From assembly GCF_010747475.1 (NCBI RefSeq), contig NZ_VSLZ01000001.1, positions 124,001 through 188,000 on the forward strand: a stretch of DNA of 64,000 bases, written 5' to 3'. Origin of the DNA: Halorussus sp. MSC15.2 (lineage in GTDB: Archaea; Halobacteriota; Halobacteria; Halobacteriales; Haladaptataceae). Under the pieces are notes generated by a model that worked only from the letters and a program-made list of their open reading frames with translations, was not told the origin of the DNA and did no database searches. This document shows positions 1-64,000 of the stretch, piece after piece (positions within the stretch are counted from its first letter, which is position 1; the number at the start of each line of letters is the position of its first letter). The translations under genes were made by a program, and so were the position numbers.

Positions 1-77
1 CGCAGGCGTTCAATCCCCACTGGGTCGGTGCGAGTCTGCTGCTCCTCGGGGCGGGTATTCTGGTCGTGACGAGGTAG
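1..77 (+). CDS. C-terminal end of a membrane protein (5' truncated)
   Basis: Only the last 24 codons are inside the window, reading from base 3 to a TAG at 75-77. The visible tail is a hydrophobic segment rich in Leu, Gly and Val (GASLLLLGAGILVV) ending in a short basic T-R tail, so it is probably the last transmembrane helix of an integral membrane protein. The family cannot be named from this fragment. Confidence 0.55.
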   Translation, partial: QAFNPHWVGASLLLLGAGILVVTR

Positions 78-193
78 CACCAGTCGTCGCTCTCTTCGTC
101 CAGACCCCGAAATCGACATGCAGTCGGATTGGCAGGGGGACTCACTGCACGTCGGAGCGGGGAGTCCGGGTCGAAACGTACCCCTTCGCGGTG

Positions 194-874
194 TTACGAT
201 TCGTGGAGACGTCTGTACAGTTCCGTCGGCAAGATTAGGACGCGAGGCGGTCCAGTTTCACCGCGGACGGGGAACATCGTCACGTTACCGACTTCGACTG
301 CTCCGAGCACGTTCATCGTCGAGAGGTCGTAGCAGCGGTCCGAGTCGCCGACGCGATACATCTCACTCGTCACATCTACGGACCCCGAAAGTGGGACGAG
401 TATCGAAAGGACGGCGTCGGCTACCTTGAGAAGTATCGGAACGAGAATCACCGCCGTTCCGAGGATGTGGTCCGGAACGTATGCAATCGAAGCTGCAGCG
501 AACCACGCTCCCAGTACCACTGCCGCCGAGAGTCGGCCGATATCGATAGAATCGAATACACGCTTTCCATCGACTCCCATCACTGTGACGACCTGTCCAA
601 GCGAACGTTTCCCGCCGAACATGTAGACTGTCAGCACGATACCGACGATACCGAGCGACGAAACGCCGGACAGCACGACGTACCGCCACGACTCGGAAAC
701 GAGGCGGTCTGACGACGGTGAGAGTAGGAGTAGTGGGACGTTCGAGAGGACGAACACGAGGAAGCCATACACTCCACCGAACTTTGCGTACGCGAACGCC
801 CGAAGCGGTCGCCACGAATCGAAGTCGACTCGCCAACTGACGAGTCCCGGTCTCACGTTCTCGTTCGGTTCCAT
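194..874 (-). CDS. Hypothetical multi-pass membrane protein, 226 aa
   Basis: I do not recognise the family. The protein has about four hydrophobic segments (around residues 33-52, 67-86, 115-131 and 139-158) and a C-terminal soluble domain of about 65 residues containing a conserved-looking MYRVGDSDRCYDLS stretch. The frame stays open upstream to 1009, but I chose the ATG at 874 (MEPNENVRPG) because the upstream part is Ser/Arg-rich and looks non-coding, and the acidic start suits a haloarchaeal protein. It converges on the truncated gene at the window edge. Function unknown. Confidence 0.6.
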   Translation of the reverse strand: MEPNENVRPGLVSWRVDFDSWRPLRAFAYAKFGGVYGFLVFVLSNVPLLLLSPSSDRLVSESWRYVVLSGVSSLGIVGIVLTVYMFGGKRSLGQVVTVMGVDGKRVFDSIDIGRLSAAVVLGAWFAAASIAYVPDHILGTAVILVPILLKVADAVLSILVPLSGSVDVTSEMYRVGDSDRCYDLSTMNVLGAVEVGNVTMFPVRGETGPPRVLILPTELYRRLHES

Positions 875-1260
875 CGGTATCGCTGTCAGTCGAGACACAC
901 TCGACGAGGAGGGAGAATCTTGTGGTCGCTCGTGGAGTCGAGTTCTCAGACGAACGGTGGCGTCCACGATGTACTTGTCGATGCACTGAACGACAGTTCC
1001 GCAGTCCATGAAGTTCTAGAAGTCATCGCCACAGACGTGGGAGATACAGCTGAAACACGCCGCGTAATCTGCCCATCCGGCGAGTTCACCCGATTTACAA
1101 GCAAGTCTGCAGTAACTACAAGCGCTAGGGAACGCGAGGTCCGCAGCACACGCGCCGAAACTGACGAGACACTCTTCCTTGACGCCTTCGGGATGATAAC
1201 CAGTACGGACTCGCCATCCGCTTCTTCAGACTTAAACCCTCGAAACCCCTACCTCCCTCC
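875..1260. other. 386-bp intergenic region before the NMD3 gene
   Basis: This holds the divergent promoters of the membrane-protein gene and the NMD3 operon. An open frame on the plus strand (920-1264) has a plausible acidic stretch in its first half, but it turns Ser/Thr-rich, runs into the NMD3 start and matches nothing I know. It could be a decayed gene remnant. The TTAAAC around 1231-1236 lies about 25-30 bases before the NMD3 ATG and is the likely TATA element. No RNA gene is visible. Confidence 0.4.
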
Positions 1261-2394
1261 ATGACTACCGAGGCCCGCGAGTTCTGTCCGAACTGCGGGG
1301 ACCCCATCGAGAACGACCCCGCCGAGCGGACGCCCCTCCCCGACGCGACTGGCAAACGCGGCAGGGAACAGAAGCTCTGCGATTCGTGCTACTTCGACCG
1401 ATTCGACCTCGTGGACGCGCCCGAGCGCATCGAGGTCCGCGTCTGCTCGCAGTGCGGTGCGGTCCACCGCGGCAACCGCTGGGTGGACGTTGACGCCCGC
1501 GACTACACCGACATCGCCATCGAGGAGGTCAGCGAGGCGCTGGGCGTCCACCTCGACGCCCACGACGTGTCGTGGCAGGTGGACCCCGAGCAGGTGGACC
1601 AGAACACGATTCGGATGCACTGTCACTTCTCGGGCATCGTCCGGGACACGTTCGTCGAGGAGGACGTGGTCGTCCCCGTGAAGATTTCGCGCCAGACCTG
1701 CGACCGGTGCGGGCGAATCGCCGGGGACTACTACGCCAGCATCGTGCAGGTCCGCGCGGTGGACCGCACCCCCACCGCCGAGGAGATAGAGCGCGCCGAG
1801 GAGATAGCCAACGAAATCGTCGCCGAGATGGAGGCGACGGGCGACCGGAACGCCTTCGTCACGGAGGTCAGCGAGACCGACGATGGCGTGAACCTCAAGG
1901 TCTCGACCAACAAGATAGGCATGAAGATATCCCAGAAGATAGTCGAGGAGTTCGGCGGTAGCTTCTCGGACTCCGAGACGCTCGTGACCGAGGACGAGGA
2001 CGGCGAAGAGGTGTACCGCGTGACCTACGCCATCCGCCTCCCGCCGTACTCGCCCGGCGAAATCATCGACCCCGAGGACGGCGACGGTCCGGTCCTCGTC
2101 CGGAGCGTCCGCGGGAACCTGAAGGGGACGCGACTCACCACCGGCGAGGACTACGAGGCCCGCTTCGAGGACGGCGACGCGCCCGAGGCCCGGCGACTCG
2201 GCCGCATCGACGACGCCGAGGAGACGACGCTCGTCGCGGTCGAGGACGAGCGCGCGGTGCAGGTGCTAGACCCCGAGACGTACCGGACCAAGACCATCGC
2301 CCGCCCCGACTTCGTGGACGCCGACGCCGAGACGGTGCCGGTGCTGAAGAGTCGCGCTGGTCTCCACGTCGTGCCAGAACGAGACGAGGAGTAG
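1261..2394 (+). CDS. NMD3 family protein (ribosome-associated), 377 aa
   Basis: Archaeal homologue of eukaryotic Nmd3, the adaptor that binds the large ribosomal subunit during maturation and export. Archaea have no nucleus, so the role is probably late 50S maturation (inference). The N-terminal half carries the diagnostic zinc-binding CxxC pairs: CPNCG (residues 9-13), CDSCY, CSQCG (about 62-66) and CDRCG (about 146-150). Eukaryote-specific export signals are absent and the length fits archaeal NMD3. It sits 5 bp ahead of the taw2 gene with a GGAG-like stretch spanning the junction, so the two are probably co-transcribed, joining ribosome and tRNA maturation. Start chosen at the ATG directly before the first zinc motif, about 25 nt after a TATA-like element. 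Confidence 0.9.
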   Translation: MTTEAREFCPNCGDPIENDPAERTPLPDATGKRGREQKLCDSCYFDRFDLVDAPERIEVRVCSQCGAVHRGNRWVDVDARDYTDIAIEEVSEALGVHLDAHDVSWQVDPEQVDQNTIRMHCHFSGIVRDTFVEEDVVVPVKISRQTCDRCGRIAGDYYASIVQVRAVDRTPTAEEIERAEEIANEIVAEMEATGDRNAFVTEVSETDDGVNLKVSTNKIGMKISQKIVEEFGGSFSDSETLVTEDEDGEEVYRVTYAIRLPPYSPGEIIDPEDGDGPVLVRSVRGNLKGTRLTTGEDYEARFEDGDAPEARRLGRIDDAEETTLVAVEDERAVQVLDPETYRTKTIARPDFVDADAETVPVLKSRAGLHVVPERDEE

Positions 2395-2399
2395 GAGCG

Positions 2400-3482
2400 A
2401 TGACGAGTCACCCCGACCTCGCCGCGGTCGTCCCCAAACCGGAGAGCGAGGCGACCATCGCGGCCTTGCAGGACGAAGGCGTCTACGACCCGACCCGGAA
2501 GGTCCGGGAGTTCGACGCAGAGACCGTCGCGCTTCCGGTGACCGACCCGCCACAGCAAACGTCGGTGCTGAAGGTGGTCGAACAGGTGGACCCCGAGCGC
2601 AGGCTGCCGGACCTCGACGCCCACCTCCGCGAGCGCGGGTGGTCCGAGGCGGAGATAGCGCGCGCCCCGGGGTCGTGGGCGGTCGTCGGCAGCGTCGTCC
2701 TCGTCACCTTCGGCGACGCCGACGACCCCGACGGAGCGGAGGGCATCGACCGCGAGGAAGTCGGCGAGGCCCTGCTGGACCTCCACGGCGAGGCCGACAC
2801 GGTGCTGGCCCACCAGGGCGTCTCGGGCGAGCACCGCGAACCCTCCGTCTCGGTCGTGGCGGGCGCGGGCGACACCGAGACGGTCCACACCGAACACGGC
2901 ACGCGGTACGCGCTGGACTTCGCCGAAGTGATGTTCTCGCCCGGCAACAAGGCCGAGCGCGCACGGATGGGCGAGGTAGTCGAACCCGGCGAACGCGTCT
3001 TCGACATGTTCGCCGGCATCGGCTACTTCACCCTGCCGATGGCCCGCGCCGGGGCCGACGTGACCGCGGCCGAGCGCAACCCCGCGGCGTTCCGGTTCCT
3101 CGTGGAGAACGCGATGCTCAACGACGTGTCCGACCGCGTCTCGGCGTTCCGCGCGGACTGCCGCGACGTGGCGGTGGACCCGCCCGCCGACCGCGTCGTG
3201 ATGGGCTACTACGAGGCTTCCGAGCCACGCTCGGAAGACAGTCGGGCTTCGCCCGACGCTTCCTACGAATATCTCGACTCGGCGCTCGCGGCGCTGCGGC
3301 CCGGCGGCGTGGTCCACATGCACGAGGCGACGCCGGAGGACCTGCTCTGGGACCGGCCGGTCTCCCGACTCCGGGACGCCGCCGCGGACGCCGGGCGCGA
3401 GGTCGAGGTTCTCGACCGCCGCAAGGTCAAGAGCCACAGCGAGGGCGTCTGGCACGTCGTCGTGGACGCCCGCATCGACTGA
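2400..3482 (+). CDS. taw2: tRNA-Phe wyosine biosynthesis aminocarboxypropyltransferase Taw2 (Trm5/Tyw2 family), 360 aa
   Basis: Class I SAM-dependent Trm5/Tyw2-type enzyme. Taw2 transfers the 3-amino-3-carboxypropyl group of SAM to 4-demethylwyosine at position 37 of tRNA-Phe. The N-terminal half is the substrate domain. The Rossmann core has the SAM motif VFDMFAGIGYFTLP (about residues 200-213), an acidic motif AAERNP, and RVVMGYY where Trm5 methyltransferases usually have an N-L-P motif; this G-Y version favours Taw2 over Trm5. Just after it, about 16 residues (ASEPRSEDSRASPDAS) are encoded by two adjacent perfect hairpins and look like an insertion in a surface loop. The gene follows the NMD3 gene after 5 bp. 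Trm5 is the main alternative. Confidence 0.82.
   Translation: MTSHPDLAAVVPKPESEATIAALQDEGVYDPTRKVREFDAETVALPVTDPPQQTSVLKVVEQVDPERRLPDLDAHLRERGWSEAEIARAPGSWAVVGSVVLVTFGDADDPDGAEGIDREEVGEALLDLHGEADTVLAHQGVSGEHREPSVSVVAGAGDTETVHTEHGTRYALDFAEVMFSPGNKAERARMGEVVEPGERVFDMFAGIGYFTLPMARAGADVTAAERNPAAFRFLVENAMLNDVSDRVSAFRADCRDVAVDPPADRVVMGYYEASEPRSEDSRASPDASYEYLDSALAALRPGGVVHMHEATPEDLLWDRPVSRLRDAAADAGREVEVLDRRKVKSHSEGVWHVVVDARID
3217..3257. repeat. Two tandem perfect hairpins inside taw2
   Basis: Hairpin A is cttccgagc-cac-gctcggaag (3217-3237, 9-bp arms). Hairpin B is gtcgggc-ttc-gcccgac (3241-3257, 7-bp arms). The hexamer gcttcc flanks the pair at 3216-3221 and 3258-3263, like a short target duplication. 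The reading frame is kept, adding a polar Ser/Arg/Glu/Pro segment. This is the layout expected of a small palindromic insertion element tolerated in a protein loop. A similar pair lies in the GNAT gene at 51121-51151. Confidence 0.6.
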
Positions 3483-3570
3483 CGCCACTCGTCACTGGTC
3501 TTTCGCCCCTCGTCTCTCCCGCCCTCGGTTCAGTCCCTACGTTTAAGATTCGGCGTTCTCACGTCCGGGT

Positions 3571-3747
3571 ATGCCCAAGTGTCCGTCCTGCGACGCCGAC
3601 GTGGCGAACCCGAACTACCGCCAACAGATGGTCGAACCCAAGTCGAACCGAGACGGCGTCACCGTGACCGCGACCACCGGCCAGCGCTACTGGATGGTGT
3701 TGTGCCCGAACTGCGACGCCGTCCTCGGGATTCTGGAGGACGACTGA
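3571..3747 (+). CDS. Small zinc-ribbon protein, 58 aa
   Basis: Starts MPKCPSCDADVAN and carries a second CPNCD pair near residue 47, so it is a two-CxxC single-zinc ribbon, one of the many very small zinc finger proteins of haloarchaea. Between the pairs lies a basic and aromatic stretch (TATTGQRYWMV) typical of small nucleic-acid- or protein-binding ribbons. A TATA-like TTTAAGA lies at 3542-3548, about 26 nt before the ATG, which fits leaderless transcription. The target is unknown. Confidence 0.75.
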   Translation: MPKCPSCDADVANPNYRQQMVEPKSNRDGVTVTATTGQRYWMVLCPNCDAVLGILEDD

Positions 3748-3827
3748 GCTATCGAACTCTCCTTCGTCACGAGGCGGAGTCGTCCGTGACCCAAACCGTT
3801 ATTTCGGTCCCACCGCTTGCGTCCCGT

Positions 3828-3920
3828 ATGGACGACGACACGCGACAGAAACTGATTTCGCTGTTCTTCGTGTTGCTGATGCTCAGTTCGGGCGTCGCCT
3901 ACACGATTTCGATTATCTGA
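3828..3920 (+). CDS. Predicted single-pass membrane micropeptide, 30 aa
   Basis: MDDDTRQKL followed by one hydrophobic helix of about 20 residues (ISLFFVLLMLSSGVAYTISI). The acidic soluble N-terminus followed by one helix is typical of conserved small haloarchaeal membrane proteins. A TATA-like TTATTTCGG lies about 25-30 nt upstream (around 3799), consistent with leaderless expression. It is too short for a family assignment and its role is unknown. Evidence for coding is composition, the promoter and the clean start-helix-stop layout. Confidence 0.5.
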   Translation: MDDDTRQKLISLFFVLLMLSSGVAYTISII

Positions 3921-4128
3921 GCGGCGTTCGGCGCGGAACGCCGTCCAGTCCACCGCACCGACTCCCCGATAGCGTCGCCAGCGGGCAGCGCGGTGGCTTT
4001 CGGGGTTCCGGACGAGCGACAGACTGCCTTCGAGAAGGAAGCCGTCACGCCGCGCTGCGCTCGGTCACCCCGAATCGAACCCGGCCGTGAGCGCCATCGT
4101 CTCTAACGCTCGGCAGCCGATTTACCGT

Positions 4129-4159
4129 GGTATCTAACCGCAAGGATTTATTAGATACC
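4129..4159. promoter_or_regulatory. Perfect inverted repeat around the TATA box of the EamA transporter operon
   Basis: The arms are ggtatctaa (4129-4137) and ttagatacc (4151-4159) with a 13-bp spacer. The TATA-like atttatta (4146-4153) runs into the right arm and lies about 25-30 nt before the first GTG at 4177, so a bound regulator would block TBP. The same GGTATCT/AGATACC arms frame the TATA box of the gene at 37804-39066. The 208 bases before it (3921-4128) hold no gene I can support. Confidence 0.6.
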
Positions 4160-4176
4160 GAATCCGACAACCAACC

Positions 4177-4242
4177 GTGAAATTCGAACTACTGCCAACC
4201 ATCCTGCGTTCGTTCGAAAGCACGGTGGAGGGAACGGTGTGA
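4177..4242 (+). CDS. Putative 21-aa leader ORF translationally coupled to the EamA transporter
   Basis: GTG-initiated ORF (KFELLPTILRSFESTVEGTV after the start) ending in TGA at 4240-4242. Its stop overlaps the GTG start of the transporter in a GTGA four-base overlap, the usual layout of translational coupling. A TATA box 25-30 nt upstream would make this GTG the first codon of a leaderless mRNA, so ribosomes would reach the transporter only after translating the leader. It is in a different frame from the transporter, so it is not an N-terminal extension. No enrichment for one amino acid suggests classical attenuation. Confidence 0.4.
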   Translation: MKFELLPTILRSFESTVEGTV

Positions 4243-5141
4243 GTCGGCGGCGCACCGCTGGCATGTTCGTCCTGCTCGGTTTCCTGTGGGGAAGTTCGTT
4301 CGTCACCATCGACCTCGGACTCCGCTTTTTCCCGCCAGTCCTGTTCGCCGCGCTCCGGTACTACATCGCCGGCGCGGCGGTCTTCGGCGTGGCGCTACTG
4401 ACGACCGACTACTGGCGACCCCGAACGAGGAACGACGCGGCAGTCGTCGCCGTCGTCGGGAGTCTCATGATAGGGGGCCACCACGCGTTCCTCTATCTCG
4501 GACAGCAGTACGTGTCGGGACCGGTCGCCGCGGTCGTCATCAGCCTCGGTCCCGTCCTGACCGCGGTCTTCGCGGGCGTCCTCCTCGGCGACCGACTGAC
4601 GCGACTCGGCGTCGCGGGGTTCGTCCTCGGTATCCTCGGCGTCTCGCTCGTCGCCCGACCGAACCCCGACCAGTTGCTCTCTTCGGACGTGACGGGTATC
4701 GCCATCGTCTTCGTGGCGTCCGTGTGTTTCGCGCTCGGTGCCGTGCTCACCCGTCCGTTCGACTCGGGGCTTCCCGCTCGGAGCGTCCAAGCGTGGGGGA
4801 TGCTGGTCGGCGCGCCCCTGCTCCACGCCGTCAGCGTCGCCCGCGGCGAAACGTTCGCCGCCATCGAGTGGACGCCGGCGGCGACCGCCTCGCTCGCCTA
4901 CCTCGCGCTGGTGGCCGGTGCCGCCGCCTTCCTCATTTACTTCGCGCTCTTGGACCGACTCGGGCCGACCGAGATAAACCTCATCGGCTACCTCGAACCC
5001 GTCGCGGCGACGCTCATCAGTTGGGTGGTGCTCGGCGAACTCGTCGACCCGCTGACCGCGGCGGGACTCGTCACCATCTTCGTCGGGTTCGCCTGCATCA
5101 AACGCCGCGCGCTGTCGGACCTCGCGGCGTCGGTTCCGTAA
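4239..5141 (+). CDS. EamA/DMT-family transporter, 300 aa
   Basis: Drug/metabolite transporter of the EamA type with two tandem five-helix repeats, ten hydrophobic segments in all. The first repeat begins FVLLGFLWGSSFVTIDLGLR, the classic WGSSF motif. The second has the conserved end of the family (PTEINLIGYLEPVAATLISW, then VLGE). Such proteins export amino acids, metabolites or drugs across the cytoplasmic membrane; the substrate cannot be read here. The GTG start overlaps the leader ORF by four bases. An ATG eight codons in (MFVLLGF) is an alternative. Expression probably depends on the inverted repeat at 4129-4159. Confidence 0.85.
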   Translation: MSRRRTAGMFVLLGFLWGSSFVTIDLGLRFFPPVLFAALRYYIAGAAVFGVALLTTDYWRPRTRNDAAVVAVVGSLMIGGHHAFLYLGQQYVSGPVAAVVISLGPVLTAVFAGVLLGDRLTRLGVAGFVLGILGVSLVARPNPDQLLSSDVTGIAIVFVASVCFALGAVLTRPFDSGLPARSVQAWGMLVGAPLLHAVSVARGETFAAIEWTPAATASLAYLALVAGAAAFLIYFALLDRLGPTEINLIGYLEPVAATLISWVVLGELVDPLTAAGLVTIFVGFACIKRRALSDLAASVP

Positions 5142-5239
5142 CTACGAGATGGTCTCCATCGGGAGTGTGCGTCAACTTCGCCCCTCGCGGCCCTCTCAAT
5201 CTCCTCAAAACTTCCTCTTCTGTCCTCACCGCACCCTCC

Positions 5240-7117
5240 TCACTCTACGTCCCACACGTCCGCCATCGGACTCTTGCGCCCGGTCGAGGTGTCGTCAGAC
5301 GAATCGTCGCCCGACGACGGTCCTCCAGACGAACTACTGTCCGACGACCCGTCGCCGGAGGACTGCCCGGTCGCGGTCCGTCCGTCCGCGGAGCGGGACC
5401 CCGAACCGGACCCGCCGCGAGACCCCGCCCCGCGACTCCGACCGCCACGAGTAGTGGTCGCACCCGCCCCGGCCGCCGACTGACTGGCGCTCCGCGGGTC
5501 GAACTCCGGCAGGTCCGGGCGACTCATCCGCTCGACCTGTTCGGTGAACCACGGCGGCGTGTCGCTCTCCGCGCGGTCGAACACCTGCAGCAGACTCGAA
5601 TCGGCGAGGTAGGTCGCGCCGTAGTCGTCGGGCGACCGGACCACCCGGCCGCAGGCCTGAATCACCGTCCGGAGCGCGGCCCGGTAGTACCACGCCCACT
5701 GGCCCTCTTCGAGTCGGTGGGCGACTCGGGAGTCGTTGGTGTTGAGGAACGGGGCCTTGCAGATGACCTGCCAGCGCGCCAGGTCGCCTTTGAGGTCGAG
5801 GGCCTCCTCCATCTTGACCGAGAGGAACACCTCTTCGCCGTCGCTGGCCTTCCACGACTCCAGTTCTGCGTCCCGGTTCTCCTTGCCGTGAGTCCGGACT
5901 CGGTCGCCGACGCCGAACTCGTCGAGGCGGTCGGCGAGGCGCTCCTGAATCGCGTAGGAGTGGGCGTGAATGATTCCCTTCTCACCGCGGTGTTCCTGCA
6001 TCACCCGAACGACGGTCCGGGCTATCTTCGGCAGGGTGTCGTCACGGTGTTCGTAGGTCATCTTCCCCTGCGTCACGTCGTAGAGCGGTCGATTCTCGAC
6101 GGGGAAGGTGTGGCCCACGTCCACCAGCGCGACGTTCGCGGGGTCGAGTCCGACCTGCCGACAGAACGCCTGCTTGTTCAGAATCGTGGCCGAGAGGAGC
6201 GCGAACCTGTTCCCGCGGTCCCAGACGGTGTGGTTCAGGTAGCGCTCGGGGTTCATCGGCTTGATGGTAATCGCGCCGCCCTCCCCGTCGGGTTGGTCCA
6301 CGACCCACGTCGTCGCGCTTTGGGAGTCGCGGTAGTCCTCAACGAACCAGTCTAACTCGCCGATGAGTTCCTGCAGTCGGTCGCGCTCGGCGACCTCCTC
6401 CGGACTCAGTTCCTGTTCGGCTATCAGGTCGTCCTTCCGGCGCTCGCAGACGTTCTGGAGTCGGTCGGCGTACTCCACGGCCCGGTCCACCCCGGTCATC
6501 TCGGGCACCTTCAGGTCGTCCCAGATGGGGACCGTCCGGGGGTTGAGGTCGATGGCGGCGTACATCTCGGCCCACTCGGCGAGTCCGTGGGCCTCGTCGA
6601 TGACCACGCAGTCGCGCTTCCGGAACACCTCCGACCCGGCGGTCCGCATGAAGTACGCCAGCGTCATCGCCGCTATCTCCCGACTGCTGGCGATGGCCCG
6701 GTCCGAGAAGTAGGGACACCGGTGCTTGACCGAGCAGTCGTACCCCTTCTCCCGGGCGCAGGGCGCGCGGTTGACCGGCGTGTTCGTCTCGCCCGGCAGG
6801 ATGCACGAGTAGTTGCGCTTGCCCCGGATTATCTTCAAACCGTCCAGCAGGTCGTCCTCGGCCACGTCGTCCAACTGGGACACCTGCGGCGTGGTGTAGT
6901 AGGCCCCGGTCGCGTCGCTCGGCGCGGCCTCGTCCGGCGTCCGAGCGCACCCGGCGATGGCCCTCGCCAGCAGCGACTTTCCGCTCCCCGTGGGGGCGCG
7001 GACCAGCACCACGTCGTTCCCGTCGGCGAAGGCGTCCCTGATATCTCCGAGGGCGTCGCGCTGGTTACCGCGGTAGGAAGGGGCGGGGAACTCGTCGAAA
7101 ATCCGCTCGGGGTTCAC
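5240..7117 (-). CDS. XPD/DinG-type superfamily 2 DNA helicase with Fe-S cysteines and a disordered tail, 625 aa
   Basis: ATP-dependent 5'-3' helicase of the Rad3/XPD/DinG group, likely acting in DNA repair. Walker A APTGSGKS is at residues 41-48 and the DEAH box (VVIDEAHGLAEW) at about 171-182. Motif VI is QACGRVVRSPDD. Between Walker A and DEAH lie four cysteines (C105, C120, C128, C134) with the spacing of the 4Fe-4S clamp of XPD/DinG. The last 70 or so residues are low-complexity, first Gly/Arg/Ser-rich (RGGRSRGAGSRGG) then Ser/Asp-rich, ending in a short conserved-looking MADVWDVE. The tail may bind nucleic acid or a partner. It converges on the EamA gene. Confidence 0.88.
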   Translation of the reverse strand: MNPERIFDEFPAPSYRGNQRDALGDIRDAFADGNDVVLVRAPTGSGKSLLARAIAGCARTPDEAAPSDATGAYYTTPQVSQLDDVAEDDLLDGLKIIRGKRNYSCILPGETNTPVNRAPCAREKGYDCSVKHRCPYFSDRAIASSREIAAMTLAYFMRTAGSEVFRKRDCVVIDEAHGLAEWAEMYAAIDLNPRTVPIWDDLKVPEMTGVDRAVEYADRLQNVCERRKDDLIAEQELSPEEVAERDRLQELIGELDWFVEDYRDSQSATTWVVDQPDGEGGAITIKPMNPERYLNHTVWDRGNRFALLSATILNKQAFCRQVGLDPANVALVDVGHTFPVENRPLYDVTQGKMTYEHRDDTLPKIARTVVRVMQEHRGEKGIIHAHSYAIQERLADRLDEFGVGDRVRTHGKENRDAELESWKASDGEEVFLSVKMEEALDLKGDLARWQVICKAPFLNTNDSRVAHRLEEGQWAWYYRAALRTVIQACGRVVRSPDDYGATYLADSSLLQVFDRAESDTPPWFTEQVERMSRPDLPEFDPRSASQSAAGAGATTTRGGRSRGAGSRGGSGSGSRSADGRTATGQSSGDGSSDSSSSGGPSSGDDSSDDTSTGRKSPMADVWDVE

Positions 7118-7209
7118 TGTCCGAAGTCACGGCAGTGCGATAGATAAAGGCTATTGATTCGGGCGATTCGCGGTCGGTCGGAAGGCGCAGGCGGTCCGAT
7201 GCGGCGACC

Positions 7210-7419
7210 TTACGACTCCCCGAGCGCCGCCACGTCCTCGGCGGTCGGGTCGTCGGGCAACCTGTCGATGCAGTCGAAACAGAGGAAGTGTTCGGTCCCG
7301 TCGCTGTCGAACTCCAGCGTCATCCCGCCGGTCGCGTCGTGTTCGAGGGTCCAGAGGTTGGCGATACCGCCCGCGATTTTGACCTGTTCGCCGCACCCCT
7401 CGCAGGGTTCCGTCGCCAT
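7210..7419 (-). CDS. Small CxxC zinc-ribbon protein (DUF7561-like), 69 aa
   Basis: The ribbon has CEGCG (residues 6-10) and CFDC (about 47-50) around a beta-rich core (NLWTLEHDATGGMTLEF). It resembles a conserved haloarchaeal family I remember as DUF7561, but that number is from memory. Only four cysteines are present, enough for one zinc ion. The function is unknown; such proteins are often accessory nucleic-acid or protein binders. It lies downstream of the divergent HalOD1 gene region, with its promoter between 7420 and 7577. Confidence 0.7.
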   Translation of the reverse strand: MATEPCEGCGEQVKIAGGIANLWTLEHDATGGMTLEFDSDGTEHFLCFDCIDRLPDDPTAEDVAALGES

Positions 7420-7547
7420 GACTGCACCCAGCGTCCCCAGCGTGAAAGCCCTGCCGACGAGGCGCTCGGACCGCCATTACCGTCGAGTCGTTTCGAGAGG
7501 ATTCCGAATCGTATTTATCCTAGTTCGTGGTGAGCGTGTGTATCGAA

Positions 7548-7572
7548 GTCGGCCCCGGCCGACGTTGGAGAG
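7548..7572 (+). promoter_or_regulatory. 5' UTR hairpin and Shine-Dalgarno site of the HalOD1 gene
   Basis: TATA-like TATTTATC (7512-7519) predicts transcription from about 7540. The short leader then contains gtcggc-cccg-gccgac (7548-7563), a 6-bp stem, followed at once by the Shine-Dalgarno-like GGAGAG (7567-7572), 5 nt before the ATG at 7578. This decides the start in favour of 7578 over the GTG at 7527, and the stem could modulate access to the ribosome site. Confidence 0.4.
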
Positions 7573-7577
7573 AACCA

Positions 7578-7901
7578 ATGCACGACACAGAACCTTCCGT
7601 AGCGACCGCAGTCGAACCCGGGAACCACTCGCCGAACGCCTCGCGGGCGTTCTACGACCCGGACGGCGACGCGACGCTCGTTCAGACCGTGCTGGACGCG
7701 CTGGCCGACGCCTCGGAACGCCCGAGCGACGAAGTGACCGTCTGCCTCTACGACGTCGTCGACCCCGACGCGCTGAACGACCTCTTCCGGCCGACGCGAA
7801 ACGGACCGTCCCGCGACACCGGCCGCGTCTCGTTCTGCGTCGAGGAGTTCACGGTGGACGTTCACGCCGACGGGCGCGTCTTCGTCCGCCGGACGAACTG
7901 A
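7578..7901 (+). CDS. HalOD1 output-domain protein, 107 aa
   Basis: HalOD1 is a small haloarchaeal domain found alone or at the end of signalling proteins, thought to be an output module. Here nearly the whole protein is the domain: a helix (TLVQTVLDALADASE), a short beta unit (VTVCLYDVVDPDALNDLF) and the C-terminal VSFCVEEFTVDVHADGRVFV hairpin. No receiver or sensor domain is attached. The ATG at 7578 follows a GGAGAG ribosome site. It is divergent from the zinc-ribbon gene at 7210-7419. Its partner is unknown. Confidence 0.8.
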   Translation: MHDTEPSVATAVEPGNHSPNASRAFYDPDGDATLVQTVLDALADASERPSDEVTVCLYDVVDPDALNDLFRPTRNGPSRDTGRVSFCVEEFTVDVHADGRVFVRRTN

Positions 7902-7980
7902 CTCTCGTCGGCCGAATCGACCTCCTCGGCCGAACTGATTCCGATTCGGCGCGACGTCGTCCCGGAGCCATCGCCTCGCG

Positions 7981-8274
7981 CTACACCTCGTCGTCGGGGT
8001 CGTGCCTGTCGGCCATCCGTGCGGCCTCGGCGGCGTACCGCTCGCGGCGCTCGGGGTCCTCGACCGATTCGAGGCGGTCGGCCGCCACCTCGACCGCGGC
8101 GGTCGTCGGTTCCACCAGCACCCGCTTGGTGCGGTTCCGCCGGAGGTACCGCCCGCCGTCCGTCGTCGCGTAGGTGATGACGATGTTGTGTTCGTCGCGT
8201 GCGTACGTGCGCTCGACCATCCAGACCCGGACGGTCTCCTCGTCGGCGTCGCCGACCGTCTGCTCTCGCTCCAT
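7981..8274 (-). CDS. Hypothetical haloarchaeal protein, 97 aa
   Basis: I do not recognise a named family. The protein opens with a beta-rich half (RVWMVERTYARDEHNIVITYATTD) followed by a basic turn (RRNRTKRVLVEP) and ends in a charged helix. It has no membrane segment, signal peptide or cysteine. It is transcribed divergently from the YkgJ-type gene across 8275-8379. Codon use and acidity match its neighbours, so I consider it real. Confidence 0.65.
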   Translation of the reverse strand: MEREQTVGDADEETVRVWMVERTYARDEHNIVITYATTDGGRYLRRNRTKRVLVEPTTAAVEVAADRLESVEDPERRERYAAEAARMADRHDPDDEV

Positions 8275-8379
8275 GGCCGACGGTTCCCGTTGGGGGCGTT
8301 TAGTCCCGGTCCCGAACCTGTCGGGTGCGTTCTCCCCGATACCTTATGCTACTCGCCCGCATACTCTCTCGCGACAGCT

Positions 8380-9237
8380 ATGGAGGTGAACTGCGAGGAG
8401 TGCGCCGGTTGTTGCATCGACTGGCGGGCCGTCTCGGCCGCGCCGAGCGACCACGAGCGTCGGGGGCCTCGCGTTCCCCTCGACGACACCTACAACCTCG
8501 TCCCGCTGACTCGCGGGGACGCCCGCGCCTTCCTCGACGCCGGACTGGCCGACGCGCTGACGCCGCGACTCTGGCGCGACGAGTCGGGCGTCGAAATCGA
8601 CGGCGTGTCGGTGTCGGCCATCCACGGCAAACCCGCGTTCTTCCTCGGACTCCGGAAGTCACCCAAGCCCGTGGGTCCGTTCGGGACCGACCCGACGTGG
8701 CTCCCGACCTGCGTCTTCCTCGACCCGACGACGCTCCAGTGTCGGATTCACGGCGAGGACACCTATCCGGAGGAGTGCGCCGACTACCCCGGCCACAATC
8801 TGAAGTTGGAACACGAGACCGAGTGCGAACGCGTCGAAGCGGCCTTCGGCGGGAATCGTCTCGTGGACGACGACGTGCCCGCGGACCTTCCGGGGTTCCT
8901 GCTCGGCCCGCAGGCCGTCGGGCAGAAGGTGTTCGTCTTCCCGGACCCCGAGCGACTGGAGGGCGTCGTCGCCCGCGCGGCAGCGGGCGAACTCACCGAC
9001 GAGGACCGCGCGCTGTTCGTCGCGGCCGCGGTGTCCGCCGCGCCCGGAACGACGACGGTGAACCGGGACCGATTCGAGTCGGCGCTCGCGACGGCCCGCG
9101 AAGCCGACTCGTGGGCGGGCCGGGCGATTGACGACTGGGAGGACCGCGCCGCCGAAACCGGAACCGCGGCCCCCGACCCCGCGCTGGCCGACCGAGTCGA
9201 ACGCGGCGCTCCCGAGACCCCCGGTTGGGACGACTGA
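8380..9237 (+). CDS. YkgJ-family cysteine-cluster protein, 285 aa
   Basis: The N-terminus VNCEECAGCCIDW (C5, C8, C11, C12) is the CxxCxxCC cluster of the YkgJ/Fli-type family, with further partners in TCVFLDPTTLQCRIHG and EECADYPG. These proteins are predicted zinc- or Fe-S-binding oxidoreductase-like proteins, with no established reaction for this branch. The C-terminal 100 residues are an acidic helical extension. The frame is open upstream to 8002, but the cluster at residue 5 and a TATA-like element near 8341 favour the ATG at 8380. Confidence 0.82.
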   Translation: MEVNCEECAGCCIDWRAVSAAPSDHERRGPRVPLDDTYNLVPLTRGDARAFLDAGLADALTPRLWRDESGVEIDGVSVSAIHGKPAFFLGLRKSPKPVGPFGTDPTWLPTCVFLDPTTLQCRIHGEDTYPEECADYPGHNLKLEHETECERVEAAFGGNRLVDDDVPADLPGFLLGPQAVGQKVFVFPDPERLEGVVARAAAGELTDEDRALFVAAAVSAAPGTTTVNRDRFESALATAREADSWAGRAIDDWEDRAAETGTAAPDPALADRVERGAPETPGWDD

Positions 9238-9311
9238 ATAGCAAAACCATCGAGGCGCCCGCCAAGATTCCCGATACGGTCGGTCGGCGCGTCGCGCAGA
9301 ATCAGAGACCC

Positions 9312-9488
9312 CTACTTGCCGGACTTTATCTCCTCGAACTTGTCGAGTAGCGCCTCGGCGGAGTCGCCCGAGTCGTACTCCACGGAGCCGTGATACGTCG
9401 TTCGGTCGTCGTCCTCGCTCACGTCGACGGTGTTGTTCTTGCGTTCCCGGCGTTCGTGTTCGTCTTCGTCATAGGCACCCATTGACAT
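9312..9488 (-). CDS. DUF5786-like small acidic protein, 58 aa
   Basis: MSMGAYDEDEHERRERKN, then an acidic middle and a C-terminal helix (SAEALLDKFEEIKSG). It matches my memory of the haloarchaeal DUF5786 family, short cytosolic proteins of unknown role. The frame allows an earlier ATG at 9503, but the family typically begins at MSMGAYDE, giving 9488. A TATA-like TCATTACC (read on the minus strand) lies about 30-35 nt before that start. Confidence 0.7.
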   Translation of the reverse strand: MSMGAYDEDEHERRERKNNTVDVSEDDDRTTYHGSVEYDSGDSAEALLDKFEEIKSGK

Positions 9489-9811
9489 GGCAACCACACG
9501 CAAGGAGTAAGCCTCGGCAGGTAATGAATGTAACGGATATTCACATTCTTTTCGATTCTCGAAAACAGGTCACAATCAGCGGACGACGATTCGAGTCGAT
9601 TCGGGCGAGTCGAAGCCCTCACGCCGACCTCTGACCGCCTCCGCCTCGGAGCGAGTCGCTCTCTCGAAACTGACCTCTCACTCGCCGCGTACTGACGAGT
9701 CGTCCGTCACGTCGCTCGGCTTCTACGTAGTACGGCGAGGGTGCGTTCGGGAGACGCGTCGGCGATAACGGTGACACAAGAGGTAAATTGCTCGCGTGAC
9801 AAGATTCTCCC
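9489..9811. other. 323-bp intergenic region
   Basis: Divergent promoter region for the genes at 9312-9488 (minus) and 9812-10822 (plus). It contains a 6-bp inverted repeat gaatgt (9526-9531) / acattc (9543-9548) near the minus-strand promoter. A TATA-like GGTAAATTG at about 9782-9790 lies about 25 nt before the GTG at 9812. I see no coding frame or RNA gene in the rest. Confidence 0.45.
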
Positions 9812-10822
9812 GTGGCTAGTCCGCTCCGCTTTCGCCGCTCCACGGAGCGGTGGACTGACGAGAAGGTCGAACGTGACCTGTACGCCCCCCTAGACGAGAA
9901 GTTCGGCGCGAAACTGGTGACGCCCCACTACGTCGGACCGTCGGGGTACGAGACCCGACGCATAGAGATGGGCAACGGCGACCTCGCGCTGTTCCTCTGG
10001 AACGACGACGAGGCGTTCTGGCTCGGCAACACCGAGACGCCCTCCACCCTCTGGCGCACCGAGAAGTACACCTTCGAAGAGATTCCCTACTCGGTCGCTC
10101 GGTGGGCACAGCGCGAACTGCTCGCCGACCTCCGGACCGAAGACCCGTGGCTGGCCGACTACGGCCACCTCTCGTGGTTCTTCCTCCCGGTCCTCTTCTC
10201 GAAGGACGGCAGGCACTCGACGCGGACGTTCTTCCGAGACCACGCCGCGGGCTTTCCGGACGCGACCAGCGACGACGCGCTCGCGTTCTACGAGGCGTTC
10301 CTCCGGACGGGCGCGCTCGACGAGTATCGCTACGAGATGGCGTCGAAACTCGGCACCAGTCCGCAGGTCGACCCCGTGCGGATGGCGTCGGCGATGAGCG
10401 AGTTCACCGCCGCGAAGGTCCTCACCGACGCCGGGTACGACGTGACGCCCGAAATCGAGGTGACGACCGGCCACTCGCTCGACTTCCGGGCGGAACCGCC
10501 GGGCGGCGGCGAGTCCCCGCTGGTCGAAGTCACGCGGCCTCGGCCCCCGACGCGACGCCACGCGGACACGCCGGTCGCCGCGGTGCGCGAGACGGCCGAG
10601 ACCAAGACCTCCGGCCAACTCCAGAAGCACGGCGGCGGCGCGGTGCTGTTCGTGGACTGCTCGGGGTTCCGCGAGGACGAGTGGGCCGCCGTCAAGGGCG
10701 AGAAACCGGAAGTGCGTCACCGGCCCGCGGTCGTCCTCCGCGCGCGCCCCTCCGGCACAGTCGAGGCCTACCGCAAGGGGTCGCTGCCGCTGGACCTCGA
10801 CGGTGCCGTCGAGTGGGTGTGA
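9812..10822 (+). CDS. DUF5784-like conserved haloarchaeal protein, 336 aa
   Basis: Cytosolic, acidic protein without signal peptide or membrane helix. Its last 130 residues look like a restriction-endonuclease-type fold: an E followed by H-S-L-D-F (about residues 222-227), then LVEVTRPRPP (about 239-248) and a Q-x-x-K-H helix, a pattern similar to the D-(D/E)xK core although the canonical Lys is not obvious. The nuclease idea is my inference; the DUF number is from memory. The start is a GTG about 25 nt after a TATA box, so the mRNA is probably leaderless. Confidence 0.65.
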   Translation: MASPLRFRRSTERWTDEKVERDLYAPLDEKFGAKLVTPHYVGPSGYETRRIEMGNGDLALFLWNDDEAFWLGNTETPSTLWRTEKYTFEEIPYSVARWAQRELLADLRTEDPWLADYGHLSWFFLPVLFSKDGRHSTRTFFRDHAAGFPDATSDDALAFYEAFLRTGALDEYRYEMASKLGTSPQVDPVRMASAMSEFTAAKVLTDAGYDVTPEIEVTTGHSLDFRAEPPGGGESPLVEVTRPRPPTRRHADTPVAAVRETAETKTSGQLQKHGGGAVLFVDCSGFREDEWAAVKGEKPEVRHRPAVVLRARPSGTVEAYRKGSLPLDLDGAVEWV

Positions 10823-10873
10823 GTCGGTCAGTCCTCCGTACGCCGAAGGTTTCGGCGAATCTGTTCTCGCGCG

Positions 10874-11560
10874 TCAGTCTGGGAGGGGTGGCCACGTCGT
10901 CGCCACCGTCTCTTGAACGAGTCGGGTCTGAGCGCGGCGCAGCCGCTCGGACGCCGAGGACGCGGAGATGTCCAGTTCCGCGGCGACGGCCTGTAGGGAG
11001 GCCCGCCGCGGAATCTCGAAGTACCCCAATTCGTAGGCCGTGCGGAGCGCCTCGTGCTGGCGGTCTGTCAACCCGTCCCCCGGCGGTTCGGGTTCGCCAT
11101 CGCGAGTGAGACGGTGCAGTCGGAACCCGCTGTTGCGCCGCCAGAAGGACGAGAACTCGTCGAACGCCGCTCGGTCGGCGAACCACCCCGTCTGTCGCCA
11201 CCCGTCGGTTTCGACCTCGATACGCTCGATGATGGCGTCGGCCGTGGCGAGCGCTTCGAGGTCCGCGAGGTCGTCGAGACGGTCGCCGAGTTGCTCCTCT
11301 AGGCTGAGTGCCGGGACTACCTGATACCGACGGGTGTCTCCAGCCTGTCCGATGCGGGTCCACTCTCCGACGTCGAACGCGTCGTCGAGGCCGTTCTCGA
11401 CGGTGGTCGAGGAACCCCCGGTCGCGGTGACGAGGAACAACGGCCGAGGACCGTGGTTGAACTGCAGTTCGAGGGTCAACGACGCCTCCGGTGCCGCCGC
11501 CGCGACCTCGACGAGCGGGAGAGCGTCGCACGGGATTCCGAACTCGGCGAGGAGTGCCAT
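10874..11560 (-). CDS. Bacterio-opsin-activator-type HTH regulator, 228 aa
   Basis: The N-terminal about 160 residues form the ligand-like Bat domain common in haloarchaeal regulators. The C-terminal HTH_10 domain starts at LTDRQHEALRTAYELGYFEIPRR, with a recognition helix in DISASSASERLRRAQTRLV. Such proteins are TFB/TBP-coupled transcription factors. The upstream frame is open but non-coding in appearance, so I use the ATG at 11560. It is divergent from the alpha/beta hydrolase gene (11701) with 140 bp between, so it may control that gene and itself. Confidence 0.85.
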   Translation of the reverse strand: MALLAEFGIPCDALPLVEVAAAAPEASLTLELQFNHGPRPLFLVTATGGSSTTVENGLDDAFDVGEWTRIGQAGDTRRYQVVPALSLEEQLGDRLDDLADLEALATADAIIERIEVETDGWRQTGWFADRAAFDEFSSFWRRNSGFRLHRLTRDGEPEPPGDGLTDRQHEALRTAYELGYFEIPRRASLQAVAAELDISASSASERLRRAQTRLVQETVATTWPPLPD

Positions 11561-11700
11561 ACGTCGTCGTTCCCGCCGATGCCTTTGGGAGTATCGAAAG
11601 GCGCTCGTCCCGGTCGCCGCCGGTTCAGTGCCCACCTCATTTAAATGGCCGCACGGCTGAGAGAACGGTTTAGCCCGGTCGCTCCCGAACGAACGGAGAC

Positions 11701-12492
11701 ATGCAGACGACACGTTCCGCAGACGGCACAGAGGTAGTCTACGAACGACACGGCGACGGTCGGCCCCTCCTGTTACTCCACGGGGGAATGGCTCCACGGG
11801 AGTACTGGAACCCGGTCGTTCCCCACTTCGACGAGTACGCCGCCGTCGTCCCCCAGCGACCGGGGTTCGGGACCTGCCTCGACGACCGGGCCGAGACGAG
11901 CGCAGACGAGGTACTGGAGCGCGAGGTCGAGTACGTGCAGGCACTCGTCGACGACCTCGACGGCGTTCCGGTTCTGTTCGGCCACTCCTTCGGCGCGCTC
12001 ACCGCGGTCGAAGCCGCGGCGGACGCGGGGGTGGAAGCGGTCGTCGCCTACGAACCCGCGGTCCTCCCCGAGAGCTACCGGGGACAGGCCGACCTCGCCG
12101 AACGCATGGCGGCGCTCGTCGAGGCGGGCGAACCTCGCGAGGCGGTGAAACGGTACGTCGAGCAGGTCCTCCATCCGGATGGCATCGACGACCTCGACGC
12201 GTGGTTGGCGGAGTGGCCGGTCTGGCCGGACTGCGTCGGTCTCGTCGAGGAAGTCGTCCGGATGAACCGTGCGGTCGAACGGTACGAACTTCCGGACCGC
12301 CTCGGCGTCGATGCACCTGCACTCGTACTATCTGGCACCCGCGGTCCCGACTTCCTGCGCGAAAGCGCTCGTGCGGTACACGAAGCGCTTCCACGCAGTC
12401 GCCTCGTCGAGTTCGATGGTATCAGTCACAGCGGTCCCGCGGAAGCGCCGGAACCGATATCGGCAGAAGTCCGTTCGTTCCTCCGTGCGTAG
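11701..12492 (+). CDS. Alpha/beta hydrolase, 263 aa
   Basis: Serine hydrolase of the alpha/beta-hydrolase fold. The oxyanion region is LLLLHGGMAPREYW (about residues 24-37), the nucleophile elbow is GHSFG (about 95-99), an acid residue lies in the region VLSGTRGPDFL, and the catalytic His is in GISHSGP near residue 245. It is cytosolic, with no signal peptide; the substrate is not predictable (esterase- or haloperoxidase-like). It is divergent from the HTH regulator at 10874-11560. A TATA-like GGTTTAGCC at about 11668-11676 lies about 25-30 nt before the ATG. Confidence 0.87.
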   Translation: MQTTRSADGTEVVYERHGDGRPLLLLHGGMAPREYWNPVVPHFDEYAAVVPQRPGFGTCLDDRAETSADEVLEREVEYVQALVDDLDGVPVLFGHSFGALTAVEAAADAGVEAVVAYEPAVLPESYRGQADLAERMAALVEAGEPREAVKRYVEQVLHPDGIDDLDAWLAEWPVWPDCVGLVEEVVRMNRAVERYELPDRLGVDAPALVLSGTRGPDFLRESARAVHEALPRSRLVEFDGISHSGPAEAPEPISAEVRSFLRA

Positions 12493-12618
12493 TCGGTTGC
12501 ATCGTGCGCCGCGTTCGACGGAGGCGATTCCGACGCGTACACGTCGAGCGAACGTCGGCTTTCCGGGGCACTCGTAAGAGTCGTCCCGAGAGTGAGAGGT
12601 TCGACCGCCGACCCCGGT

Positions 12619-12903
12619 TCAGAAACTGACCTGACCGGGACCCATCGTCCCGAGCGTCGTCGGGTCGCGGTCGCTGTACCCTTTTCGACCGATGGCTCCG
12701 CTGCTGACCGCCGAGTAGAGCAACTCCTCGGCCTCGACGGAACTGCTGAACGTCTCGGCTTCGACCCGGCGGAGTACTTCACCGAGCGTCTCGGTCCCGT
12801 TCGGGTGGTCGAGTTCGTAGTCGCCGTAGGAGTCGGCCAGTTGGTTCGTCGTCGCAGGGTAGTCGTGTTGACGGATGAGTTCCGTCGCCTGCTTCAGTGA
12901 CAT
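12619..12903 (-). CDS. DUF5789-like small haloarchaeal protein, 94 aa
   Basis: The protein has an N-terminal helix, a YPATTNQLADSYGDYELDHPNG segment, a helical middle and the end AIGRKGYSDRDPTTLG. These match a conserved haloarchaeal family I remember as DUF5789, small acidic proteins of unknown function. No catalytic motif is apparent. A strong TATA element (TTTATAATTAAC read on the minus strand, near 12922-12934) lies about 25 nt before the ATG, so the gene is probably well expressed and leaderless. Confidence 0.68.
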   Translation of the reverse strand: MSLKQATELIRQHDYPATTNQLADSYGDYELDHPNGTETLGEVLRRVEAETFSSSVEAEELLYSAVSSGAIGRKGYSDRDPTTLGTMGPGQVSF

Positions 12904-13047
12904 CGACAGCTTCTACATCAAAGTTAATTATAAACCTTCCTGCGGTAGGACATTGGAGAATATAAGGTATCTAAGGGCGGCGATTCCCGGCGTCGTCTCC
13001 CGTTTCGATAGCGAAGCGTTTTCGGAGACCCGCCACGTTCTCGGGGT

Positions 13048-13839
13048 ATGAGCGTCTTCGCGGACCTCCACGTCCACACGACCAACTCCGACGGCGAGAT
13101 GCGCCTGTCGGAGGTCCCCGAGGCCGCCCGCGACGCGGGCGTCTCCGTCGTGGCCGTCACCGACCACGACCGCCTCCACCCCGAACTCCCGACGCCGGTC
13201 ACCGCCTTCGAGGGCGTGACGGTGGTCCACGGCATCGAGTTACGGGTCGAACCCGCCGCGGGCGAGCGCGTGGACCTGCTTGGCTACGGCGTGACGCCGA
13301 CGCCGGACCTCGTAGACGAACTCGACCGGATTCAGGCCGACCGAAAGGAGCGGGGTCAGCGGATAATCGAGAACGTCGAGGACCGACTCGGCATCGACCT
13401 CGGTCTCGACGCGCGCGAAGGTCTCGGCAGGCCCCACGTCGCCCGCGCGGTCGCCGACCACCCCGAGAGCGGATACGACACCGTCGGCGACGTGTTCGAC
13501 GACCTCATCGGCGACGGGGGTCCCTGCTACGTCGCCCGCGACGTGACCTCGTTCGAGCGCGGCGTCGAACTCCTCTCGGACGCCTGCGGTCTCGTCGGAC
13601 TCGCCCACCCGCACCGTTACGGCGACCCCGAGGCGGCGTTGGAGTTGACGCGAGACCTCGACGCCGTGGAACGATACTACCCCTACGACGAGGAGGTGGA
13701 CCCTCGGCCCGTCGAACGCGCCATCGCCGACCACGATTTGATTCCGACGGGCGGGAGCGACGCCCACGACGACACGCTGGGCCGCGCGGGCCTGTCGAAA
13801 CCCGAGTACCGCCACTTCCGGTCGTCGGTGAGTCTGTAA
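13048..13839 (+). CDS. PHP-domain metal-dependent phosphoesterase, 263 aa
   Basis: Member of the PHP superfamily (phosphoesterases and nucleases with a trinuclear metal site). The motifs are DLHVHTTNSDG (residues 6-16), AVTDHDRL (about 37-44), a Glu in HGIELRVE (about 68-75), LAHPHRYG (about 188-195) and the C-terminal GGSDAHD (about 231-237). The small size and lack of other domains point to a stand-alone phosphoesterase such as the nucleotide 3',5'-phosphatase or RNase AM groups, not a polymerase or histidinol phosphatase. The exact substrate is unknown. Confidence 0.87.
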   Translation: MSVFADLHVHTTNSDGEMRLSEVPEAARDAGVSVVAVTDHDRLHPELPTPVTAFEGVTVVHGIELRVEPAAGERVDLLGYGVTPTPDLVDELDRIQADRKERGQRIIENVEDRLGIDLGLDAREGLGRPHVARAVADHPESGYDTVGDVFDDLIGDGGPCYVARDVTSFERGVELLSDACGLVGLAHPHRYGDPEAALELTRDLDAVERYYPYDEEVDPRPVERAIADHDLIPTGGSDAHDDTLGRAGLSKPEYRHFRSSVSL

Positions 13840-13948
13840 CCCGGTCGCGGCGAACGCTATTTTCGTCTTCTCGACGCTCTCTCGCCTATCGGACAGGTCC
13901 GACGGCCCGAACGCAGGGGTTAACTTCCGGCAGTCGCTACTTCGTGAT

Positions 13949-14113
13949 ATGCGGTGTCACTACTGCGACCGCGACGCGTCGTTCGCCCCCGAACTGAACG
14001 GCGTCCGGGTCGGTCTCTGCGAGACACACTTCCGCGAGCAGTTCGAGACCCTCGCGGAGACCGAGGCGCTGGCCTACCTCCGGCAGGAACTCGACGTGGA
14101 CCGAGCGGAGTAA
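13949..14113 (+). CDS. Small CxxC protein (DUF6757-like), 54 aa
   Basis: MRCHYCDRDASFAPELNG, then GLCETHFREQF and a charged helix ending LDVDRAE. C3, C6, C29 and H32 form a plausible CxxC...CxxH zinc site. It matches a small haloarchaeal family remembered as DUF6757. It is too short for more prediction. Coding is supported by the metal motif, the acidic helix and the start position after a TATA-like GGTTAAC at about 13918-13924. Confidence 0.68.
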   Translation: MRCHYCDRDASFAPELNGVRVGLCETHFREQFETLAETEALAYLRQELDVDRAE

Positions 14114-14178
14114 GGAATAAGACGAAGCCCTTCTCTGTTACGTGGTCGACTCCTGTTCCGGTGACTCTCCTCATAAGA

Positions 14179-14607
14179 CTACGCTTCGGAGTGTATTCTC
14201 CACGTGAATATCGTCTCGAAAACGTAGTTGAATATCGACCCGACGCCGATTCCGGCGGTATTCGCTAATAGATACCACACACCGAGATAGTGATTCAGGA
14301 AATAGAGGACGCCTAGCGCGATTCCAACTCCGCCGAGACGAACGACGTTAGACCGGAGGAGTCGGCGGACGATAGCGCCGGGCGAGCGAGACGCAGTTCC
14401 GGCGAACGTCCACCATTCGTTTAGGACGAACATGAAGAGAATTGCGGCCTCCCCACTAATTATTTTCCCGACGACTGGAGTCAGATTCCCAACGTCCACG
14501 AGGCCGACAAGAACGAGATTGTCGAACACCGCTCCGACCGCGCCGACGGACAGAAACTGGCCAAACTGAACCCCTCGAAGCAGTGACTGTACTCTCTTCT
14601 CCATCAA
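14179..14607 (-). CDS. GtrA-family membrane protein, 142 aa
   Basis: Four transmembrane segments (about residues 15-35, 45-66, 88-108 and 114-134) with the GtrA hallmarks FLSVGAVGAVFDNLVL near the start, FMFVLNEWWTF in the second helix and IFNYVFETIFTW at the end. GtrA proteins are thought to flip polyprenyl-linked sugars across the membrane. The ATG overlaps the stop of the upstream GT2 gene by four bases (ATGA), so the two are co-translated, and the product of that enzyme is the likely substrate of GtrA. Confidence 0.88.
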   Translation of the reverse strand: MMEKRVQSLLRGVQFGQFLSVGAVGAVFDNLVLVGLVDVGNLTPVVGKIISGEAAILFMFVLNEWWTFAGTASRSPGAIVRRLLRSNVVRLGGVGIALGVLYFLNHYLGVWYLLANTAGIGVGSIFNYVFETIFTWRIHSEA

Positions 14608-15371
14608 TCGTCACCGTCCGCGACGGTCGTAAGCGTCGATTCCGACGTTTGGTTCACGTTCACGTATCTTGGGCTATTTGCGATTGTCGTCGTCCGTCGC
14701 CGAACGTCTATCAGGGCACTTGCGAGTTCGACGGGCGTCGAAACGGGGTCGACAGTCGATTGCGGTCGATCCTCCCACGTAATCGGAACCTCCGCGATAT
14801 CGTACCCTAACGCTCCGGCTACCGACACTAGCTCCATGTCCCACGCGAAGCCGGGTTCGTAACAGTGGTGACCAATCGACTCCCACGCAGTCGCTCGGAC
14901 CGCCTTCGCTCCGCACTGGTAATCCCGACAGCGCGTGGGAAGCATCCACTTCGCGCACCCCGCGAAGATATCGCCCAGAAAGCGCCGGGTAACCGTCTGA
15001 TGGGCCACTATCTCTGAATCAGGGTGACGGCGCGATCCGATACTCACGTCGGCGGTATCTTCCCGTATCTGTTCGACGACTCTGTTCAACGATTCGGTCG
15101 GAACACTTCCGTCCGCGTCTGAGAACGCCAGAATATCCGCGTTCATCTCGTCGAACCCGGACATGATTGCCGCTCCTTTCCCTCGGCGTTCCTCAACTGT
15201 GTTCACCTCTGCTACTGCTGACAGGCGTTCTTTCCCCTCCTCCTCGGGTTGGTCGTACTCGACGATGATTTGTTCCGGTCGTATCTCTCGTTTTATATCC
15301 TTAATATAGCTTACAACTGTCTCTACATTAGGTTGATAGGCTGGAATGACGATTCCGATACTGTCAGACAT
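14604..15371 (-). CDS. GT2-family glycosyltransferase (dolichyl-phosphate sugar synthase type), 255 aa
   Basis: GT-A fold inverting glycosyltransferase: N-terminal IGIVIPAYQP, a basic stretch RRGKGAAIMSG and the metal/nucleotide motif ILAFSDADGSVP (about residues 84-95). The C-terminal part has RDYQCGAKAVRATAW and the DMELVSVAGALGYDIAEVPITW block typical of dolichyl-phosphate glucose/mannose synthases. No membrane helix, so it needs a membrane partner, which the overlapping GtrA gene can supply. It probably charges a dolichol-phosphate carrier for N-glycosylation or surface-layer modification. It is divergent from the GT-C gene at 15665. Confidence 0.87.
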   Translation of the reverse strand: MSDSIGIVIPAYQPNVETVVSYIKDIKREIRPEQIIVEYDQPEEEGKERLSAVAEVNTVEERRGKGAAIMSGFDEMNADILAFSDADGSVPTESLNRVVEQIREDTADVSIGSRRHPDSEIVAHQTVTRRFLGDIFAGCAKWMLPTRCRDYQCGAKAVRATAWESIGHHCYEPGFAWDMELVSVAGALGYDIAEVPITWEDRPQSTVDPVSTPVELASALIDVRRRTTTIANSPRYVNVNQTSESTLTTVADGDD

Positions 15372-15664
15372 TTACTTCCCCCGAAGAAGTAGAGACGTAA
15401 GGCAACTACCGCTCGGCCACCTATGGCTATTTATTCGATGCAGTCGCCCAGACGTGTTCTCCATAGGAATAGCGCGGGCCGGTGTCATCTAGTATCTTAT
15501 GAATGTGCGTTTATTACTAATATATGTCGATAATCATCCGTAACCCCGATAGTACTCTAGCTCGTCCTTCGCGGGTAGCCGTCTCGTTATCAGTAGGATG
15601 TTCCGACCTGTCCGTTAGGATAGAAAAGTTCAAACACGGACCAACCAAAACGCCAACTAAATTG

Positions 15665-17008
15665 ATGAACCACAATACAAACCCTTCTGTCGGAACGCGA
15701 GAGTTCCCTCTCTCGCTGGACACGATTAAAACCAGTCTACCGGCCGTGCTCTTCGTGCTGGTCAGTCTGTTCAACGTTGGGCGACGGTTCCTCTTCGACT
15801 ATCGGCTATTAACGGACGATGCGGCTTTCTTCCTCCACGGTGGATGGTACATGTCGCAGGGTGCAAATCTCTATACGAATATCTGGGACATCAATCCGCC
15901 AGTTCCGTTCGAGATTAGTTGGATATTCTCACTCGTAACTGGAGGGAACACGCGGGGAATGTACGCACTCGCCGTTCTAACTTCAATAGTGCTCGGTGCC
16001 GGTATTATCCTCTTGATTACGGATGTCGTTCTCGGAATGACAGAAGACGTAGAGGCAGCGATGTGGGCGGGTCTTTGTCTTCTCGTCGTTCCCGGTTTCC
16101 ATTGGAACGCCAGTGCGGGTATCCATCCGAAGTATCTCGTCATGTTCCTCGGATTCGCCTCCCTCTACTTTGCGATTCGGTCACGACCGGCGCTCGCGGG
16201 CGCTTGCGTCGCTGCCGCGACACTCTCGTGGCAACTCGGTGCCTTCTTCCTTCCCCTTGCGTTCGGTCTCCTCCTCTCTGAAGACCGGATAACCAACACT
16301 GTCTGGTACATAACCGGAGGTATCGTCACCACGGCAGTGATTTTCGCTCCAATCGCCCTCACTTCGGGGGTACGTCCGTTTCTCCTCGAGGTAGTCATTG
16401 CACCCTCGAAGACGGGCGACGCGATAAGCATCTCTAACTTGGGAAAGATTCTGACGATGCTAGGTATCTCCTCCATCCCGATGGCTCTCGGAGTCTTCGG
16501 TGCGTTACTCCACGACAAGACGGATTCGTGGTGGATTCTCTGTGGCGGAACTCTCTTTCTCTTCCAACTCGTTGCGCTCGATTTCGACGGCCGAAGAGAT
16601 ATGTACGTCGGTCTCTGCTTCGCAGCCGTCGGTTTTGGTCTTCTCGTAGCCCACACTAATCGGGAACGACTTCTGAAAGCAATGGTGGCACTCCTCCTCG
16701 TCGTTTCCATCGGCCCACTCGGTGGGTTCGGAGTCGTCGATTACTCGGTTACTGCGAGTGAACAGGCGAGACCACCTCATCCTCTCTTCCAATCTAGTAT
16801 CCACGCTATCGGCGAGACGGTCGGAGTCTCCGGTACTTCGTATCAGTCGCTATCGCGTCGAGACGAAATCTCTCAACAGAACCTATTCTGGAACACAATA
16901 TCTCCGGACCATTGCCACTATATGATGAGCAGAGCAGAAATCCAGTGGATGGACGCCACGGGAGTGGGTCGTGACGAGTGCGGACAGCTACCGCTTCGAC
17001 AGGTGTAA
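15665..17008 (+). CDS. GT-C type membrane glycosyltransferase (dolichol-P-mannose mannosyltransferase-like), 447 aa
   Basis: Integral membrane protein with about ten helices. Its first luminal loop contains LLTDDAAFFLHGGWYMSQG followed by YTNIWDINPP, the acidic loop pattern of GT-C enzymes that take sugars from dolichyl-phosphate donors on the outer membrane face. The short tail has a DECGQLPL stretch. The frame is open from 15524, but the ATG at 15665 precedes the first helix by about 25 residues. With the divergent GT2-GtrA pair it forms a plausible charge, flip and transfer set for glycans. GC is somewhat lower than in its neighbours. Confidence 0.75.
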   Translation: MNHNTNPSVGTREFPLSLDTIKTSLPAVLFVLVSLFNVGRRFLFDYRLLTDDAAFFLHGGWYMSQGANLYTNIWDINPPVPFEISWIFSLVTGGNTRGMYALAVLTSIVLGAGIILLITDVVLGMTEDVEAAMWAGLCLLVVPGFHWNASAGIHPKYLVMFLGFASLYFAIRSRPALAGACVAAATLSWQLGAFFLPLAFGLLLSEDRITNTVWYITGGIVTTAVIFAPIALTSGVRPFLLEVVIAPSKTGDAISISNLGKILTMLGISSIPMALGVFGALLHDKTDSWWILCGGTLFLFQLVALDFDGRRDMYVGLCFAAVGFGLLVAHTNRERLLKAMVALLLVVSIGPLGGFGVVDYSVTASEQARPPHPLFQSSIHAIGETVGVSGTSYQSLSRRDEISQQNLFWNTISPDHCHYMMSRAEIQWMDATGVGRDECGQLPLRQV

Positions 17009-17073
17009 TGTAGTCTCTCACGGAGTAACACCGCTTCTACCCTGTCTGCGAAGCGCGATAAAATAAGTTCCTG

Positions 17074-17400
<327 letters not shown>

Positions 17401-17502
17401 TCACCTACCACTACTTGGGCGACTAGGTACTTAAAACACGGTACTTCATTTAAACGTACCGGCGAGCGAACTCGGTTTAGGTCGGGCTAAAAACGCGTGA
17501 CG

Positions 17503-17564
17503 GGACGGTTTTGGGTGTTTCGGCCGCGAGAGCACTCAGAAGATTTTAAGTTGAGAAACCGTCC
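17503..17564. repeat. Long-spaced inverted repeat between ferredoxin and the small membrane protein
   Basis: ggacggttt (17503-17511) is perfectly complementary to aaaccgtcc (17556-17564), with 44 bp between. It could be the closing stem of a small RNA or a pair of regulator half-sites. The gap 17395-17638 holds no coding frame I can support. Confidence 0.35.
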
Positions 17565-17638
17565 GAACTCCGAGTTAACGCGGCGGACCTCACCTCCAGA
17601 CGCGAACGCTCGGACGACAGCATCTCCGCCGTCCGCGG

Positions 17639-17863
17639 CTACCTGCGCTCGCAGTTCGGTTCCGGACCGAATCGACGCCACGCCAGTCCGAGAACGCCGA
17701 CCGTCAGCACCGTCACGGACACCTGTACGACGTTCGCGCCCAGTCCGCCCGCGACCGCACCGCTCGCCAGCGCCGCCCCGCCGACCGCGCTCCCGCCGAT
17801 GCAGCAGAGACTCGCCAGTCCGCCGATGCCGAGGAGTCGCCACGGCACGTCGCGTCGGGTCAC
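17639..17863 (-). CDS. Small two-helix membrane protein with a Cys-Cys pair, 74 aa
   Basis: Two hydrophobic segments (about residues 10-33 and 41-61). The first contains LASLCCIGGSAVGGA; paired cysteines in a first helix recall MerT/MerC-type metal transporters, but the protein is shorter than those and lacks an obvious second Cys pair. A MerB-like gene lies 3.2 kb away (21097). I call it a membrane protein of unknown function, possibly metal-related. It is divergent from the MFS gene across 106 bp. Confidence 0.6.
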   Translation of the reverse strand: MTRRDVPWRLLGIGGLASLCCIGGSAVGGAALASGAVAGGLGANVVQVSVTVLTVGVLGLAWRRFGPEPNCERR

Positions 17864-17969
17864 GGGCGGAAATTGCGGGGCGCGGCCTTTCGCTCTTTTG
17901 TCCGAGTCGTTACAGGAATCTCGTTCAGCGAGCGTTTTTACCGGATGGCGGACAAGTCCGGGTCGAGTC

Positions 17970-19238
17970 GTGTCCGACCGCTCCCCCTCGCCCGCGTCGC
18001 TCGCGCCCGACCGCCTCCCGTCGTCGCCGGTCCTGAAGTACTACCTCTATCAGGCGACCGTCTCGTTCGGCTTCTTCTCGCCCGTGTTCACGCTGTTCCT
18101 GCTCGACCGCGGACTCGACTACACCGCCATCGCGTCGCTGAGCGTGCTGTACGCCGTGCTGACCGTCGTCGGTGAGATACCCACGGGCTACGTCGGCGAC
18201 CGAATCGGCAGGCGGGCCAGCCTCCTTCTGAGTTCGGTGTTCATGACCCTCTCCATCCTCGGGTTCGCGCTCGTCCGCTCGTACCTCGGTCTGGCGGTCC
18301 TCTACGTCCTGTGGACGCTCTCGCTCGTCTTCCGGTCGGGGACGGGCGACGCGTGGCTCTACGACACGCTGGAAGCGCGACTCCGGTCGGACCGCTTCGC
18401 GCACGTCCGCGGCCGGGGCCAGTCGGTCCGGCAGGCCGTCACCGTCGTCACCATGCTCGCGGGGGGCCTCCTCTACAGCGTCCGGCCGACGCTCCCGTTC
18501 GTCGCCTCCGGCCTTCTCAACGGCGCGGGCGTGCTCGTCCTCCTGACGTTCCCGAAGAACCGCCAGTACGTCGATGGTGACAGCGGGGGAAGCGACGATA
18601 GAACCGACCGCTCGAACGACGCCCTCGACACCGTCGCCGCGCTCGGCGTTCTCCGCGAACAGTTGACCCGGCCGCGCCTCCGGTGGTTCGTCGCGTACGC
18701 CGCGCTCTTCTTCGGCGTGGTCGTGGCGGCCGACACCTACGTCCAACCCGTGAGCACGGAGACGCTCGGCGTCCCCGTCGCCTCGATGGGGTTGCTGTAC
18801 GCCGCCTTCGCGGGCGTCTCGGCGGCCGCGAGTTACTACGCCGGGCCGGTGCGGGACCGCCTCGGCGTCCGGGGCGCGGTCCTCGCGGTCCCCGTCGTTC
18901 TCGGCGTCGCGCTGGTCGCGCCCCTGCTGTGGCCCCTCCTCGCGTTCCCGGCGTTCTTCGTCCTCAAGGGGTCGCGCTCGCTCCTCCACCCCATCGTCAC
19001 CCAGCGCGTCAACGACGAGGTGGCGTCGGTCGGGCGCGCGACGGTCCTGAGCGCCGCGTCGATGGCGTACGCGCTGGTCAAACTCCCGTTGTACCTGCTC
19101 GGCGGCGCGGTCGCGGACGCCACCTCCGCGCTGGTCGCGGTCGGCGTCCTCGGCGGCGTCTTCCTCGCCGGAATCGCGGCGGTCCGGGTCTTCGCGTCGC
19201 CGCTCGCCGAGAGCGAGTCGGACCCGGTGTCGGGGTAG
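17970..19238 (+). CDS. MFS transporter, 422 aa
   Basis: Major facilitator with twelve hydrophobic segments in two halves. The first half carries EIPTGYVGDRIGRRASLLLS, the conserved motif A (GDRIGRR) between helices 2 and 3. The central loop is acidic and polar (VDGDSGGSDDRTDRSNDA). No feature identifies the substrate. The frame is open back to 17799, but GTG at 17970 fits a leaderless start about 30 nt after TTTTTACC (17935-17942). It shares its promoter region with the divergent small membrane protein gene. Confidence 0.83.
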   Translation: MSDRSPSPASLAPDRLPSSPVLKYYLYQATVSFGFFSPVFTLFLLDRGLDYTAIASLSVLYAVLTVVGEIPTGYVGDRIGRRASLLLSSVFMTLSILGFALVRSYLGLAVLYVLWTLSLVFRSGTGDAWLYDTLEARLRSDRFAHVRGRGQSVRQAVTVVTMLAGGLLYSVRPTLPFVASGLLNGAGVLVLLTFPKNRQYVDGDSGGSDDRTDRSNDALDTVAALGVLREQLTRPRLRWFVAYAALFFGVVVAADTYVQPVSTETLGVPVASMGLLYAAFAGVSAAASYYAGPVRDRLGVRGAVLAVPVVLGVALVAPLLWPLLAFPAFFVLKGSRSLLHPIVTQRVNDEVASVGRATVLSAASMAYALVKLPLYLLGGAVADATSALVAVGVLGGVFLAGIAAVRVFASPLAESESDPVSG

Positions 19239-19368
19239 TCTCTCGGTCGGACCGTCCGCGTCGCTCCGTCGCTCGGCGTCGTTCTCGCTGGCGGCACGCG
19301 ATTGCTCCGACGGGCGACGCCTTGCCGACGCGCGTAGCTTTTTCCGCGCGGCCCGACACCTGACGACC

Positions 19369-20160
19369 ATGCCAACCATCCCGAGTCCCGGTCTCGGCAC
19401 CTCCGGAAACGACGAATCGGACCAGTGCGCCGAGACCGTCCGACAGGCCCTCGAAATCGGCTACCGACACGTAGACACCGCCCAGATGTACGACAACGAG
19501 TCGGCGGTCGGCGACGGCATCGCCGCGAGCGAGGTGCCCCGCGAGGAGGTGTTCCTCGCCACGAAGGTCCACCCCTCGAACCTCGCGCCGGAGGACGTCC
19601 GCGAGACGACCGCCGAGAGTCTGGAGCGCCTCGGCGTGTCGGCGGTGGACCTGCTGTACGTCCACTGGCCGATGCGGGCCTACGACGCCGAGGCGACGCT
19701 GCCGGTCTTCGACGAACTCCGCGAGGAGGGCACGGCCGAGAACGTCGCGGTGAGCAACTTCACGACGGAGTTACTGGACGAGGCTCGCGAAATCTTGGAC
19801 GCGCCGATAGCCGCCAATCAGGTCGAGATGCATCCCCTGCTTCCGCAGGACGACCTGCTCGACTACTGTCGGGAGCGCGACGTAACCGTCGTCGCCTACG
19901 CGCCCCTGATGCAGGGCGAGGCGGGCGACGTGGACGAACTAGCCGAGATTGCCCAGTCCCGCGACACCACGCCCGAGGCGGTCAGTCTGGCGTGGCTCCG
20001 CCAGCGCGACGGCGTGGTTCCGATTCCGAAGGCCACGGGGGAGGACCACCTCCGGGCCAACTTCGAGACGCCCGACCTCTCCGCGGAGGAGGTCGAGCGA
20101 ATCGACGCCATCGAGGAGCGCGAGCGACTGGTGGACCCCGACGACGCGCCGTGGAACTGA
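19369..20160 (+). CDS. Aldo/keto reductase, 263 aa
   Basis: NADPH-dependent oxidoreductase of the AKR superfamily ((beta/alpha)8 barrel), reducing aldehydes or ketones in the cytosol. The catalytic tetrad is visible: D36 and Y41 (HVDTAQMYDNE), K66 (LATKVHP) and H99 (LYVHWP). The cofactor-binding region near the C-terminus has GVVPIPKAT (about 215-223). The length suits AKR5-like 2,5-diketogluconate-reductase-type enzymes. It stands alone with a TATA-like GCTTTTTCC at about 19337-19345, about 25-30 nt upstream, and converges on the MOSC gene. Confidence 0.9.
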   Translation: MPTIPSPGLGTSGNDESDQCAETVRQALEIGYRHVDTAQMYDNESAVGDGIAASEVPREEVFLATKVHPSNLAPEDVRETTAESLERLGVSAVDLLYVHWPMRAYDAEATLPVFDELREEGTAENVAVSNFTTELLDEAREILDAPIAANQVEMHPLLPQDDLLDYCRERDVTVVAYAPLMQGEAGDVDELAEIAQSRDTTPEAVSLAWLRQRDGVVPIPKATGEDHLRANFETPDLSAEEVERIDAIEERERLVDPDDAPWN

Positions 20161-20169
20161 CTCGCGGAC

Positions 20170-20607
20170 TCAGAGCGGTTCGACTTCGTCGCCGACCTCG
20201 ATACGTCCCGACTCCACGACGTCGGCGCAGAGACCGCCCCGGTGGAGGAGCGCCGACACCGCGCCCTCCTCGGTCAGCGATTCGAGGTGGCCGCAGGGTT
20301 CGCAGAGTTCCACGCCCTCGCACACTACTTCGCCGACCCGGAACCGCTCGCCGACGAGGTGATTGAGCGCGGCGTCGCGGGTCGTGAGGTTCCGACGGTG
20401 CTCGCCGTCGCGCAGGTCGATGCCGTCCTCGGCGGCGGCGTCGAGTGCCTCGGCTTCGACGAGCGTCACGTCTGCGTTCTCCTCTCCGAAGTGCCGGTCG
20501 CCGCGTACTCCCTCGCCCGCGAGCGCCTCGACGGAGTCGGTCGGTTCGGTGTCCTCGCCCGAGTCGGGCGCGAGGTGGATTGCCTCTACGAGTCCGGTTC
20601 CGTCCAT
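20170..20607 (-). CDS. MOSC-domain protein, 145 aa
   Basis: Compact MOSC (molybdenum cofactor sulfurase C-terminal) domain. The features are GEGVRGDRHFG (about residues 31-41), the RRNLTTRD block (about 71-78) and a conserved cysteine in VELCEPCGHLE (about 99-109). Stand-alone MOSC proteins carry sulfur or participate in molybdenum-cofactor-dependent reduction of N-hydroxylated compounds. The activity of this branch is unproven. It lies 24 bp downstream of the HxlR gene on the same strand and may be co-transcribed with it. Confidence 0.87.
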   Translation of the reverse strand: MDGTGLVEAIHLAPDSGEDTEPTDSVEALAGEGVRGDRHFGEENADVTLVEAEALDAAAEDGIDLRDGEHRRNLTTRDAALNHLVGERFRVGEVVCEGVELCEPCGHLESLTEEGAVSALLHRGGLCADVVESGRIEVGDEVEPL

Positions 20608-20631
20608 AGACCGTAGTCAGACCGAACCCAC

Positions 20632-21021
20632 TTAATTCTCGCCCGTCGCACGCTGGCCCGCCGCTTCCTCGTTCGCCCCGTCGCGTTTCTCGGCCCACTC
20701 CAGCACCGGTTCGAGGCGGGCCGCCAGTTCCCGACCGTCGTCGGTCATCTCGTACTCGACGCGGGGCGGAATCTCGTCGTACTGCGTCCGAGTCAACAGG
20801 TCCGCCTCGGCCAGTTCGTCGAGTCGCGCCGACATCGTCGAGGTGCTGGCGTCGGGGAGGTACTCCTCGAGTTCCCGGAACCGCGTGGGGTCGGTCGCGT
20901 TCACGACGCAGAGAATCTGCATCGCGTACTTCCGGCTCAGGCGGTCCATAACGCCGCCGAGTCGGCAGTAGCAGGTGAGTTCGTCGTCGGTCGGGTCGGG
21001 TGTTGTGGGTTCGTCGTCCAT
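20632..21021 (-). CDS. HxlR-family winged-helix regulator, 129 aa
   Basis: Winged helix-turn-helix regulator. The signature region CYCRLGGVMDRLSRKYAMQIL (split by a Cys pair at C17/C19) and the recognition helix in DASTSTMSARLDELAEADLL match HxlR proteins, which often sense thiol-reactive or electrophilic compounds through N-terminal cysteines. It is transcribed divergently from the MerB-like gene over only 75 bp that contain an inverted repeat (21046-21093), so it is the likely regulator of that gene and of the MOSC gene behind it. Confidence 0.87.
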   Translation of the reverse strand: MDDEPTTPDPTDDELTCYCRLGGVMDRLSRKYAMQILCVVNATDPTRFRELEEYLPDASTSTMSARLDELAEADLLTRTQYDEIPPRVEYEMTDDGRELAARLEPVLEWAEKRDGANEEAAGQRATGEN

Positions 21022-21045
21022 CGCTTCGGTCCCTCGAAGTTGGTT

Positions 21046-21093
21046 CTATACTTCGGACTCGACAGTATAAGCACTTTGGGTATCAAAGTATAG
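21046..21093. promoter_or_regulatory. Inverted repeat in the divergent hxlR / merB-like promoter
   Basis: ctatactt (21046-21053) and aagtatag (21086-21093) form a perfect 8-bp inverted repeat with a 32-bp spacer. The spacer holds a central agtata/gtataa element that can serve as TATA box in either direction. The placement over both promoters fits an operator for the HxlR protein. Confidence 0.5.
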
Positions 21094-21096
21094 TCG

Positions 21097-21756
21097 ATGT
21101 CGGAACCAGACAGCGCGAACGTCGAATCGAGTGGAGAACCGAGCGATGTCGAATCGAACGAGACCGAATCGAGCGACCGACCGAACACTACCGGACGGAA
21201 CGACGCCGCACCGGTCGAGGAGCGACGACTCCGGCCGGAAGTCGCGGAGAACCTCCGGACGCTGTTCGGCACCGACGACCGGCCCGAGACGTTCGGCGGA
21301 TGGCTCGACACCCTCGCAGAGACGTTCGGCGACGACTGGCCGCCGGCCGTCCCCGAACTCTGCCACGACGAGGACGGTCGCCACCGCGCCGAGACCGACG
21401 ACGAGACGTACCGGTTCGTCTGCGTCCTCGACGCAGTCCTGCTCCCGTTCCTCGTCGACGAGTCGGTCGAGGTGCGCTCGGCGGGACCGGAGACGGGCGA
21501 GACGGTCACGTCGGTCGTCTCGCAGGCGGGCATCGAGACCGACCCCGAGGACGCCGTGCTGTCGTTCGGTGTCGCGTCCGTCGAACCCGGCACGGAGGTG
21601 ACGGCCCGGTTGACCTACGAGACGATGTGTCCCTACATCCACGCCTTCCCCGACCGAGACGCCTACGAGCAGTGGGACGAGCGGACCGACGCGCCGACGA
21701 CGGCAATGCCGCTCTCGGACGGGTTCGCGCTGGCGCGGGCGATGGCGCGGGTCTGA
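21097..21756 (+). CDS. merB: MerB-like organomercurial lyase, 219 aa
   Basis: Alkylmercury lyase family: cleaves the carbon-mercury bond of organomercurials by protonolysis, releasing Hg(II). The catalytic triad known from bacterial MerB (C96, D99, C159) appears intact as C109 and D112 (RFVCVLDAVLLPF) and C178 (ETMCPYIHAF). The DRDAYEQW segment after the last Cys is also typical. The first 40 or so residues are an acidic Ser/Glu-rich haloarchaeal extension. A mercuric reductase merA is not in this window. It is divergent from an HxlR regulator. Family membership is well supported; substrate range is inferred. Confidence 0.82.
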   Translation: MSEPDSANVESSGEPSDVESNETESSDRPNTTGRNDAAPVEERRLRPEVAENLRTLFGTDDRPETFGGWLDTLAETFGDDWPPAVPELCHDEDGRHRAETDDETYRFVCVLDAVLLPFLVDESVEVRSAGPETGETVTSVVSQAGIETDPEDAVLSFGVASVEPGTEVTARLTYETMCPYIHAFPDRDAYEQWDERTDAPTTAMPLSDGFALARAMARV

Positions 21757-21820
21757 GTCCTAACAGTCGGCCGAGAGCGAATCAGACCAGTTTTGTACCT
21801 CGGAGGAGACACTCCCAGTC

Positions 21821-22411
21821 GTGCCGCGGTTCGACTACCCCTGCCCCGACTGTCGGACGACGAGCAACCTCCACGGTCCCGACTGCGAGTTCGAGGGCGC
21901 GTCGTGGTCCGACATCGAGAAGGCCTACACAGACATCGTGGCGGTCCTCTCGGGCGGTCCGCTCCCCGACCACGCGCTCCCCGAGGCGGTCCACGGCCGC
22001 TGGAGTTCCGTCCACAAGGCCGCGCTGGACCGCCTGCGCCACGAGCAGCGCGTGGTGGAGGGCGAAGGCGGGCAACTCGAACTGCTGACCGCCGCGGAGT
22101 ACAAGGAACACGTCACCGACCCGAACGTCGAACCCATCAAGACCGTCGCCGAGAAGGGGTCGGTGCCGGGTGCCCACGACAACGCCGTCTTCGCCATGAT
22201 AGCGTGGTACGAGATGGTGGGTCTCTCGTGGGAGGAGACCCGCGACCGGGTCGTGGACTGGCTCCGCAACACCGGGACGTGGACCCGCGGCGGGTTCGAG
22301 GAGGCTTCGCCGCAGGAACTCGTCAACAAGAAGCGCCACGTCTACGAGTCGGGCTACGGGTGGAAGGAGAAGGCCGAGGCCGCGAAGGCGGTCATCGACC
22401 GGAGTCTGTAG
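21821..22411 (+). CDS. Conserved haloarchaeal protein with N-terminal zinc motif, 196 aa
   Basis: MPRFDYPCPDCRTTSNLHGPDC begins the protein (C8, C11 and C22 as possible zinc ligands). The rest is helical and acidic, with a segment resembling a winged helix (ALDRLRHEQRVVEGEGGQLELL) and a C-terminal helical block containing SWEETRDRVVDWLRNTGTW. I recall haloarchaeal homologues annotated only as DUF proteins. It could be a DNA- or RNA-associated factor; nothing specific shows. The start is a GTG at 21821, about 30 nt after a TTTTGTA element. Confidence 0.7.
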   Translation: MPRFDYPCPDCRTTSNLHGPDCEFEGASWSDIEKAYTDIVAVLSGGPLPDHALPEAVHGRWSSVHKAALDRLRHEQRVVEGEGGQLELLTAAEYKEHVTDPNVEPIKTVAEKGSVPGAHDNAVFAMIAWYEMVGLSWEETRDRVVDWLRNTGTWTRGGFEEASPQELVNKKRHVYESGYGWKEKAEAAKAVIDRSL

Positions 22412-22496
22412 TACCGGCGTCGATACCCACCGCGACGGTGGCCCGCGCTACTCGTTTTGGAGAGTCGAAAGAGAAGTCGAAGCGACCGGACCGACG

Positions 22497-23240
22497 TTAG
22501 TCGCTCTGGATGCGGGGCGCGAGCATGAAGGTGACGTTACCCTGCCCTTCCGCGATGTCGAAGTGGAGTTTGACGGGGAACTCCTCGCCGAGTTCGATGG
22601 TGACCTCCGCGTCCTTCGGGATGGCCTTGTTCATATCCTTGAGGTAGTCGAGGCTGAACAGCGACCGGGCGGGACCGGCCTGCAGGTCCACGAGGTCGTC
22701 GCGGTCGAGTTCGAGGCGCACGTCGTCGGTGTCGCCCTCGGCCTCCACGACGAACGTCTCGGCGTCGGCGTCCACCGCCAGCGCGATGTGGTCGCTGACC
22801 ATGTCGGCGGCCGTGACCGAGCGGTCGATGTCCTTGCCTTCGATGACGATTTCGGCCGGGAGGTCGAGGTCCGGAATGTCGGGTTCCTGCCGGATGGAGT
22901 CGGGGTCGATGAGCGCGAGGGTGTACTCCAGTCCGTCGATTTGGATGTGGAGTTTGCGGGTCTCCTCGTCGAGTTCGAGGTGAATCGGCTGGTCGCCGCT
23001 GGCCATCCCGGCGATGTCTTCGAGTCGGTCGAGATTCACGCCGATGATACCGCCGTCGGCCTCGTAGGATTCGAAAGCAGACGCGTCGAGTTCGAGGTCC
23101 ACCATTCCCACGTTCGCGGGGTCTACTGCACGAATAGCGAGACCGTCCTCTTCGAGGTGGATTTTACACTCGTCCACCAGCACGCCCACGGAGTCGATAG
23201 TGTCCTTGAGCGTGTCGGCGCTCACGATAGCCTTAAACAT
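22497..23240 (-). CDS. pcn: DNA polymerase sliding clamp PCNA, 247 aa
   Basis: Archaeal PCNA, a homotrimeric ring that tethers polymerases, FEN1 and ligase to DNA. The sequence runs from [19 protein letters not shown] through the repeated PCNA fold to the C-terminal [18 protein letters not shown]. The interdomain connecting region ([12 protein letters not shown]) carries the PIP-box-binding surface. Strong acidity fits a halophilic clamp. The upstream frame is open but Arg-rich and non-coding, so the ATG at 23240 is the start; AGCCTTAAAC-type signals here are coding, and the promoter lies at 23241-23345. Normally single-copy and essential. Confidence 0.96.
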
Positions 23241-23345
23241 CTTGGAGAGTGGTACGAACCCCCGCCATAAAAAGTCCCCCCTTCGGGCGCGTGCGCGTGT
23301 GAACGACGGCCGAGCGCGGACGCGGCGGCCCGACGGCACCGACGC

Positions 23346-24458
23346 TTATCGACTCGCCACCTCTCTCGCCCACGTGTCGCGCCACTCGTCCACGTGTTCG
23401 GCCAACACGTCGTAACTGAACTGGACCGGTTCGTCGGGGACGTGGGCGTACTGTCGGAACTCCTCGGGGAGCGACGCGTTCTCGACCGTGGGGATACCGA
23501 CGTTCTTCACCGCGGTCTTCCGCTGGACCTCGGGGTCGAGCAGGAACTCCGCGAACGTCCGGACCAGTCCGTCGCGGTCCGTGGTCGCGAACTTCCCCAC
23601 GCCGTCCACGTAGGCGTACCCTTGGTCGTTCGGGAAGCCTATCTGGTGGCGACGCATGTCGGCGTCGTTGTTGGCGGCGTACACTTGGTCGGTCGAGTAC
23701 GAGACCACCATCGGGGCCTCGCCGTTCGAGTAGGCGGCGTACGCGTCGCTCCACGACCCCAGCACCCGAACGTCGTTGTCCATCAGCTTCTTCCAGTAGT
23801 CGAGGTAGGAGTCACTGCCCTTCTGTTTGATAGTCCAGAGCAGGAACAGCAGGCCGGTCGTCGTGTTCCGCGGGTTCGCCAGCAACAGCGAGTCCCGGTA
23901 CGAGTCACCGGTCAGGGCGTCGAGCGTCGGCGGGGCCGAGACCTTCCGCTCGTCGTAGACCAGACAGACGTACGACGCGCCCGTCGGCAGAACCCGCCGC
24001 TCGGGGTCGAAGTGGTACTCGTCGGCGATGTTCTCGGCGTTCCGAACGCTCCCGGTGTCGAACGACGCGAACAGTGGGTCGTCCAGTGTCCCGTTCGCCC
24101 GGACGAGGTCCTCGGGAGTGACGCCGACGTACGCGTCGGCCCCGAGGTCCACGCCCTCCTTGCGTCGCTGGACGAAACTCGTGAACTCGTTCTCGTTGAC
24201 GACCCACTTCAGCGTCGCGTCGTGACGACGCTCGAACTCTTTCTTCACCCACGCCCCGGCGCTCGTGCTCGGCGCGTCCACGAACGACTTGTACGTCCCG
24301 ACGCGGAGCGTGTCCGGCGAGGAGCGGAGCGCGCCGCCGAGGCAACCGCTCCCGGCGACGGCGGTGACCGCGGCCGCAGTACCCCCGAGGACGCCCCGCC
24401 GACTCATCGGTCCGGGTCGGTCGCTCGTCGGTGCGTCGGACGGTCGTTGGTCGGTCAT
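23346..24458 (-). CDS. Thiamine-type ABC substrate-binding lipoprotein (Tat, ThiB/TbpA-like), 370 aa
   Basis: Extracellular solute-binding protein of the thiamine/iron class. The N-terminus has a twin-arginine signal (SRRGVLGGTAAAVTAV) and the lipobox SGCLGG, so the protein should be exported folded and lipid-anchored outside the membrane. The mature part begins TLRVGTYKSFVDAP and includes YVGVTPEDLVRAN and VVSYSTDQVYAANN, regions seen in ThiB-like proteins. Its ATG overlaps the stop of the thiamine-binding YkoF/MTH1187 gene by four bases, which supports thiamine or a precursor as ligand. No permease or ATPase gene follows: the next gene on this strand is pcn. Confidence 0.82.
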   Translation of the reverse strand: MTDQRPSDAPTSDRPGPMSRRGVLGGTAAAVTAVAGSGCLGGALRSSPDTLRVGTYKSFVDAPSTSAGAWVKKEFERRHDATLKWVVNENEFTSFVQRRKEGVDLGADAYVGVTPEDLVRANGTLDDPLFASFDTGSVRNAENIADEYHFDPERRVLPTGASYVCLVYDERKVSAPPTLDALTGDSYRDSLLLANPRNTTTGLLFLLWTIKQKGSDSYLDYWKKLMDNDVRVLGSWSDAYAAYSNGEAPMVVSYSTDQVYAANNDADMRRHQIGFPNDQGYAYVDGVGKFATTDRDGLVRTFAEFLLDPEVQRKTAVKNVGIPTVENASLPEEFRQYAHVPDEPVQFSYDVLAEHVDEWRDTWAREVASR

Positions 24459-24772
24459 CGGTCGCTCCGGGCGTCTCGTCCGAGATGCGTCTCGACGCGC
24501 TCGACCTTCTCCTCCGCCGCGAGGTCCTCCTCGCGGAAGTGGTCGATTTTCAGGTTCGTCAGCGTCCGGGAGGCGTCGATAGCCTCGGTCGCCGCCTGCG
24601 CCGCGGCGAACACCTCGCCGAGGTCGTCGGCCTCGATAGTCGTCTCCATCGGGTGCGTCTCGTAGCGAACGTCGAAGCGTTCCAGCGCGTCGATGGCCGC
24701 CGCGATTTCGGCGTCGAAGTCGGCGTCCGAGTCGTCCAGCGGTGCGACAGTCAACATCGCGGTCACGGTCAT
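24455..24772 (-). CDS. Thiamine-binding MTH1187/YkoF-family protein, 105 aa
   Basis: Small ferredoxin-like-fold protein of the UPF0045/MTH1187 group, whose members bind thiamine or hydroxymethylpyrimidine. Features: an opening beta strand TAMLTVAPL, the motif RYETHPMETTIEADDLGEVFAA (split over residues 36-57) containing the family's THPMxTxI signature, and a helix with NLKIDHFREED. It probably buffers or delivers thiamine imported through the coupled lipoprotein. The start at 24772 lies about 25 nt after a TATA box that abuts a perfect 14-bp palindrome, pointing to regulation by thiamine status (inference). Confidence 0.85.
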   Translation of the reverse strand: MTVTAMLTVAPLDDSDADFDAEIAAAIDALERFDVRYETHPMETTIEADDLGEVFAAAQAATEAIDASRTLTNLKIDHFREEDLAAEEKVERVETHLGRDARSDR

Positions 24773-24793
24773 GGCAAGAGCTGGAGATTCGCG

Positions 24794-24814
24794 GATAATA
24801 TAACCACGTGGTTA
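24794..24814 (-). promoter_or_regulatory. TATA box with adjoining 14-bp palindrome, thiamine operon promoter
   Basis: The palindrome taaccacgtggtta (24801-24814) is perfect. Immediately downstream on the minus strand is the TATA element TTATATTAT, about 25 nt before the ATG at 24772. The palindrome therefore covers the BRE position and is well placed for an operator or activator site. ThiR-type regulators control thiamine genes in haloarchaea; whether this is their site is inference. Confidence 0.55.
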
Positions 24815-24919
24815 CTGCCGGGTGGAACTGTTCGCATCTCGACGTGTAGCCGGGACCGGGTCCCATTCGCCATGCTTACGAGTTGTCGCCACGTACGACC
24901 GTCAACGAGTTACGCATCT

Positions 24920-25678
24920 ATGAGTCACAAAGACCACTACTACAATAAATCGAAGCAGGAGGGCTACCGCTCTCGGGCCGCGTACAAACTCCAGCAGATA
25001 GACCGCGAGGAGAACCTGCTCCACGAGGGCAAGACCGTCGTGGACCTCGGGGCGGCCCCCGGCGGATGGCTTCAGGTCGCCGCCGAGGAGGTCGGCGAGG
25101 GGGGCACCGTCATCGGCGTTGACCTCCAGCGCATCGACTCCATCGACGGCGTCGAGACGGTTCGGGGCGACATGACCGAGGAGTCCACGAAGGAGGAGGT
25201 CCGGGACCTCGCCGGCGACTCGGTGGACGTCGTCCTCTCGGACATGGCTCCGAACATGACCGGCGAGTACAGCGTGGACCACGCCCGGTCGGTCCACCTC
25301 GCCCGGCAGGCGTTCGAGACGGCGCTGGACGTACTGGACTCCGGGGGCGACTTCGCGGTCAAGGTGTTCGAGGGACAGGACTTGGACGACTTCCGGTCGG
25401 ACCTCGAACCCGAGTTCCAGTACGTCCGGACGCTCCGGCCCGACGCCTCGCGGGACTCCTCCTCGGAAGTCTACCTCGTCGGCAAGGGTCGGATGACCGC
25501 GCCCGTCGAGGCGGGCGACGTGGTGGAGGTCGAAATCGTGGATGAGGGGTCGGAGGGCGACGGCGTGGCCAAAGTCGAGGAGTACACGCTGTTCGTTTCC
25601 GGGACCGAGCAGGGCGAGACGGTCGAGGTGGAGGTCACCGAAGTCAAGCCCCGGTTCGGGTTCGCCGAACCGGTCTGA
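24920..25678 (+). CDS. rlmE: 23S rRNA (uridine-2'-O)-methyltransferase RlmE/FtsJ with TRAM domain, 252 aa
   Basis: SAM-dependent 2'-O-methyltransferase acting on the A-loop uridine of 23S rRNA (by family). The N-terminus is SRAAYKLQQID with the first catalytic Lys (K23). The SAM motif is VVDLGAAPGGW (residues 40-50), the catalytic Asp is in VLSDMAPNMTG, the second Lys in FAVKVFEG and the Glu in SSSEVYLVG, completing the K-D-K-E tetrad. The last 55 residues are a TRAM domain (VEVEIVDEGSEGDGVAKVEEYTLFV, in two parts), an RNA-binding addition common in archaea. Start ATG at 24920 chosen from the family N-terminus. Confidence 0.93.
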   Translation: MSHKDHYYNKSKQEGYRSRAAYKLQQIDREENLLHEGKTVVDLGAAPGGWLQVAAEEVGEGGTVIGVDLQRIDSIDGVETVRGDMTEESTKEEVRDLAGDSVDVVLSDMAPNMTGEYSVDHARSVHLARQAFETALDVLDSGGDFAVKVFEGQDLDDFRSDLEPEFQYVRTLRPDASRDSSSEVYLVGKGRMTAPVEAGDVVEVEIVDEGSEGDGVAKVEEYTLFVSGTEQGETVEVEVTEVKPRFGFAEPV

Positions 25679-25706
25679 GCGTCGTCGTCGGGCGGTCGAG
25701 TTTCTC

Positions 25707-25916
25707 CTACCGCGAAATCCAGCAGTACGTCTGAATCCCGCCGAACAGAAGCGCCAGCACGCCGTTCTCTATCAATAGGAACAGGTGCGCCTGTCCCGGA
25801 TTCAACTCCCGAACGACCAACAGCAGGACCGCGAACACCGTCGCGAGGACGAGGTTGTACTTCGCCAGCGCAGACCAGCACGACTGGTCGAGTTCGATGA
25901 GACCGTCGCTTCCCAT
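25707..25916 (-). CDS. Small two-helix membrane protein, 69 aa
   Basis: A polar N-terminus with one Cys, then hydrophobic helices at about residues 19-36 and 46-62 (LFLLIENGVLALLFGGIQTY). No family recognised. It faces rlmE tail to tail and is followed upstream by another two-helix protein gene (25947-26168) on the same strand, 30 bp away, so the two may form an operon of small membrane proteins. Function unknown. Confidence 0.6.
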   Translation of the reverse strand: MGSDGLIELDQSCWSALAKYNLVLATVFAVLLLVVRELNPGQAHLFLLIENGVLALLFGGIQTYCWISR

Positions 25917-25946
25917 GCGACCGCATCGACGCGCGAGCGGAAAAAC

Positions 25947-26168
25947 CTACAGTCGCGCTCCGACCCCTGCCCACCGCACTAGCCCTCTGAAGAAAATGAC
26001 CACGCCGACCAGAAACGCGGTCAGCGCCGCCAGCATCGACGTCGATTCGAGCGCCGCGCCGCCGAGGAAGGGACCCCGAACGAGCATCCAACCGCCGAAC
26101 AGGGCCACGGCGAGACCGAAGACGGCAGTCAACCCACCGAGTAATTTTCGCATGTCCGTCTGGCTCAC
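25947..26168 (-). CDS. Small two-helix membrane protein, 73 aa
   Basis: Two hydrophobic helices (about residues 9-31 and 44-62) with small-residue packing (LGGLTAVFGLAVALFGGWML), ending in a basic tail. An alternative ATG five codons in (MRKLLGG) is possible and gives a basic start that fits the positive-inside rule. No family recognised. It lies between the DUF7537-like lipoprotein gene and the small membrane gene at 25707, all on the minus strand. Confidence 0.58.
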   Translation of the reverse strand: MSQTDMRKLLGGLTAVFGLAVALFGGWMLVRGPFLGGAALESTSMLAALTAFLVGVVIFFRGLVRWAGVGARL

Positions 26169-26218
26169 TCTACGCTACGAAAGAAACGTTTACGGCCGAA
26201 AATCGATACCGAGAATCG

Positions 26219-26992
26219 TCAGTTACCGGTCTGGTTGCGCGCCTCGTCGAGCCACGCTGGCTCGGCGACGGTGGTCTCCCCCACGTCCGAAATAGTCATC
26301 GAGTAGGTCGTCCGGAACTCCTGACCGTTGCGCGAACTCGTCGCCTCGACCGTCACCGAGTGGACGACGCCGCGCTCGTCCACGAGAATGGTCGCGTCGA
26401 ACTCGCTGACGTTCGCTCGGTCGGTCGCAGTGGCGTTGCTTCCGTCTGCCTGCAACACGAGGAGCGTCGTTCCGTTGACCGTCCGGACGCCGGTCGGCGT
26501 GAAGTTCGCCATCCCGGCGAACTGGTCGAGGTATCCCGACCCGGAGTACGACGGAACGAGTCGCATCGCTTCTTGGCTGCGGTTGGTGACCTGATACGCG
26601 GCCTCGCTGTTGTCGCCGGTCGCGATGCGCGTGTAGCGTTTCTCCGGCGTTAGATACACCGACATCTGCCGGCCCGACGCGGAGCCGTTCACGAGGACGT
26701 TGTCGCGGGCGGACCCGACCGCGGCGTCCAGCACGACCGACCGATTCCCGGCCGAGGAGTTCACGGTCGAATCGATGCTGAGCGTGAGACTGCTGTTTTC
26801 GAGGGCCGACTCGTGGGCGTTCGCGAGCGCCGTCACGTTCGTCCCGTCGTCCGAGACGCCCGCGGGGTACGAGACGTCGCCGAGAGTCTGTTCGCCTGCG
26901 CCGTCGCCCGGGAGCGCACCGGAACAACCGGCGAGGGCGACGAGGCAACTGAGTACGAGTAACTGGAGGACTCTTCGTCGCATGTAATTCAC
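26219..26992 (-). CDS. DUF7537-like secreted lipoprotein, 257 aa
   Basis: The signal peptide (RRRVLQLLVLSCLVALAGC) ends in the lipobox LAGC, so the mature protein is lipid-anchored outside the membrane. The start of the mature domain, YPAGVSDDGTNVTALANAHESAL, matches a haloarchaeal lipoprotein family I remember as DUF7537. The rest is beta-rich, with many N-x-S/T sequons (NRS, NVS, NGS) that could be N-glycosylated. The fold recalls LppX/LolA-type lipid carriers, which is only an impression. Two ATGs lie at the start (26992 or 26983); either leaves the signal intact. Confidence 0.77.
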   Translation of the reverse strand: MNYMRRRVLQLLVLSCLVALAGCSGALPGDGAGEQTLGDVSYPAGVSDDGTNVTALANAHESALENSSLTLSIDSTVNSSAGNRSVVLDAAVGSARDNVLVNGSASGRQMSVYLTPEKRYTRIATGDNSEAAYQVTNRSQEAMRLVPSYSGSGYLDQFAGMANFTPTGVRTVNGTTLLVLQADGSNATATDRANVSEFDATILVDERGVVHSVTVEATSSRNGQEFRTTYSMTISDVGETTVAEPAWLDEARNQTGN

Positions 26993-27041
26993 CGTCCGAG
27001 AGCGGGATGAAAGATGTGTCGGTGTCCTGCTGGCGCGAGTA

Positions 27042-27770
27042 TCAGTCGGCGGTCCGGGGCGCAGGCGCGGCCGACCCCCGCGACCGGAGGTAGCCCACCG
27101 CGGCGTAGACGAACGGCGTGTCCGCGAACGCGATGAGCAGTTTGAGGGCGTACTGGCCGACGACGAGTCCGAGGAGCGCGTTCAGCGCCATCGCGTCGCC
27201 GCCCCTGAGCGCGGGCATCGCGGCGAACCCGACGAAGACGAAGATGAGGGTGTCGAGCAGTTGGCTGGTCGCCGTCGAACTCACATTGCGCACCCAGAGG
27301 TAGTCGCCGTCGGTCAGTTCGCGGATTTTGTGGAAGACGCGAACGTCCCAGTGCTGGCTCACGACGTAGGCTAGCAGGCTGGCCACGACGATGTCGAGGC
27401 TCGCACCGAGGACGCGCTCGAACGTCGCGGGGTCCACGGAACTGAACGGTGCGGCGGGCGCGGCGATGGTCGAGTACACCAGCGCCAGCAGGACGAAGTT
27501 CATCGCGAAGCCGACGTTCACCATCTTGTGGGCCTCCTCGGGTCCGTAGAGTTCCGAGTAGCAGTCCGACGCGAAGAACGTCAGCGCGTACGCCAACGCC
27601 GCGCCGGGCATCACGAGCATGTCCTCCGTGAACGGTAGCTCGAACGGGATGGAGAACCCGAGCAGTTTCGACGCCGTGAGTTGGGCGGTCACCAGCGCGG
27701 TGACGAACAGCGCGACGAGCGCGATGCGACCGGTCGGAATCGACGCGGTGTCTCGGTAGTCGTCAGTCAT
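27042..27770 (-). CDS. Queuosine/archaeosine precursor transporter (YhhQ/VUT family), 242 aa
   Basis: Six or seven transmembrane segments, with QLTASKLLGF (about residues 30-39), the conserved YALTFFASDCYSELYG (about 61-76) and the C-terminal VVGQYALKLLIAF. This family imports 7-deazaguanine precursors; in archaea these feed archaeosine in the tRNA D-loop. The start overlaps the stop of the RHH regulator gene by 8 bp, so the two form an operon and the regulator may control uptake. Confidence 0.85.
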   Translation of the reverse strand: MTDDYRDTASIPTGRIALVALFVTALVTAQLTASKLLGFSIPFELPFTEDMLVMPGAALAYALTFFASDCYSELYGPEEAHKMVNVGFAMNFVLLALVYSTIAAPAAPFSSVDPATFERVLGASLDIVVASLLAYVVSQHWDVRVFHKIRELTDGDYLWVRNVSSTATSQLLDTLIFVFVGFAAMPALRGGDAMALNALLGLVVGQYALKLLIAFADTPFVYAAVGYLRSRGSAAPAPRTAD

Positions 27771-27936
27771 CTTCGAGTCGGCCGTGTCGCTCGTCTATCT
27801 CGTCCAACACGTCCAGCATCTTCCGGACGGACGCCCGGATGGCCTCGCTGCGGTTGACGAACTTGCCGTCGTCGCCGACGTGGTCGTCCAAGTCGGCGAG
27901 CAGTTCGTCGGGCACTTCTACGCTTATCTTGCTCAT
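27763..27936 (-). CDS. Ribbon-helix-helix (CopG-type) regulator, 57 aa
   Basis: Complete minimal RHH fold: the beta strand KISVEVPDELLADLD, then helix one to VNRSEAIRASVRKMLD (the second helix), and an acidic tail. RHH proteins bind DNA as dimers through the paired strands. The upstream frame is open but the strand motif demands the ATG at 27936. It precedes and overlaps the YhhQ-type transporter gene. A TATA element (ATATATTACC on the minus strand, about 27958-27967) lies about 25 nt before the start. Confidence 0.87.
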   Translation of the reverse strand: MSKISVEVPDELLADLDDHVGDDGKFVNRSEAIRASVRKMLDVLDEIDERHGRLEDD

Positions 27937-28050
27937 GTATTCGCATGGTGCTATCGAGGTAATATATGATTCGGCTTTCTTTTGTCCAGTTGATGGCCAA
28001 CTTAGCAATCCTCAGATATATTTAACACTGTTTGGTTCATATTCCGTTTC

Positions 28051-28968
28051 ATGGCAAATCCGTCGTTAGTCCCCTATTCGATTAAATTACGGAAAAAGGG
28101 GGAAACGAATCAGTTCCTTGACCTCCACAACCTCACCTCGGTTTCAGGGTGGCCATCAACCGGCGGGACGAAATCGTTAGAAAACTTCGTTGAGTTCCTC
28201 GGTGACAACCTCCGTCTTTGGCACCGACAAACGTTCGTAAACGAGGAGGCGGAGCGAACCTTGACAGTTTCCGATTATGCAGTCTCTCCAAGTAAGGGGT
28301 TTGCTGAAGGCGTCCTCCGCTATGGCAAATTCGGTATAGAATCCAATCATTTCTCTCTTGAAGAAAGAACTAGAATTGATGTCGTACGGGACTCAGAGAC
28401 GGCTGTGGAAAGTCCGTTCTACTTCTATACGCAAATAACCGAAGACAATCCAAAAAGAGGCATTATGTTCCTCGAAAGACGCGGCGGAAGGGGTGTAAAG
28501 ACACTTGTCCAAGATGCACTTTGGAACGCCCTACCAGACAATTTGATTCTAGAAATCAATCCGGTACGTGGGACTCCGGATAATCCTCACTACATGAGTC
28601 ACTTTATAGAGGGAATAGAGGCTAATCGAGATTCCAAAGACGAGATGTCCCCAGGCCGGGGTGGACCGAATACGTATTTTGAATCGCTGTACGAAGGAAC
28701 AGTTTCCCCGTACAAGTACTCGGGATTCAGGCGGCAACAGTTGGTCTGGAAAGCAGTACTTCTACTGAGTGCTGCAGTAACTGATACAGGTGAACTCTCC
28801 GCGGAACTGAACGAGGAACAGAAAATAATCATTAGAACGGCTATCGCGATTATCGTAGGGGCAACGGTAGGAGCAACTGTTAGCTACGATGCGGGTATCG
28901 CAATTGGAGTCGGTGCATGGAGTACCTCCTTCTTAGAGGGTCTGTATCAAAACAAAAGAGGCGACTAG
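28051..28968 (+). CDS. Low-GC orphan protein with C-terminal glycine-zipper membrane segment, 305 aa
   Basis: No family recognised with confidence. Codon use is clearly more AT-rich than that of the flanking genes, suggesting horizontal transfer. The first about 190 residues form a soluble domain with VPYSIKLRKKGE at the start, FYFYTQI, then GIMFLERRGGRGVKTLV and LILEINPVRGTPDN. The C-terminus carries a hydrophobic, Gly-rich segment (RTAIAIIVGATVGATVSYDA, then GIAIGVGAWS) that could insert into membranes. A soluble sensor joined to a pore-like end would suit an abortive-infection effector, but this is speculation. ATATATTTAAC at about 28013 is a good TATA box. Confidence 0.7.
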   Translation: MANPSLVPYSIKLRKKGETNQFLDLHNLTSVSGWPSTGGTKSLENFVEFLGDNLRLWHRQTFVNEEAERTLTVSDYAVSPSKGFAEGVLRYGKFGIESNHFSLEERTRIDVVRDSETAVESPFYFYTQITEDNPKRGIMFLERRGGRGVKTLVQDALWNALPDNLILEINPVRGTPDNPHYMSHFIEGIEANRDSKDEMSPGRGGPNTYFESLYEGTVSPYKYSGFRRQQLVWKAVLLLSAAVTDTGELSAELNEEQKIIIRTAIAIIVGATVGATVSYDAGIAIGVGAWSTSFLEGLYQNKRGD

Positions 28969-28980
28969 AGGTATCCACTG

Positions 28981-31245
28981 TTACCGCCGACCGCCGACCG
29001 TCACGACCCACAGACCGCCGAGTCCGATGAGGTACGCCACCGAAATCGGGATGGCGATGAGGAACATCGTGTAGAGGCTGTCGGGCGTGACCAGTCCCGC
29101 GACCGCGAAGATGGCGATGGTGACCTCGCGCCAGCGGTCTTTCATCGCGTCGAACGAGACGATGCCGCCGCGCTCGAACAGCCACATCGTGAGGGGGATG
29201 TCGGCCAACAGCCCGATTCCGGCCGTGGTGAAGAACACCAGCCAGAAGAAGTTGTTGACCCGGTAGGAGATTATCATCTCGGCGCGGACCGCGTCGGCGA
29301 CCAGCCACGAGATGATGGTCGGCGCGACGACGGTGTAACCGAGCGCGCTCCCGGCGACCAGTCCCACCGCGATGACGCCGGTCCAGAGACCGAACACGCT
29401 GCGGTTGCCCGACGCGAGACCGCGCTCCTTCATCGCGGGCCACGCCCAGTAGAGCAGCAGCGGGAGCACCGCCACGGCCGCCAGCAGGGTCGATATCTTG
29501 ACCTCGAACACCAGCGCCTCGACCGGGTGGAGCGTCACGATGTTCAGTATCTCCCCGCTCGACCCGGTTTCCGGCCGGACTTCGGCGGGAATCCGCGAGA
29601 GGAAGTCCTTGCGGATTATCCCGATACCGCCCCGGTAGAGGAACATGAACACCGCGGCGAGGACTATCATGAACACCGCGACGAGGTACATCATCTTCGA
29701 GGTGAGGCTCTCGAAGATGAACCGGAGGTCGTAGAACCACCCGCCGATGTCGTCCTCGGTGGTCTCGTCCTCGGTGAACGCGTCGGCCATGCCCGCGGCG
29801 GTACTTTCGAGGACGTTGCCCGACGACTCGGACTCCTCGCGCGGGAACGTCGCTTCGGTGGTCTCTCCGTCCGCATCGGCGCCGGCCGCCGCCTCGGCCC
29901 CCGCGGCCCCTGCGGCGGCGTCCGCTTCGCCCTCCTCGTCGTCCTCCGGGTGGAGTTCGTCGTAGCGGTCGAGGATGGCTTGAGCCTTCTCGGTGTCGTC
30001 GGCGTCCATCGCCTGACGGGCGTAGCCGACGGCCTCCTCCTCGCTCATGTCGGCGAAGACCTCGGGCGGTGCGGCCCGGACCGCACCGGCGTCGAGATTT
30101 TCGAGGTCGATGTCGGAGGGAGCGCCTGCCGCGGGCGCACCCACGCCAGCGGCCTGCGCGGCGCTCGCGGCCTCGTCGAGCGCCTGCGTGAGGTAGTAGA
30201 GGAACGCCACGACGAACGCGACCAGCGCGACGGCCCCGGACGCGACGAGGACCGCCTCGGTTCGCGGGAGTCCGAGCGCCTCGCCGACCGTCGGGAGCGC
30301 GTACTTCGACGGGAGTTCGGCGTTCACGGTCTCGACGCCTGCCCGCGTGAAGAACATGCGAACGACGAGGAACGCCAGCGCGGGGACGCCGAGTATCCGA
30401 ATCCAGTTGTCCCGGATTACCCCGGCGAAACTGAGTCGTTCGCTCCCCCGCTTGAGCGTCACGACTATCTTCGTAAGGTAGAGGCTGAACCCGTACAGCA
30501 GGATGAGCGGCGTCGCCCACATAACCTGAGTGAACGGGTCCGGCGGTGAGGCGACAGCGCCGAACACGAAGATGCCCATGATGGCGTAACGCCACTTGTC
30601 GCGGAACGTCTCGTACGGGACGATGCCGGTGTAGCCCAGTCCGCTCATCGCCAGCGGGAGTTCCGCGGCCAACCCGAACGACAGCGAGAGAAACGCGATG
30701 AACTCGGTCCACTTCACGATGGAGTAGCGCGTCTCGAAGCCCGCAGTGATGGCGTTGTTGGCGAGGAACTTGAACATCAGCGGGAAGAACACGCCGTAGC
30801 CGTACAGCATGCCGCCGAGGAACAGTCCGAGCGCGAGCAGGACGAGCAGGGCGATTTTCCACCGAGCGATGGGTGCGCCCGGGTACCACGACTGTTGTCG
30901 GAGCGAGTCCCGCGAGTAGTAGAGTAAGACAGGTAGCGCGATGATGATGCCGGCGACGGCCCCGATTTTCGCCTGTAACAGGATGACGTCGAACGGCGTC
31001 ACGGCGATGATGGTGACCGATTCGGCCAGCGATGGCGGCATCTGGGCCTTAGTGACGCTCTTGAGGAACGGCCACCCGACGGAGCGAAGCGCGTAGAAAG
31101 AGGCGACGAAGCCGACGAGGAAGACGATGAAGACCTTCTGGAGGTGGTCCTGTGCCGTCGAGAGCATCGCACCGACGGTCTCACGACCGCTGTTGACGGT
31201 ACGGGCGGTATCCTCGTCGACGATGCTACTTCCGGTCCCAGACAT
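28981..31245 (-). CDS. tatC2: Double-length Tat translocase subunit TatC (TatCt type), 754 aa
   Basis: Core receptor of the twin-arginine translocase, in the haloarchaea-specific form where two TatC-like domains are fused in one chain. Each half has about six helices: the first begins near residue 30 (LQKVFIVFLVGFVASFY), the second after an acidic, Ala/Glu/Asp-rich linker at about residues 375-480. The linker is disordered and cytoplasmic by prediction. Conserved TatC-like features include LLYYSR and PLAMSGLGYTG in the first half and LTMWLFERGG in the second. It is divergent from tatC1 over 93 bp, as in other haloarchaea. Many Tat substrates are in this window. Confidence 0.93.
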   Translation of the reverse strand: MSGTGSSIVDEDTARTVNSGRETVGAMLSTAQDHLQKVFIVFLVGFVASFYALRSVGWPFLKSVTKAQMPPSLAESVTIIAVTPFDVILLQAKIGAVAGIIIALPVLLYYSRDSLRQQSWYPGAPIARWKIALLVLLALGLFLGGMLYGYGVFFPLMFKFLANNAITAGFETRYSIVKWTEFIAFLSLSFGLAAELPLAMSGLGYTGIVPYETFRDKWRYAIMGIFVFGAVASPPDPFTQVMWATPLILLYGFSLYLTKIVVTLKRGSERLSFAGVIRDNWIRILGVPALAFLVVRMFFTRAGVETVNAELPSKYALPTVGEALGLPRTEAVLVASGAVALVAFVVAFLYYLTQALDEAASAAQAAGVGAPAAGAPSDIDLENLDAGAVRAAPPEVFADMSEEEAVGYARQAMDADDTEKAQAILDRYDELHPEDDEEGEADAAAGAAGAEAAAGADADGETTEATFPREESESSGNVLESTAAGMADAFTEDETTEDDIGGWFYDLRFIFESLTSKMMYLVAVFMIVLAAVFMFLYRGGIGIIRKDFLSRIPAEVRPETGSSGEILNIVTLHPVEALVFEVKISTLLAAVAVLPLLLYWAWPAMKERGLASGNRSVFGLWTGVIAVGLVAGSALGYTVVAPTIISWLVADAVRAEMIISYRVNNFFWLVFFTTAGIGLLADIPLTMWLFERGGIVSFDAMKDRWREVTIAIFAVAGLVTPDSLYTMFLIAIPISVAYLIGLGGLWVVTVGGRR

Positions 31246-31338
31246 CCTTTGAAAGGGGTAGCCGTGTCTTAGTTATCAATCTTCTCGTCCTTCCAAGAGA
31301 AGAAAGCCTATAATGACAGGACTGCTTAGACCGACTGA

Positions 31339-32175
31339 ATGGCTGACGAATCGGAGGCGACGGCCAGCAATCTCTCGCCCGCGGAGGACACCGGAACCGC
31401 ACCGCGAGAGACCGAAACGCTGAACGAGCCGGCACCGACGCCGGACGAGCCGTTGGAAGACGAGGAGATGCCGCTGGCCGACCACATCGAGGAGATGATA
31501 AAACGGCTGGCGGTCGTCATCGCCGTCGCGGGACTGGTCACCGCCGTCGCGCTCCCGTTCTCCGAGCAAGTCATCAACTTCCTCTGGTACAACATCATCC
31601 CGTTCGACCAACTCGGTCCGCAGGCGCGTCCGCGTCTCTACCACCCCTTGGCACTGGTCCTTACCGAACTGAAGGTCGCCAGTCTCGCCGGTGTCATCGT
31701 CGCGCTGCCGGTGTTCGTCTACGAGACGTACCTCTTCATGCGGCCGGGCCTGTATCCGCACGAGCGCCGGTACTACCTCGCGGCCGTCCCGACGAGTCTC
31801 GTGTTAGCCGTCGTCGGTGTGAGTTTCGCGTTCTTTCTCGTCCTTCCCGCGGTGTTCACGTACTTCATCTCGTACACCGAAGGGGCCGCTCAGTTGGCGT
31901 TCGGCCTGAGCAAGACGTTCAACCTCATCCTGATGCTGATGGGGTATCTGGCGGTCGTGTTCCAGATTCCGCTGTTCATCATGCTCGCCATCATGATGGG
32001 CCTCACGACCCGGCGATGGCTCGCCGACCGGAGGCTCCTGTTCTGGGGCGCGTTCCTCGGCATCTCGTTCCTGTTCACGCCCGACCCGACCGGGATGGCA
32101 CCCATCCTCGTCACGCTGACGATGATTACCCTCTTCGAGGGGACGCTGTTCCTCCTCAAGTGGACGGACCGCTGA
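31339..32175 (+). CDS. tatC1: Tat translocase subunit TatC (TatCo type), 278 aa
   Basis: Single-length TatC with six transmembrane helices. After a disordered acidic N-terminus of about 45 residues comes the signature PLADHIEEMIKRL (about residues 44-56), equivalent to the bacterial HLxELRxR segment, then FVYETYLFMRPGLYPHERRY, the conserved F-x-P-G-L region. The end has GISFLFTPDPTGM and LFEGTLFLLKW. It recognises RR signal peptides. Divergent from tatC2, sharing the 31246-31338 promoter region. Confidence 0.93.
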   Translation: MADESEATASNLSPAEDTGTAPRETETLNEPAPTPDEPLEDEEMPLADHIEEMIKRLAVVIAVAGLVTAVALPFSEQVINFLWYNIIPFDQLGPQARPRLYHPLALVLTELKVASLAGVIVALPVFVYETYLFMRPGLYPHERRYYLAAVPTSLVLAVVGVSFAFFLVLPAVFTYFISYTEGAAQLAFGLSKTFNLILMLMGYLAVVFQIPLFIMLAIMMGLTTRRWLADRRLLFWGAFLGISFLFTPDPTGMAPILVTLTMITLFEGTLFLLKWTDR

Positions 32176-32266
32176 CCGTTTCACCGGCCTCCCGCGATTC
32201 TCCGCGTTCCAACGTCCCGTTTCCGTCGGCGTAATCGGCGTATAACTAAGGGCCTACGCTACCAAC

Positions 32267-32386
32267 GAAGTAGTAGCGTTCGCGCCTGCCACTTAGCTCG
32301 CGTGCCAGCAGCTATACACCGCAGTTCGCGTGCCAGCAAACTGCCACCCTGGGTGCGAACGCCCATGCCATTTCTGAACCTTTTTC
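32267..32386 (+). ncRNA. Candidate structured small RNA with two identical-loop hairpins
   Basis: A TATA-like TATAACTAAG (32241) predicts a 5' end near 32267 and a T5 run (32381-32385) a 3' end. P1 pairs gcgttcgc (32276-32283) with gcgaacgc (32355-32362), and G-U and GC pairs can extend it inward by about five. Inside are P2, tagct/agcta (32294-32298, 32310-32314), and P3, gcagtt/aactgc (32321-32326, 32339-32344). The 13-mer tcgcgtgccagca occurs at 32298-32310 and 32326-32338, mostly as the loops, while the stems differ in sequence but still pair. An alternative stem cgctac/gtagcg (32257-32262, 32273-32278) competes with P1. It lies between convergent tatC1 and larE and could also be tatC1 3' UTR. 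Confidence 0.5.
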
Positions 32387-32402
32387 GCGAGCGCCGCGAA
32401 AA
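32382..32402. terminator. Hairpin between tatC1/RNA and larE
   Basis: ttttcgcg (32382-32389) pairs perfectly with cgcgaaaa (32395-32402) across a 5-nt loop. The T5 on the plus strand and the matching run on the minus strand make it a plausible two-way transcription end signal for the convergent units; the larE stop is 8 bases away. Confidence 0.5.
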
Positions 32403-32410
32403 CGAGTCGA

Positions 32411-33328
32411 TTATTCGGCGGTCGGATACTCCGATGCGAAGACGTCCTCGACGACGGGTTCGTCAGCGTCTGCCGTCTCGTCTCCGTCCAGTGTCGCGTC
32501 ACCCGCTACGGCAGTCTCGTCTCCCTCGGGACTGACGCTGCCGGTCTGATAGCCGTGGAGGTCGAGAGTCACGTGGTCGAACCCGAGTTCGGTCAACCGT
32601 TCGCGGGCGGCCGCCACGAAGTCCGGGTTCAGCGCCGCTTCGAGTTCGTCTTCGCCGACTTCGATGCGGGCGAGACCGTCGTGGTCTCGGACGCGGAACT
32701 GCGAGAACCCCCACTGGCGGAGGAGGGTCTCGGCTTGCTCGACCCGCGAGAGTTTCTGCTCGGTCACTTCGAGACCCGTGGGAATTCGCGAGGAGAGACA
32801 GGCCATCGAGGGCTTGTCGGCCACCGACAGGTCGTAGGTGTCGGCCAGTTCCCTGACCTCCTCCTTGTCGATGTCGTGGGCCAACAGCGGCGAGTAGGCG
32901 TCGAGTTCCTCGACGGCTTGCAACCCCGGTCGGTGGCCGCCGTCGGCGTCGCTGGCGTTGGTCCCGTCGCAGACGACCGGAATACCGAGGTCCTCGGCGG
33001 TCTCGAACATCTTGCCGAGGCGCATCGTCCGGCAGTGATAACACCGGTCGTCGCCGTTGGTCACGAAGTCGGGGTCGTCCAACTCCGAGAACTCCACGAT
33101 TTCGTGACGGACGCCGATTTCGTCGGCGACTCGCTTGGCGTCGTCCAGTTCCGCCTCCGGCAGAGTCTCGCTCTTGGCGGTACAGACGACGGCGTCGTCG
33201 CCGAGCGCGTCGTGGGCCAGCGCCGCGACGACCGACGAGTCCACTCCGCCCGAGAACGCGACGAGTACTCCCTCGCGCTCGGCGAGGTCCTCGCGGACCG
33301 CCTGCGCTTTCTCCGCTACTGAAGCCAT
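32411..33328 (-). CDS. larE: ATP-dependent sacrificial sulfur transferase LarE, 305 aa
   Basis: PP-loop pyrophosphatase-family enzyme that donates sulfur to the nickel-pincer nucleotide cofactor precursor. The PP-loop SGGVDSS is at residues 26-32. DRCYHCR (about 95-101) and KPSMACLSSRIPTG (about 172-185) supply the conserved cysteines of the family. The last about 50 residues are an acidic low-complexity tail (GDETAVAGDATLDGDETADA). LarB is encoded at 43924-44706; LarC, LarA and a nickel transporter are not in this window. The pincer cofactor serves lactate racemase and related epimerases. Confidence 0.88.
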   Translation of the reverse strand: MASVAEKAQAVREDLAEREGVLVAFSGGVDSSVVAALAHDALGDDAVVCTAKSETLPEAELDDAKRVADEIGVRHEIVEFSELDDPDFVTNGDDRCYHCRTMRLGKMFETAEDLGIPVVCDGTNASDADGGHRPGLQAVEELDAYSPLLAHDIDKEEVRELADTYDLSVADKPSMACLSSRIPTGLEVTEQKLSRVEQAETLLRQWGFSQFRVRDHDGLARIEVGEDELEAALNPDFVAAARERLTELGFDHVTLDLHGYQTGSVSPEGDETAVAGDATLDGDETADADEPVVEDVFASEYPTAE

Positions 33329-33444
33329 GTCCCGATGGTTCGGGTCTGAGGGAGAAAAGCGCGTTGAACGCGGCGACGAACCGCAGTTTCTCCTCGGGAC
33401 CGCTCGGCGCTCGACTCGCGAATCTATCGGACTCTATTATTCCG

Positions 33445-33458
33445 TCTAGCTGCCTAGA
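33445..33458. promoter_or_regulatory. Small inverted repeat at the promoter of the exported Cys-rich protein gene
   Basis: tctag-ctgc-ctaga (33445-33458) directly abuts and partly overlaps the TATA-like GATTTATC (33456-33463), which lies about 28 nt before the ATG at 33491. The position suits an operator or activator site. Five-base arms are short, so chance is possible. Confidence 0.35.
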
Positions 33459-33490
33459 TTTATCTACTAGTGTAAGATAATAACTGATGT

Positions 33491-34077
33491 ATGTCCTCCC
33501 ATAACGAAAGCGGTACGACCCGACGACGACTGCTCAGAAGTATCGGTGTGACGGGTCTCGCACTCGGCGCGACCGGGACCGCGAGCGCCGGGAGGTTCCG
33601 ACCCGGGAACTGGAACGTGCCAGCGCCGCGTACGGGTCCCCGACCCGAGTGCGGTGGGCCGTCTCCGAGCACGCGCGCTCCGTACTGTCCGAACTCGCCG
33701 ACCGAGACGTCCTTGACCGGGGCGACGTCACCGAACTCGACTTCGAGGACGTCTCGGTCGAACCCTTTTATCGAGGCGGAACGGCCGTCACTCACCTGAC
33801 GACGGAGACGTCGCTTCCCGACGCGACGGTCGAACTCGCTACGCGCCCACAGACCGGTCGCGCCTACGCCACCGTCAGGACCGCCGACGAGACGTACACC
33901 GTCGAATCACCGGCGGGTAGCGACGACGTGACCGTCCGAAACTGTTACTACGAACACGACTGCACGAACTACGCCTGCAGCAGTAGCGGGTGCGTCTATC
34001 TGGAGCGTCAGTGCTGCAACTACGGCGACGGGTACCACTGTGACGAGTGGTCGAAGGACGGGTGCTGTTCCTGCTGA
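33491..34077 (+). pseudogene. Tat-exported cysteine-rich (microhalocin-like) precursor gene with a single-base frameshift
   Basis: Frame 2 from 33491 encodes a textbook Tat signal (TTRRRLLRSIGVTGLALGAT, then GTASA). The remaining coding signal continues in frame 1, joined by a -1 step at about 33589, where restoring one C would give ASA followed by REVPTRELERAS. The frame-1 part has a middle domain (RWAVSEHARSVLSELADRD onward) and a tail of about 50 residues with 11 cysteines (NCYYEHDCTNYACSSSGC, ending DGCCSC). The architecture of Tat signal, spacer domain and Cys-rich tail recalls the halocin C8 precursor, but the tail is not similar to it in sequence. An alternative reading is a separate GTG gene at 33649. 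Sequencing error or true decay cannot be told apart. Confidence 0.6.
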
Positions 34078-34223
34078 CCGCCCGGACATATTTCTTCGGA
34101 CGTCACGCCGAACATCGCCTAGAGCCACGTCGGAGTCCGGTGTGCGCTCGAAGTCGAGTGTGACTGCTCGACCGACGACTCTCCGCGAATATTTTTAAGC
34201 ACGGGGTCGGTACTCCACGCCGA

Positions 34224-36278
34224 ATGGAGTTGGAGGCGATACCGGGCGTCGGGTCGAAGACCGCGACGGCGCTCTCGGAGTTAGACGACCCTGAACGTGC
34301 GCTTCGGACGGGCGACGTCGCCGAACTCGCGAGCGCGCCCGGCATCACCGAAGGCCGAGCAGCGGCCATTGCGCGAGGGGCCATCCGGGAACGCCACGAC
34401 GACCCCGGCGGCTTTCTGGCGACCGACCGAGCCAAGGAACTCTACCGCGACGCGCTCGGTCTGCTGAAAGACCGAACCGTCACGAGTTACGGCGAGAAGC
34501 GCCTCGAAACCCTCTATCCTAGCGGGGTCGAGTCCCGCATCGAAGAGGTCCGGGAGTTCGCCGAACGCGCGCTCGAGCGCGACCCGGACCCCGAGGTGCT
34601 GGACGCGCTCGCCGACGTGGAACCGCTCGCGGAACCCCGCGACGTGTCGGTCCGCGACCGGTGTCTGGCGACCGCCGACGCCGAGCGGTACAGCGAGGCT
34701 CAGCGAGCGATTCCGGAGTTGACCGTCGAGGTGGTCGAGGACGCCCGCGACCTCGCGGACCTCGCACGGGGCTACTCGACCGTCATCGCGCTCGACGAGG
34801 CGTTCGCTGGCGTGGCGGTGGACGGCGACGTGCGGGTCGAACCGGACGCGCTGGAGCGACCCGCAGAGGTCGTCCCCGAGCGCGTGCTGGCCTTCTACGC
34901 GTCGAACCGCGAGTGCCTGCAGGCCGCCGCGCGGGTCCACCGGGCCGCGGGCATCGACCCGCCGCTCGACTTGGAAGCGCTGGAGTCGGCGCTCGAACGC
35001 GTGGATTCGGAGGGGACCGTGGTCGGCGACGACGAGTTGGACCGACTCGCCCGCGCCATCGACGACCTCGACGCCGCGGTCTCGACGGCCGAGAGCGTGG
35101 CCAACGACGCGCTCCGGACCGCCATCGAGGAACAGGACGTGACCGTGGAGGGGTCGGACCTGCTCTCGCTGGTCGAACAGGGCGCGGGCGTCGATTCGCT
35201 ACTGTCGCGCGAGTTGAGCGACGAACACGCCGAAGCCGTCGCGCAGGCCCGCGAGGAACTGATAGAGTCGCTGGACCTCGACTCGGGCGAGGCCGAGGTC
35301 GCCCGCCGGGCGTTCCCCGAGGAACCGACGTTCCCGGTCGAGCGCGACGAGGAGGTCGTCACCCGCCTGCGCGAGGACCTGCAGGCCGCGAAAGACCGCC
35401 GGGCCGCCCGCCGGAAGCGCGAACTCGCCGCCGACCTCGCGGACCGCCGCGACGACGCCGAGCGACTGGTTCGGACCGCGCTGGAACTGGACGTTGAACT
35501 GGCGATAGCGCGATTCGCCGCGGACTTCGACTGCGTGATGCCCGAGTTCGACTCGGAGCCGTCCGAATCGGGCGATTCGACCCGCAGTTCCTCGTCTCGC
35601 GGCGCGTGCGGGTTCGACATCTCGGGCGGGCGCTCGCCCCTACTCGACGTGGCGTTCGAGGCGGTCGAACCGGTCGATTACGACGTGTCCGGCGTGGCGC
35701 TCCTCTCGGGGGTCAACAGCGGCGGGAAGACCTCGACGCTGGACCTCGTGGCGCTCGTCACGATTCTGGCACACATGGGGCTTCCGGTGCCCGCGGAGTC
35801 GGTCCGAATCCAGCGGTTCGGCGAACTCCACTACCACGCCAAGACGCAGGGCACCCTCGACGCCGGGGCGTTCGAGGCGACCCTCCGGGAGTTCGCGGGC
35901 CTCGCGACCGGTGGGACCCGAACTTCGTCGAAGGACGCCGACGCCGGTGGGAATCGCCTCGTCCTCGTGGACGAACTGGAGAGCATCACCGAACCCGGTG
36001 CGAGCGCCAAGATTATCGCGGGCATCTTGGAGGAACTACGGGGACGGGACGTGACCGGCGTGTTCGTCTCCCACCTCGCGGCCGAGATTCGGGAGATGGC
36101 GGACTACGACGTCTCGGTGGACGGCATCGAGGCGCAGGGACTGGAGGACGGCGAACTCGTCGTGAATCGCTCGCCCGTCAAGAACCACCTCGCGCGCTCG
36201 ACGCCGGAACTCATCGTCGAGAAGTTGGCTGGCGACAGTAGCGGGGAGTTCTACGACCGACTGCTGGAGAAGTTCTAG
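34224..36278 (+). CDS. MutS-related ATPase with N-terminal helix-hairpin-helix, 684 aa
   Basis: Archaeal MutS-like protein outside the MutS1/MutS2 main groups. The N-terminus is a HhH pair (ELEAIPGVGSKTATALSELD, APGITEGRAAAIARGA) able to bind DNA without sequence specificity. A long helical, acidic middle follows, and the C-terminal ABC-type ATPase has Walker A LLSGVNSGGKTSTLD (near residue 495) and Walker B RLVLVDELESI (near 575), then VFVSHLAAEI. There is no mismatch-binding FxE domain, so a role in recombination or branched-DNA processing is more likely than mismatch recognition. ATTTTTAAGC, about 25 nt before the ATG, is a good TATA box. Confidence 0.87.
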   Translation: MELEAIPGVGSKTATALSELDDPERALRTGDVAELASAPGITEGRAAAIARGAIRERHDDPGGFLATDRAKELYRDALGLLKDRTVTSYGEKRLETLYPSGVESRIEEVREFAERALERDPDPEVLDALADVEPLAEPRDVSVRDRCLATADAERYSEAQRAIPELTVEVVEDARDLADLARGYSTVIALDEAFAGVAVDGDVRVEPDALERPAEVVPERVLAFYASNRECLQAAARVHRAAGIDPPLDLEALESALERVDSEGTVVGDDELDRLARAIDDLDAAVSTAESVANDALRTAIEEQDVTVEGSDLLSLVEQGAGVDSLLSRELSDEHAEAVAQAREELIESLDLDSGEAEVARRAFPEEPTFPVERDEEVVTRLREDLQAAKDRRAARRKRELAADLADRRDDAERLVRTALELDVELAIARFAADFDCVMPEFDSEPSESGDSTRSSSSRGACGFDISGGRSPLLDVAFEAVEPVDYDVSGVALLSGVNSGGKTSTLDLVALVTILAHMGLPVPAESVRIQRFGELHYHAKTQGTLDAGAFEATLREFAGLATGGTRTSSKDADAGGNRLVLVDELESITEPGASAKIIAGILEELRGRDVTGVFVSHLAAEIREMADYDVSVDGIEAQGLEDGELVVNRSPVKNHLARSTPELIVEKLAGDSSGEFYDRLLEKF

Positions 36279-36563
36279 TCTCCGGCTTCACGCTGTTCCG
36301 CCCGTCGCTCGAACGGCGACGTATCGCCGTCTGCCGAGTTGGCGCTCGTTCGGTTCACGACCGGGCCGATGAGTCGCGACAACTACGTAACAGAGCGGCG
36401 AAAATCCGGCGGTTCACCGTACCAGTTTGTATACTGACACTCGTCACCCCGCGACTCGTCTCCCGGTCGCTAAGGACCGCTTAGCCGCCGTGACGGACCT
36501 CTCTTCCGTTTAATATTTTTGGCTGCCGAAAGGTTAAGTAGCTGGGACAGCGAGGTGAAAGTG

Positions 36564-37697
36564 ATGGCAGACGACCCCGAGGAGGGGATGCTCTCGTGGG
36601 ACGAATCCGTGTTCCGAGACGAACACGTATTCGAAATCGACTACGTTCCCGAGACGTTCGCCCACCGCGAGAGCGAGATGCGGAGCCTGAAGTACGCGCT
36701 CCGACCTGCCGCCCGCGGCTCCCGTCCGCTGAACGTCATCGCGCGCGGTCCGCCCGGCACCGGTAAGACGACGGCGGTCCAGAAGGTGTTCGGCGAGTTG
36801 GGTGCTCAGACCGACGTTCGGACCGTCCGCGTCAACTGTCAGGTCGATTCGACGCGCTACTCGGTGTTCTCTCGCATCTTCGAGGGTATCTTCGAGTACG
36901 AACCGCCGTCCTCCGGCATCTCGTTCAAGAAGCTCTTCCGCCAGATTACGGAGAAACTGGTCGAGGAGGACGAGGTGCTGGTGGTCGCGCTCGACGACGT
37001 GAACTACCTCTTCTACGAGGGCGAGGCCTCCGACACGCTATACTCGCTGTTGCGCGCTCACGAGGCCCACTCCGGCGCGAAAATCGGCGTCATCGTCGTC
37101 TCCTCGGACCTGAACCTCGACGTCATCGAGGACTTGGACGGCCGGGTCCAGAGCGTCTTCCGGCCCGAGGAGGTGTACTTCCCGGTCTACGACCGCGAGG
37201 AGATAGCCGACATCCTCCAAGAGCGCGTGGACCGCGGCTTCCACGAAGGCGTCATCTCGACCGACGTTCTCGACGACGTGGCCAAACTCACCGCCGAGAG
37301 CGGCGACCTCCGGGTCGGCATCGACCTGCTCAGACGGGCCGGTCTCAATGCCGAGATGCGCGCGAGTCGGACCGTCAACACCGAGGACGTCGAACAGGCC
37401 TACGAGAAGTCGAAGTACGTCCACCTCAGCCACAGTCTCCGGGCGCTCTCGGACAGCGAAATCGAACTGCTCGAAGTCATCGCCGAGAACGACGGCGAGC
37501 GCGCCGGTGACGTCTACGACGAGTTCCACGAGCAGACCGGACTGGGCTACACGCGCTACTCCGAAATCATCAACAAACTCGACCAACTCGACATCATCGA
37601 CGCGACCTACACCAACGTCGAGGGTCGCGGGCGTTCACGGCAACTCTCCCTGCGCTACGAACCCGAGGCAGTGCTGAACCGACTCGAAGGGAGTTAG
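36564..37697 (+). CDS. Orc1/Cdc6-family replication initiator, 377 aa
   Basis: AAA+ ATPase with C-terminal winged helix, the archaeal origin-binding and helicase-loading protein. Walker A GPPGTGKTT is at residues 62-70, Walker B LVVALDDVNYLF near 150, sensor region VVSSDLNLDVIEDLDGRVQS, arginine-rich sensor 2 DLRVGIDLLRRAG, then the winged helix ending RGRSRQLSLRYEP. The frame is open to a TTG at 36519, but the paralogue-like MADDPEEGMLSWDES start at 36564 is preferred. Haloarchaea carry several Orc paralogues. I find no origin recognition boxes in the 285 bp upstream, only a 6-bp inverted repeat gctaag/cttagc near 36469-36485 and a TATA-like TTTAATATTTTT. Confidence 0.92.
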   Translation: MADDPEEGMLSWDESVFRDEHVFEIDYVPETFAHRESEMRSLKYALRPAARGSRPLNVIARGPPGTGKTTAVQKVFGELGAQTDVRTVRVNCQVDSTRYSVFSRIFEGIFEYEPPSSGISFKKLFRQITEKLVEEDEVLVVALDDVNYLFYEGEASDTLYSLLRAHEAHSGAKIGVIVVSSDLNLDVIEDLDGRVQSVFRPEEVYFPVYDREEIADILQERVDRGFHEGVISTDVLDDVAKLTAESGDLRVGIDLLRRAGLNAEMRASRTVNTEDVEQAYEKSKYVHLSHSLRALSDSEIELLEVIAENDGERAGDVYDEFHEQTGLGYTRYSEIINKLDQLDIIDATYTNVEGRGRSRQLSLRYEPEAVLNRLEGS

Positions 37698-37803
37698 CCA
37701 CCGACTGGTGCGACCGTGTTTGCGTATCGAGGGACCGACCGATTTCCTGTATCGACACGCCGACTCCGAGCGCCAAAAAGAGCACCGACCGCAAGCGTCC
37801 GAA

Positions 37804-39066
37804 CTACCGCTCGCTGACTTCTATCTGAATCGAGTCGGGAACGTCCTCTTCGACGAGTTCGCCGGAGAACGCGAACCTGTCGTCTCCGGTCCCCACCGTG
37901 CCTTCCACGCGGGTCCCCTCCTCACCGAGGTCGGTGACCTCGTCGGTCGCTCCACCGGCGTCTTCGTCCGGTTCTAGATTCCGCGCGTCGCCGGTCACCC
38001 TGAACGTGTAGTTCACCGGTTCGTCGGTGCCGGGATTCGTGACGACTGCCTCCATCGGTAGTTGTTCCTCCTCTGTTCCGTCGCCCGTTTCTGCGTCGGT
38101 CCGCTGGCGAAGGACCTGCAGTAACTCGGCCAGCGTCCCGCTGGTCTGGAAGTCCGAGACGACCGTCTCGCCGCCCTCCGTGACGTCGGCGAACGACAGT
38201 TCGAAGCGAGCGTTCCGGACCGCCTCGCTCGTGTTCTCGGCGGTGACGCCCGCGTCCTCGGCGGCCGAACTAACCGCGGACGCCGACAGGTCCCCGTCGG
38301 CGGCCAACTGCCGGACCTGCGAGGCGAACTCGACGTGGGCCGCGGGTATCGTCTCCGGCGGCAGGAGGTCGAGGCTCATGTCGCTGAACTCGAACGTCCG
38401 GCCGGAGGCGCTCGCGCTCCCGCTCGGAGCAGTGATTGTGATTCCCCGACCCTGCCGTTCCATCACCACGTCGGTGGCGGTGAACTCGGTACTACCGCGC
38501 TGGACGGTCAGTTCGCTCCACTCCGCGGTGCCGAGCGCGGCGACTTCCTCCAGCGACGCGCCGTCTCGCAGGAGCGCGCGCGTTCCCTCGGGGACGACCG
38601 ACCCCACCGTTCCGGTGGCGGCAATCTGGTCGGCGACCAGTTGGCCGTCCGTCTCCACCGACTCGGCGACGACCTCTACCGAAGCGTCCGGATTGACGTC
38701 CACCTCCGCGAGCGTGGCCAGCAGGGGCGACAGCGACCGTCCGCTGAACGACTCGACCATCGCCGCGCGAATCGTGGCGTAGGTCTCGGCGGACACGTCG
38801 TCGGCGGACACGCTGACCTGCGCTATCGACAGTGACTTGTCCGCGCCCTCCATCGTCCAGTCGCTGACTTGGAACTGCATGGTCCCGTCCTCGTAGGAGA
38901 AGGTCACGCGACCGACCGAGGAGGTGACTCCGCCGAGGCTTACGGTTACGTCTTCTATCTGTAGCGGTTCGGTCTCCTGTGCCGATGCGCTCGTCGTCGC
39001 GTTGACGACCCCGCCGAGCGAGAACGCCGCGGTCGCGAGTGCCGCCCCGAACTGACGTCGTTTCAT
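37804..39066 (-). CDS. Tat-exported hypothetical protein, 420 aa
   Basis: Signal peptide KRRQFGAALATAAFSLGG followed by a Tat-type end near SASAQ; no lipobox, so the protein is probably secreted or cell-wall-associated. The mature part is acidic and beta-rich with repeated strands (IEDVTVSLGGV, TFEFSDMSLDLLPPE, FELSFADVTEGGETVVSDF) that suggest a large beta-structure, and it contains many Asp/Glu/Ser/Thr. No family recognised. I prefer the ATG at 39066 to the one at 39075 because the twin arginines then sit at residues 3-4. Its promoter holds the GGTATCT/AGATACC inverted repeat at 39091-39118. Confidence 0.75.
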   Translation of the reverse strand: MKRRQFGAALATAAFSLGGVVNATTSASAQETEPLQIEDVTVSLGGVTSSVGRVTFSYEDGTMQFQVSDWTMEGADKSLSIAQVSVSADDVSAETYATIRAAMVESFSGRSLSPLLATLAEVDVNPDASVEVVAESVETDGQLVADQIAATGTVGSVVPEGTRALLRDGASLEEVAALGTAEWSELTVQRGSTEFTATDVVMERQGRGITITAPSGSASASGRTFEFSDMSLDLLPPETIPAAHVEFASQVRQLAADGDLSASAVSSAAEDAGVTAENTSEAVRNARFELSFADVTEGGETVVSDFQTSGTLAELLQVLRQRTDAETGDGTEEEQLPMEAVVTNPGTDEPVNYTFRVTGDARNLEPDEDAGGATDEVTDLGEEGTRVEGTVGTGDDRFAFSGELVEEDVPDSIQIEVSER

Positions 39067-39090
39067 GTCTCTCACGCCGAACAGTTACCG

Positions 39091-39118
39091 CGGTATCTGG
39101 GATAAATAGGAGATACCG
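39091..39118 (-). promoter_or_regulatory. Inverted repeat framing the TATA box of the Tat-exported protein gene
   Basis: cggtatct (39091-39098) and agataccg (39111-39118) are perfect 8-bp arms with a 12-bp spacer. On the minus strand the spacer reads cctatttatccc, i.e. a TATA box about 30-35 nt before the start codon. The arms share GGTATCT/AGATACC with the operator of the EamA gene at 4129-4159, suggesting one regulator for both. Confidence 0.55.
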
Positions 39119-39426
39119 TTTGAACCGTTCGACGGGATAAGCCGCGTTTTCCGCGTCGATAATGCGCGTGACTCCGGACTACGCCGGGTCGCGGCAGTTC
39201 CCGGCCGTGGTGTTGCATTCGGTCGATAACCGGCTGTTACGGTCCAGCCTCGGTCGTTAGGCTAATCGTTACTCGGTCGAGGACGGGGAGTGCGTCGCTC
39301 GCCGAACGAAGGCGCGGCGGAGAATCCGACGTTGACTGACAGCGCGTTGAGGGAGAAACGCGCTCGGGACTGAACGCCCGGCAGTGTCCCGGACTGCCGG
39401 GGCGGGTCGCGGTCGTCTCACCGTCG
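39119..39426. other. 308-bp intergenic region
   Basis: No supported coding frame. The clearest structure is a perfect 9-bp hairpin cccggcagt-gtcccgg-actgccggg (39377-39401), 26 bases beyond the stop of the ArsR-type gene on the minus strand. It may end or stabilise that mRNA. The rest is GC-rich with short unremarkable repeats. Confidence 0.4.
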
Positions 39427-39726
39427 TCAGTCGTCCGTCGTCGACTCGATTTCGGTCGGGTCGTCGCGACATTCGTCGGTCTGCAGGACGAAGGTGCGCT
39501 CGGGCGGCGGCGCGACCCGGAGTTCCACCGTCTTGGCGAGGTAGTAGTACTTCCGGTTCCCGCGCTCGTAGTGGGCGACCAGTCCGGCCTCTTCCATCTT
39601 CGAGAGGTGGTGGACCGCCGTCTTGCCGTCCATGCCGACCGACTCCGCGAGTTGGGAGACGTACTGCGGTTCGCGCGAGAGTTCGCGGAGTATCTCGATT
39701 CGCGCTTTGCTCCCGAGCAAGTCCAT
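39427..39726 (-). CDS. ArsR-type winged-helix regulator, 99 aa
   Basis: Winged helix-turn-helix: MDLLGSKARIEILRELSRE, helix QYVSQLAESVGMDGKTAVHHLSKM (in two parts) and a wing VAHYERGNRKYYYLA. The C-terminal tail is acidic with one cysteine. No CxC metal site is seen, so the signal is not an ArsR-type metal. A GTG three codons upstream (39735) gives VSLMDLLGSK and is an equally possible start. A T-rich element (CATTTTTTG on the minus strand near 39767) is the likely TATA box, and the inverted repeat 39739-39754 between it and the start suggests autoregulation. Confidence 0.8.
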   Translation of the reverse strand: MDLLGSKARIEILRELSREPQYVSQLAESVGMDGKTAVHHLSKMEEAGLVAHYERGNRKYYYLAKTVELRVAPPPERTFVLQTDECRDDPTEIESTTDD

Positions 39727-39738
39727 GAGCGACACGAT

Positions 39739-39754
39739 AGGTCGCGTACGACCT
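39739..39754 (-). promoter_or_regulatory. Inverted repeat before the ArsR-type gene
   Basis: aggtcg-cgta-cgacct (39739-39754), perfect 6-bp arms and 4-bp spacer, between the probable TATA box and the start codon. Suits an autoregulatory operator for the winged-helix protein. Confidence 0.4.
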
Positions 39755-39903
39755 CCCGCACAAAAAATGAACGGGCGTTCGCGGGTCGCCTCGTCGCTCC
39801 GAGTCGCGGTTCGGACTCGCGGGTCGCGCCGGTCGGCGAGCGTGCGGGCCGAGCGTCGCGCGGGCCGGGCGATATTAGACGCGTCGGGCCGAACACCGAC
39901 GAC

Positions 39904-40206
39904 ATGGGGGACCGGGTCAACCTGCCCGACGACAGAGACCGACAGCGAACCACCGTGACCGACGGCTTCTTCGAGCGCGAAATCCACCTCTCGCGGGACG
40001 CCACCGCCTCGTTTCTCCGGGAGTTGGCCGACCAAGTCGAGAACGACACCCGCCTCACGCTCTCCTCGCAGGAGTGGGAGATTCCGTTCGAGTACCGCGA
40101 ACCGGTCGAAATCGAGGTCGAGTTCTCCGGCGGCCGCGAGGCCGAACTGGAGGTCGAGTTCGAGTTCACGGAACCGCGCGGCGGCGACGAACTGAGCGTG
40201 GAGTGA
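39904..40206 (+). CDS. Amphi-Trp domain protein, 100 aa
   Basis: The family is named for alternating hydrophobic residues around a conserved Trp. Here the core is SFLRELADQVENDTRLTLSS, then QEWEIPFEYREPVEIEVEFS and the repeat ELEVEFEFTEP. The opening strand FEREIHLSRDATA is also typical. Amphi-Trp proteins are small cytosolic archaeal and bacterial proteins of unknown role. The ATG at 39904 is about 25 nt after CGATATTAG (39869-39877). It is divergent from the ArsR-type gene, separated by about 170 bp. Confidence 0.85.
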   Translation: MGDRVNLPDDRDRQRTTVTDGFFEREIHLSRDATASFLRELADQVENDTRLTLSSQEWEIPFEYREPVEIEVEFSGGREAELEVEFEFTEPRGGDELSVE

Positions 40207-40265
40207 CGGGAACTGGACGCGGCCGAACGAGCTGGACTGCGACGACAAACAGTGGACTGTCCGAG

Positions 40266-40296
40266 CGAGCTAGCTATTTCTCGAACGAGCTAGCTA
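40266..40296. repeat. Two copies of an 11-mer with palindromic core, 20 bp apart
   Basis: cgagctagcta occurs at 40266-40276 and 40286-40296; each holds the perfect 8-bp palindrome agctagct. The 20-bp period places both on the same face of DNA. A related gaacgagct lies at 40225-40233. The location, just downstream of the amphi-Trp gene, is not an obvious promoter. Confidence 0.45.
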
Positions 40297-40330
40297 CTTG
40301 AGCAAAGGAGTCAGCGACCGCACCGTCACG

Positions 40331-40500
40331 GCACCGCAACCGCGAGAGCCTCGCGCCTCCCCAACCGCTTGCGGTCCTTGACCGCCGCTTCGCTCTGGTC
40401 TGCGGTCCTCAGCCCTCGCGCGGCTTGACGCGGCACCACGAGAGCGCCGCGCCAGCGCACGCCGAGAGAAAACGCAATAAAACCCCGAAAGCGAACGCCG
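40331..40500. repeat. Probable dispersed haloarchaeal intergenic repeat
   Basis: The segment containing cctccccaaccgc, gcggtccttgaccgccgctt and gcggtcctcagccctcgcg resembles a GC-rich sequence I have seen repeatedly between genes of haloarchaeal genomes, usually ending in cgcggcttgacgcggc-like text. Within the 312-bp gap (40207-40518) no reading frame is convincing. The identification rests on memory and should be tested by a genome self-search. Confidence 0.4.
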
Positions 40501-40518
40501 CCGACCCCACGCATCGCC

Positions 40519-41765
40519 TCACTCGTACCGGAGCGCGTCGATGGGGTCGGTCTTGGCCGCGTTCCACGCCGGGTAGAGACCCGCGACGACGCCGACGAGG
40601 ACGCCCACGGCGACCGCGATTGCGAACCACTCGTAGGGCAGGACGAGGCTCAGGCCGATGTACTCCCCAGCGGCGTAGGCCCCGGCGATGCCGACCGGGA
40701 TACCCAGCACCGACCCGAACAGGCCGAGCAGGACCGCCTCCAGCAGGAACAACTGGAGCACGTCGCGGTTCTGCGCGCCGACCGCCTTCATGATGCCTAT
40801 CTCCTTGGTTCGCTCGGTGACCGAGACCAGCATGATGTTGGCGATGCCGATGGACCCGACGACGAGCGAGATGACCGCGATACCGGTCACGAAGTTAGTG
40901 AGGGTGTTTATCAGTTCCTTGAGTTGGTCCACGAGGTCTTGGTCGGTCTCCACCGAGAAGGCGTAGCTCTCGGGCACGAGTCGGGCCGCGTCCGAGCGGT
41001 TCGTGAGGTACGCCCGCACCGCCTCTTTGGTCTCGGGCACCGCCGCGAAGTCCTCGGCGACGACCGTCACGGTGGGGTAGACGCGCTGGCTCTCGCCGGT
41101 GGTCGGACTCTCGATGGTCGTCCGGTAGAAGGGGTCGGTCGGCACGAACACGAGCGGTTCGGACCCGCCGCCGAGTCCCTCGAAGGCCCCGCCCGACGCC
41201 GAGGCGTTGAGGAGACCGACGACCTCCGCGTCTATCGACTCCCCGGAGGCGAGTCGGAGCGTGACGTTTTGGCCGACCGAGAGCGCCGGGTCGAACAACT
41301 GGGCGGCCTGCCGGTTTATCACGACCTCGCGCCGGCCCTCACGGAAGGCCCGGCCCGCCGCGAAACTCCCCGCGTCGAAGTGGCTCGGCGAGGTGGCGAC
41401 GACCTGTCGCTGGGCGACCGTCTCGCCGCCCGCCGAGACGGCCGCGGTGGGTACCACCCCCCGCGGGACGACCGACTCGACCCCCGAGAGATTCCGAAGT
41501 CGGTCGAGGTCGTGGGTCGTGAACACCGGTTGCGCGCCCGCGCCCGGCCCGCCGTTCTCGCCCTCGGGGCCGGCCCAGACGTAGATGTTCGGCGTGCGGT
41601 CGGCCCCGACCTGCCCGAGGACGTCCGCCTGCAGGCTGGTCCCGAGGGTGACGAAGGTGATGACCGCCGCGACGCCGATGATGACACCGAGCGCCGTCAG
41701 CGTCGAGCGAAGCTTGTGACTCCGGATGGACCGCCAACTGAGACGCAGGCTCTCTGCGAACTCCA

Positions 41766-41766
<1 letters not shown>
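40519..41766 (-). CDS. MacB/FtsX-type ABC transporter permease, 415 aa
   Basis: Four transmembrane helices: one near the N-terminus (LRSTLTALGVIIGVAAVITF) and three in the C-terminal 150 residues, separated by a large extracytoplasmic domain (about residues 45-270), as in MacB/LolCE. The C-terminal FtsX domain has IGIANIMLVSVTERTKEIGIMKAVGA (in two parts), the family's most conserved region. It probably exports or extracts lipoproteins, peptides or small molecules by mechanotransmission. The ATG overlaps the last base of the ATPase stop codon (TGATG), so the two are translationally coupled. Confidence 0.9.
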
Positions 41767-42557
<791 letters not shown>

Positions 42558-42716
42558 TGTCTTTCGAATCACGGGAGGGATTGCCAAAACACTAGCGCCC
42601 GTCCCGGGTGGAAACGTCCCGTTGCACTCGTTGGACCGCTCGTCGGTCCCCGTCGGACCGGACCCCGTTGCACTCGTTCGACCAGACTTTTCACCGCGGA
42701 ACGCCCAGATGCGGGC

Positions 42717-43403
42717 ATGAAGACGACCGGCGGAAGCGAGGCGGCGAAACGCGCGGCGGGCGAGAGCGCGGCCGAGGCGGTCGAAGACGGGATGGTCGTC
42801 GGTCTCGGCACCGGTTCGACCGCGGCCCACGCGATTCGCGCCATCGGCCGGAAGGTCGATAGCGGTCTCGACGTGCGCGGGATTCCGACCTCGTTTCAGT
42901 CCCGAGAGTTGGCCAAGGAGTCCGGGGTCCCGCTGACGACGCTCGACGAGACCGACGAGGTCCACCTCGCCATCGACGGGGCCGACCAGTTCTCCGGGCC
43001 GCATCTCGTGAAGGGCGGCGGCGCGGCCCACGCCCGCGAGAAAATCGTGGACGCGGCCGCCGACCGCCTGCTCGTGGTCGCGGACCCGAGCAAGTTCGCC
43101 GACGAACTCGACCACCCGATTCCGGTCGAGGTCCTGCCCGACGCCAGAACGACCGTGGCGGAGGACGTGCGCGCGCTGGGCGGGTCGCCGACGCTGCGGA
43201 CCGCCGAACGCAAGGACGGCCCCGTCGTGACCGACAACGGCAACCTCGTGCTGGACTGCGATTTCGGTGATATCTCCTCGCCCGGCGTTCTCGCGGCCGA
43301 CCTCGCCGAACTGCCTGGTGCGGTCGAACACGGCCTGTTCGTCGGCATGGCCGACGAGGTCCACGTCGGGAGCGACGACGGCGTCGAAGTCCGGCGGTTC
43401 TGA
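42717..43403 (+). CDS. rpiA: Ribose-5-phosphate isomerase A, 228 aa
   Basis: Interconverts ribose 5-phosphate and ribulose 5-phosphate. Visible motifs: [12 protein letters not shown] (phosphate loop, about residues 30-41), GIPTSFQS, the catalytic DGADQF region (about 84-89), [14 protein letters not shown] with the catalytic Glu, and [10 protein letters not shown]. The C-terminal [19 protein letters not shown] is also typical. Haloarchaea use this step in pentose supply for nucleotides. It stands alone, with CTTTTCACC about 25-30 nt upstream as a likely TATA element. Confidence 0.95.
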
Positions 43404-43575
43404 CGGTCTCCGGTCGGTATCCCGCGGTCTCCTCACTGTAGCCTCCCGTTCTCGTCTCTCGAAGCGATAGCTCTCGGACCGACGCCTCTCGAAGACGTTC
43501 CTGAACGCCAGTTCCGAGCGACGAGCTATCAGCTACGGGGCGTCTACGTCGAAAAGAAACGAAGTAATTGCCGAT

Positions 43576-43743
43576 TTACAGGTCGCGGGGCTGGACGGTC
43601 TTTCGGTCGTTGGCCTCGGCGCGGCGGGCAGCCTCGTCGAGGAGTTCTTCGACGCGCTCGTCGAGGGCATCGTAGAAGTCCGACGCCACGTTCTTGTCGT
43701 TCAGTGCGTCCTTGACAGCGGCTTTGACGATGAGGTCTGCCAT
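43576..43743 (-). CDS. Histone-fold-like small protein (DUF1931), 55 aa
   Basis: MADLIVKAAVKDALNDKN, then SDFYDALDEKVEELLDEAARR and the end NDRKTVQPRDL. The helix-strand-helix pattern and the terminal T-V-x-P-x-D-L resemble the C-terminal part of the histone fold, and the family is known as DUF1931. It may bind DNA or act as an architectural protein. The TATA element CTTTATTAGG on the minus strand lies about 25-30 nt upstream of the ATG at 43743. Very likely a well expressed small gene. Confidence 0.85.
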   Translation of the reverse strand: MADLIVKAAVKDALNDKNVASDFYDALDERVEELLDEAARRAEANDRKTVQPRDL

Positions 43744-43923
43744 ACGACCATTTCTTTCCTGCCACCCCTAATAAAGCTTCTCAAATTCTCGGGCGAGCGG
43801 GCCTATGTCGGTCATTTCCCGGTCATCTATCAGGAATGCCAAAAGGAATAAATACTAGGGAGTTGTGTGGCGCCGTTCCGGCAGGTCGGTGGATAGGAGT
43901 ACGTAGAGTACCGAGAGTTGGAC

Positions 43924-44706
43924 ATGCGTGATTTGCTCGAAGCGGTCGCCGCCGGTGAGGTGAGTCCGTCGGAGGCCGAGGCACGATTGGCGGGGTACGC
44001 GACCGGCGACGCCGGACGGTTCGACGCGGCCCGAGAGACCCGGAGAGGCGTCCCCGAGGCGATTCTCGGCGACGGAAAGACGTCGGAGGAGGCGGCCGCG
44101 CTCGCCGAGACCGCGGTCGAGACCACCGGCCGAGCGATTCTCACGCGGACCGACGACGACCAGCGACGCGCCGTCCGCGAGCAGTTGGCCGACGACCATC
44201 CCGACGCCGAGGTGACGGTCCACGACCGGGCGAACGTCGTGGTCGCCCACGCCGCGGACTTCGAACCGCCGGACCTCGCCGCGACCGTGGGGGTCGTCAC
44301 GGCGGGGACGAGCGACGCGGTTCCGGCGGGCGAGGCCGCGGTGCTCGCCGAAGAGATGGGCGCGACCGTCGAACGGACCGACGACGTGGGCGTCGCGGCG
44401 CTGACTCGCATCGTGGACCAACTCGACCGTCTCCGGGGTGCGGACGTGCTGGTGGTCGCCGCGGGCCGCGAGGGCGCGCTTCCGACCGTGGTGGCGGGAC
44501 TGGTGAACACGCCGGTAATCGGTCTGCCGGTCTCGACCGGGTACGGGTACGGCGGCGACGGCGAGGCCGCGCTGGCGGGGATGCTCCAGTCCTGCTCGGT
44601 GTTGTCGGTCGTAAACGTCGATGCGGGGTTCGTCGCGGGCGCGCAGGCGGGACTCGTCGCTCGCGCCATCGACGCCGCGGTCGGCGACGAGTCTCGACTT
44701 GAGTAG
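43924..44706 (+). CDS. larB: Nickel-pincer cofactor biosynthesis protein LarB, 260 aa
   Basis: LarB carboxylates and hydrolyses nicotinic acid adenine dinucleotide to give the dicarboxylate precursor of the nickel-pincer cofactor. The N-terminal helical part starts RDLLEAVAAGEVSPSEAEARL. The C-terminal PurE-like domain has VVTAGTSDAVPAGEAAVLAE (about residues 122-141), the DVLVVAAGREGALPTVVAGL region and a Gly-rich loop STGYGYGGDGEAAL. LarE, the next enzyme in the path, is encoded about 10 kb away at 32411-33328. I choose ATG 43924 over TTG 43918. Confidence 0.9.
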   Translation: MRDLLEAVAAGEVSPSEAEARLAGYATGDAGRFDAARETRRGVPEAILGDGKTSEEAAALAETAVETTGRAILTRTDDDQRRAVREQLADDHPDAEVTVHDRANVVVAHAADFEPPDLAATVGVVTAGTSDAVPAGEAAVLAEEMGATVERTDDVGVAALTRIVDQLDRLRGADVLVVAAGREGALPTVVAGLVNTPVIGLPVSTGYGYGGDGEAALAGMLQSCSVLSVVNVDAGFVAGAQAGLVARAIDAAVGDESRLE

Positions 44707-44900
44707 CCACGGAGACACTCTTTCGCCGGACGATACCGGCGACTTCGACCGGCCTATTCCACTCGCGCTGACAGGATTGGCGTTCAATTATCGCAAACGT
44801 TCTTTGCGTTTTCGGAAAACACGCTCACGTTCGGGAAGCATTTTTGGTGTTGTAGGACAAAGATTTGGATACTGGCAGTGACCCTGCCAGTTGAAACCCA

Positions 44901-45056
44901 ATGCCAAAGTGTGACCACTGCGGCGCGCACGTCTCCGAACGATTCGAACGAGTGTTCGCCGACGAGGACGGTCGAGTCCACGCCTGCGTTTCGTGTTCGG
45001 CGAACGCCGGAATCGCGGAAGTCGCGCGCCAACGCGCCAGAGAGGCTCGAGCATAG
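44901..45056 (+). CDS. Small CxxC protein (DUF7563-like), 51 aa
   Basis: MPKCDHCGAHVSERFERVFA, then GRVHACVSCSANAGIAEV and a basic helix. Four cysteines in two CxxC pairs form one zinc ribbon. It matches a conserved haloarchaeal micro-protein family remembered as DUF7563. Function unknown. A T-rich element TTTTTGGTG near 44839 and the clear ATG support expression. Confidence 0.78.
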   Translation: MPKCDHCGAHVSERFERVFADEDGRVHACVSCSANAGIAEVARQRAREARA

Positions 45057-45113
45057 CCCGCCGAACGGGCGGGAACCGAAAGGATAAGAACCACCACGCG
45101 AAGCCTGTAAGGC

Positions 45114-45383
45114 GTGTCAGTCCACTGGGTCTACATTATCGAGTGCGACGACGGCAGCTTTTACACGGGCTACACCACCGACGTGGAGCGCCGCGTCCGC
45201 GAACACGACCGCGGCGAGGGCGCGAAGTACACCCGCGGACGCACCCCGGTCGAACTCGTCCACCGGGAGCGGTTCGACTCGAAATCGGCGGCCATGTCCC
45301 GCGAGTACGCTATCAAGCAGTTGTCGCGGGCGGAGAAGGAACAGTTAGTGGAGCGCGACGGCGAGTCCGAAGCCAGCGATTAA
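45114..45383 (+). CDS. GIY-YIG nuclease-domain protein (UPF0213), 89 aa
   Basis: Single-domain GIY-YIG protein. The motif appears as WVYIIECDDGSFYTGYTTD (VYI...YTG), followed by RRVREHDRGEGAKYTRGRTP with the catalytic Arg and the Glu in VHRERF (about residues 50-55). UPF0213 members are small predicted nucleases whose cellular target is unclear; DNA repair is usually proposed. The start is a GTG at 45114, 57 bp after the zinc-ribbon gene, with which it may be co-transcribed. Its stop overlaps the convergent SDR stop by four bases. Confidence 0.9.
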   Translation: MSVHWVYIIECDDGSFYTGYTTDVERRVREHDRGEGAKYTRGRTPVELVHRERFDSKSAAMSREYAIKQLSRAEKEQLVERDGESEASD

Positions 45384-46276
45384 CGCAGGGGGTCGCCCTC
45401 GGGCACCGACGCCGGGAGACCGACCAGTTCCGCGCTCCGACGCCAGAGTCGGGTCCGGAGTTCCTCGTCACTCGCCGCTTCGGCGGGCGACGCCCGCTCT
45501 CGCCGGTCGAAGTACGCGCCGGACACGTCGGCAACTTCGTCGCTCGTCGTGAGGGAGACGAGCGCGTCGGCGGCCCCAGAGACGCTCTCGAAGGGTCCGA
45601 CCGGTGCGACGCCGGCGACCAACGACGCCGCGCTGGTGAACAGGCACGAGAACCCCGTCGCGTTCCGGACGAGACGCGTACCGGGAATCCAACCGGGGTG
45701 GACGCAGTTCGCGGTGACGCCGGTCCCGGCCAGTCGGTCGGCCAACTCGCGGGTGAACAGGACGTTCGCCAGTTTCGAGTCGGCGTAGGCGTCGAGCGCG
45801 TCGAACCCCTCGCCGCGGACGATGGCGTCGATGTCCGACAGCGAACCGTTTTCGTGGAGTGAACTCGACGTTGTGACGACTCTCGCGGGTGCGATCGCGC
45901 GCAGGCGCGGCGCGAGCAGGTTCGTGAGCAGGAACGGCGCGAGGTGGTTGACCGCGAACGTGAGTTCGACGCCGCCCTCGGTCGTCCGGCGTTCGCTCTG
46001 GGAGGTGCCCGCGTTGTTCACTAGCGCGTCGAGGCGGTCGTAGTCGGTCCGAACTGTCCGGGCCAGTTCCCGGACCGCGTCGAAGTCGCCGAAATCGACC
46101 GGGTAGAACTCGCCGTCGCTCTCGGGTGCGGCCGCCCTGACCGCCGACAGCACGTCCGCACCTGCCTCGCGGTCCCGGCCCGTGAACAGTACGGTCGCAC
46201 CGCGTTCGGCCAGCTTTCGAGCGGCCTCGCGGCCGATACCGCTCGTACCGCCGGTCAGGAGGACGACTCGGTCCAC
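45380..46276 (-). CDS. Short-chain dehydrogenase/reductase, 298 aa
   Basis: NAD(P)-dependent oxidoreductase with a Rossmann fold: TGGTSGIG (residues 8-15), LVNNAG (about 85-90), the catalytic Ser in TTSSSLHENG and the Y-x-x-x-K pair in DAYADSKLANVLF. The pattern resembles the retinol-dehydrogenase/WW-oxidoreductase subgroup. The R at the end of the first beta-alpha unit (TGRDRE) favours NADP. The substrate is unknown. It follows the FMN reductase gene on the same strand after 6 bp, so the two probably form an operon. Confidence 0.9.
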   Translation of the reverse strand: MDRVVLLTGGTSGIGREAARKLAERGATVLFTGRDREAGADVLSAVRAAAPESDGEFYPVDFGDFDAVRELARTVRTDYDRLDALVNNAGTSQSERRTTEGGVELTFAVNHLAPFLLTNLLAPRLRAIAPARVVTTSSSLHENGSLSDIDAIVRGEGFDALDAYADSKLANVLFTRELADRLAGTGVTANCVHPGWIPGTRLVRNATGFSCLFTSAASLVAGVAPVGPFESVSGAADALVSLTTSDEVADVSGAYFDRRERASPAEAASDEELRTRLWRRSAELVGLPASVPEGDPLR

Positions 46277-46282
46277 GCTGAC

Positions 46283-46894
46283 TCAGTCGTCGGCGTCCGC
46301 TTCGGCCTGCTCGGCGTCGGCCCGTTCCTCGTCCACCCCGGCGTCCGGCGCGGTCACGTCCGGGTCGATGAAGGCGTACTCGACGGCCTGTTGGCCGAGT
46401 TTCCGGACGCGCTCCTCGATGTCCTCGTCGATTATCTCGCCGTCCTCTATCTTGTTGCGGGCGCTCCGGATGCCGACCTGATGGGGGAGGACCCACGCGT
46501 GGACCCCGCGGGCGGTGATGCGCATGTGGTCGAGGGTGCTGGCGAACGACCCGCCTCCGGCGGTCGCCAGCAGGCCGACCGTGGTGTCCTCGTACTCGTC
46601 GAACCCGCAGTAGTCGTGGACGTTCCGGAAGGCCGACGAGTACGACCCGTGGTAGACCGGACTCCCGAGAATCACCGAGTCGGCCTCCCGAATCTTGCGC
46701 TTGAGTTCGGTCGCCTCCGGAGGTTCGTCCTCGTCGGGGTCGAAGACGGGGAGGTCGTACTCGCGCACGTCGAGGAGTTCGGTCTCGGCACCGCGCTCCT
46801 CGGCCGCGTCGAGGACGTGCTTCAGCGCCACGCGAGTGTAACTTCCGTCACGCATGCTCCCGGAGAGTGCGACGACGACGGGGGTTGCGTTCAT
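46283..46894 (-). CDS. NADPH-dependent FMN reductase-like flavoprotein, 203 aa
   Basis: Flavodoxin-fold reductase of the NAD(P)H-dependent FMN reductase family. The FMN phosphate loop is LSGSMRDGSYTRVAL (about residues 9-23), the second flavin contact SPVYHGSYSSAFRNVHD and a Gly-rich AGGGSFAS (about 110-117). The C-terminal 25 residues are an Asp/Glu/Ala-rich tail. It is probably a quinone, azo-compound or metal reductase, or supplies reduced flavin. The ATG at 46894 is preferred to an in-frame ATG at 46924 because it directly precedes the first beta strand. Confidence 0.87.
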   Translation of the reverse strand: MNATPVVVALSGSMRDGSYTRVALKHVLDAAEERGAETELLDVREYDLPVFDPDEDEPPEATELKRKIREADSVILGSPVYHGSYSSAFRNVHDYCGFDEYEDTTVGLLATAGGGSFASTLDHMRITARGVHAWVLPHQVGIRSARNKIEDGEIIDEDIEERVRKLGQQAVEYAFIDPDVTAPDAGVDEERADAEQAEADADD

Positions 46895-47011
46895 CTTGAC
46901 CGGGACTAGGTGCCTGAACAGCAAAACCGTTTCCGGGATTCGATTTTTGTAAAAATCCGGAGGAGTGAGTGATGGATGACGGTTCTGGGGTGAGCGTCGG
47001 AGGGACGAGGG

Positions 47012-48328
47012 TCAGCGTCGGTTCGTCGTCACTGGGACGTCACCCTTGGGTTGGAGCGTGACCGCCGCCGAGAGTTCGAGGTCGTCGTAGTCCCGGGTCA
47101 GCGTCCACTCCTGCGCCATCGTCGCCAGCACGAGTTGGGCCTCGGTCATCGCGAACTGCTGGCCGATGCACCGCCGCGGGCCACCGCCGAACGGGAAGTA
47201 GGCGTATTCGGGTCTCTCCCGGCCCCCGTCGCCGAGCCATCGCTCGGGACGGAACTCCTCGGGAGCGTCCCAGAACCGCTGGTCGCGGTGGAGGACCCAC
47301 GTCGGCATGACGAGCAGGGACCCCTTCGGTACGGCGTAGTCGCCGAACGTCACCGCTTCGGCGGGCGAGCGCCGAATCTCGTGGGCGGGCGGGTAGAGCC
47401 GCATCGCCTCTTTCACGACCGCTTCGGCGTACTCGAACTCGAAGACGTCCTCGATGGTCGGGCGTTCGTCCACGACGTCGGCCAGTTCCTCGTGGAGTCG
47501 CGCCTCCGCCTCCGGGTTGCGAGACAGCAGGTCCCAGACGTAGGTCAGGGTGAGCGCGGTCGTCTCGTGGCCCGCGAACAGGAACGTCAGCATCTCGTCG
47601 CGTATCTGCTCGTCGTCCATCTCGGCGTCCGCGTCGAGCAGCATCGCCAGCAGGTCATCGCGGTCGGAGTCGGCGCGACGGCGCTCGGCGAGGATGTCGA
47701 ATATCTGGGCTTCGAGGTGGTCGTGGGCGCGGTTCGCCCGCCGGAGGAACGGCACGGGTGCCCAGTCGGGTGCGAGGAAGGTGATGGGCTGGTTCTGGGG
47801 TTCCAGCGGTCCCTGCATGGCCTCGACCGCGTCGTAGATGCCGCGCGCTTCGAGGTCGATGTCCTCGCCGAACATCGACTCGACCAGAATTTCGAGGGTC
47901 GTGCGGGTCATCTCCTCGTGCAGGTCAACCCTACCGCCGTCGCGCCACCGACCGACGGTGTCCTCGGTCCGCGAGACCATGATGTCGGCGTAGTTCTCGA
48001 TGTGACTCATGAAGAACGCCGGTTGGATGGCCTCGCGCTGGCGCTCCCAGCGGTCGCCCTCGCTGGTGAGTAGACCGTCGCCGACGATTTCACGCAGTTT
48101 GTCGGTGCTGCTCTCGTGCTTCGGAAACGTCACGGGGTCCTCCAGCACGCGCTTCACGTCGTCGGTGTCAGTTAGCATGTAGGCGTCCCAGCCGATAATC
48201 TCGTAGTTGACCACTCGGCCGTACCGCTCGGCGCACCGCTCGCGGAAGTCGCAGGGGTCGCGCGCCCACTGGTGGGTGTTTCCGACGAACGGCAGGCCGC
48301 GCGGTCCCGGCGGCGATTGCGTCGTCAT
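47012..48328 (-). CDS. Cytochrome P450, 438 aa
   Basis: Heme-thiolate monooxygenase, soluble. Motifs: the I-helix oxygen-binding AGHETT (252-257), the K-helix E-x-x-R (E307-R310), PERW (361-364) and the heme loop [12 protein letters not shown] with the thiolate C387. There is no N-terminal anchor helix. It resembles CYP102/CYP110-type class-B fatty-acid or terpenoid oxidisers; the substrate is not predictable. Its redox partner is not adjacent, but a ferredoxin is at 17074-17394. It is divergent from an HTH regulator gene over 83 bp, which probably controls it. Confidence 0.94.
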
Positions 48329-48411
48329 ATTCGGATGTACAGGGTAGGTAACCCTGATTCTACTGCCGCGAATACGGGGTGCATTTATATAGGGCGGGCG
48401 TAGCCGAACCT

Positions 48412-49071
48412 ATGCGATACGCGCGAGTCCGGGTCGCGCCGACCGAGGGGGCGGGCGACCACCCGCTCGGCGCGCGCCTCGCCGAAGTCGAGGACGTCGA
48501 GCGCGAGCGGGTCCACCGCATCGAACTCCTCGACGACGGGACCGGCCTGTTGCTGGCGGAGGCCAGCGGCGACCGGGACCGGTACGAGCGACTCCTCGCC
48601 GACAGTGAGTTCGTCCACGACTACACCGTCACTGGAACCGGGGGCAACTGGTACGCCTACGTCCACTTCGAACCGAACGAACAGGTCCGCGGGACGCTGG
48701 CCGAGTTCCGCGACTCGGAACTGATGATAGAGATGCCCATCGAGGCGCTGCCCGACGGTGCGCGGGAGATGACCTTCGTCGGCGACGAGGCGGCGTTCGC
48801 GGACGCGATTCCGACCGACCCCGAGCGCTACGACGTCGAACTGCTGGAGATGGGCGAGCGTCCGCCCCGAGCGGACGACTTGTTCTCCTGTCTCACCGAG
48901 CGCCAGCGGGAGGTGCTGGACGCCGCGCTCGAACGGGGGTACTACGAGAACCCCCGTCGGGCGACCCACGAGGAGGTGGCCGACGCGCTGGACGTCTCGC
49001 CGAGTACGGTCGGCGAACACCTCCGGAAGATAGAGTCGCGGGTCTTCTCGCAGTTCGCCCGCGAGCGGTGA
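48412..49071 (+). CDS. Bacterio-opsin-activator-type HTH regulator, 219 aa
   Basis: N-terminal Bat-like domain of about 150 residues, then the HTH_10 domain LTERQREVLDAALERGYYENPRR with recognition helix DVSPSTVGEHLRKIESRVF. The TATA box TTTATATAG (48383-48391) is about 25 nt before the ATG at 48412, so the mRNA is leaderless and that start is preferred to 48379. Divergent from the P450 gene; control of P450 expression is the simplest reading. Confidence 0.87.
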   Translation: MRYARVRVAPTEGAGDHPLGARLAEVEDVERERVHRIELLDDGTGLLLAEASGDRDRYERLLADSEFVHDYTVTGTGGNWYAYVHFEPNEQVRGTLAEFRDSELMIEMPIEALPDGAREMTFVGDEAAFADAIPTDPERYDVELLEMGERPPRADDLFSCLTERQREVLDAALERGYYENPRRATHEEVADALDVSPSTVGEHLRKIESRVFSQFARER

Positions 49072-49179
49072 GGTGACCGGTCGGCGGGCGCAGACGGACC
49101 GAGGAGTTCGTCGCCGCTCCGTCACCGTGCGACGGTGCCACGCGGTGGTTTTTTCGGCGGGGGTGGCGACGATACCCGT

Positions 49180-50580
49180 ATGGAGACGCCGATTTCGTTC
49201 GGAACCGACGGTTGGCGAGCGACGCTGGACGAGTTCACCGCGCCCCGCGTCCGAATGGTCGGGCAGGCGGTGGCCGACTACCTGCGGGAGGTCGAAGACC
49301 GCGAGGGAGGCACCGTCGCGGTCGGCTACGACGCCCGCGAGACCTCGCGGGGGTTCGCCGAGGAACTGTGTCGCGTGCTGGCGGCGAACGGGTTCGACGC
49401 GCTGATTCCGCCGCGTGACTGCCCGACGCCGCTGGCGGTCTGGACCATCGCGGACCGCGAGTTGGCCGGTGCGCTGGTCGTCTCGGCCTCGCACAACCCG
49501 CCGAACTACAACGGCGTGAAGTTCTTCCCGCACGACGCCGCGCCCGCCCTGCCGGCGGTCACCGACGAGATTATGGCCCGCATCGCCGAACCCCGCGCGC
49601 TCCCCGAGGACGAACAGGGGAGCGTCCGGGAGGAAGACCTGCTCGAACCCTACGCCGAACACGTCTTCGACGTGGTGGGCGTCGGTCCCGACGAGGACGA
49701 AAATCTGGACGGACTCGAAGTCGTCTACGACGCGATGCACGGGTCGGGGCGCGGATTCACCGACGAACTGCTCGAACGCGCCGGGGCGACCGTCCACCGG
49801 CGACGCTGTGAGCAGGACCCCGAGTTCGGCGGGACGAACCCCGAACCGAGCGCGGAGAACCTACAGGGCTTGGTCGAGGCGGTCCGCGAGCGCGACGCCG
49901 ACCTCGGCATCGCCAACGACGGCGACTCCGACCGCATCGCCGTCGTGACGCCCGACCGGGGCTTCCTCGACGAGAACCTCTTCTTCGCGGCGACCTACGA
50001 CTACCTGCTCGAAGACGACTCGGGTCCGGCGGTCCGAACCGTCTCGACCACCTTCCTCGTGGACCGGGTCGCGGAGGCTCACGGCGAGGAGGTCGTGGAG
50101 ACCGCGGTCGGATACAAGTGGGTCGCCGAGGCGATGGGCGAACACGACGCGCTCATCGGCGGCGAGGAGTCCGGCGGGTTCTCCGTCCGCGGCCACGTCC
50201 GCGAGAAGGACGGCGTGCTGATGGCCCTGCTCGCGGGTGCGGTCGAGAACGAGCGCTCATACGACGAGCGCGTGGACGGCCTGCTCGCGGAGTTCGGCGA
50301 GATTCACCAGTCGAAGGTCAGCGTGGACTGCCCCGACGACCAGAAGCAGCGCGTGCTGTCGGACCTCGAAGCCCAACTCCCCGAGGAGGTAGCGGGCGAA
50401 CACGTCGAGGGAGTCAACGACACCGACGGGTTCAAGATTCTGCTCGAAGACGGGTCGTGGCTGCTGGTCCGGCCGAGCGGGACCGAACCGAAGATGCGCG
50501 TCTACGCCGAGGCCGCGAGCGAAGAGCGGGTATCGGAACTGCTCGACGCCGGGCGCGAACTGGTCGAACCGCTCATTTAA
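49180..50580 (+). CDS. Phosphoglucomutase/phosphomannomutase/GlmM-family enzyme, 466 aa
   Basis: Alpha-D-phosphohexomutase with four domains. It begins ISFGTDGWRATLDEFT. The phospho-serine loop is VSASHNPPNYNG (about residues 103-114), the metal loop NDGDSDRIAVV (about 246-256), the sugar-specificity loop GGEESGGFSVRG (about 326-337) and the phosphate-binding loop LVRPSGTEPKMRVYAEA. G-E-E-S-G is shared by phosphoglucomutases and phosphoglucosamine mutases, so it may supply glucose-1-P or glucosamine-1-P for surface glycans. The frame opens at 49135 with a Gly-rich start; ATG at 49180 precedes the conserved start. Confidence 0.92.
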   Translation: METPISFGTDGWRATLDEFTAPRVRMVGQAVADYLREVEDREGGTVAVGYDARETSRGFAEELCRVLAANGFDALIPPRDCPTPLAVWTIADRELAGALVVSASHNPPNYNGVKFFPHDAAPALPAVTDEIMARIAEPRALPEDEQGSVREEDLLEPYAEHVFDVVGVGPDEDENLDGLEVVYDAMHGSGRGFTDELLERAGATVHRRRCEQDPEFGGTNPEPSAENLQGLVEAVRERDADLGIANDGDSDRIAVVTPDRGFLDENLFFAATYDYLLEDDSGPAVRTVSTTFLVDRVAEAHGEEVVETAVGYKWVAEAMGEHDALIGGEESGGFSVRGHVREKDGVLMALLAGAVENERSYDERVDGLLAEFGEIHQSKVSVDCPDDQKQRVLSDLEAQLPEEVAGEHVEGVNDTDGFKILLEDGSWLLVRPSGTEPKMRVYAEAASEERVSELLDAGRELVEPLI

Positions 50581-50780
50581 GCTTCTCCTTCTCCGAAGTC
50601 GAGCATTCCGCCGGGGTTCGCGTAGTAGACGTACGCCAGTCCCAGTCCCAGCACCACGGCCACCAGTCCGAGAACGTCGCTGACTCCAACCGTGACCCCG
50701 TCCGAAATCGTGACGTACCCCATCACGAACGCGAACGCGGTCCAGATTATCGCCACGCGTCGGCGTCGTCTCTCGTCCAT
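50577..50780 (-). CDS. Small two-helix membrane protein, 67 aa
   Basis: A basic N-terminus (MDERRRRRVAI) and two hydrophobic segments (about residues 9-25 and 32-52, SDVLGLVAVVLGLGLAYVYY), then an acidic tail. The basic start sets a cytoplasmic N-terminus. No family recognised. Its stop overlaps the convergent phosphohexomutase stop by four bases. Confidence 0.63.
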   Translation of the reverse strand: MDERRRRRVAIIWTAFAFVMGYVTISDGVTVGVSDVLGLVAVVLGLGLAYVYYANPGGMLDFGEGEA

Positions 50781-50830
50781 GCCGGTGTTGGCGGAGTCCG
50801 AACAGTTGGTTCTATTGGAACGCGCTCGCG

Positions 50831-51328
50831 TCAGTCCTCGTTCGCACCGTAGCGACCGCGGAGGCGGTCCCCGTCCGCCTCGTCGCCCGAAATCTCGAAG
50901 CCGAGCGACTCGTAGAACGGCCGGACTCCGGGGTCGAACTCGGCGGTCAGCGGCGCGCGGCGCTCGGCCGCGGTCCGGACCAGCGCCGACCCGATGCCCC
51001 GTCCCCGGCGCGCCCGCCGGACCGCCACGGCGTCGATGTGCGAACCGTCGTCCGCGCCATCGACGTGCGAATCATCGTCCTCGCCAGCGACCAGTACGAG
51101 CGCACCCAGAATCGGACTGTCGCGGCCTTCCGCGTCTCGCGGCTTCGCCGCTCGATTCTCCGAGTCGCGTCGCTCCTCGTCCGCCACCAGCACGTCCCCG
51201 GCGTCGATTCGGTCGCGGAGGTCGTCGCGGACTTCGAGCATCGCGGCGTCGAGGACCCGCCGGACGCCGAGTCGGTCGTCGGTGGCGGCCTCCCGAATCT
51301 CGACGCCCGCCTCCGACGTCCCCGTCAC
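50831..51328 (-). CDS. GNAT-family N-acetyltransferase with a palindrome-encoded insertion, 165 aa
   Basis: GCN5-related acetyltransferase: EIREAATDDRLGVRRVLDAA at the start, ILGALVLVAG as the central strand, the acetyl-CoA loop VRRARRGRGIGSALV and the end VRPFYESLGFEI. Two low-complexity polar inserts interrupt the early strands. One, RRDSENRAAKPRDAEGRDS (about residues 48-66), is encoded by tandem hairpins at 51121-51151. The other is Asp/Gly/Ser/His-rich (DDDSHVDGADDGSHID). The GTG start overlaps the stop of the SAMP2-redoxin gene by four bases (GTGA), so the genes are translationally coupled. Confidence 0.85.
   Translation of the reverse strand: MTGTSEAGVEIREAATDDRLGVRRVLDAAMLEVRDDLRDRIDAGDVLVADEERRDSENRAAKPRDAEGRDSPILGALVLVAGEDDDSHVDGADDGSHIDAVAVRRARRGRGIGSALVRTAAERRAPLTAEFDPGVRPFYESLGFEISGDEADGDRLRGRYGANED
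51121..51151. repeat. Two tandem hairpins inside the GNAT gene
   Basis: cgcgg-cctt-ccgcg (51121-51134) and gcggc-ttc-gccgc (51139-51151). The second shares the TTC loop of the taw2 hairpin at 3241-3257, and both pairs encode Arg/Ser/Ala/Pro-rich insertions in a surface region. They may be related palindromic insertions, although these stems are only 5 bp. Confidence 0.4.
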
Positions 51329-52188
51329 GCTCGCTCGCCGGCGAGCATCCGGTCGGTCATCGCCAGCACGTCGTCCACCGACGGCCGGTCGCTCGGCTTC
51401 TCCCCGCGGTGGACGGCGTGGAGACGCAGTTCGCCGCCGCGGGCGTCGAGTATCGCCACTTCCGGCATCCGCCCGAGCAGGTCGTGGAGTGCGCCGAGTT
51501 TGCCGAACCGGGTCGGCTGCCCGTACGCCTCGGCGGCGCGCTTGTCCTCGTCGGCAACCAGCGGAAACGGGAGATGGTACTTCTGCTGCCACTTCCCGGC
51601 CTTCTCCTTCGACTCGGGCAGGACCGAGACGACCGCGACGTCGCGGTCGCGGAACTCGTCGTAGCGGTCCGCGAACTCCTGCACCTGCCGGCGACAGTTC
51701 CGACAGCGGTAGTCGCGCTGGAACAGCAGGACGACTGCGACGTTGTCGTCCGGCGGCGTCCGACCGCTCGGCGGGCGTCGGACTACTGTCTCGGAGTCGG
51801 CCGCGAGGTCCGAGAGGACGAGGGGGTCGGGACCCGCCCCGGCGTTGGGCAACTCGAAGTCGAGTTGCGAGACGCCGAGGTCCCTGCGCTCTCGCTCGAA
51901 CTCGGTAACGGGTCCGGCCTCGGCCTCCACCATGGGTTCGCTCTCGCTCCGGCCCTCCGGCGTCCCCGCGCCGGCGTCTCCGTCGCGGCCGCTCCCGCCC
52001 TTGATGAGTCGCAGGACTTTCACGTGGTCGGTCTCGACGGGTTGGTCCTCCGGCACCGGGCGACCGTCCACCATCACCGAGACCTCGTGGGGACTGAGGT
52101 CCACCTCGTCCAGCAAGTCGGCGTAGGTCGCGTCCTCGACTTCGAAGTCGTGGCTCCCCTCGCCGACGACTTCGACGGTCACGTTCAT
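51325..52188 (-). CDS. SAMP2-like ubiquitin-fold domain fused to a redoxin domain, 287 aa
   Basis: Residues 1-65 form a complete beta-grasp small archaeal modifier: MNVTVEVVGEGSHDF, then LSPHEVSVMVDGRPVPED and VKVLRLIKGG, ending in the Gly-Gly (G64-G65) that SAMPs use for conjugation and thiolation. In SAMP2 proteins as I remember them the chain stops there. Here it continues through a polar linker (SGRDGDAGAGTPEGRSESEP) into an AhpC/TSA-like thioredoxin fold with the CxxC pair RDYRCRNCRRQ. The Gly-Gly would need cleavage to become active. An internal ATG at 51933 (MVEAEAG) could start the redoxin alone. The gene leads a coupled pair with the GNAT gene. Confidence 0.8.
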   Translation of the reverse strand: MNVTVEVVGEGSHDFEVEDATYADLLDEVDLSPHEVSVMVDGRPVPEDQPVETDHVKVLRLIKGGSGRDGDAGAGTPEGRSESEPMVEAEAGPVTEFERERRDLGVSQLDFELPNAGAGPDPLVLSDLAADSETVVRRPPSGRTPPDDNVAVVLLFQRDYRCRNCRRQVQEFADRYDEFRDRDVAVVSVLPESKEKAGKWQQKYHLPFPLVADEDKRAAEAYGQPTRFGKLGALHDLLGRMPEVAILDARGGELRLHAVHRGEKPSDRPSVDDVLAMTDRMLAGERA

Positions 52189-52317
52189 GTACTGGGTTTC
52201 CGCGGCGCGAGTGGTAAGCGTGTCGGGAACGAGGGCGCGTCGGAAAGCCGTGTATCGAGAGCGACGTGAGACGTGGTATCGGGAACGACGAGACTGCGCC
52301 GAGCAAGAGTCGCCGCG

Positions 52318-53370
52318 CTACAGCATTTCCATGCCGGAGTCGGCCGAACGGGTTCCTCGTCCACGGTATCCACGCCACGCGCCGAGCGCGAACGCGCCCA
52401 CCCCGACGAGGAGGACGAGGAACTGGACGATGCCACCGAGTATCGGGACGAAGCCAACAACCGAGACGGCGAGCAGTCCGGCGGCCAGCGCCAGCCACCG
52501 ACTGTCGGTGTCGGCCAGACCGAGTCCCCACGCCCCGAGCGAAAACGCGCCGTAGACGTAGCCGACCCACAGCACGAGGGGGTAGAGCAGGACGACGAGC
52601 AGGCCCAGCGGAATCCCGACTAGCGAAATCAGCAGCAGAACGAACAGAACCGGAATGCCGACGAACGACAGCAGTCCGATGCCGCCGGAGCGAAGGGGGT
52701 TGTCGGCCGCTCGCTCCGCGGTGCCGTTCGAGAACCGCGGGAAGGCCAGCAGTAGAATCGCCCCGAGGACGAGATTCGCGAGGAAGCCGTACACGCCCGC
52801 GAGCCACTTCGGGACGACGAGTCCGGCCGGACCGACGGCGGCGTCGGGACTCGAATCCTGTCGAATCTCGCCAGCGACTCGCGCGCCATCGGCGCGGTCG
52901 AGGTTGCCGTCGTAGGTCAGGTCGCCGCCGATGACCGCGGTCGGTCCGAGCGTGATTGTGTCCGCGCCGATTTGGGCGTCGCCGCCGACTTCGCCGTCGA
53001 GGACGACGCTCCCCGCTCCGGCGTCCAACTGACCGCCGACTCGGCCGCTTTCGGAGAGAACGACGTTACCGCCGGCCGCGCTGACGTCGCCGGTCACGGT
53101 GCCGTTGATTCGGACGTTGCCGGACGCGGCTTGCAGGTCGCCGTTCACCCGGCCTTCGACGTTGACGTTGCCACCCATGGCGCTCAGGTCACCGTTCACC
53201 GTCCCGCGGACGACGACGGTGCCACCGAACGCCCGGACACTCTCGTTGACAGTCTCTCCTTCCTCGACGACGACGGTGCCGCCCGCCCGAGTCTCGTCCG
53301 CCGCGACGGGTGCGGGCACCGCCGCGAGAACTACCAGTGCGGTAAACAGCAGGGTGAATAGTTTATCCAT
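52318..53370 (-). CDS. Bactofilin-like (polymer-forming) domain membrane protein, 350 aa
   Basis: Signal peptide (LFTLLFTALVVLAAVPAPVAA), then an extracytoplasmic right-handed beta-helix of about eight short repeats of the form GTVNGDLSAMGGNVNVEG (residues 30-165), as in bactofilins and other polymer-forming proteins. The C-terminal 150 residues hold about four transmembrane helices with a cytoplasmic tail. The regular G-x-V-x-G-D repeat makes self-assembly at the cell surface plausible. Divergent from the RFC gene; promoter near 53371-53400 is AT-rich (TATTTAATAGG). Confidence 0.83.
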   Translation of the reverse strand: MDKLFTLLFTALVVLAAVPAPVAADETRAGGTVVVEEGETVNESVRAFGGTVVVRGTVNGDLSAMGGNVNVEGRVNGDLQAASGNVRINGTVTGDVSAAGGNVVLSESGRVGGQLDAGAGSVVLDGEVGGDAQIGADTITLGPTAVIGGDLTYDGNLDRADGARVAGEIRQDSSPDAAVGPAGLVVPKWLAGVYGFLANLVLGAILLLAFPRFSNGTAERAADNPLRSGGIGLLSFVGIPVLFVLLLISLVGIPLGLLVVLLYPLVLWVGYVYGAFSLGAWGLGLADTDSRWLALAAGLLAVSVVGFVPILGGIVQFLVLLVGVGAFALGAWRGYRGRGTRSADSGMEML

Positions 53371-53564
53371 ACTGAAAATATTGGCGGGTAGTTATTTAAT
53401 AGGTTAGTGGTTGGTCGCCGCGTCTGCGACTCGCACCACCGTTTCAAGTGGCTAGGGCCGTCCCGGCAGTGCGGTCCGACCCTCGACCGGGCATGAACCG
53501 CCGGGCGTTCGCCGTCCGTCCGAACCTCGGGGAGTTTAAGACCGGCTAGCACTTGGTGTGGCAC

Positions 53565-54587
53565 ATGAGCGAGGTCGAGAGCGAGGCCGACGAGGTGGCC
53601 GAGAGCGAACCCGACGAGGCCGAGGTGGCCGAGGCCGGGCGGGACGAGATATGGATTGAGAAGTACCGGCCCGGGACGCTGGACGAGGTGGCGGGTCACG
53701 ACGACATCACCGCGCGCCTGAAACGCTACGTCGAGCGCGACGACCTGCCGAACCTGCTGTTCTCCGGACCGGCGGGCGTCGGGAAGACGACCAGCGCCGT
53801 CGCCATCGCCAAGCAGCTCTACGGCGACGACTGGGAGCAGAACTTCCTCGAACTCAACGCCTCCGACCAGCGGGGCATCGACGTGGTCCGGGACCGCATC
53901 AAGAACTTCGCACGGTCGTCGTTCGGCGGGCACAGCTATCGCATCATCTTCCTCGACGAGGCCGACTCCCTCACGTCGGACGCCCAGTCGGCGCTCCGCC
54001 GGACGATGGAGCAGTTCTCCAACAACACCCGGTTCATCCTATCGTGTAACTACTCCTCGAAGATTATCGACCCCATCCAGTCGCGGTGTGCGACCTTCCG
54101 GTTCGGTCCCATCGGTGACGAGGCCATCGCCGAACAGACGCGGAAAATCGCGGCCGAGGAGGGCATCGAGACGACCGAGGACGGCGTGGAAGCGCTCGTC
54201 TACGCCGCCGACGGCGACATGCGCAAAGCCATCAACGCGTTGCAGGCCGCGGCCGTGATGGGCGAAGTCGTGGACGAGGAAGCCGTGTTCACCATCACTA
54301 GCACCGCCCGCCCGGAGGAGATAGAGCAGATGGTCACCCACGCCATCGAGGGCGACTTCACTAAGGCGCGCAAGGTGCTGGACGACCTGCTCACGAACAA
54401 GGGGATGGCGGGCGGCGACATCATCGACCAACTCCACCGGTCGGTCTGGGAGTTCGACTTGGACGACGAGGCCATCGTGCGCCTGATGGACCGCGTCGGC
54501 GAGGTCGATTACCGCATCACCGAGGGTGCCAACGAGAGCGTCCAACTGGAGGCGCTGCTGGCGTCGCTGTCGCTCGAAGACGAATAG
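53565..54587 (+). CDS. rfcS: Replication factor C small subunit, 340 aa
   Basis: Clamp loader subunit that opens PCNA with ATP. After an acidic N-terminal extension of about 26 residues comes [17 protein letters not shown], Walker [12 protein letters not shown] (66-76), Walker [12 protein letters not shown], sensor 1 [11 protein letters not shown] and the S-R-C motif QSRCATFRF with the arginine finger. The C-terminal collar domain follows, ending [10 protein letters not shown]. The frame permits GTG at 53553, but ATG at 53565 is preferred. The partner clamp gene pcn is at 22497-23240; the RFC large subunit is not in this window. Confidence 0.95.
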
Positions 54588-54621
54588 CCGCCAGACTCGC
54601 CCGACCCCGCCAGATTCGCGG

Positions 54622-54657
54622 CGGGTTAGCGCGATGCTAACCCGAGCGCAATCGCTC
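54622..54657. repeat. Tandem hairpins downstream of the RFC gene
   Basis: cgggttagc-gcgat-gctaacccg (54622-54644, perfect 9-bp arms) is followed directly by gagcg-caat-cgctc (54644-54657). They lie 35 bases after the RFC stop. They may end or protect the rfc mRNA, or be another copy of the tandem-hairpin type found in taw2. The rest of 54588-54783 has no convincing gene. Confidence 0.45.
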
Positions 54658-54783
54658 GTTTCGTCGGTAGCGGCGCTCGGGAAAACGGATTTCACCGGGA
54701 AAACGTCGCGTTGCTCCCGAAAACGGTCCCGAACGGCCACCTCTCTTATGTCCCGAACCGTCGTAGCCCCGACCGAGTACATC

Positions 54784-54966
54784 ATGGGACGCTATCCACG
54801 TCAGGTACGGGACGCACAGGTCAAGTGCATCGACTGTAACGCGCCCGTCGTCGAGACGATAGAGGGCAACTACGCCTGCGTGAACTGCGGGTCCGAACCG
54901 CTCAGCGCGCGGTCGGAGGCGCCCCCGTCCGGCCGAGAGGACGCCGCATCTCCCGCGGACGACTGA
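54784..54966 (+). CDS. Small zinc-ribbon protein, 60 aa
   Basis: MGRYPRQVRDAQVKCIDCNA, then ETIEGNYACVNCGSEPLS and a disordered acidic tail. C15/C18 and C34/C37 form a classic zinc ribbon. It may be a transcription- or translation-associated micro-protein; no specific function can be given. The frame is open far upstream, but the region 5' of this ATG is non-coding in composition. TATA-like TCTTATGTC lies about 35 nt upstream. Confidence 0.7.
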   Translation: MGRYPRQVRDAQVKCIDCNAPVVETIEGNYACVNCGSEPLSARSEAPPSGREDAASPADD

Positions 54967-55131
54967 CGACTCGTTTCTCGTGGACGACCGGACGATTCGT
55001 CTCTCGCAGAAGACTGGACGACACTCGCCCGTGTCGCCACGAACCAGACTTTTGTCACTGGTCGGCGAACCGTAGCCTATGCGCCACCGCCCTCTCGAAC
55101 GGACGACCGACGACGCCCGACGCCCGCGACC

Positions 55132-55920
55132 ATGACCGCGAACGCGCCCATCCGAACCGAGTCGCTGACGAAGCGGTACGGCGACGAACTCGCGGTTCGG
55201 GACCTCTCGTTCACGGTCGAGCGCGGCGAGGTGTTCGGTTTCCTCGGCCCGAACGGTGCGGGCAAAACCACGACGATGCGGATGCTGACGACGCTGACCC
55301 GGCCCAGTTCGGGCGAGGCGTGGGTCGCCGGAGCGCCGATAACCGACCGCGACGCGGTGGTCGAAGAACTCGGCTATCTACCGGAGGAGCCGCCGATTCA
55401 CGACGAACTCACCGGGCGCGAGCAGTTGGAGTACGTCGCCGGACTCCGCGACTCGCCGGAGACGGAGACCGACGAGCGCATCCGTGAACTGCTCGCGCGC
55501 TTCGACCTCGCCGCCGACGCCGACGACCGCATCTCGACGTACTCCAAGGGGATGAAACAGAAGACCGCGCTGATTCAGGCGCTCCTCCACGACCCCGCGG
55601 TGCTGTTTCTGGACGAACCCACGTCGGGACTCGACCCGCGGGCGGCCCGGACGGTCCGGAACCTGATAACCGAACTCCGCGAGGAGGGGATGACGGTCTT
55701 CCTCTCGACGCACATTCTCCCCGTCGTCGAGGAACTCGCCGACCGCGTCGGGGTCCTCCACGACGGCCGACTCGTGGCCGAGGGGTCGCCCGAGTCGCTG
55801 ACCCACCGGGCCGAGTCCGGCGAGGAGTCAACCCTCGAAGAGGTGTTCCTCGAAGTGACGAGCGAGCGCCCCGGCGAGGCGTCTGACCCGGACGCGGAGC
55901 GGTCGGAGTTCGTCCGATGA
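55132..55920 (+). CDS. ABC transporter ATP-binding protein, 262 aa
   Basis: ATPase of the drug/Na+/lipid-export type (CcmA/NatA-like). Walker A FLGPNGAGKTTTMRML, Q-loop LGYLPEEPPIHDELT, signature YSKGMKQKTALIQALL (degenerate S-K-G-M, normal in this group), Walker B VLFLDEPTSGLDPRA and switch His STHILPVVEEL. Its TGA overlaps the ATG of the permease gene by four bases (ATGA). Confidence 0.93.
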   Translation: MTANAPIRTESLTKRYGDELAVRDLSFTVERGEVFGFLGPNGAGKTTTMRMLTTLTRPSSGEAWVAGAPITDRDAVVEELGYLPEEPPIHDELTGREQLEYVAGLRDSPETETDERIRELLARFDLAADADDRISTYSKGMKQKTALIQALLHDPAVLFLDEPTSGLDPRAARTVRNLITELREEGMTVFLSTHILPVVEELADRVGVLHDGRLVAEGSPESLTHRAESGEESTLEEVFLEVTSERPGEASDPDAERSEFVR

Positions 55921-57622
55921 AGCGCCCCAATCTCTCGCACGCGACCCGCATCGCCCGCGTCGAACTCCGCCGGAGCGTCCGGGCGATGCGGTCCAGCACG
56001 ACGCGGACCGCCGCGTTCGGGTTCGCGCTCCTGTTCTGGGTCGCCCTGCCCACGGTCGGCGGCGGTTTCGCGGCGTATCGACTCGGGCGAGCGCTCCCCG
56101 AGGTCCCCGCGGCCCTCCCGATACTCGACCTCGTTCACGGCGGGGCGGCGGTCGGGTGGGTCGGTCTCGCGGCGCTCGCCGCGGCCCGGTCCGCGGGCAA
56201 GAAGGGGGAACTCGAATCGCCGGAGGGAATCCTGACGACGGTGCCCGCCCGGGACGCGGCACTCGGTCTCCTGCTGGCGGAGTACGCCCGCATGGCGCTG
56301 GTCGCCGCGATTCCGGTCCTGACCGTCGCTGCGGCGCTCGCGGTGGGTGCGGGCGTCGTCGCGCCGCTCCTCGCCGTTCCGGCCACCGCCGCAGTCCTGC
56401 TCGGCGTCGCGGTGTCCATCGGTTTTCCGGTCGGTCTCGGCGTCAAGTGGGTCACGCTCAGGTCGCCGTGGCTGGCTCGCCACAAGACCGCGCTGCTGGT
56501 CGCGCTGTTCGGTCTCTACTTCCTCGCGGTCACGTCGGAGTCGTTCGGTGCGGTACTCACCGCTCTCCAGCGAGCGCTCCGGGACACGCCGCTGGCGTGG
56601 TTCGGCGACGCCGCCCTGCTCGGACTGCCGGGCATCGAGGCGGTTCCGACCCGTGCGCTCGCCGCGGCGGCGCTGGCGGCGGTCCTGCTCCCGACGTTCG
56701 CGGCCGTCGGCGTTCGGTCGGCGACGACGCTGTGGTACACCGACCGCGCGCAGGGTGGGAGTACCGACCGCGTGCAGGACCAGAGAGACGAGGCGACGGC
56801 GCGGGAACGCGGGGACGACCCGGCGACGCCCGCAGACCCACCGCGGGAGGCCAGCGCGGGTCTCGGCGAGCGAGTCCTCTCGGGAGTGTTCTCCGGCGTC
56901 CTCGCCCGACCCACGCGGACCGTGACGCTGGCGGTGTGGCGGCGCACCCAGCGCTCGCCGATTCGACTGCTCTACGTCGCTACCCCCTGTTCTTCCTCTA
57001 CGCGCCGCTCCGGACCGCGTTCGAGAGCGGCGTGCCGACCTCCCTGCCGGTGCTGGTCGCGCTCTACGGGACGTGGGCGGTGGGCGCGACGGCGCTCAAC
57101 CCTCTCGGCGACGAGGGGTCGGTCCTGCCCGCGACGCTCCTGTCGGGTATCGAGGGCCGCCAGTTCGTCGCCGGGCACGTCCTGTCGGCGACGCTGGTCG
57201 GAGTACCGCTGGTGGCGGTGGCGACCGGCGTGACGGGTGCGCTGAGTCCGCTCGCCCCTGCGAAGTGGCTCGCGCTGACCGGCGCGAGCGCCGTCCTCGT
57301 CGTCTCCGGTACCGTCCTCGCGGTGGGCGTCGGCACCCTCTTCCCGCGGTTCGGCACGGTCGAGGTGTTCCGGAGTCGCGAGGTCACGATGCCGAGCAAG
57401 GGCGCGTTCGCGGCCTACTCGCTGGCGCTGTTGGGCGGCGCGGTCGGCGCGGTGGTGGCGCTCGTCGGACCGATAGCCGAGTTCGTCGGTGCCCTCGCCG
57501 GCGTCCCGCAGGGCGTCGTCCGTGCGGTCGGCGCGGCGCTGGCGGTGCTGGTCGGGGCGGTCGGGCCGGTGGTCGCGTACCGGTGGACGACGCGGGAGTT
57601 CGAGAGGTACGCACTGGACTGA
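55917..57622 (+). pseudogene. ABC-2-type exporter permease gene with one frameshift
   Basis: About a dozen hydrophobic segments over 568 codons. Coding character runs in frame 0 from 55917 (MKRPNLSHATRIARVELRRS) to about 56980 (PIRLLYVA), then continues in frame 2 from TAC at 56981 (YPLFFLYAPLRTAFESG) to the TGA at 57620-57622. Restoring one base between 56980 and 56981 gives RLLYVAYPLFFLY, an uninterrupted membrane protein, so one base is missing. If real, the protein ends early at 57233 with a non-homologous Arg/Ser tail. It is coupled to the ATPase gene by ATGA. Sequencing error is a serious alternative. Confidence 0.8.
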
Positions 57623-57750
57623 GGGATTCAATATCAGAGTAGAGGGACGAATATACTAGTGAGCCTAGTACCGTCGGTCCAGCAGCGAGTTCGAGATAAG
57701 TAGTCCGACTGAATAAAATACTTATGTTGATTATATGTAGATGATGTCAC

Positions 57751-58990
57751 ATGAGGGAACTCCTGAGAAATAAGGAGTACATGTTGCTCTTTACTGGTCG
57801 GCTGACTACCAACATCGGAGATAGTCTCTATCTCATCGGTGCGATGTGGTTGGCTTTCGAACTTACTGGGTCGTCGTTCTACGTAGGAGTTGTCGGGTTT
57901 CTCACCAAGGCTCCGACTGCGCTACAGTTTCTCTTCGGTCCACTCGCCGACCGCTGGGAACTGAAACGAATTTTCGTCAGTACGCAACTGATTCAAGGAT
58001 TGCTAGTACTACTCGTACCGCTCGCCGAGGTGATGAACTCACTGTCGATTTGGGTTCTCCTGTTTGTTATCCTACTAGTCTCCGTTACGAACCAACTCAC
58101 GAGACCAGCGTTCTCGGCGACACTGCCGCTCGTCGTCGAGGACAAGAACATTACTCAGGCGAACTCGTTGTTCTCGACTGCGGCGCAAGGATTTAACGCG
58201 GTATTCAATGGACTGAGTGGACTATTGATTAGCCTCACAGGTACAGTTTTGCTGTTTACCATCGATTCGATTACCTTCTTCATCTCTTTGACGCTACTCG
58301 GACTCATGACGATTCCCGTAAGGAATAAGCAGGACGTTGAGGGAAGCGAAAAAGATTATCTCGGCGAACTACGGGAGGGTTTCGAATATCTTCATGGGTC
58401 GCTCGTTCTCCGGATTATAATCGCGGCTACCATAGCCAATTTCGGTTACGGAGCCGTGTTAGCGACTCTTCCAGAGTTCGCCGACTCGTTCGGTGGTCCG
58501 ACCACGTACGGCCTCCTCATGGGTGCCGTGTCAGGCGGGTCCTTCGTCGGGTCGCTCCTTGCACTGAAGGTAGATGACGTGCCGTATGGGTGGTTCCTGA
58601 TAGTCGGGTATCTCATCACTGCTGTCTCGATTTTTCTAGCAATGATTGTCGCCGAACCGTTGTTGACCGCGACGTTTTTTCTTCTTCGCTTCGATATCTC
58701 TCGGAGCGTACGCGGTACTCACCATGTCGATGATGCAATCAGTCATCGACAACAGACTCCTCGGCCGAGTCATGTCACTCTCCCAGAGCCTGTACGACGT
58801 GATGGTGCCGGTGGGTAGTATTGTCGGTGGTGCGATTGCCGCTACCTTCGCTCCGAGAATCACGTTCTATCTACTCGCATCGTTGTACACGGTTAACTTC
58901 GTCTACTTCCTCGTCCATCCACAACTTCGGTCTCTTCCGAAGATTGAGAGCATGGACGAAGACGTGCTGAATCTCGGTTCCTCTTCGTAA
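57751..58990 (+). pseudogene. Lower-GC MFS transporter gene with a frameshift in a T6 run
   Basis: Frame 1 from 57751 (MRELLRNKEYMLLFTGRLTT) gives the first ten or so helices of an MFS protein of the MFS_3/enterobactin-exporter type, including motif-A-like FGPLADRWELKR. At 58675-58680 six T bases follow ACG. With five T bases the frame passes cleanly to frame 2 as TFFFASISLGAYAVLTMSMM and on to the TAA at 58988-58990. The extra T truncates the protein after an unrelated 40-residue tail. AT-rich codon use relative to neighbours suggests later acquisition. Homopolymer sequencing error or slippage both fit. Confidence 0.78.
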
Positions 58991-59371
58991 GCATCGAGAC
59001 TTCGGTTGTTTCCGGTCGGGAGAGTGAACAAGACCGCTTCTTAGAACGTCTGTTAGGGTAGGACCCGCAAGACACCTCACAGGGCTTGTTACAACCATAA
59101 ATAAAACCATCAGAAGTTAAAATATTCGAAACTTTTCATCGCAGTCTCGTTCGACGTGTCGGACTAGCAACTAGATTACGGCGTGATATACAGACGATGG
59201 TCCCATCCTTGGCTCGGCAGTCTGGGTGACTTCTCGAGACGAGAAGGCCGAGAAAGACTCGAAAATAGGAGAAAGGAGACGGTTTATCATCACTTGCGGC
59301 GAATTCCGAGACTACGAAACGGCGTAGTTGCGGAACTGTTTTACCCGTTCGTTGGCGAAATACGAACAATA
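58991..59371. other. 381-bp intergenic region before alaS
   Basis: AT-rich first half (CATAAATAAAACC, GTTAAAATATTCG) without a supported gene, perhaps part of the same transferred segment as the MFS gene. It contains a perfect hairpin cttctcg-aga-cgagaag (59230-59246). The alaS promoter is probably GTTTTACCC (59337-59345), about 30 nt before the ATG. A gttcg/cgaac pair (59348-59352, 59364-59368) lies between. No T-box or other known riboswitch is apparent. Confidence 0.45.
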
Positions 59372-62170
59372 ATGAGCGAACTCGAAGAGGAGTACCGCCT
59401 CGATTATTTCGAGGAAGAGGGCTTCGTCAGGAAGGAGTGCACCGAGTGCGGTGACTTCTTCTGGACGCGCGACGAGGACCGCGAGACCTGCGGCGAACCG
59501 CCGTGCGAGACGTACCAGTTCATCGACGACCCCGGGTTCCCCGAGGCCTACACGCTCGAAGAGATGCGAGAGGCGTTCCTCTCGTTCTTCGAGGAGAACG
59601 ACCACGAGCGAATCGACCCGTATCCGGTGGCCGCGAACCGCTGGCGCGACGACGTGCTGCTCACGCAGGCGTCCATCTACGACTTCCAACCGCTGGTCAC
59701 CTCGGGCCAGACCCCGCCGCCCGCCAACCCGTTGACCATCAGCCAGCCCTGCATCCGGATGCAGGACATCGACAACGTGGGCAAGACCGGCCGCCACACG
59801 ATGGCGTTCGAGATGATGGCCCACCACGCGTTCAACGCCCGCGAGGACCTCGAAGACCCCGACCAGTACGCGTATCAGGGCGAGGTCTACTGGAAGGACG
59901 AGACGGTGCAGTACTGCGACGAGTTCTTCGAGTCCATGGGGGCCGACCTGGAGGAAATCACGTACATCGAGGACCCGTGGGTGGGAGGGGGCAACGCCGG
60001 ACCCGCCATCGAGGTCATCTACAAAGGTGCGGAACTCGCCACGCTGGTCTTCATGTCGATGGAGCAGGACCCCGACGGCGAGTACGAGATGAAGGACGGC
60101 AACCGGTACTCCAAGATGGACACCTACATCGTGGACACCGGCTACGGTCTCGAACGCTGGACGTGGATGTCTCAGGGCACGCCGACCGTCTACGAGGCGG
60201 TCTACCCCGAGATGATATCGTTCCTGAAGGAGAACGCGGGAATCGACCACACCGACGAGCAGGAGGAACTCGTCCACCGCGCCTCGAAACTCGCGGGTCA
60301 CATGGACATCGACGAGGCCGAGGACATGGAGGCCGCCCGCGACAACATCGCCGACCAGTTGGACGTGTCCACGTCGGACCTCGAAGCCCTGCTCGAACCC
60401 CTCGAAGACATCTACGCCATCGCGGACCACTGCCGGACGCTGGCGTACATGCTCGGTGACGGCATCGTCCCGAGCAACGTCGGTACGGGCTACCTCGCGC
60501 GGATGGTCCTCCGGCGCACGAAACGCCTCTGTGACAACGTGGGCGTGGACGCGCCGCTGGACGAACTCGTGGACATGCAGGCCGAGCGACTGGAGTACGA
60601 GAATCGCGACACCGTCCGTGACATCGTCCGGACGGAGGTCGAGAAGTACCGCGAGACGCTCGAACAGGGCGGCCGCCGGGTCGAGCGCCTCGCCGAGGAG
60701 TACGCCGAGCGCGGCGAACCGATTCCGACCGACGAACTGGTCGAACTCTACGACTCCCACGGCATCCAACCGGACATGGTCGAGGAGATAGCCGCGGAGT
60801 TCGGGACGACCGTCGAGGTACCCGACGACTTCTACAGCGTCGTCGCCTCTCGCCACGACTCCGGGACGGCCTTCGAGGAGGAAGTCGAGGAGGACGACCG
60901 CCTCGCCGACCTGCCGACGACCGAGCGCCAGTTCTACGAGGACCAGTATGGCACCGACTTCGAGGCCGTGGTCCTCGACGTGTTCGAGCGCGAAGGCGAG
61001 GGCGAGGACGGAGAGACCGTCTACGACGTGGTCCTCGACCAGACGATGTTCTACCCCGAAGGCGGGGGTCAGCCCTCGGACCGCGGGACCCTGACCACCG
61101 ACGAAAAGAGCGTGCAGGTCGAGGACGTGCAGATTCGCGACGGCGTCGTCCTCCACCGGACCGACGACGAGGTCGGCAAGGGCGACATCGTCCGCGGGAA
61201 GATAGACCGCGACCGTCGGCGTCGCCTGATGCGCCACCACACCGCGACCCACATCGTCATCCACGCCGCCCGCGAGGTGCTGGGCGAACACGTCCGGCAG
61301 GCGGGTGCCCAGAAGGGCATCGACAGTTCCCGCATCGACGTCCGCCACTACGAGCGCATCGACCCCGAGACCCGAGCGGAGATAGAGATGGTCGCCAACC
61401 AACTCGTGATGGACAACACCTCCGTCCAGCAGGAGTGGCCCAACCGCCACGAGGCCGAGGAGGAGTACGGCTTCGACCTGTATCAGGGCGGCATCCCGCC
61501 GGGACAGAACATCCGACTCATCCACGTCGCCGAGGACGTGCAGGCCTGCGGTGGCACCCACGTCCGACGGACCGGCGACGTCGGCACCATCAAAATCCTG
61601 AACACCGAGCGCGTGCAGGACGGCGTCGAGCGCATCACCTTCGCGGCGGGCGAGGCCGCCATCGAGGCGACCCAGCGCACCGAGTCCGCGCTCGCGGAGG
61701 CCGCCGAGATTCTGGACGTGGCCCCCGAAGAGGTGCCCGAGACCGCCGAGCGCTTCTTCGAGGAGTGGAAGGGCCGCGGCAAGCAGATAGAGGACCTGAA
61801 GGAGCAACTCGCCGAGGCCCGCGCGTCCGGCGGCGGAGGCGGCGAGGAGGTCGAAGTCGGTGACGCGACCGCGGTCGTTCAGCGTCTCGACGCCGACATG
61901 GACGAACTCCGGGCGACCGCCAACGCCCTCGCGGAGGAGGGCAAGATAGCGGTCATCGGGAGCGGCGCGGACGGCGCGACGTTCGTGGTCGCGGTGCCCG
62001 ACGGCGTCGGCGTCAACGCCGGCGAGGTCGTCGGCGAACTCGCCCAGAAGGTCGGCGGCGGCGGGGGCGGCCCGCCGGACTTCGCGCAAGGCGGCGGTCC
62101 CGACGCCGAGAAACTCGACGACGCGCTGGACGACGCGCCCGAGGTGCTGAAACAGGTCGCAAACGTCTGA
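59372..62170 (+). CDS. alaS: Alanyl-tRNA synthetase, 932 aa
   Basis: Class II synthetase charging tRNA-Ala, archaeal type. After [14 protein letters not shown] comes a four-Cys zinc element ([12 protein letters not shown], then CGEPPCETY) characteristic of archaeal AlaRS, class II motifs in [14 protein letters not shown] and [13 protein letters not shown], and [11 protein letters not shown]. The editing domain has the [10 protein letters not shown] zinc site and [10 protein letters not shown]. The C-terminal oligomerisation/C-Ala region includes a Gly-rich loop ([12 protein letters not shown]) and [16 protein letters not shown] at the end. ATG at 59372 matches the usual archaeal start. The 925-residue frame on the opposite strand is a shadow. 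Confidence 0.96.
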
Positions 62171-62317
62171 TAATCACCTTCCTCGGTTTCTGATTATTTT
62201 CTATAGAGATTCCCAATAACCGTTCAGTAGCAAATAGCTACGGAGGTATCACATGCTGATAAATAATTATGTATAGTATGGTTAGAAAAGTATAACTTGT
62301 CTGGCTAATTAACTTAC

Positions 62318-63208
62318 ATGGAATATGGAAAAAAAAAAAAAAAAGACGATTCCAACCGTCGAGCGTTCCTTAAACGAACTGCGACCGCATCGGCGGCATT
62401 CACGATGCCCACTATCGGGTCGGCCGCCGCAAGCGAACAGAACCAAAGCGAAGCAGGAACCGCCAGCGCAAGCGGTCGAGTCGCCGAGAACACTGTCACG
62501 ACACAAGGGACTCGACGTACACGCGGAAGCCGTGAAGCATTCGTAAACGCAATGCGTGAGAAGTATGGTCAAGAAGCCGTTGCACCTATTGACGACCGTT
62601 CAGAGATGAGTATCAGTAGTGCAATCGACTCTGCCGACATCGATGGCACTCGAATCGACGACGCAGGGTGCGACGGTTCGGTCTCGGTCGAAAACGGCTA
62701 TGGCGATACGGTGGTGAGTGCCGACTTCATCATCGACATGTACGAGACCGACAACTATGATGGTTCCAGCGGAGATCGTCGGTACTTTTACCATCACTGG
62801 GCATCAGCACAGAGCCACAACCACAGCTATTTCAAGGGTAATATCTGGTCGTTCACAAATAGTATCGATTTCAGTAACGGAGATCTGAAGTGGTACAAGC
62901 CCGAGCAAAATTACTCTACGGGCGGCATTCCCGTCGACCTTAAGCTGAAAATTAGTGGAAAATCCAAGAAGGGAGTTAAAGCGACCGCAATAGGCAAGAC
63001 CTCGTTCGATCTCCTCTCTGGGACGTTTCAGGTCAAAGGATCGGAAACTTCCATTGCGAACGACGAGTATGCAGTCTGGTGGGAAGGTGACCGTGAAGGT
63101 CAACAGACGGTCACCGGCCTCTCCGCTGAACAGCGCCCGTCCACCTCCGGATGGGATTACAACTACAACTTCGAACTGACTGGCGGAATGTATAAGAAAA
63201 CGGCATAA
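62318..63208 (+). CDS. Tat-exported low-GC protein with a poly-lysine start encoded by A16, 296 aa
   Basis: The chain opens MEYG, then five Lys encoded by the A16 run, then the Tat signal SNRRAFLKRTATASAAFTMP and a likely cleavage near GSAAAS. The mature domain has a helix EAFVNAMREKYG and a beta-rich Tyr/Trp/Ser/Asn-rich C-terminal half (FYHHWASAQSHNHSYFKG, WDYNYNFELTGG). No family recognised; an extracellular, possibly pore-forming or adhesive role is speculation. AT-rich codons suggest transfer. TATAAC at 62291 lies about 27 nt before the ATG, so the mRNA is leaderless and translation depends on this ATG. Any change of the A-run not a multiple of three abolishes the protein. Confidence 0.75.
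   Translation: MEYGKKKKKDDSNRRAFLKRTATASAAFTMPTIGSAAASEQNQSEAGTASASGRVAENTVTTQGTRRTRGSREAFVNAMREKYGQEAVAPIDDRSEMSISSAIDSADIDGTRIDDAGCDGSVSVENGYGDTVVSADFIIDMYETDNYDGSSGDRRYFYHHWASAQSHNHSYFKGNIWSFTNSIDFSNGDLKWYKPEQNYSTGGIPVDLKLKISGKSKKGVKATAIGKTSFDLLSGTFQVKGSETSIANDEYAVWWEGDREGQQTVTGLSAEQRPSTSGWDYNYNFELTGGMYKKTA
62329..62344 (+). repeat. A16 homopolymer tract in the 5' end of a coding region
   Basis: Sixteen consecutive A bases from the GGA codon into five AAA codons, 12 bases after the start codon of the Tat-exported protein gene. This is exceptional in a GC-rich genome and has the position expected of a slippage-prone contingency tract. Its true length in the cell may vary. Confidence 0.8.
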
Positions 63209-63275
63209 ATCTGAGGTTCGCTACTATCGACTATCCAAACAAAATTTTTAATGAGGGATAATTAAATAATTAGTT

Positions 63276-64000
63276 ATGGAGAAATTTCCTGCCCAAAACG
63301 GTGCCCTCGCTGAACACTCGAATCGACGGGGGTTTCTCCAAAACGTCGCTACCGGCGTAAGCGCAATGGGCGTGGCCGGACTCGCCGGTTGCGTTGAATC
63401 GTCGGACTCGGCCACCGTCACTGATTCCGTCTCGGAGACTATCGACAGCGACTCAACGCCCCTCTCGCCGGACGAGTTCGACGAGTACGTCACCGAGATG
63501 CACGACCGATACGGCGACAGCGGGCCGTGGGGAAAACGTGGAATAGAACCCGACCACGGATTAACATACGTCGGAGCATGGACTGTACACCCAGAGAACT
63601 CGTCCACTTCAACTGATGGTCTTTCGTCGGACCACCTCGTCGCGCTGTATCGGATTCCGCCGGGAAAATCACGCGGTACATTCGATTACTATCAGTTCTG
63701 GATCTGGTCTGCAGTCGAACCGATAGACAGAGCAACCCTCAAGCGAGTTCGGCCGAAAGTGAAACTCTTGGGTGACGAACGTCGGATGCGGATGTACTCG
63801 CCAGCCGCAGAGGTTACGAACGGACCCATCCCAGTCGGATTGAGTCAGCCGACAGTCGACGGCCTGAATGTGACCATTCCCCTCACATCGGGGTCGATTC
63901 GAGTTAATCCAGAAGAGACACACGTCGGCGGGGCTGGAGCCTTTACTCCCGTCTGGTCGGGTTCGACCGGGAGCGTGCAGTCGGTCACGGCGACCTTCGA
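63276..64000 (+). CDS. Tat-exported lipoprotein, 3' end outside the window (241 aa visible)
   Basis: The signal SNRRGFLQNVATGVSAMGVA is followed by the lipobox AGLAGC, so the product is a lipid-anchored exported protein. The mature part starts with an acidic Ser/Thr-rich linker, then DEFDEYVTEMHDRYGDSGPW, which recalls the EAFVNAMREKYG helix of the preceding gene, and a beta-rich domain (TYVGAWTVHPE, YQFWIWSAVEP). The frame is open to base 64000. It is 67 bp behind the A16 gene, in the same orientation, with its own TATA-like AATTAAATAATT about 25 nt upstream. The two genes look like a functional pair. Confidence 0.72.
   Translation, partial: MEKFPAQNGALAEHSNRRGFLQNVATGVSAMGVAGLAGCVESSDSATVTDSVSETIDSDSTPLSPDEFDEYVTEMHDRYGDSGPWGKRGIEPDHGLTYVGAWTVHPENSSTSTDGLSSDHLVALYRIPPGKSRGTFDYYQFWIWSAVEPIDRATLKRVRPKVKLLGDERRMRMYSPAAEVTNGPIPVGLSQPTVDGLNVTIPLTSGSIRVNPEETHVGGAGAFTPVWSGSTGSVQSVTATF

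Follow-up and report, generated by a model that had tools for sequence, protein, structure and literature searches.

SAMP2 needs a free Gly-Gly end for its adenylation and thiocarboxylation. The linear fusion SAMP1-MoaE is inactive until HvJAMM1 cuts it, exactly after the second glycine, both in vitro and in vivo (PMC4443979). Ubiquitin and SAMP precursors of Caldiarchaeum are processed by CsRpn11 and CsJAMM (PMC6043591). Yeast Urm1, a eukaryotic relative of the SAMPs, conjugates to the peroxiredoxin Ahp1 (PMC7016264). The Urm1 of Sulfolobus can conjugate to Ahp1 in yeast (PMC12645042), and in Saccharolobus the urmylated proteins include two peroxiredoxins that resemble Ahp1 (PMC12625751). Mutation of samp2 makes Haloferax hypersensitive to oxidants (PMC5587910). 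In the literature searched, whose coverage is incomplete, we found no mention of SAMP2 in Halorussus or of a SAMP2-peroxiredoxin fusion.

Here we describe such a fusion in a 64,000-nucleotide stretch of the Halorussus sp. MSC15.2 genome (the window). The locus is organized as follows.

52188..51325, minus strand: fusion ORF, 287 aa
51994..52188, minus strand: SAMP2 ubiquitin-like domain, residues 1-65, ending in I-K-G-G (Gly64-Gly65); PF21965, NF041919, PDB 2l32/4hrs
51880..51993, minus strand: polar linker, residues 66-103 (38 aa), Ser66 first
51328..51879, minus strand: redoxin (AhpC/TSA, peroxiredoxin-like), residues 104-287; PF00578 and PF08534 above cut-offs
51694..51705, minus strand: C162-R-N-C165 motif; alignment to 3drn
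51325..51327, minus strand: stop codon of the fusion, overlapping the GTG start of the next gene (GTGA); read from the sequence
50831..51328, minus strand: GNAT acetyltransferase gene, the conserved downstream neighbour of SAMP2; PF13508, 37.4 bits (cut-off 27)

The original prediction of a SAMP2-type domain ending in Gly-Gly at residues 1-65 is borne out by Pfam family PF21965 (104.6 bits, cut-off 27), by the NCBIfam equivalog NF041919 (114.8 bits, cut-off 70) and by matches to the solved SAMP2 structures 2l32 and 4hrs (E ~1e-22); a C-terminal Gly-Gly of the primary product lies outside the curated family definition (NF041919 / PF21965). The frame also runs, as had been described, through a polar linker into a CxxC redoxin, of which residues 151-225 match AhpC-TSA (PF00578, 64 bits, cut-off 26). 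With 222 residues in frame after Gly65, the Gly-Gly is not the C terminus of the primary product. The layout is that of a ubiquitin-like precursor, with an N-terminal Ubl, an internal Gly-Gly and then a partner domain. Ser66 occupies the expected P1' position, which is Ser in 14 of the 19 sequences counted.

The domain resembles Haloferax volcanii SAMP2 (HVO_0202; 2l32, 4hrs) in passing the family cut-off, in its C-terminal Gly-Gly, in its single copy and in its GNAT neighbour, but it is not the end of the polypeptide, being followed by a linker and a redoxin. With Ubl-MoaE (MoaD-MoaE) and SAMP1-MoaE the fusion shares an N-terminal beta-grasp modifier, an internal Gly-Gly, a functional partner and a JAMM gene (PMC4443979), whereas its partner is peroxiredoxin-like, its modifier is of the ThiS/SAMP2 type, and its cleavage is predicted. 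Archaeal Ubl-MoaE fusions were found in Crenarchaeota only (PMC4443979), whereas the SAMP2-redoxin fusion occurs in haloarchaea. Eukaryotic ubiquitin fusion precursors and the CsUb precursor are alike in carrying residues after Gly-Gly that are to be removed (PMC6043591); the C-terminal part in Halorussus, in contrast, is a whole conserved domain with a likely functional link. Yeast Urm1-Ahp1 also pairs a SAMP2-like modifier with a peroxiredoxin in a redox setting (PMC7016264; PMC12645042). In yeast, two separately encoded proteins are joined after translation by an isopeptide bond, whereas the haloarchaeal link is a gene pair or a linear fusion. We propose that the gene encodes a SAMP2 precursor fusion that a JAMM protease would cut after Gly65 to yield SAMP2 and a peroxiredoxin-like partner in a 1:1 ratio, and we assign this reading a probability of about 0.7.

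Conservation of the fusion and of its parts in Halorussus

A separate SAMP2 had been suggested as something to look for, and the source genome (4.41 Mb, 25 contigs, 98.4% complete) was searched for a second copy; none was found, the next best matches having E values of 0.4 or worse. Each of 18 Halorussus genomes, a set that includes Halorussus aquaticus, ruber, salinisoli, litoreus and marinus, has one SAMP2. The junction is in frame in 17 of the 18, and an uninterrupted fusion is read in 16. The fragmentary G012 (62% complete) has the junction in frame and the redoxin broken further on. In G017, the SAMP2 frame stops two codons past Gly-Gly and the redoxin frame continues one base away (KGGAV-stop, at about 1690-1704 of locus L019). 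The split reading is accounted for by one base missing from the Gly-Gly codons; the alternative frame gives S-G-V-S after Gly-Gly, with Ser first as in most relatives. The redoxin tree places Halorussus in a single clade (100/100) with G017 nested within it. Judged from these sequences, the fusion dates back to the origin of the genus.

The probability that the fusion is a sequencing or annotation artefact with a lost stop codon is negligible. One relative, G017, does read as two genes through a single base, but it nests in the fused clade with the same reading frame one base away, and the other 17 genomes agree on the junction. This agreement, together with two separate fusions elsewhere (below), excludes chance, assembly error and a recent accident.

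The three parts of the fusion evolve differently according to Nei-Gojobori style estimates across 16 Halorussus species. The SAMP2 part (mean identity 91%, dN/dS ~0.09) is under strong purifying selection, and the redoxin part shows 72% identity and a dN/dS of 0.35. The linker is nearly free to vary, with a mean identity of 40%, a dN/dS of ~0.72 on an uncertain alignment, half of its columns gapped and a length of 12-50 aa. The Gly-Gly is invariant in every fusion and in the unfused relatives read.

Translation starting inside the ORF might yield a separate redoxin, and a start at the ATG at 51933 had been named as a finding that would overturn the fusion. This codon exists (codon 86) and forms an ATG + GTG pair with codon 87 in the linker of the source genome, but 10 of the 16 intact Halorussus fusions have no in-frame ATG, GTG or TTG between Gly-Gly and the redoxin core. 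The start at 51933 was rejected on this lack of conservation. Internal initiation, which would in any case leave SAMP2 without a free end, is thus very improbable. Programmed frameshifting at the Gly-Gly was likewise rejected; the first out-of-frame stop lies at no conserved distance.

Origin from an adjacent gene pair

Two further fusions (G265 and G324) were found in other genera of the family that includes Halohasta. They fall at different places in the redoxin tree, each apart from Halorussus, and G324 adjoins unfused neighbours (97/86). Since each of the two sequences is long or weakly placed in the tree, their separateness from Halorussus is well supported but their exact sister groups are not. 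These positions suggest that the fusion arose about three times; K-G-G is kept in all three.

In ten genomes of sister genera, SAMP2 is 65 aa followed by a stop and then the GNAT gene, and no close redoxin homologue was found there. In other haloarchaea, this redoxin often has a gene of its own, which lies immediately downstream of SAMP2 in the same orientation. The 99 redoxin loci outside Halorussus comprise 43 adjacent and unfused, 2 fused, 1 beside a broken SAMP2 and 53 non-adjacent; they were collected in two batches, the first partly picked for adjacency, which together make up most of the matches listed. The locus with the broken gene, L077 in the fragmentary genome G150, was considered as a further fusion and rejected. 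A break within the domain disrupts its SAMP2 frame, which continues into the redoxin downstream, probably through an assembly or sequence error. Pairs of SAMP2 and redoxin occur in six families (f3, f4, f5, f6, f8 and f15), a widespread haloarchaeal arrangement that links SAMP2 to a peroxiredoxin-like protein. A GNAT gene lies near 28 of 31 unfused pairs tested and neighbours SAMP2 at 100 of 113 loci inspected. The GNAT neighbour of the arCOG00535 modifier was already listed in 2010 in a table that does not list the redoxin (Table 1 of PMC2948915), and in Thermococcales OsmC-type peroxiredoxins stand beside Ubl genes (PMC2948915).

On the genomes compared, the adjacent pair, not the fusion, is the ancestral state, and the fusions joined an old pair of neighbours. 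Joining SAMP2 to the redoxin requires stop loss only. The original prediction had offered a recent stop loss as one option; stop loss stands as the origin, whereas "recent" does not fit a genus-old fusion with about three origins. Most Halorussus have a Ser encoded by AGC directly after Gly-Gly, and the unfused relative G241 reads GGCGGGTAGCGG at the Gly-Gly-stop site. These two readings raise the possibility, short of proof, that loss of one base turned the Gly-Gly-stop sequence GGG TAG C into GGG AGC.

The redoxin part and its partnership with SAMP2

The redoxin part is closest in sequence and fold to Bcp/PrxQ (3drn) and SelL-related proteins (NF040769). Bcp1 (3drn) is its closest PDB sequence, and the best Foldseek matches are peroxiredoxins (E 2e-6). 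The matched model of the full fusion is of low confidence (six-sequence alignment, mean pLDDT 53) and was used for the redoxin fold alone. The part differs from both groups in three respects. It scores 54.3 bits against NF040769, below the cut-off of 120; it lacks the canonical PxxxT/S-xx-C (Pro-x-x-x-Thr-x-x-Cys) active-site motif, reading QRDYRCRNCRR; and it has a CxxC whose second Cys stands at the peroxidatic position. In the alignment this residue, C165, falls on the 'PGS' position of Bcp1, which is Ser in the crystallised 3drn and which we take to be a mutated peroxidatic Cys. The second CxxC column is Cys in 90 of 91 aligned redoxins. In the first column, 77 of 91 have Cys; 7 of the 17 Halorussus sequences have Ser there, and several other redoxins have Ala. 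The alignment indicates that the redoxin part is probably a one-Cys or unusual two-Cys peroxiredoxin. Loss of the first Cys appeared as a mark of fusion in a first sample (Fisher test) and was dropped when wider sampling revealed Ala in unfused f8 redoxins as well.

The occurrence of a SAMP2-peroxiredoxin pair across haloarchaea, with about three fusions, is in keeping with a functional partnership of long standing, in which the redoxin may be a target or a helper of SAMP2. An archaeal Urm1 relative would then be tied to a peroxiredoxin, the same partnership as in yeast. More tentatively, SAMP2 and the peroxiredoxin-like protein could form an ancestral archaeal Urm1-Ahp1-like module, in which oxidant stress would lead activated SAMP2 to react with the co-made peroxiredoxin at its peroxidatic Cys or at a Lys close by. 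Fusion with JAMM cleavage would fix the ratio of the two and couple modifier supply to redox state; we consider this possible but doubtful. The conserved pair makes it directly testable whether the Urm1-peroxiredoxin partnership predates eukaryotes.

Processing of the SAMP2 precursor

The genes for SAMP2 function are retained in Halorussus. NcsA is present in 18 of 18 genomes and E1 in 17, absent only from the 62%-complete G012. A Prok-JAB protein occurs in all 18 Halorussus and in 28 of 28 family genomes. Labelled by match strength and sequence, with a cytidylyltransferase neighbour for JAMM2 and no tree, a strong JAMM1-type match is present in each of the 28, and G265 and G324 each carry JAMM1-type and JAMM2-type genes. 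All three separate fusions lie in genomes with both types. The unfused genome G274 has a weaker JAMM2-type match only.

The JAMM1-like gene of the source genome lies outside the window (G000:C1:597231-597515). It keeps the HSHPRG...SATD motif and has an apparent one-base frame break just past it relative to its relatives, whereas four other Halorussus copies inspected read through. In a 25-contig draft, an assembly error is a plausible cause; should the break be real, cutting would fall to the intact JAMM2-type gene (C2:245918).

Since the sole SAMP2 gene carries a peroxiredoxin-like protein after its Gly-Gly, SAMP2 in Halorussus probably has to be released by cleavage before it can function. 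This is a natural case of an archaeon whose only SAMP2 appears to need maturation like ubiquitin. SAMP2 would be synthesised as the N-terminal precursor domain of the peroxiredoxin-like protein, and a JAMM/MPN+ desampylase, most likely of the HvJAMM1 type, would cut the peptide bond after Gly65. Free SAMP2 would then be activated by the E1 UbaA for tRNA thiolation and sampylation, and the peroxiredoxin-like protein, with an N-terminal tail, would be released in equal amount. We infer the cleavage, its protease and the placing of both products in one redox-linked pathway, as for Urm1/Ahp1 in yeast. A processed precursor is the best supported of the options first put forward, with the cleavage step itself predicted. 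It is favoured by the sole SAMP2, the invariant Gly-Gly, the kept pathway genes, the JAMM1-type gene throughout and the free linker, and also by the HvJAMM1/SAMP1-MoaE and Caldiarchaeum precedents, the tailed unfused SAMP2 genes described below and the three separate fusions. The fusion tested with HvJAMM1 was SAMP1-led, and we found no literature report of its cleaving a SAMP2-led linear fusion.

Cleavage could instead be partial or conditional, with an uncut form that functions as a pre-attached, inhibited or localised peroxiredoxin and JAMM activity switching between the forms. The inactivity of SAMP1-MoaE until it is cut (PMC4443979), the conservation of the redoxin within the fusion (dN/dS 0.35) and the genus-wide retention of the fusion are compatible with such a switch, but nothing in the variable linker points to a designed tether, and we regard this as unlikely. 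Another option of the original prediction, a permanently tethered beta-grasp domain, would make SAMP2 a fixed regulatory or docking module of the redoxin, no longer a modifier or sulfur carrier. The continuous reading frame agrees with it. However, it would leave genomes that retain E1 and NcsA without any SAMP2, the SAMP2 part is under the strongest constraint of the three, and a buried Gly-Gly is not expected to be invariant across three separate fusions. A permanent tether is disfavoured, and improbable, because the Gly-Gly and the whole SAMP2 tail are under strong selection although they would be buried.

The earlier statement that archaeal SAMPs are normally made ready to use needs qualifying, given the Caldiarchaeum precursors cut by CsJAMM (PMC6043591) and the 14 of 85 unfused SAMP2 genes inspected that continue for 2-17 residues past Gly-Gly. 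These tailed genes suggest that removal of a C-terminal tail is not rare in haloarchaea. At L068 (G045), SAMP2 ends in R-G-G-G-G, and the position of the functional Gly-Gly is ambiguous. The tailed unfused genes are at loci L044, L049, L053, L055, L056, L057, L062, L069, L074, L102, L103, L129, L135 and L139.
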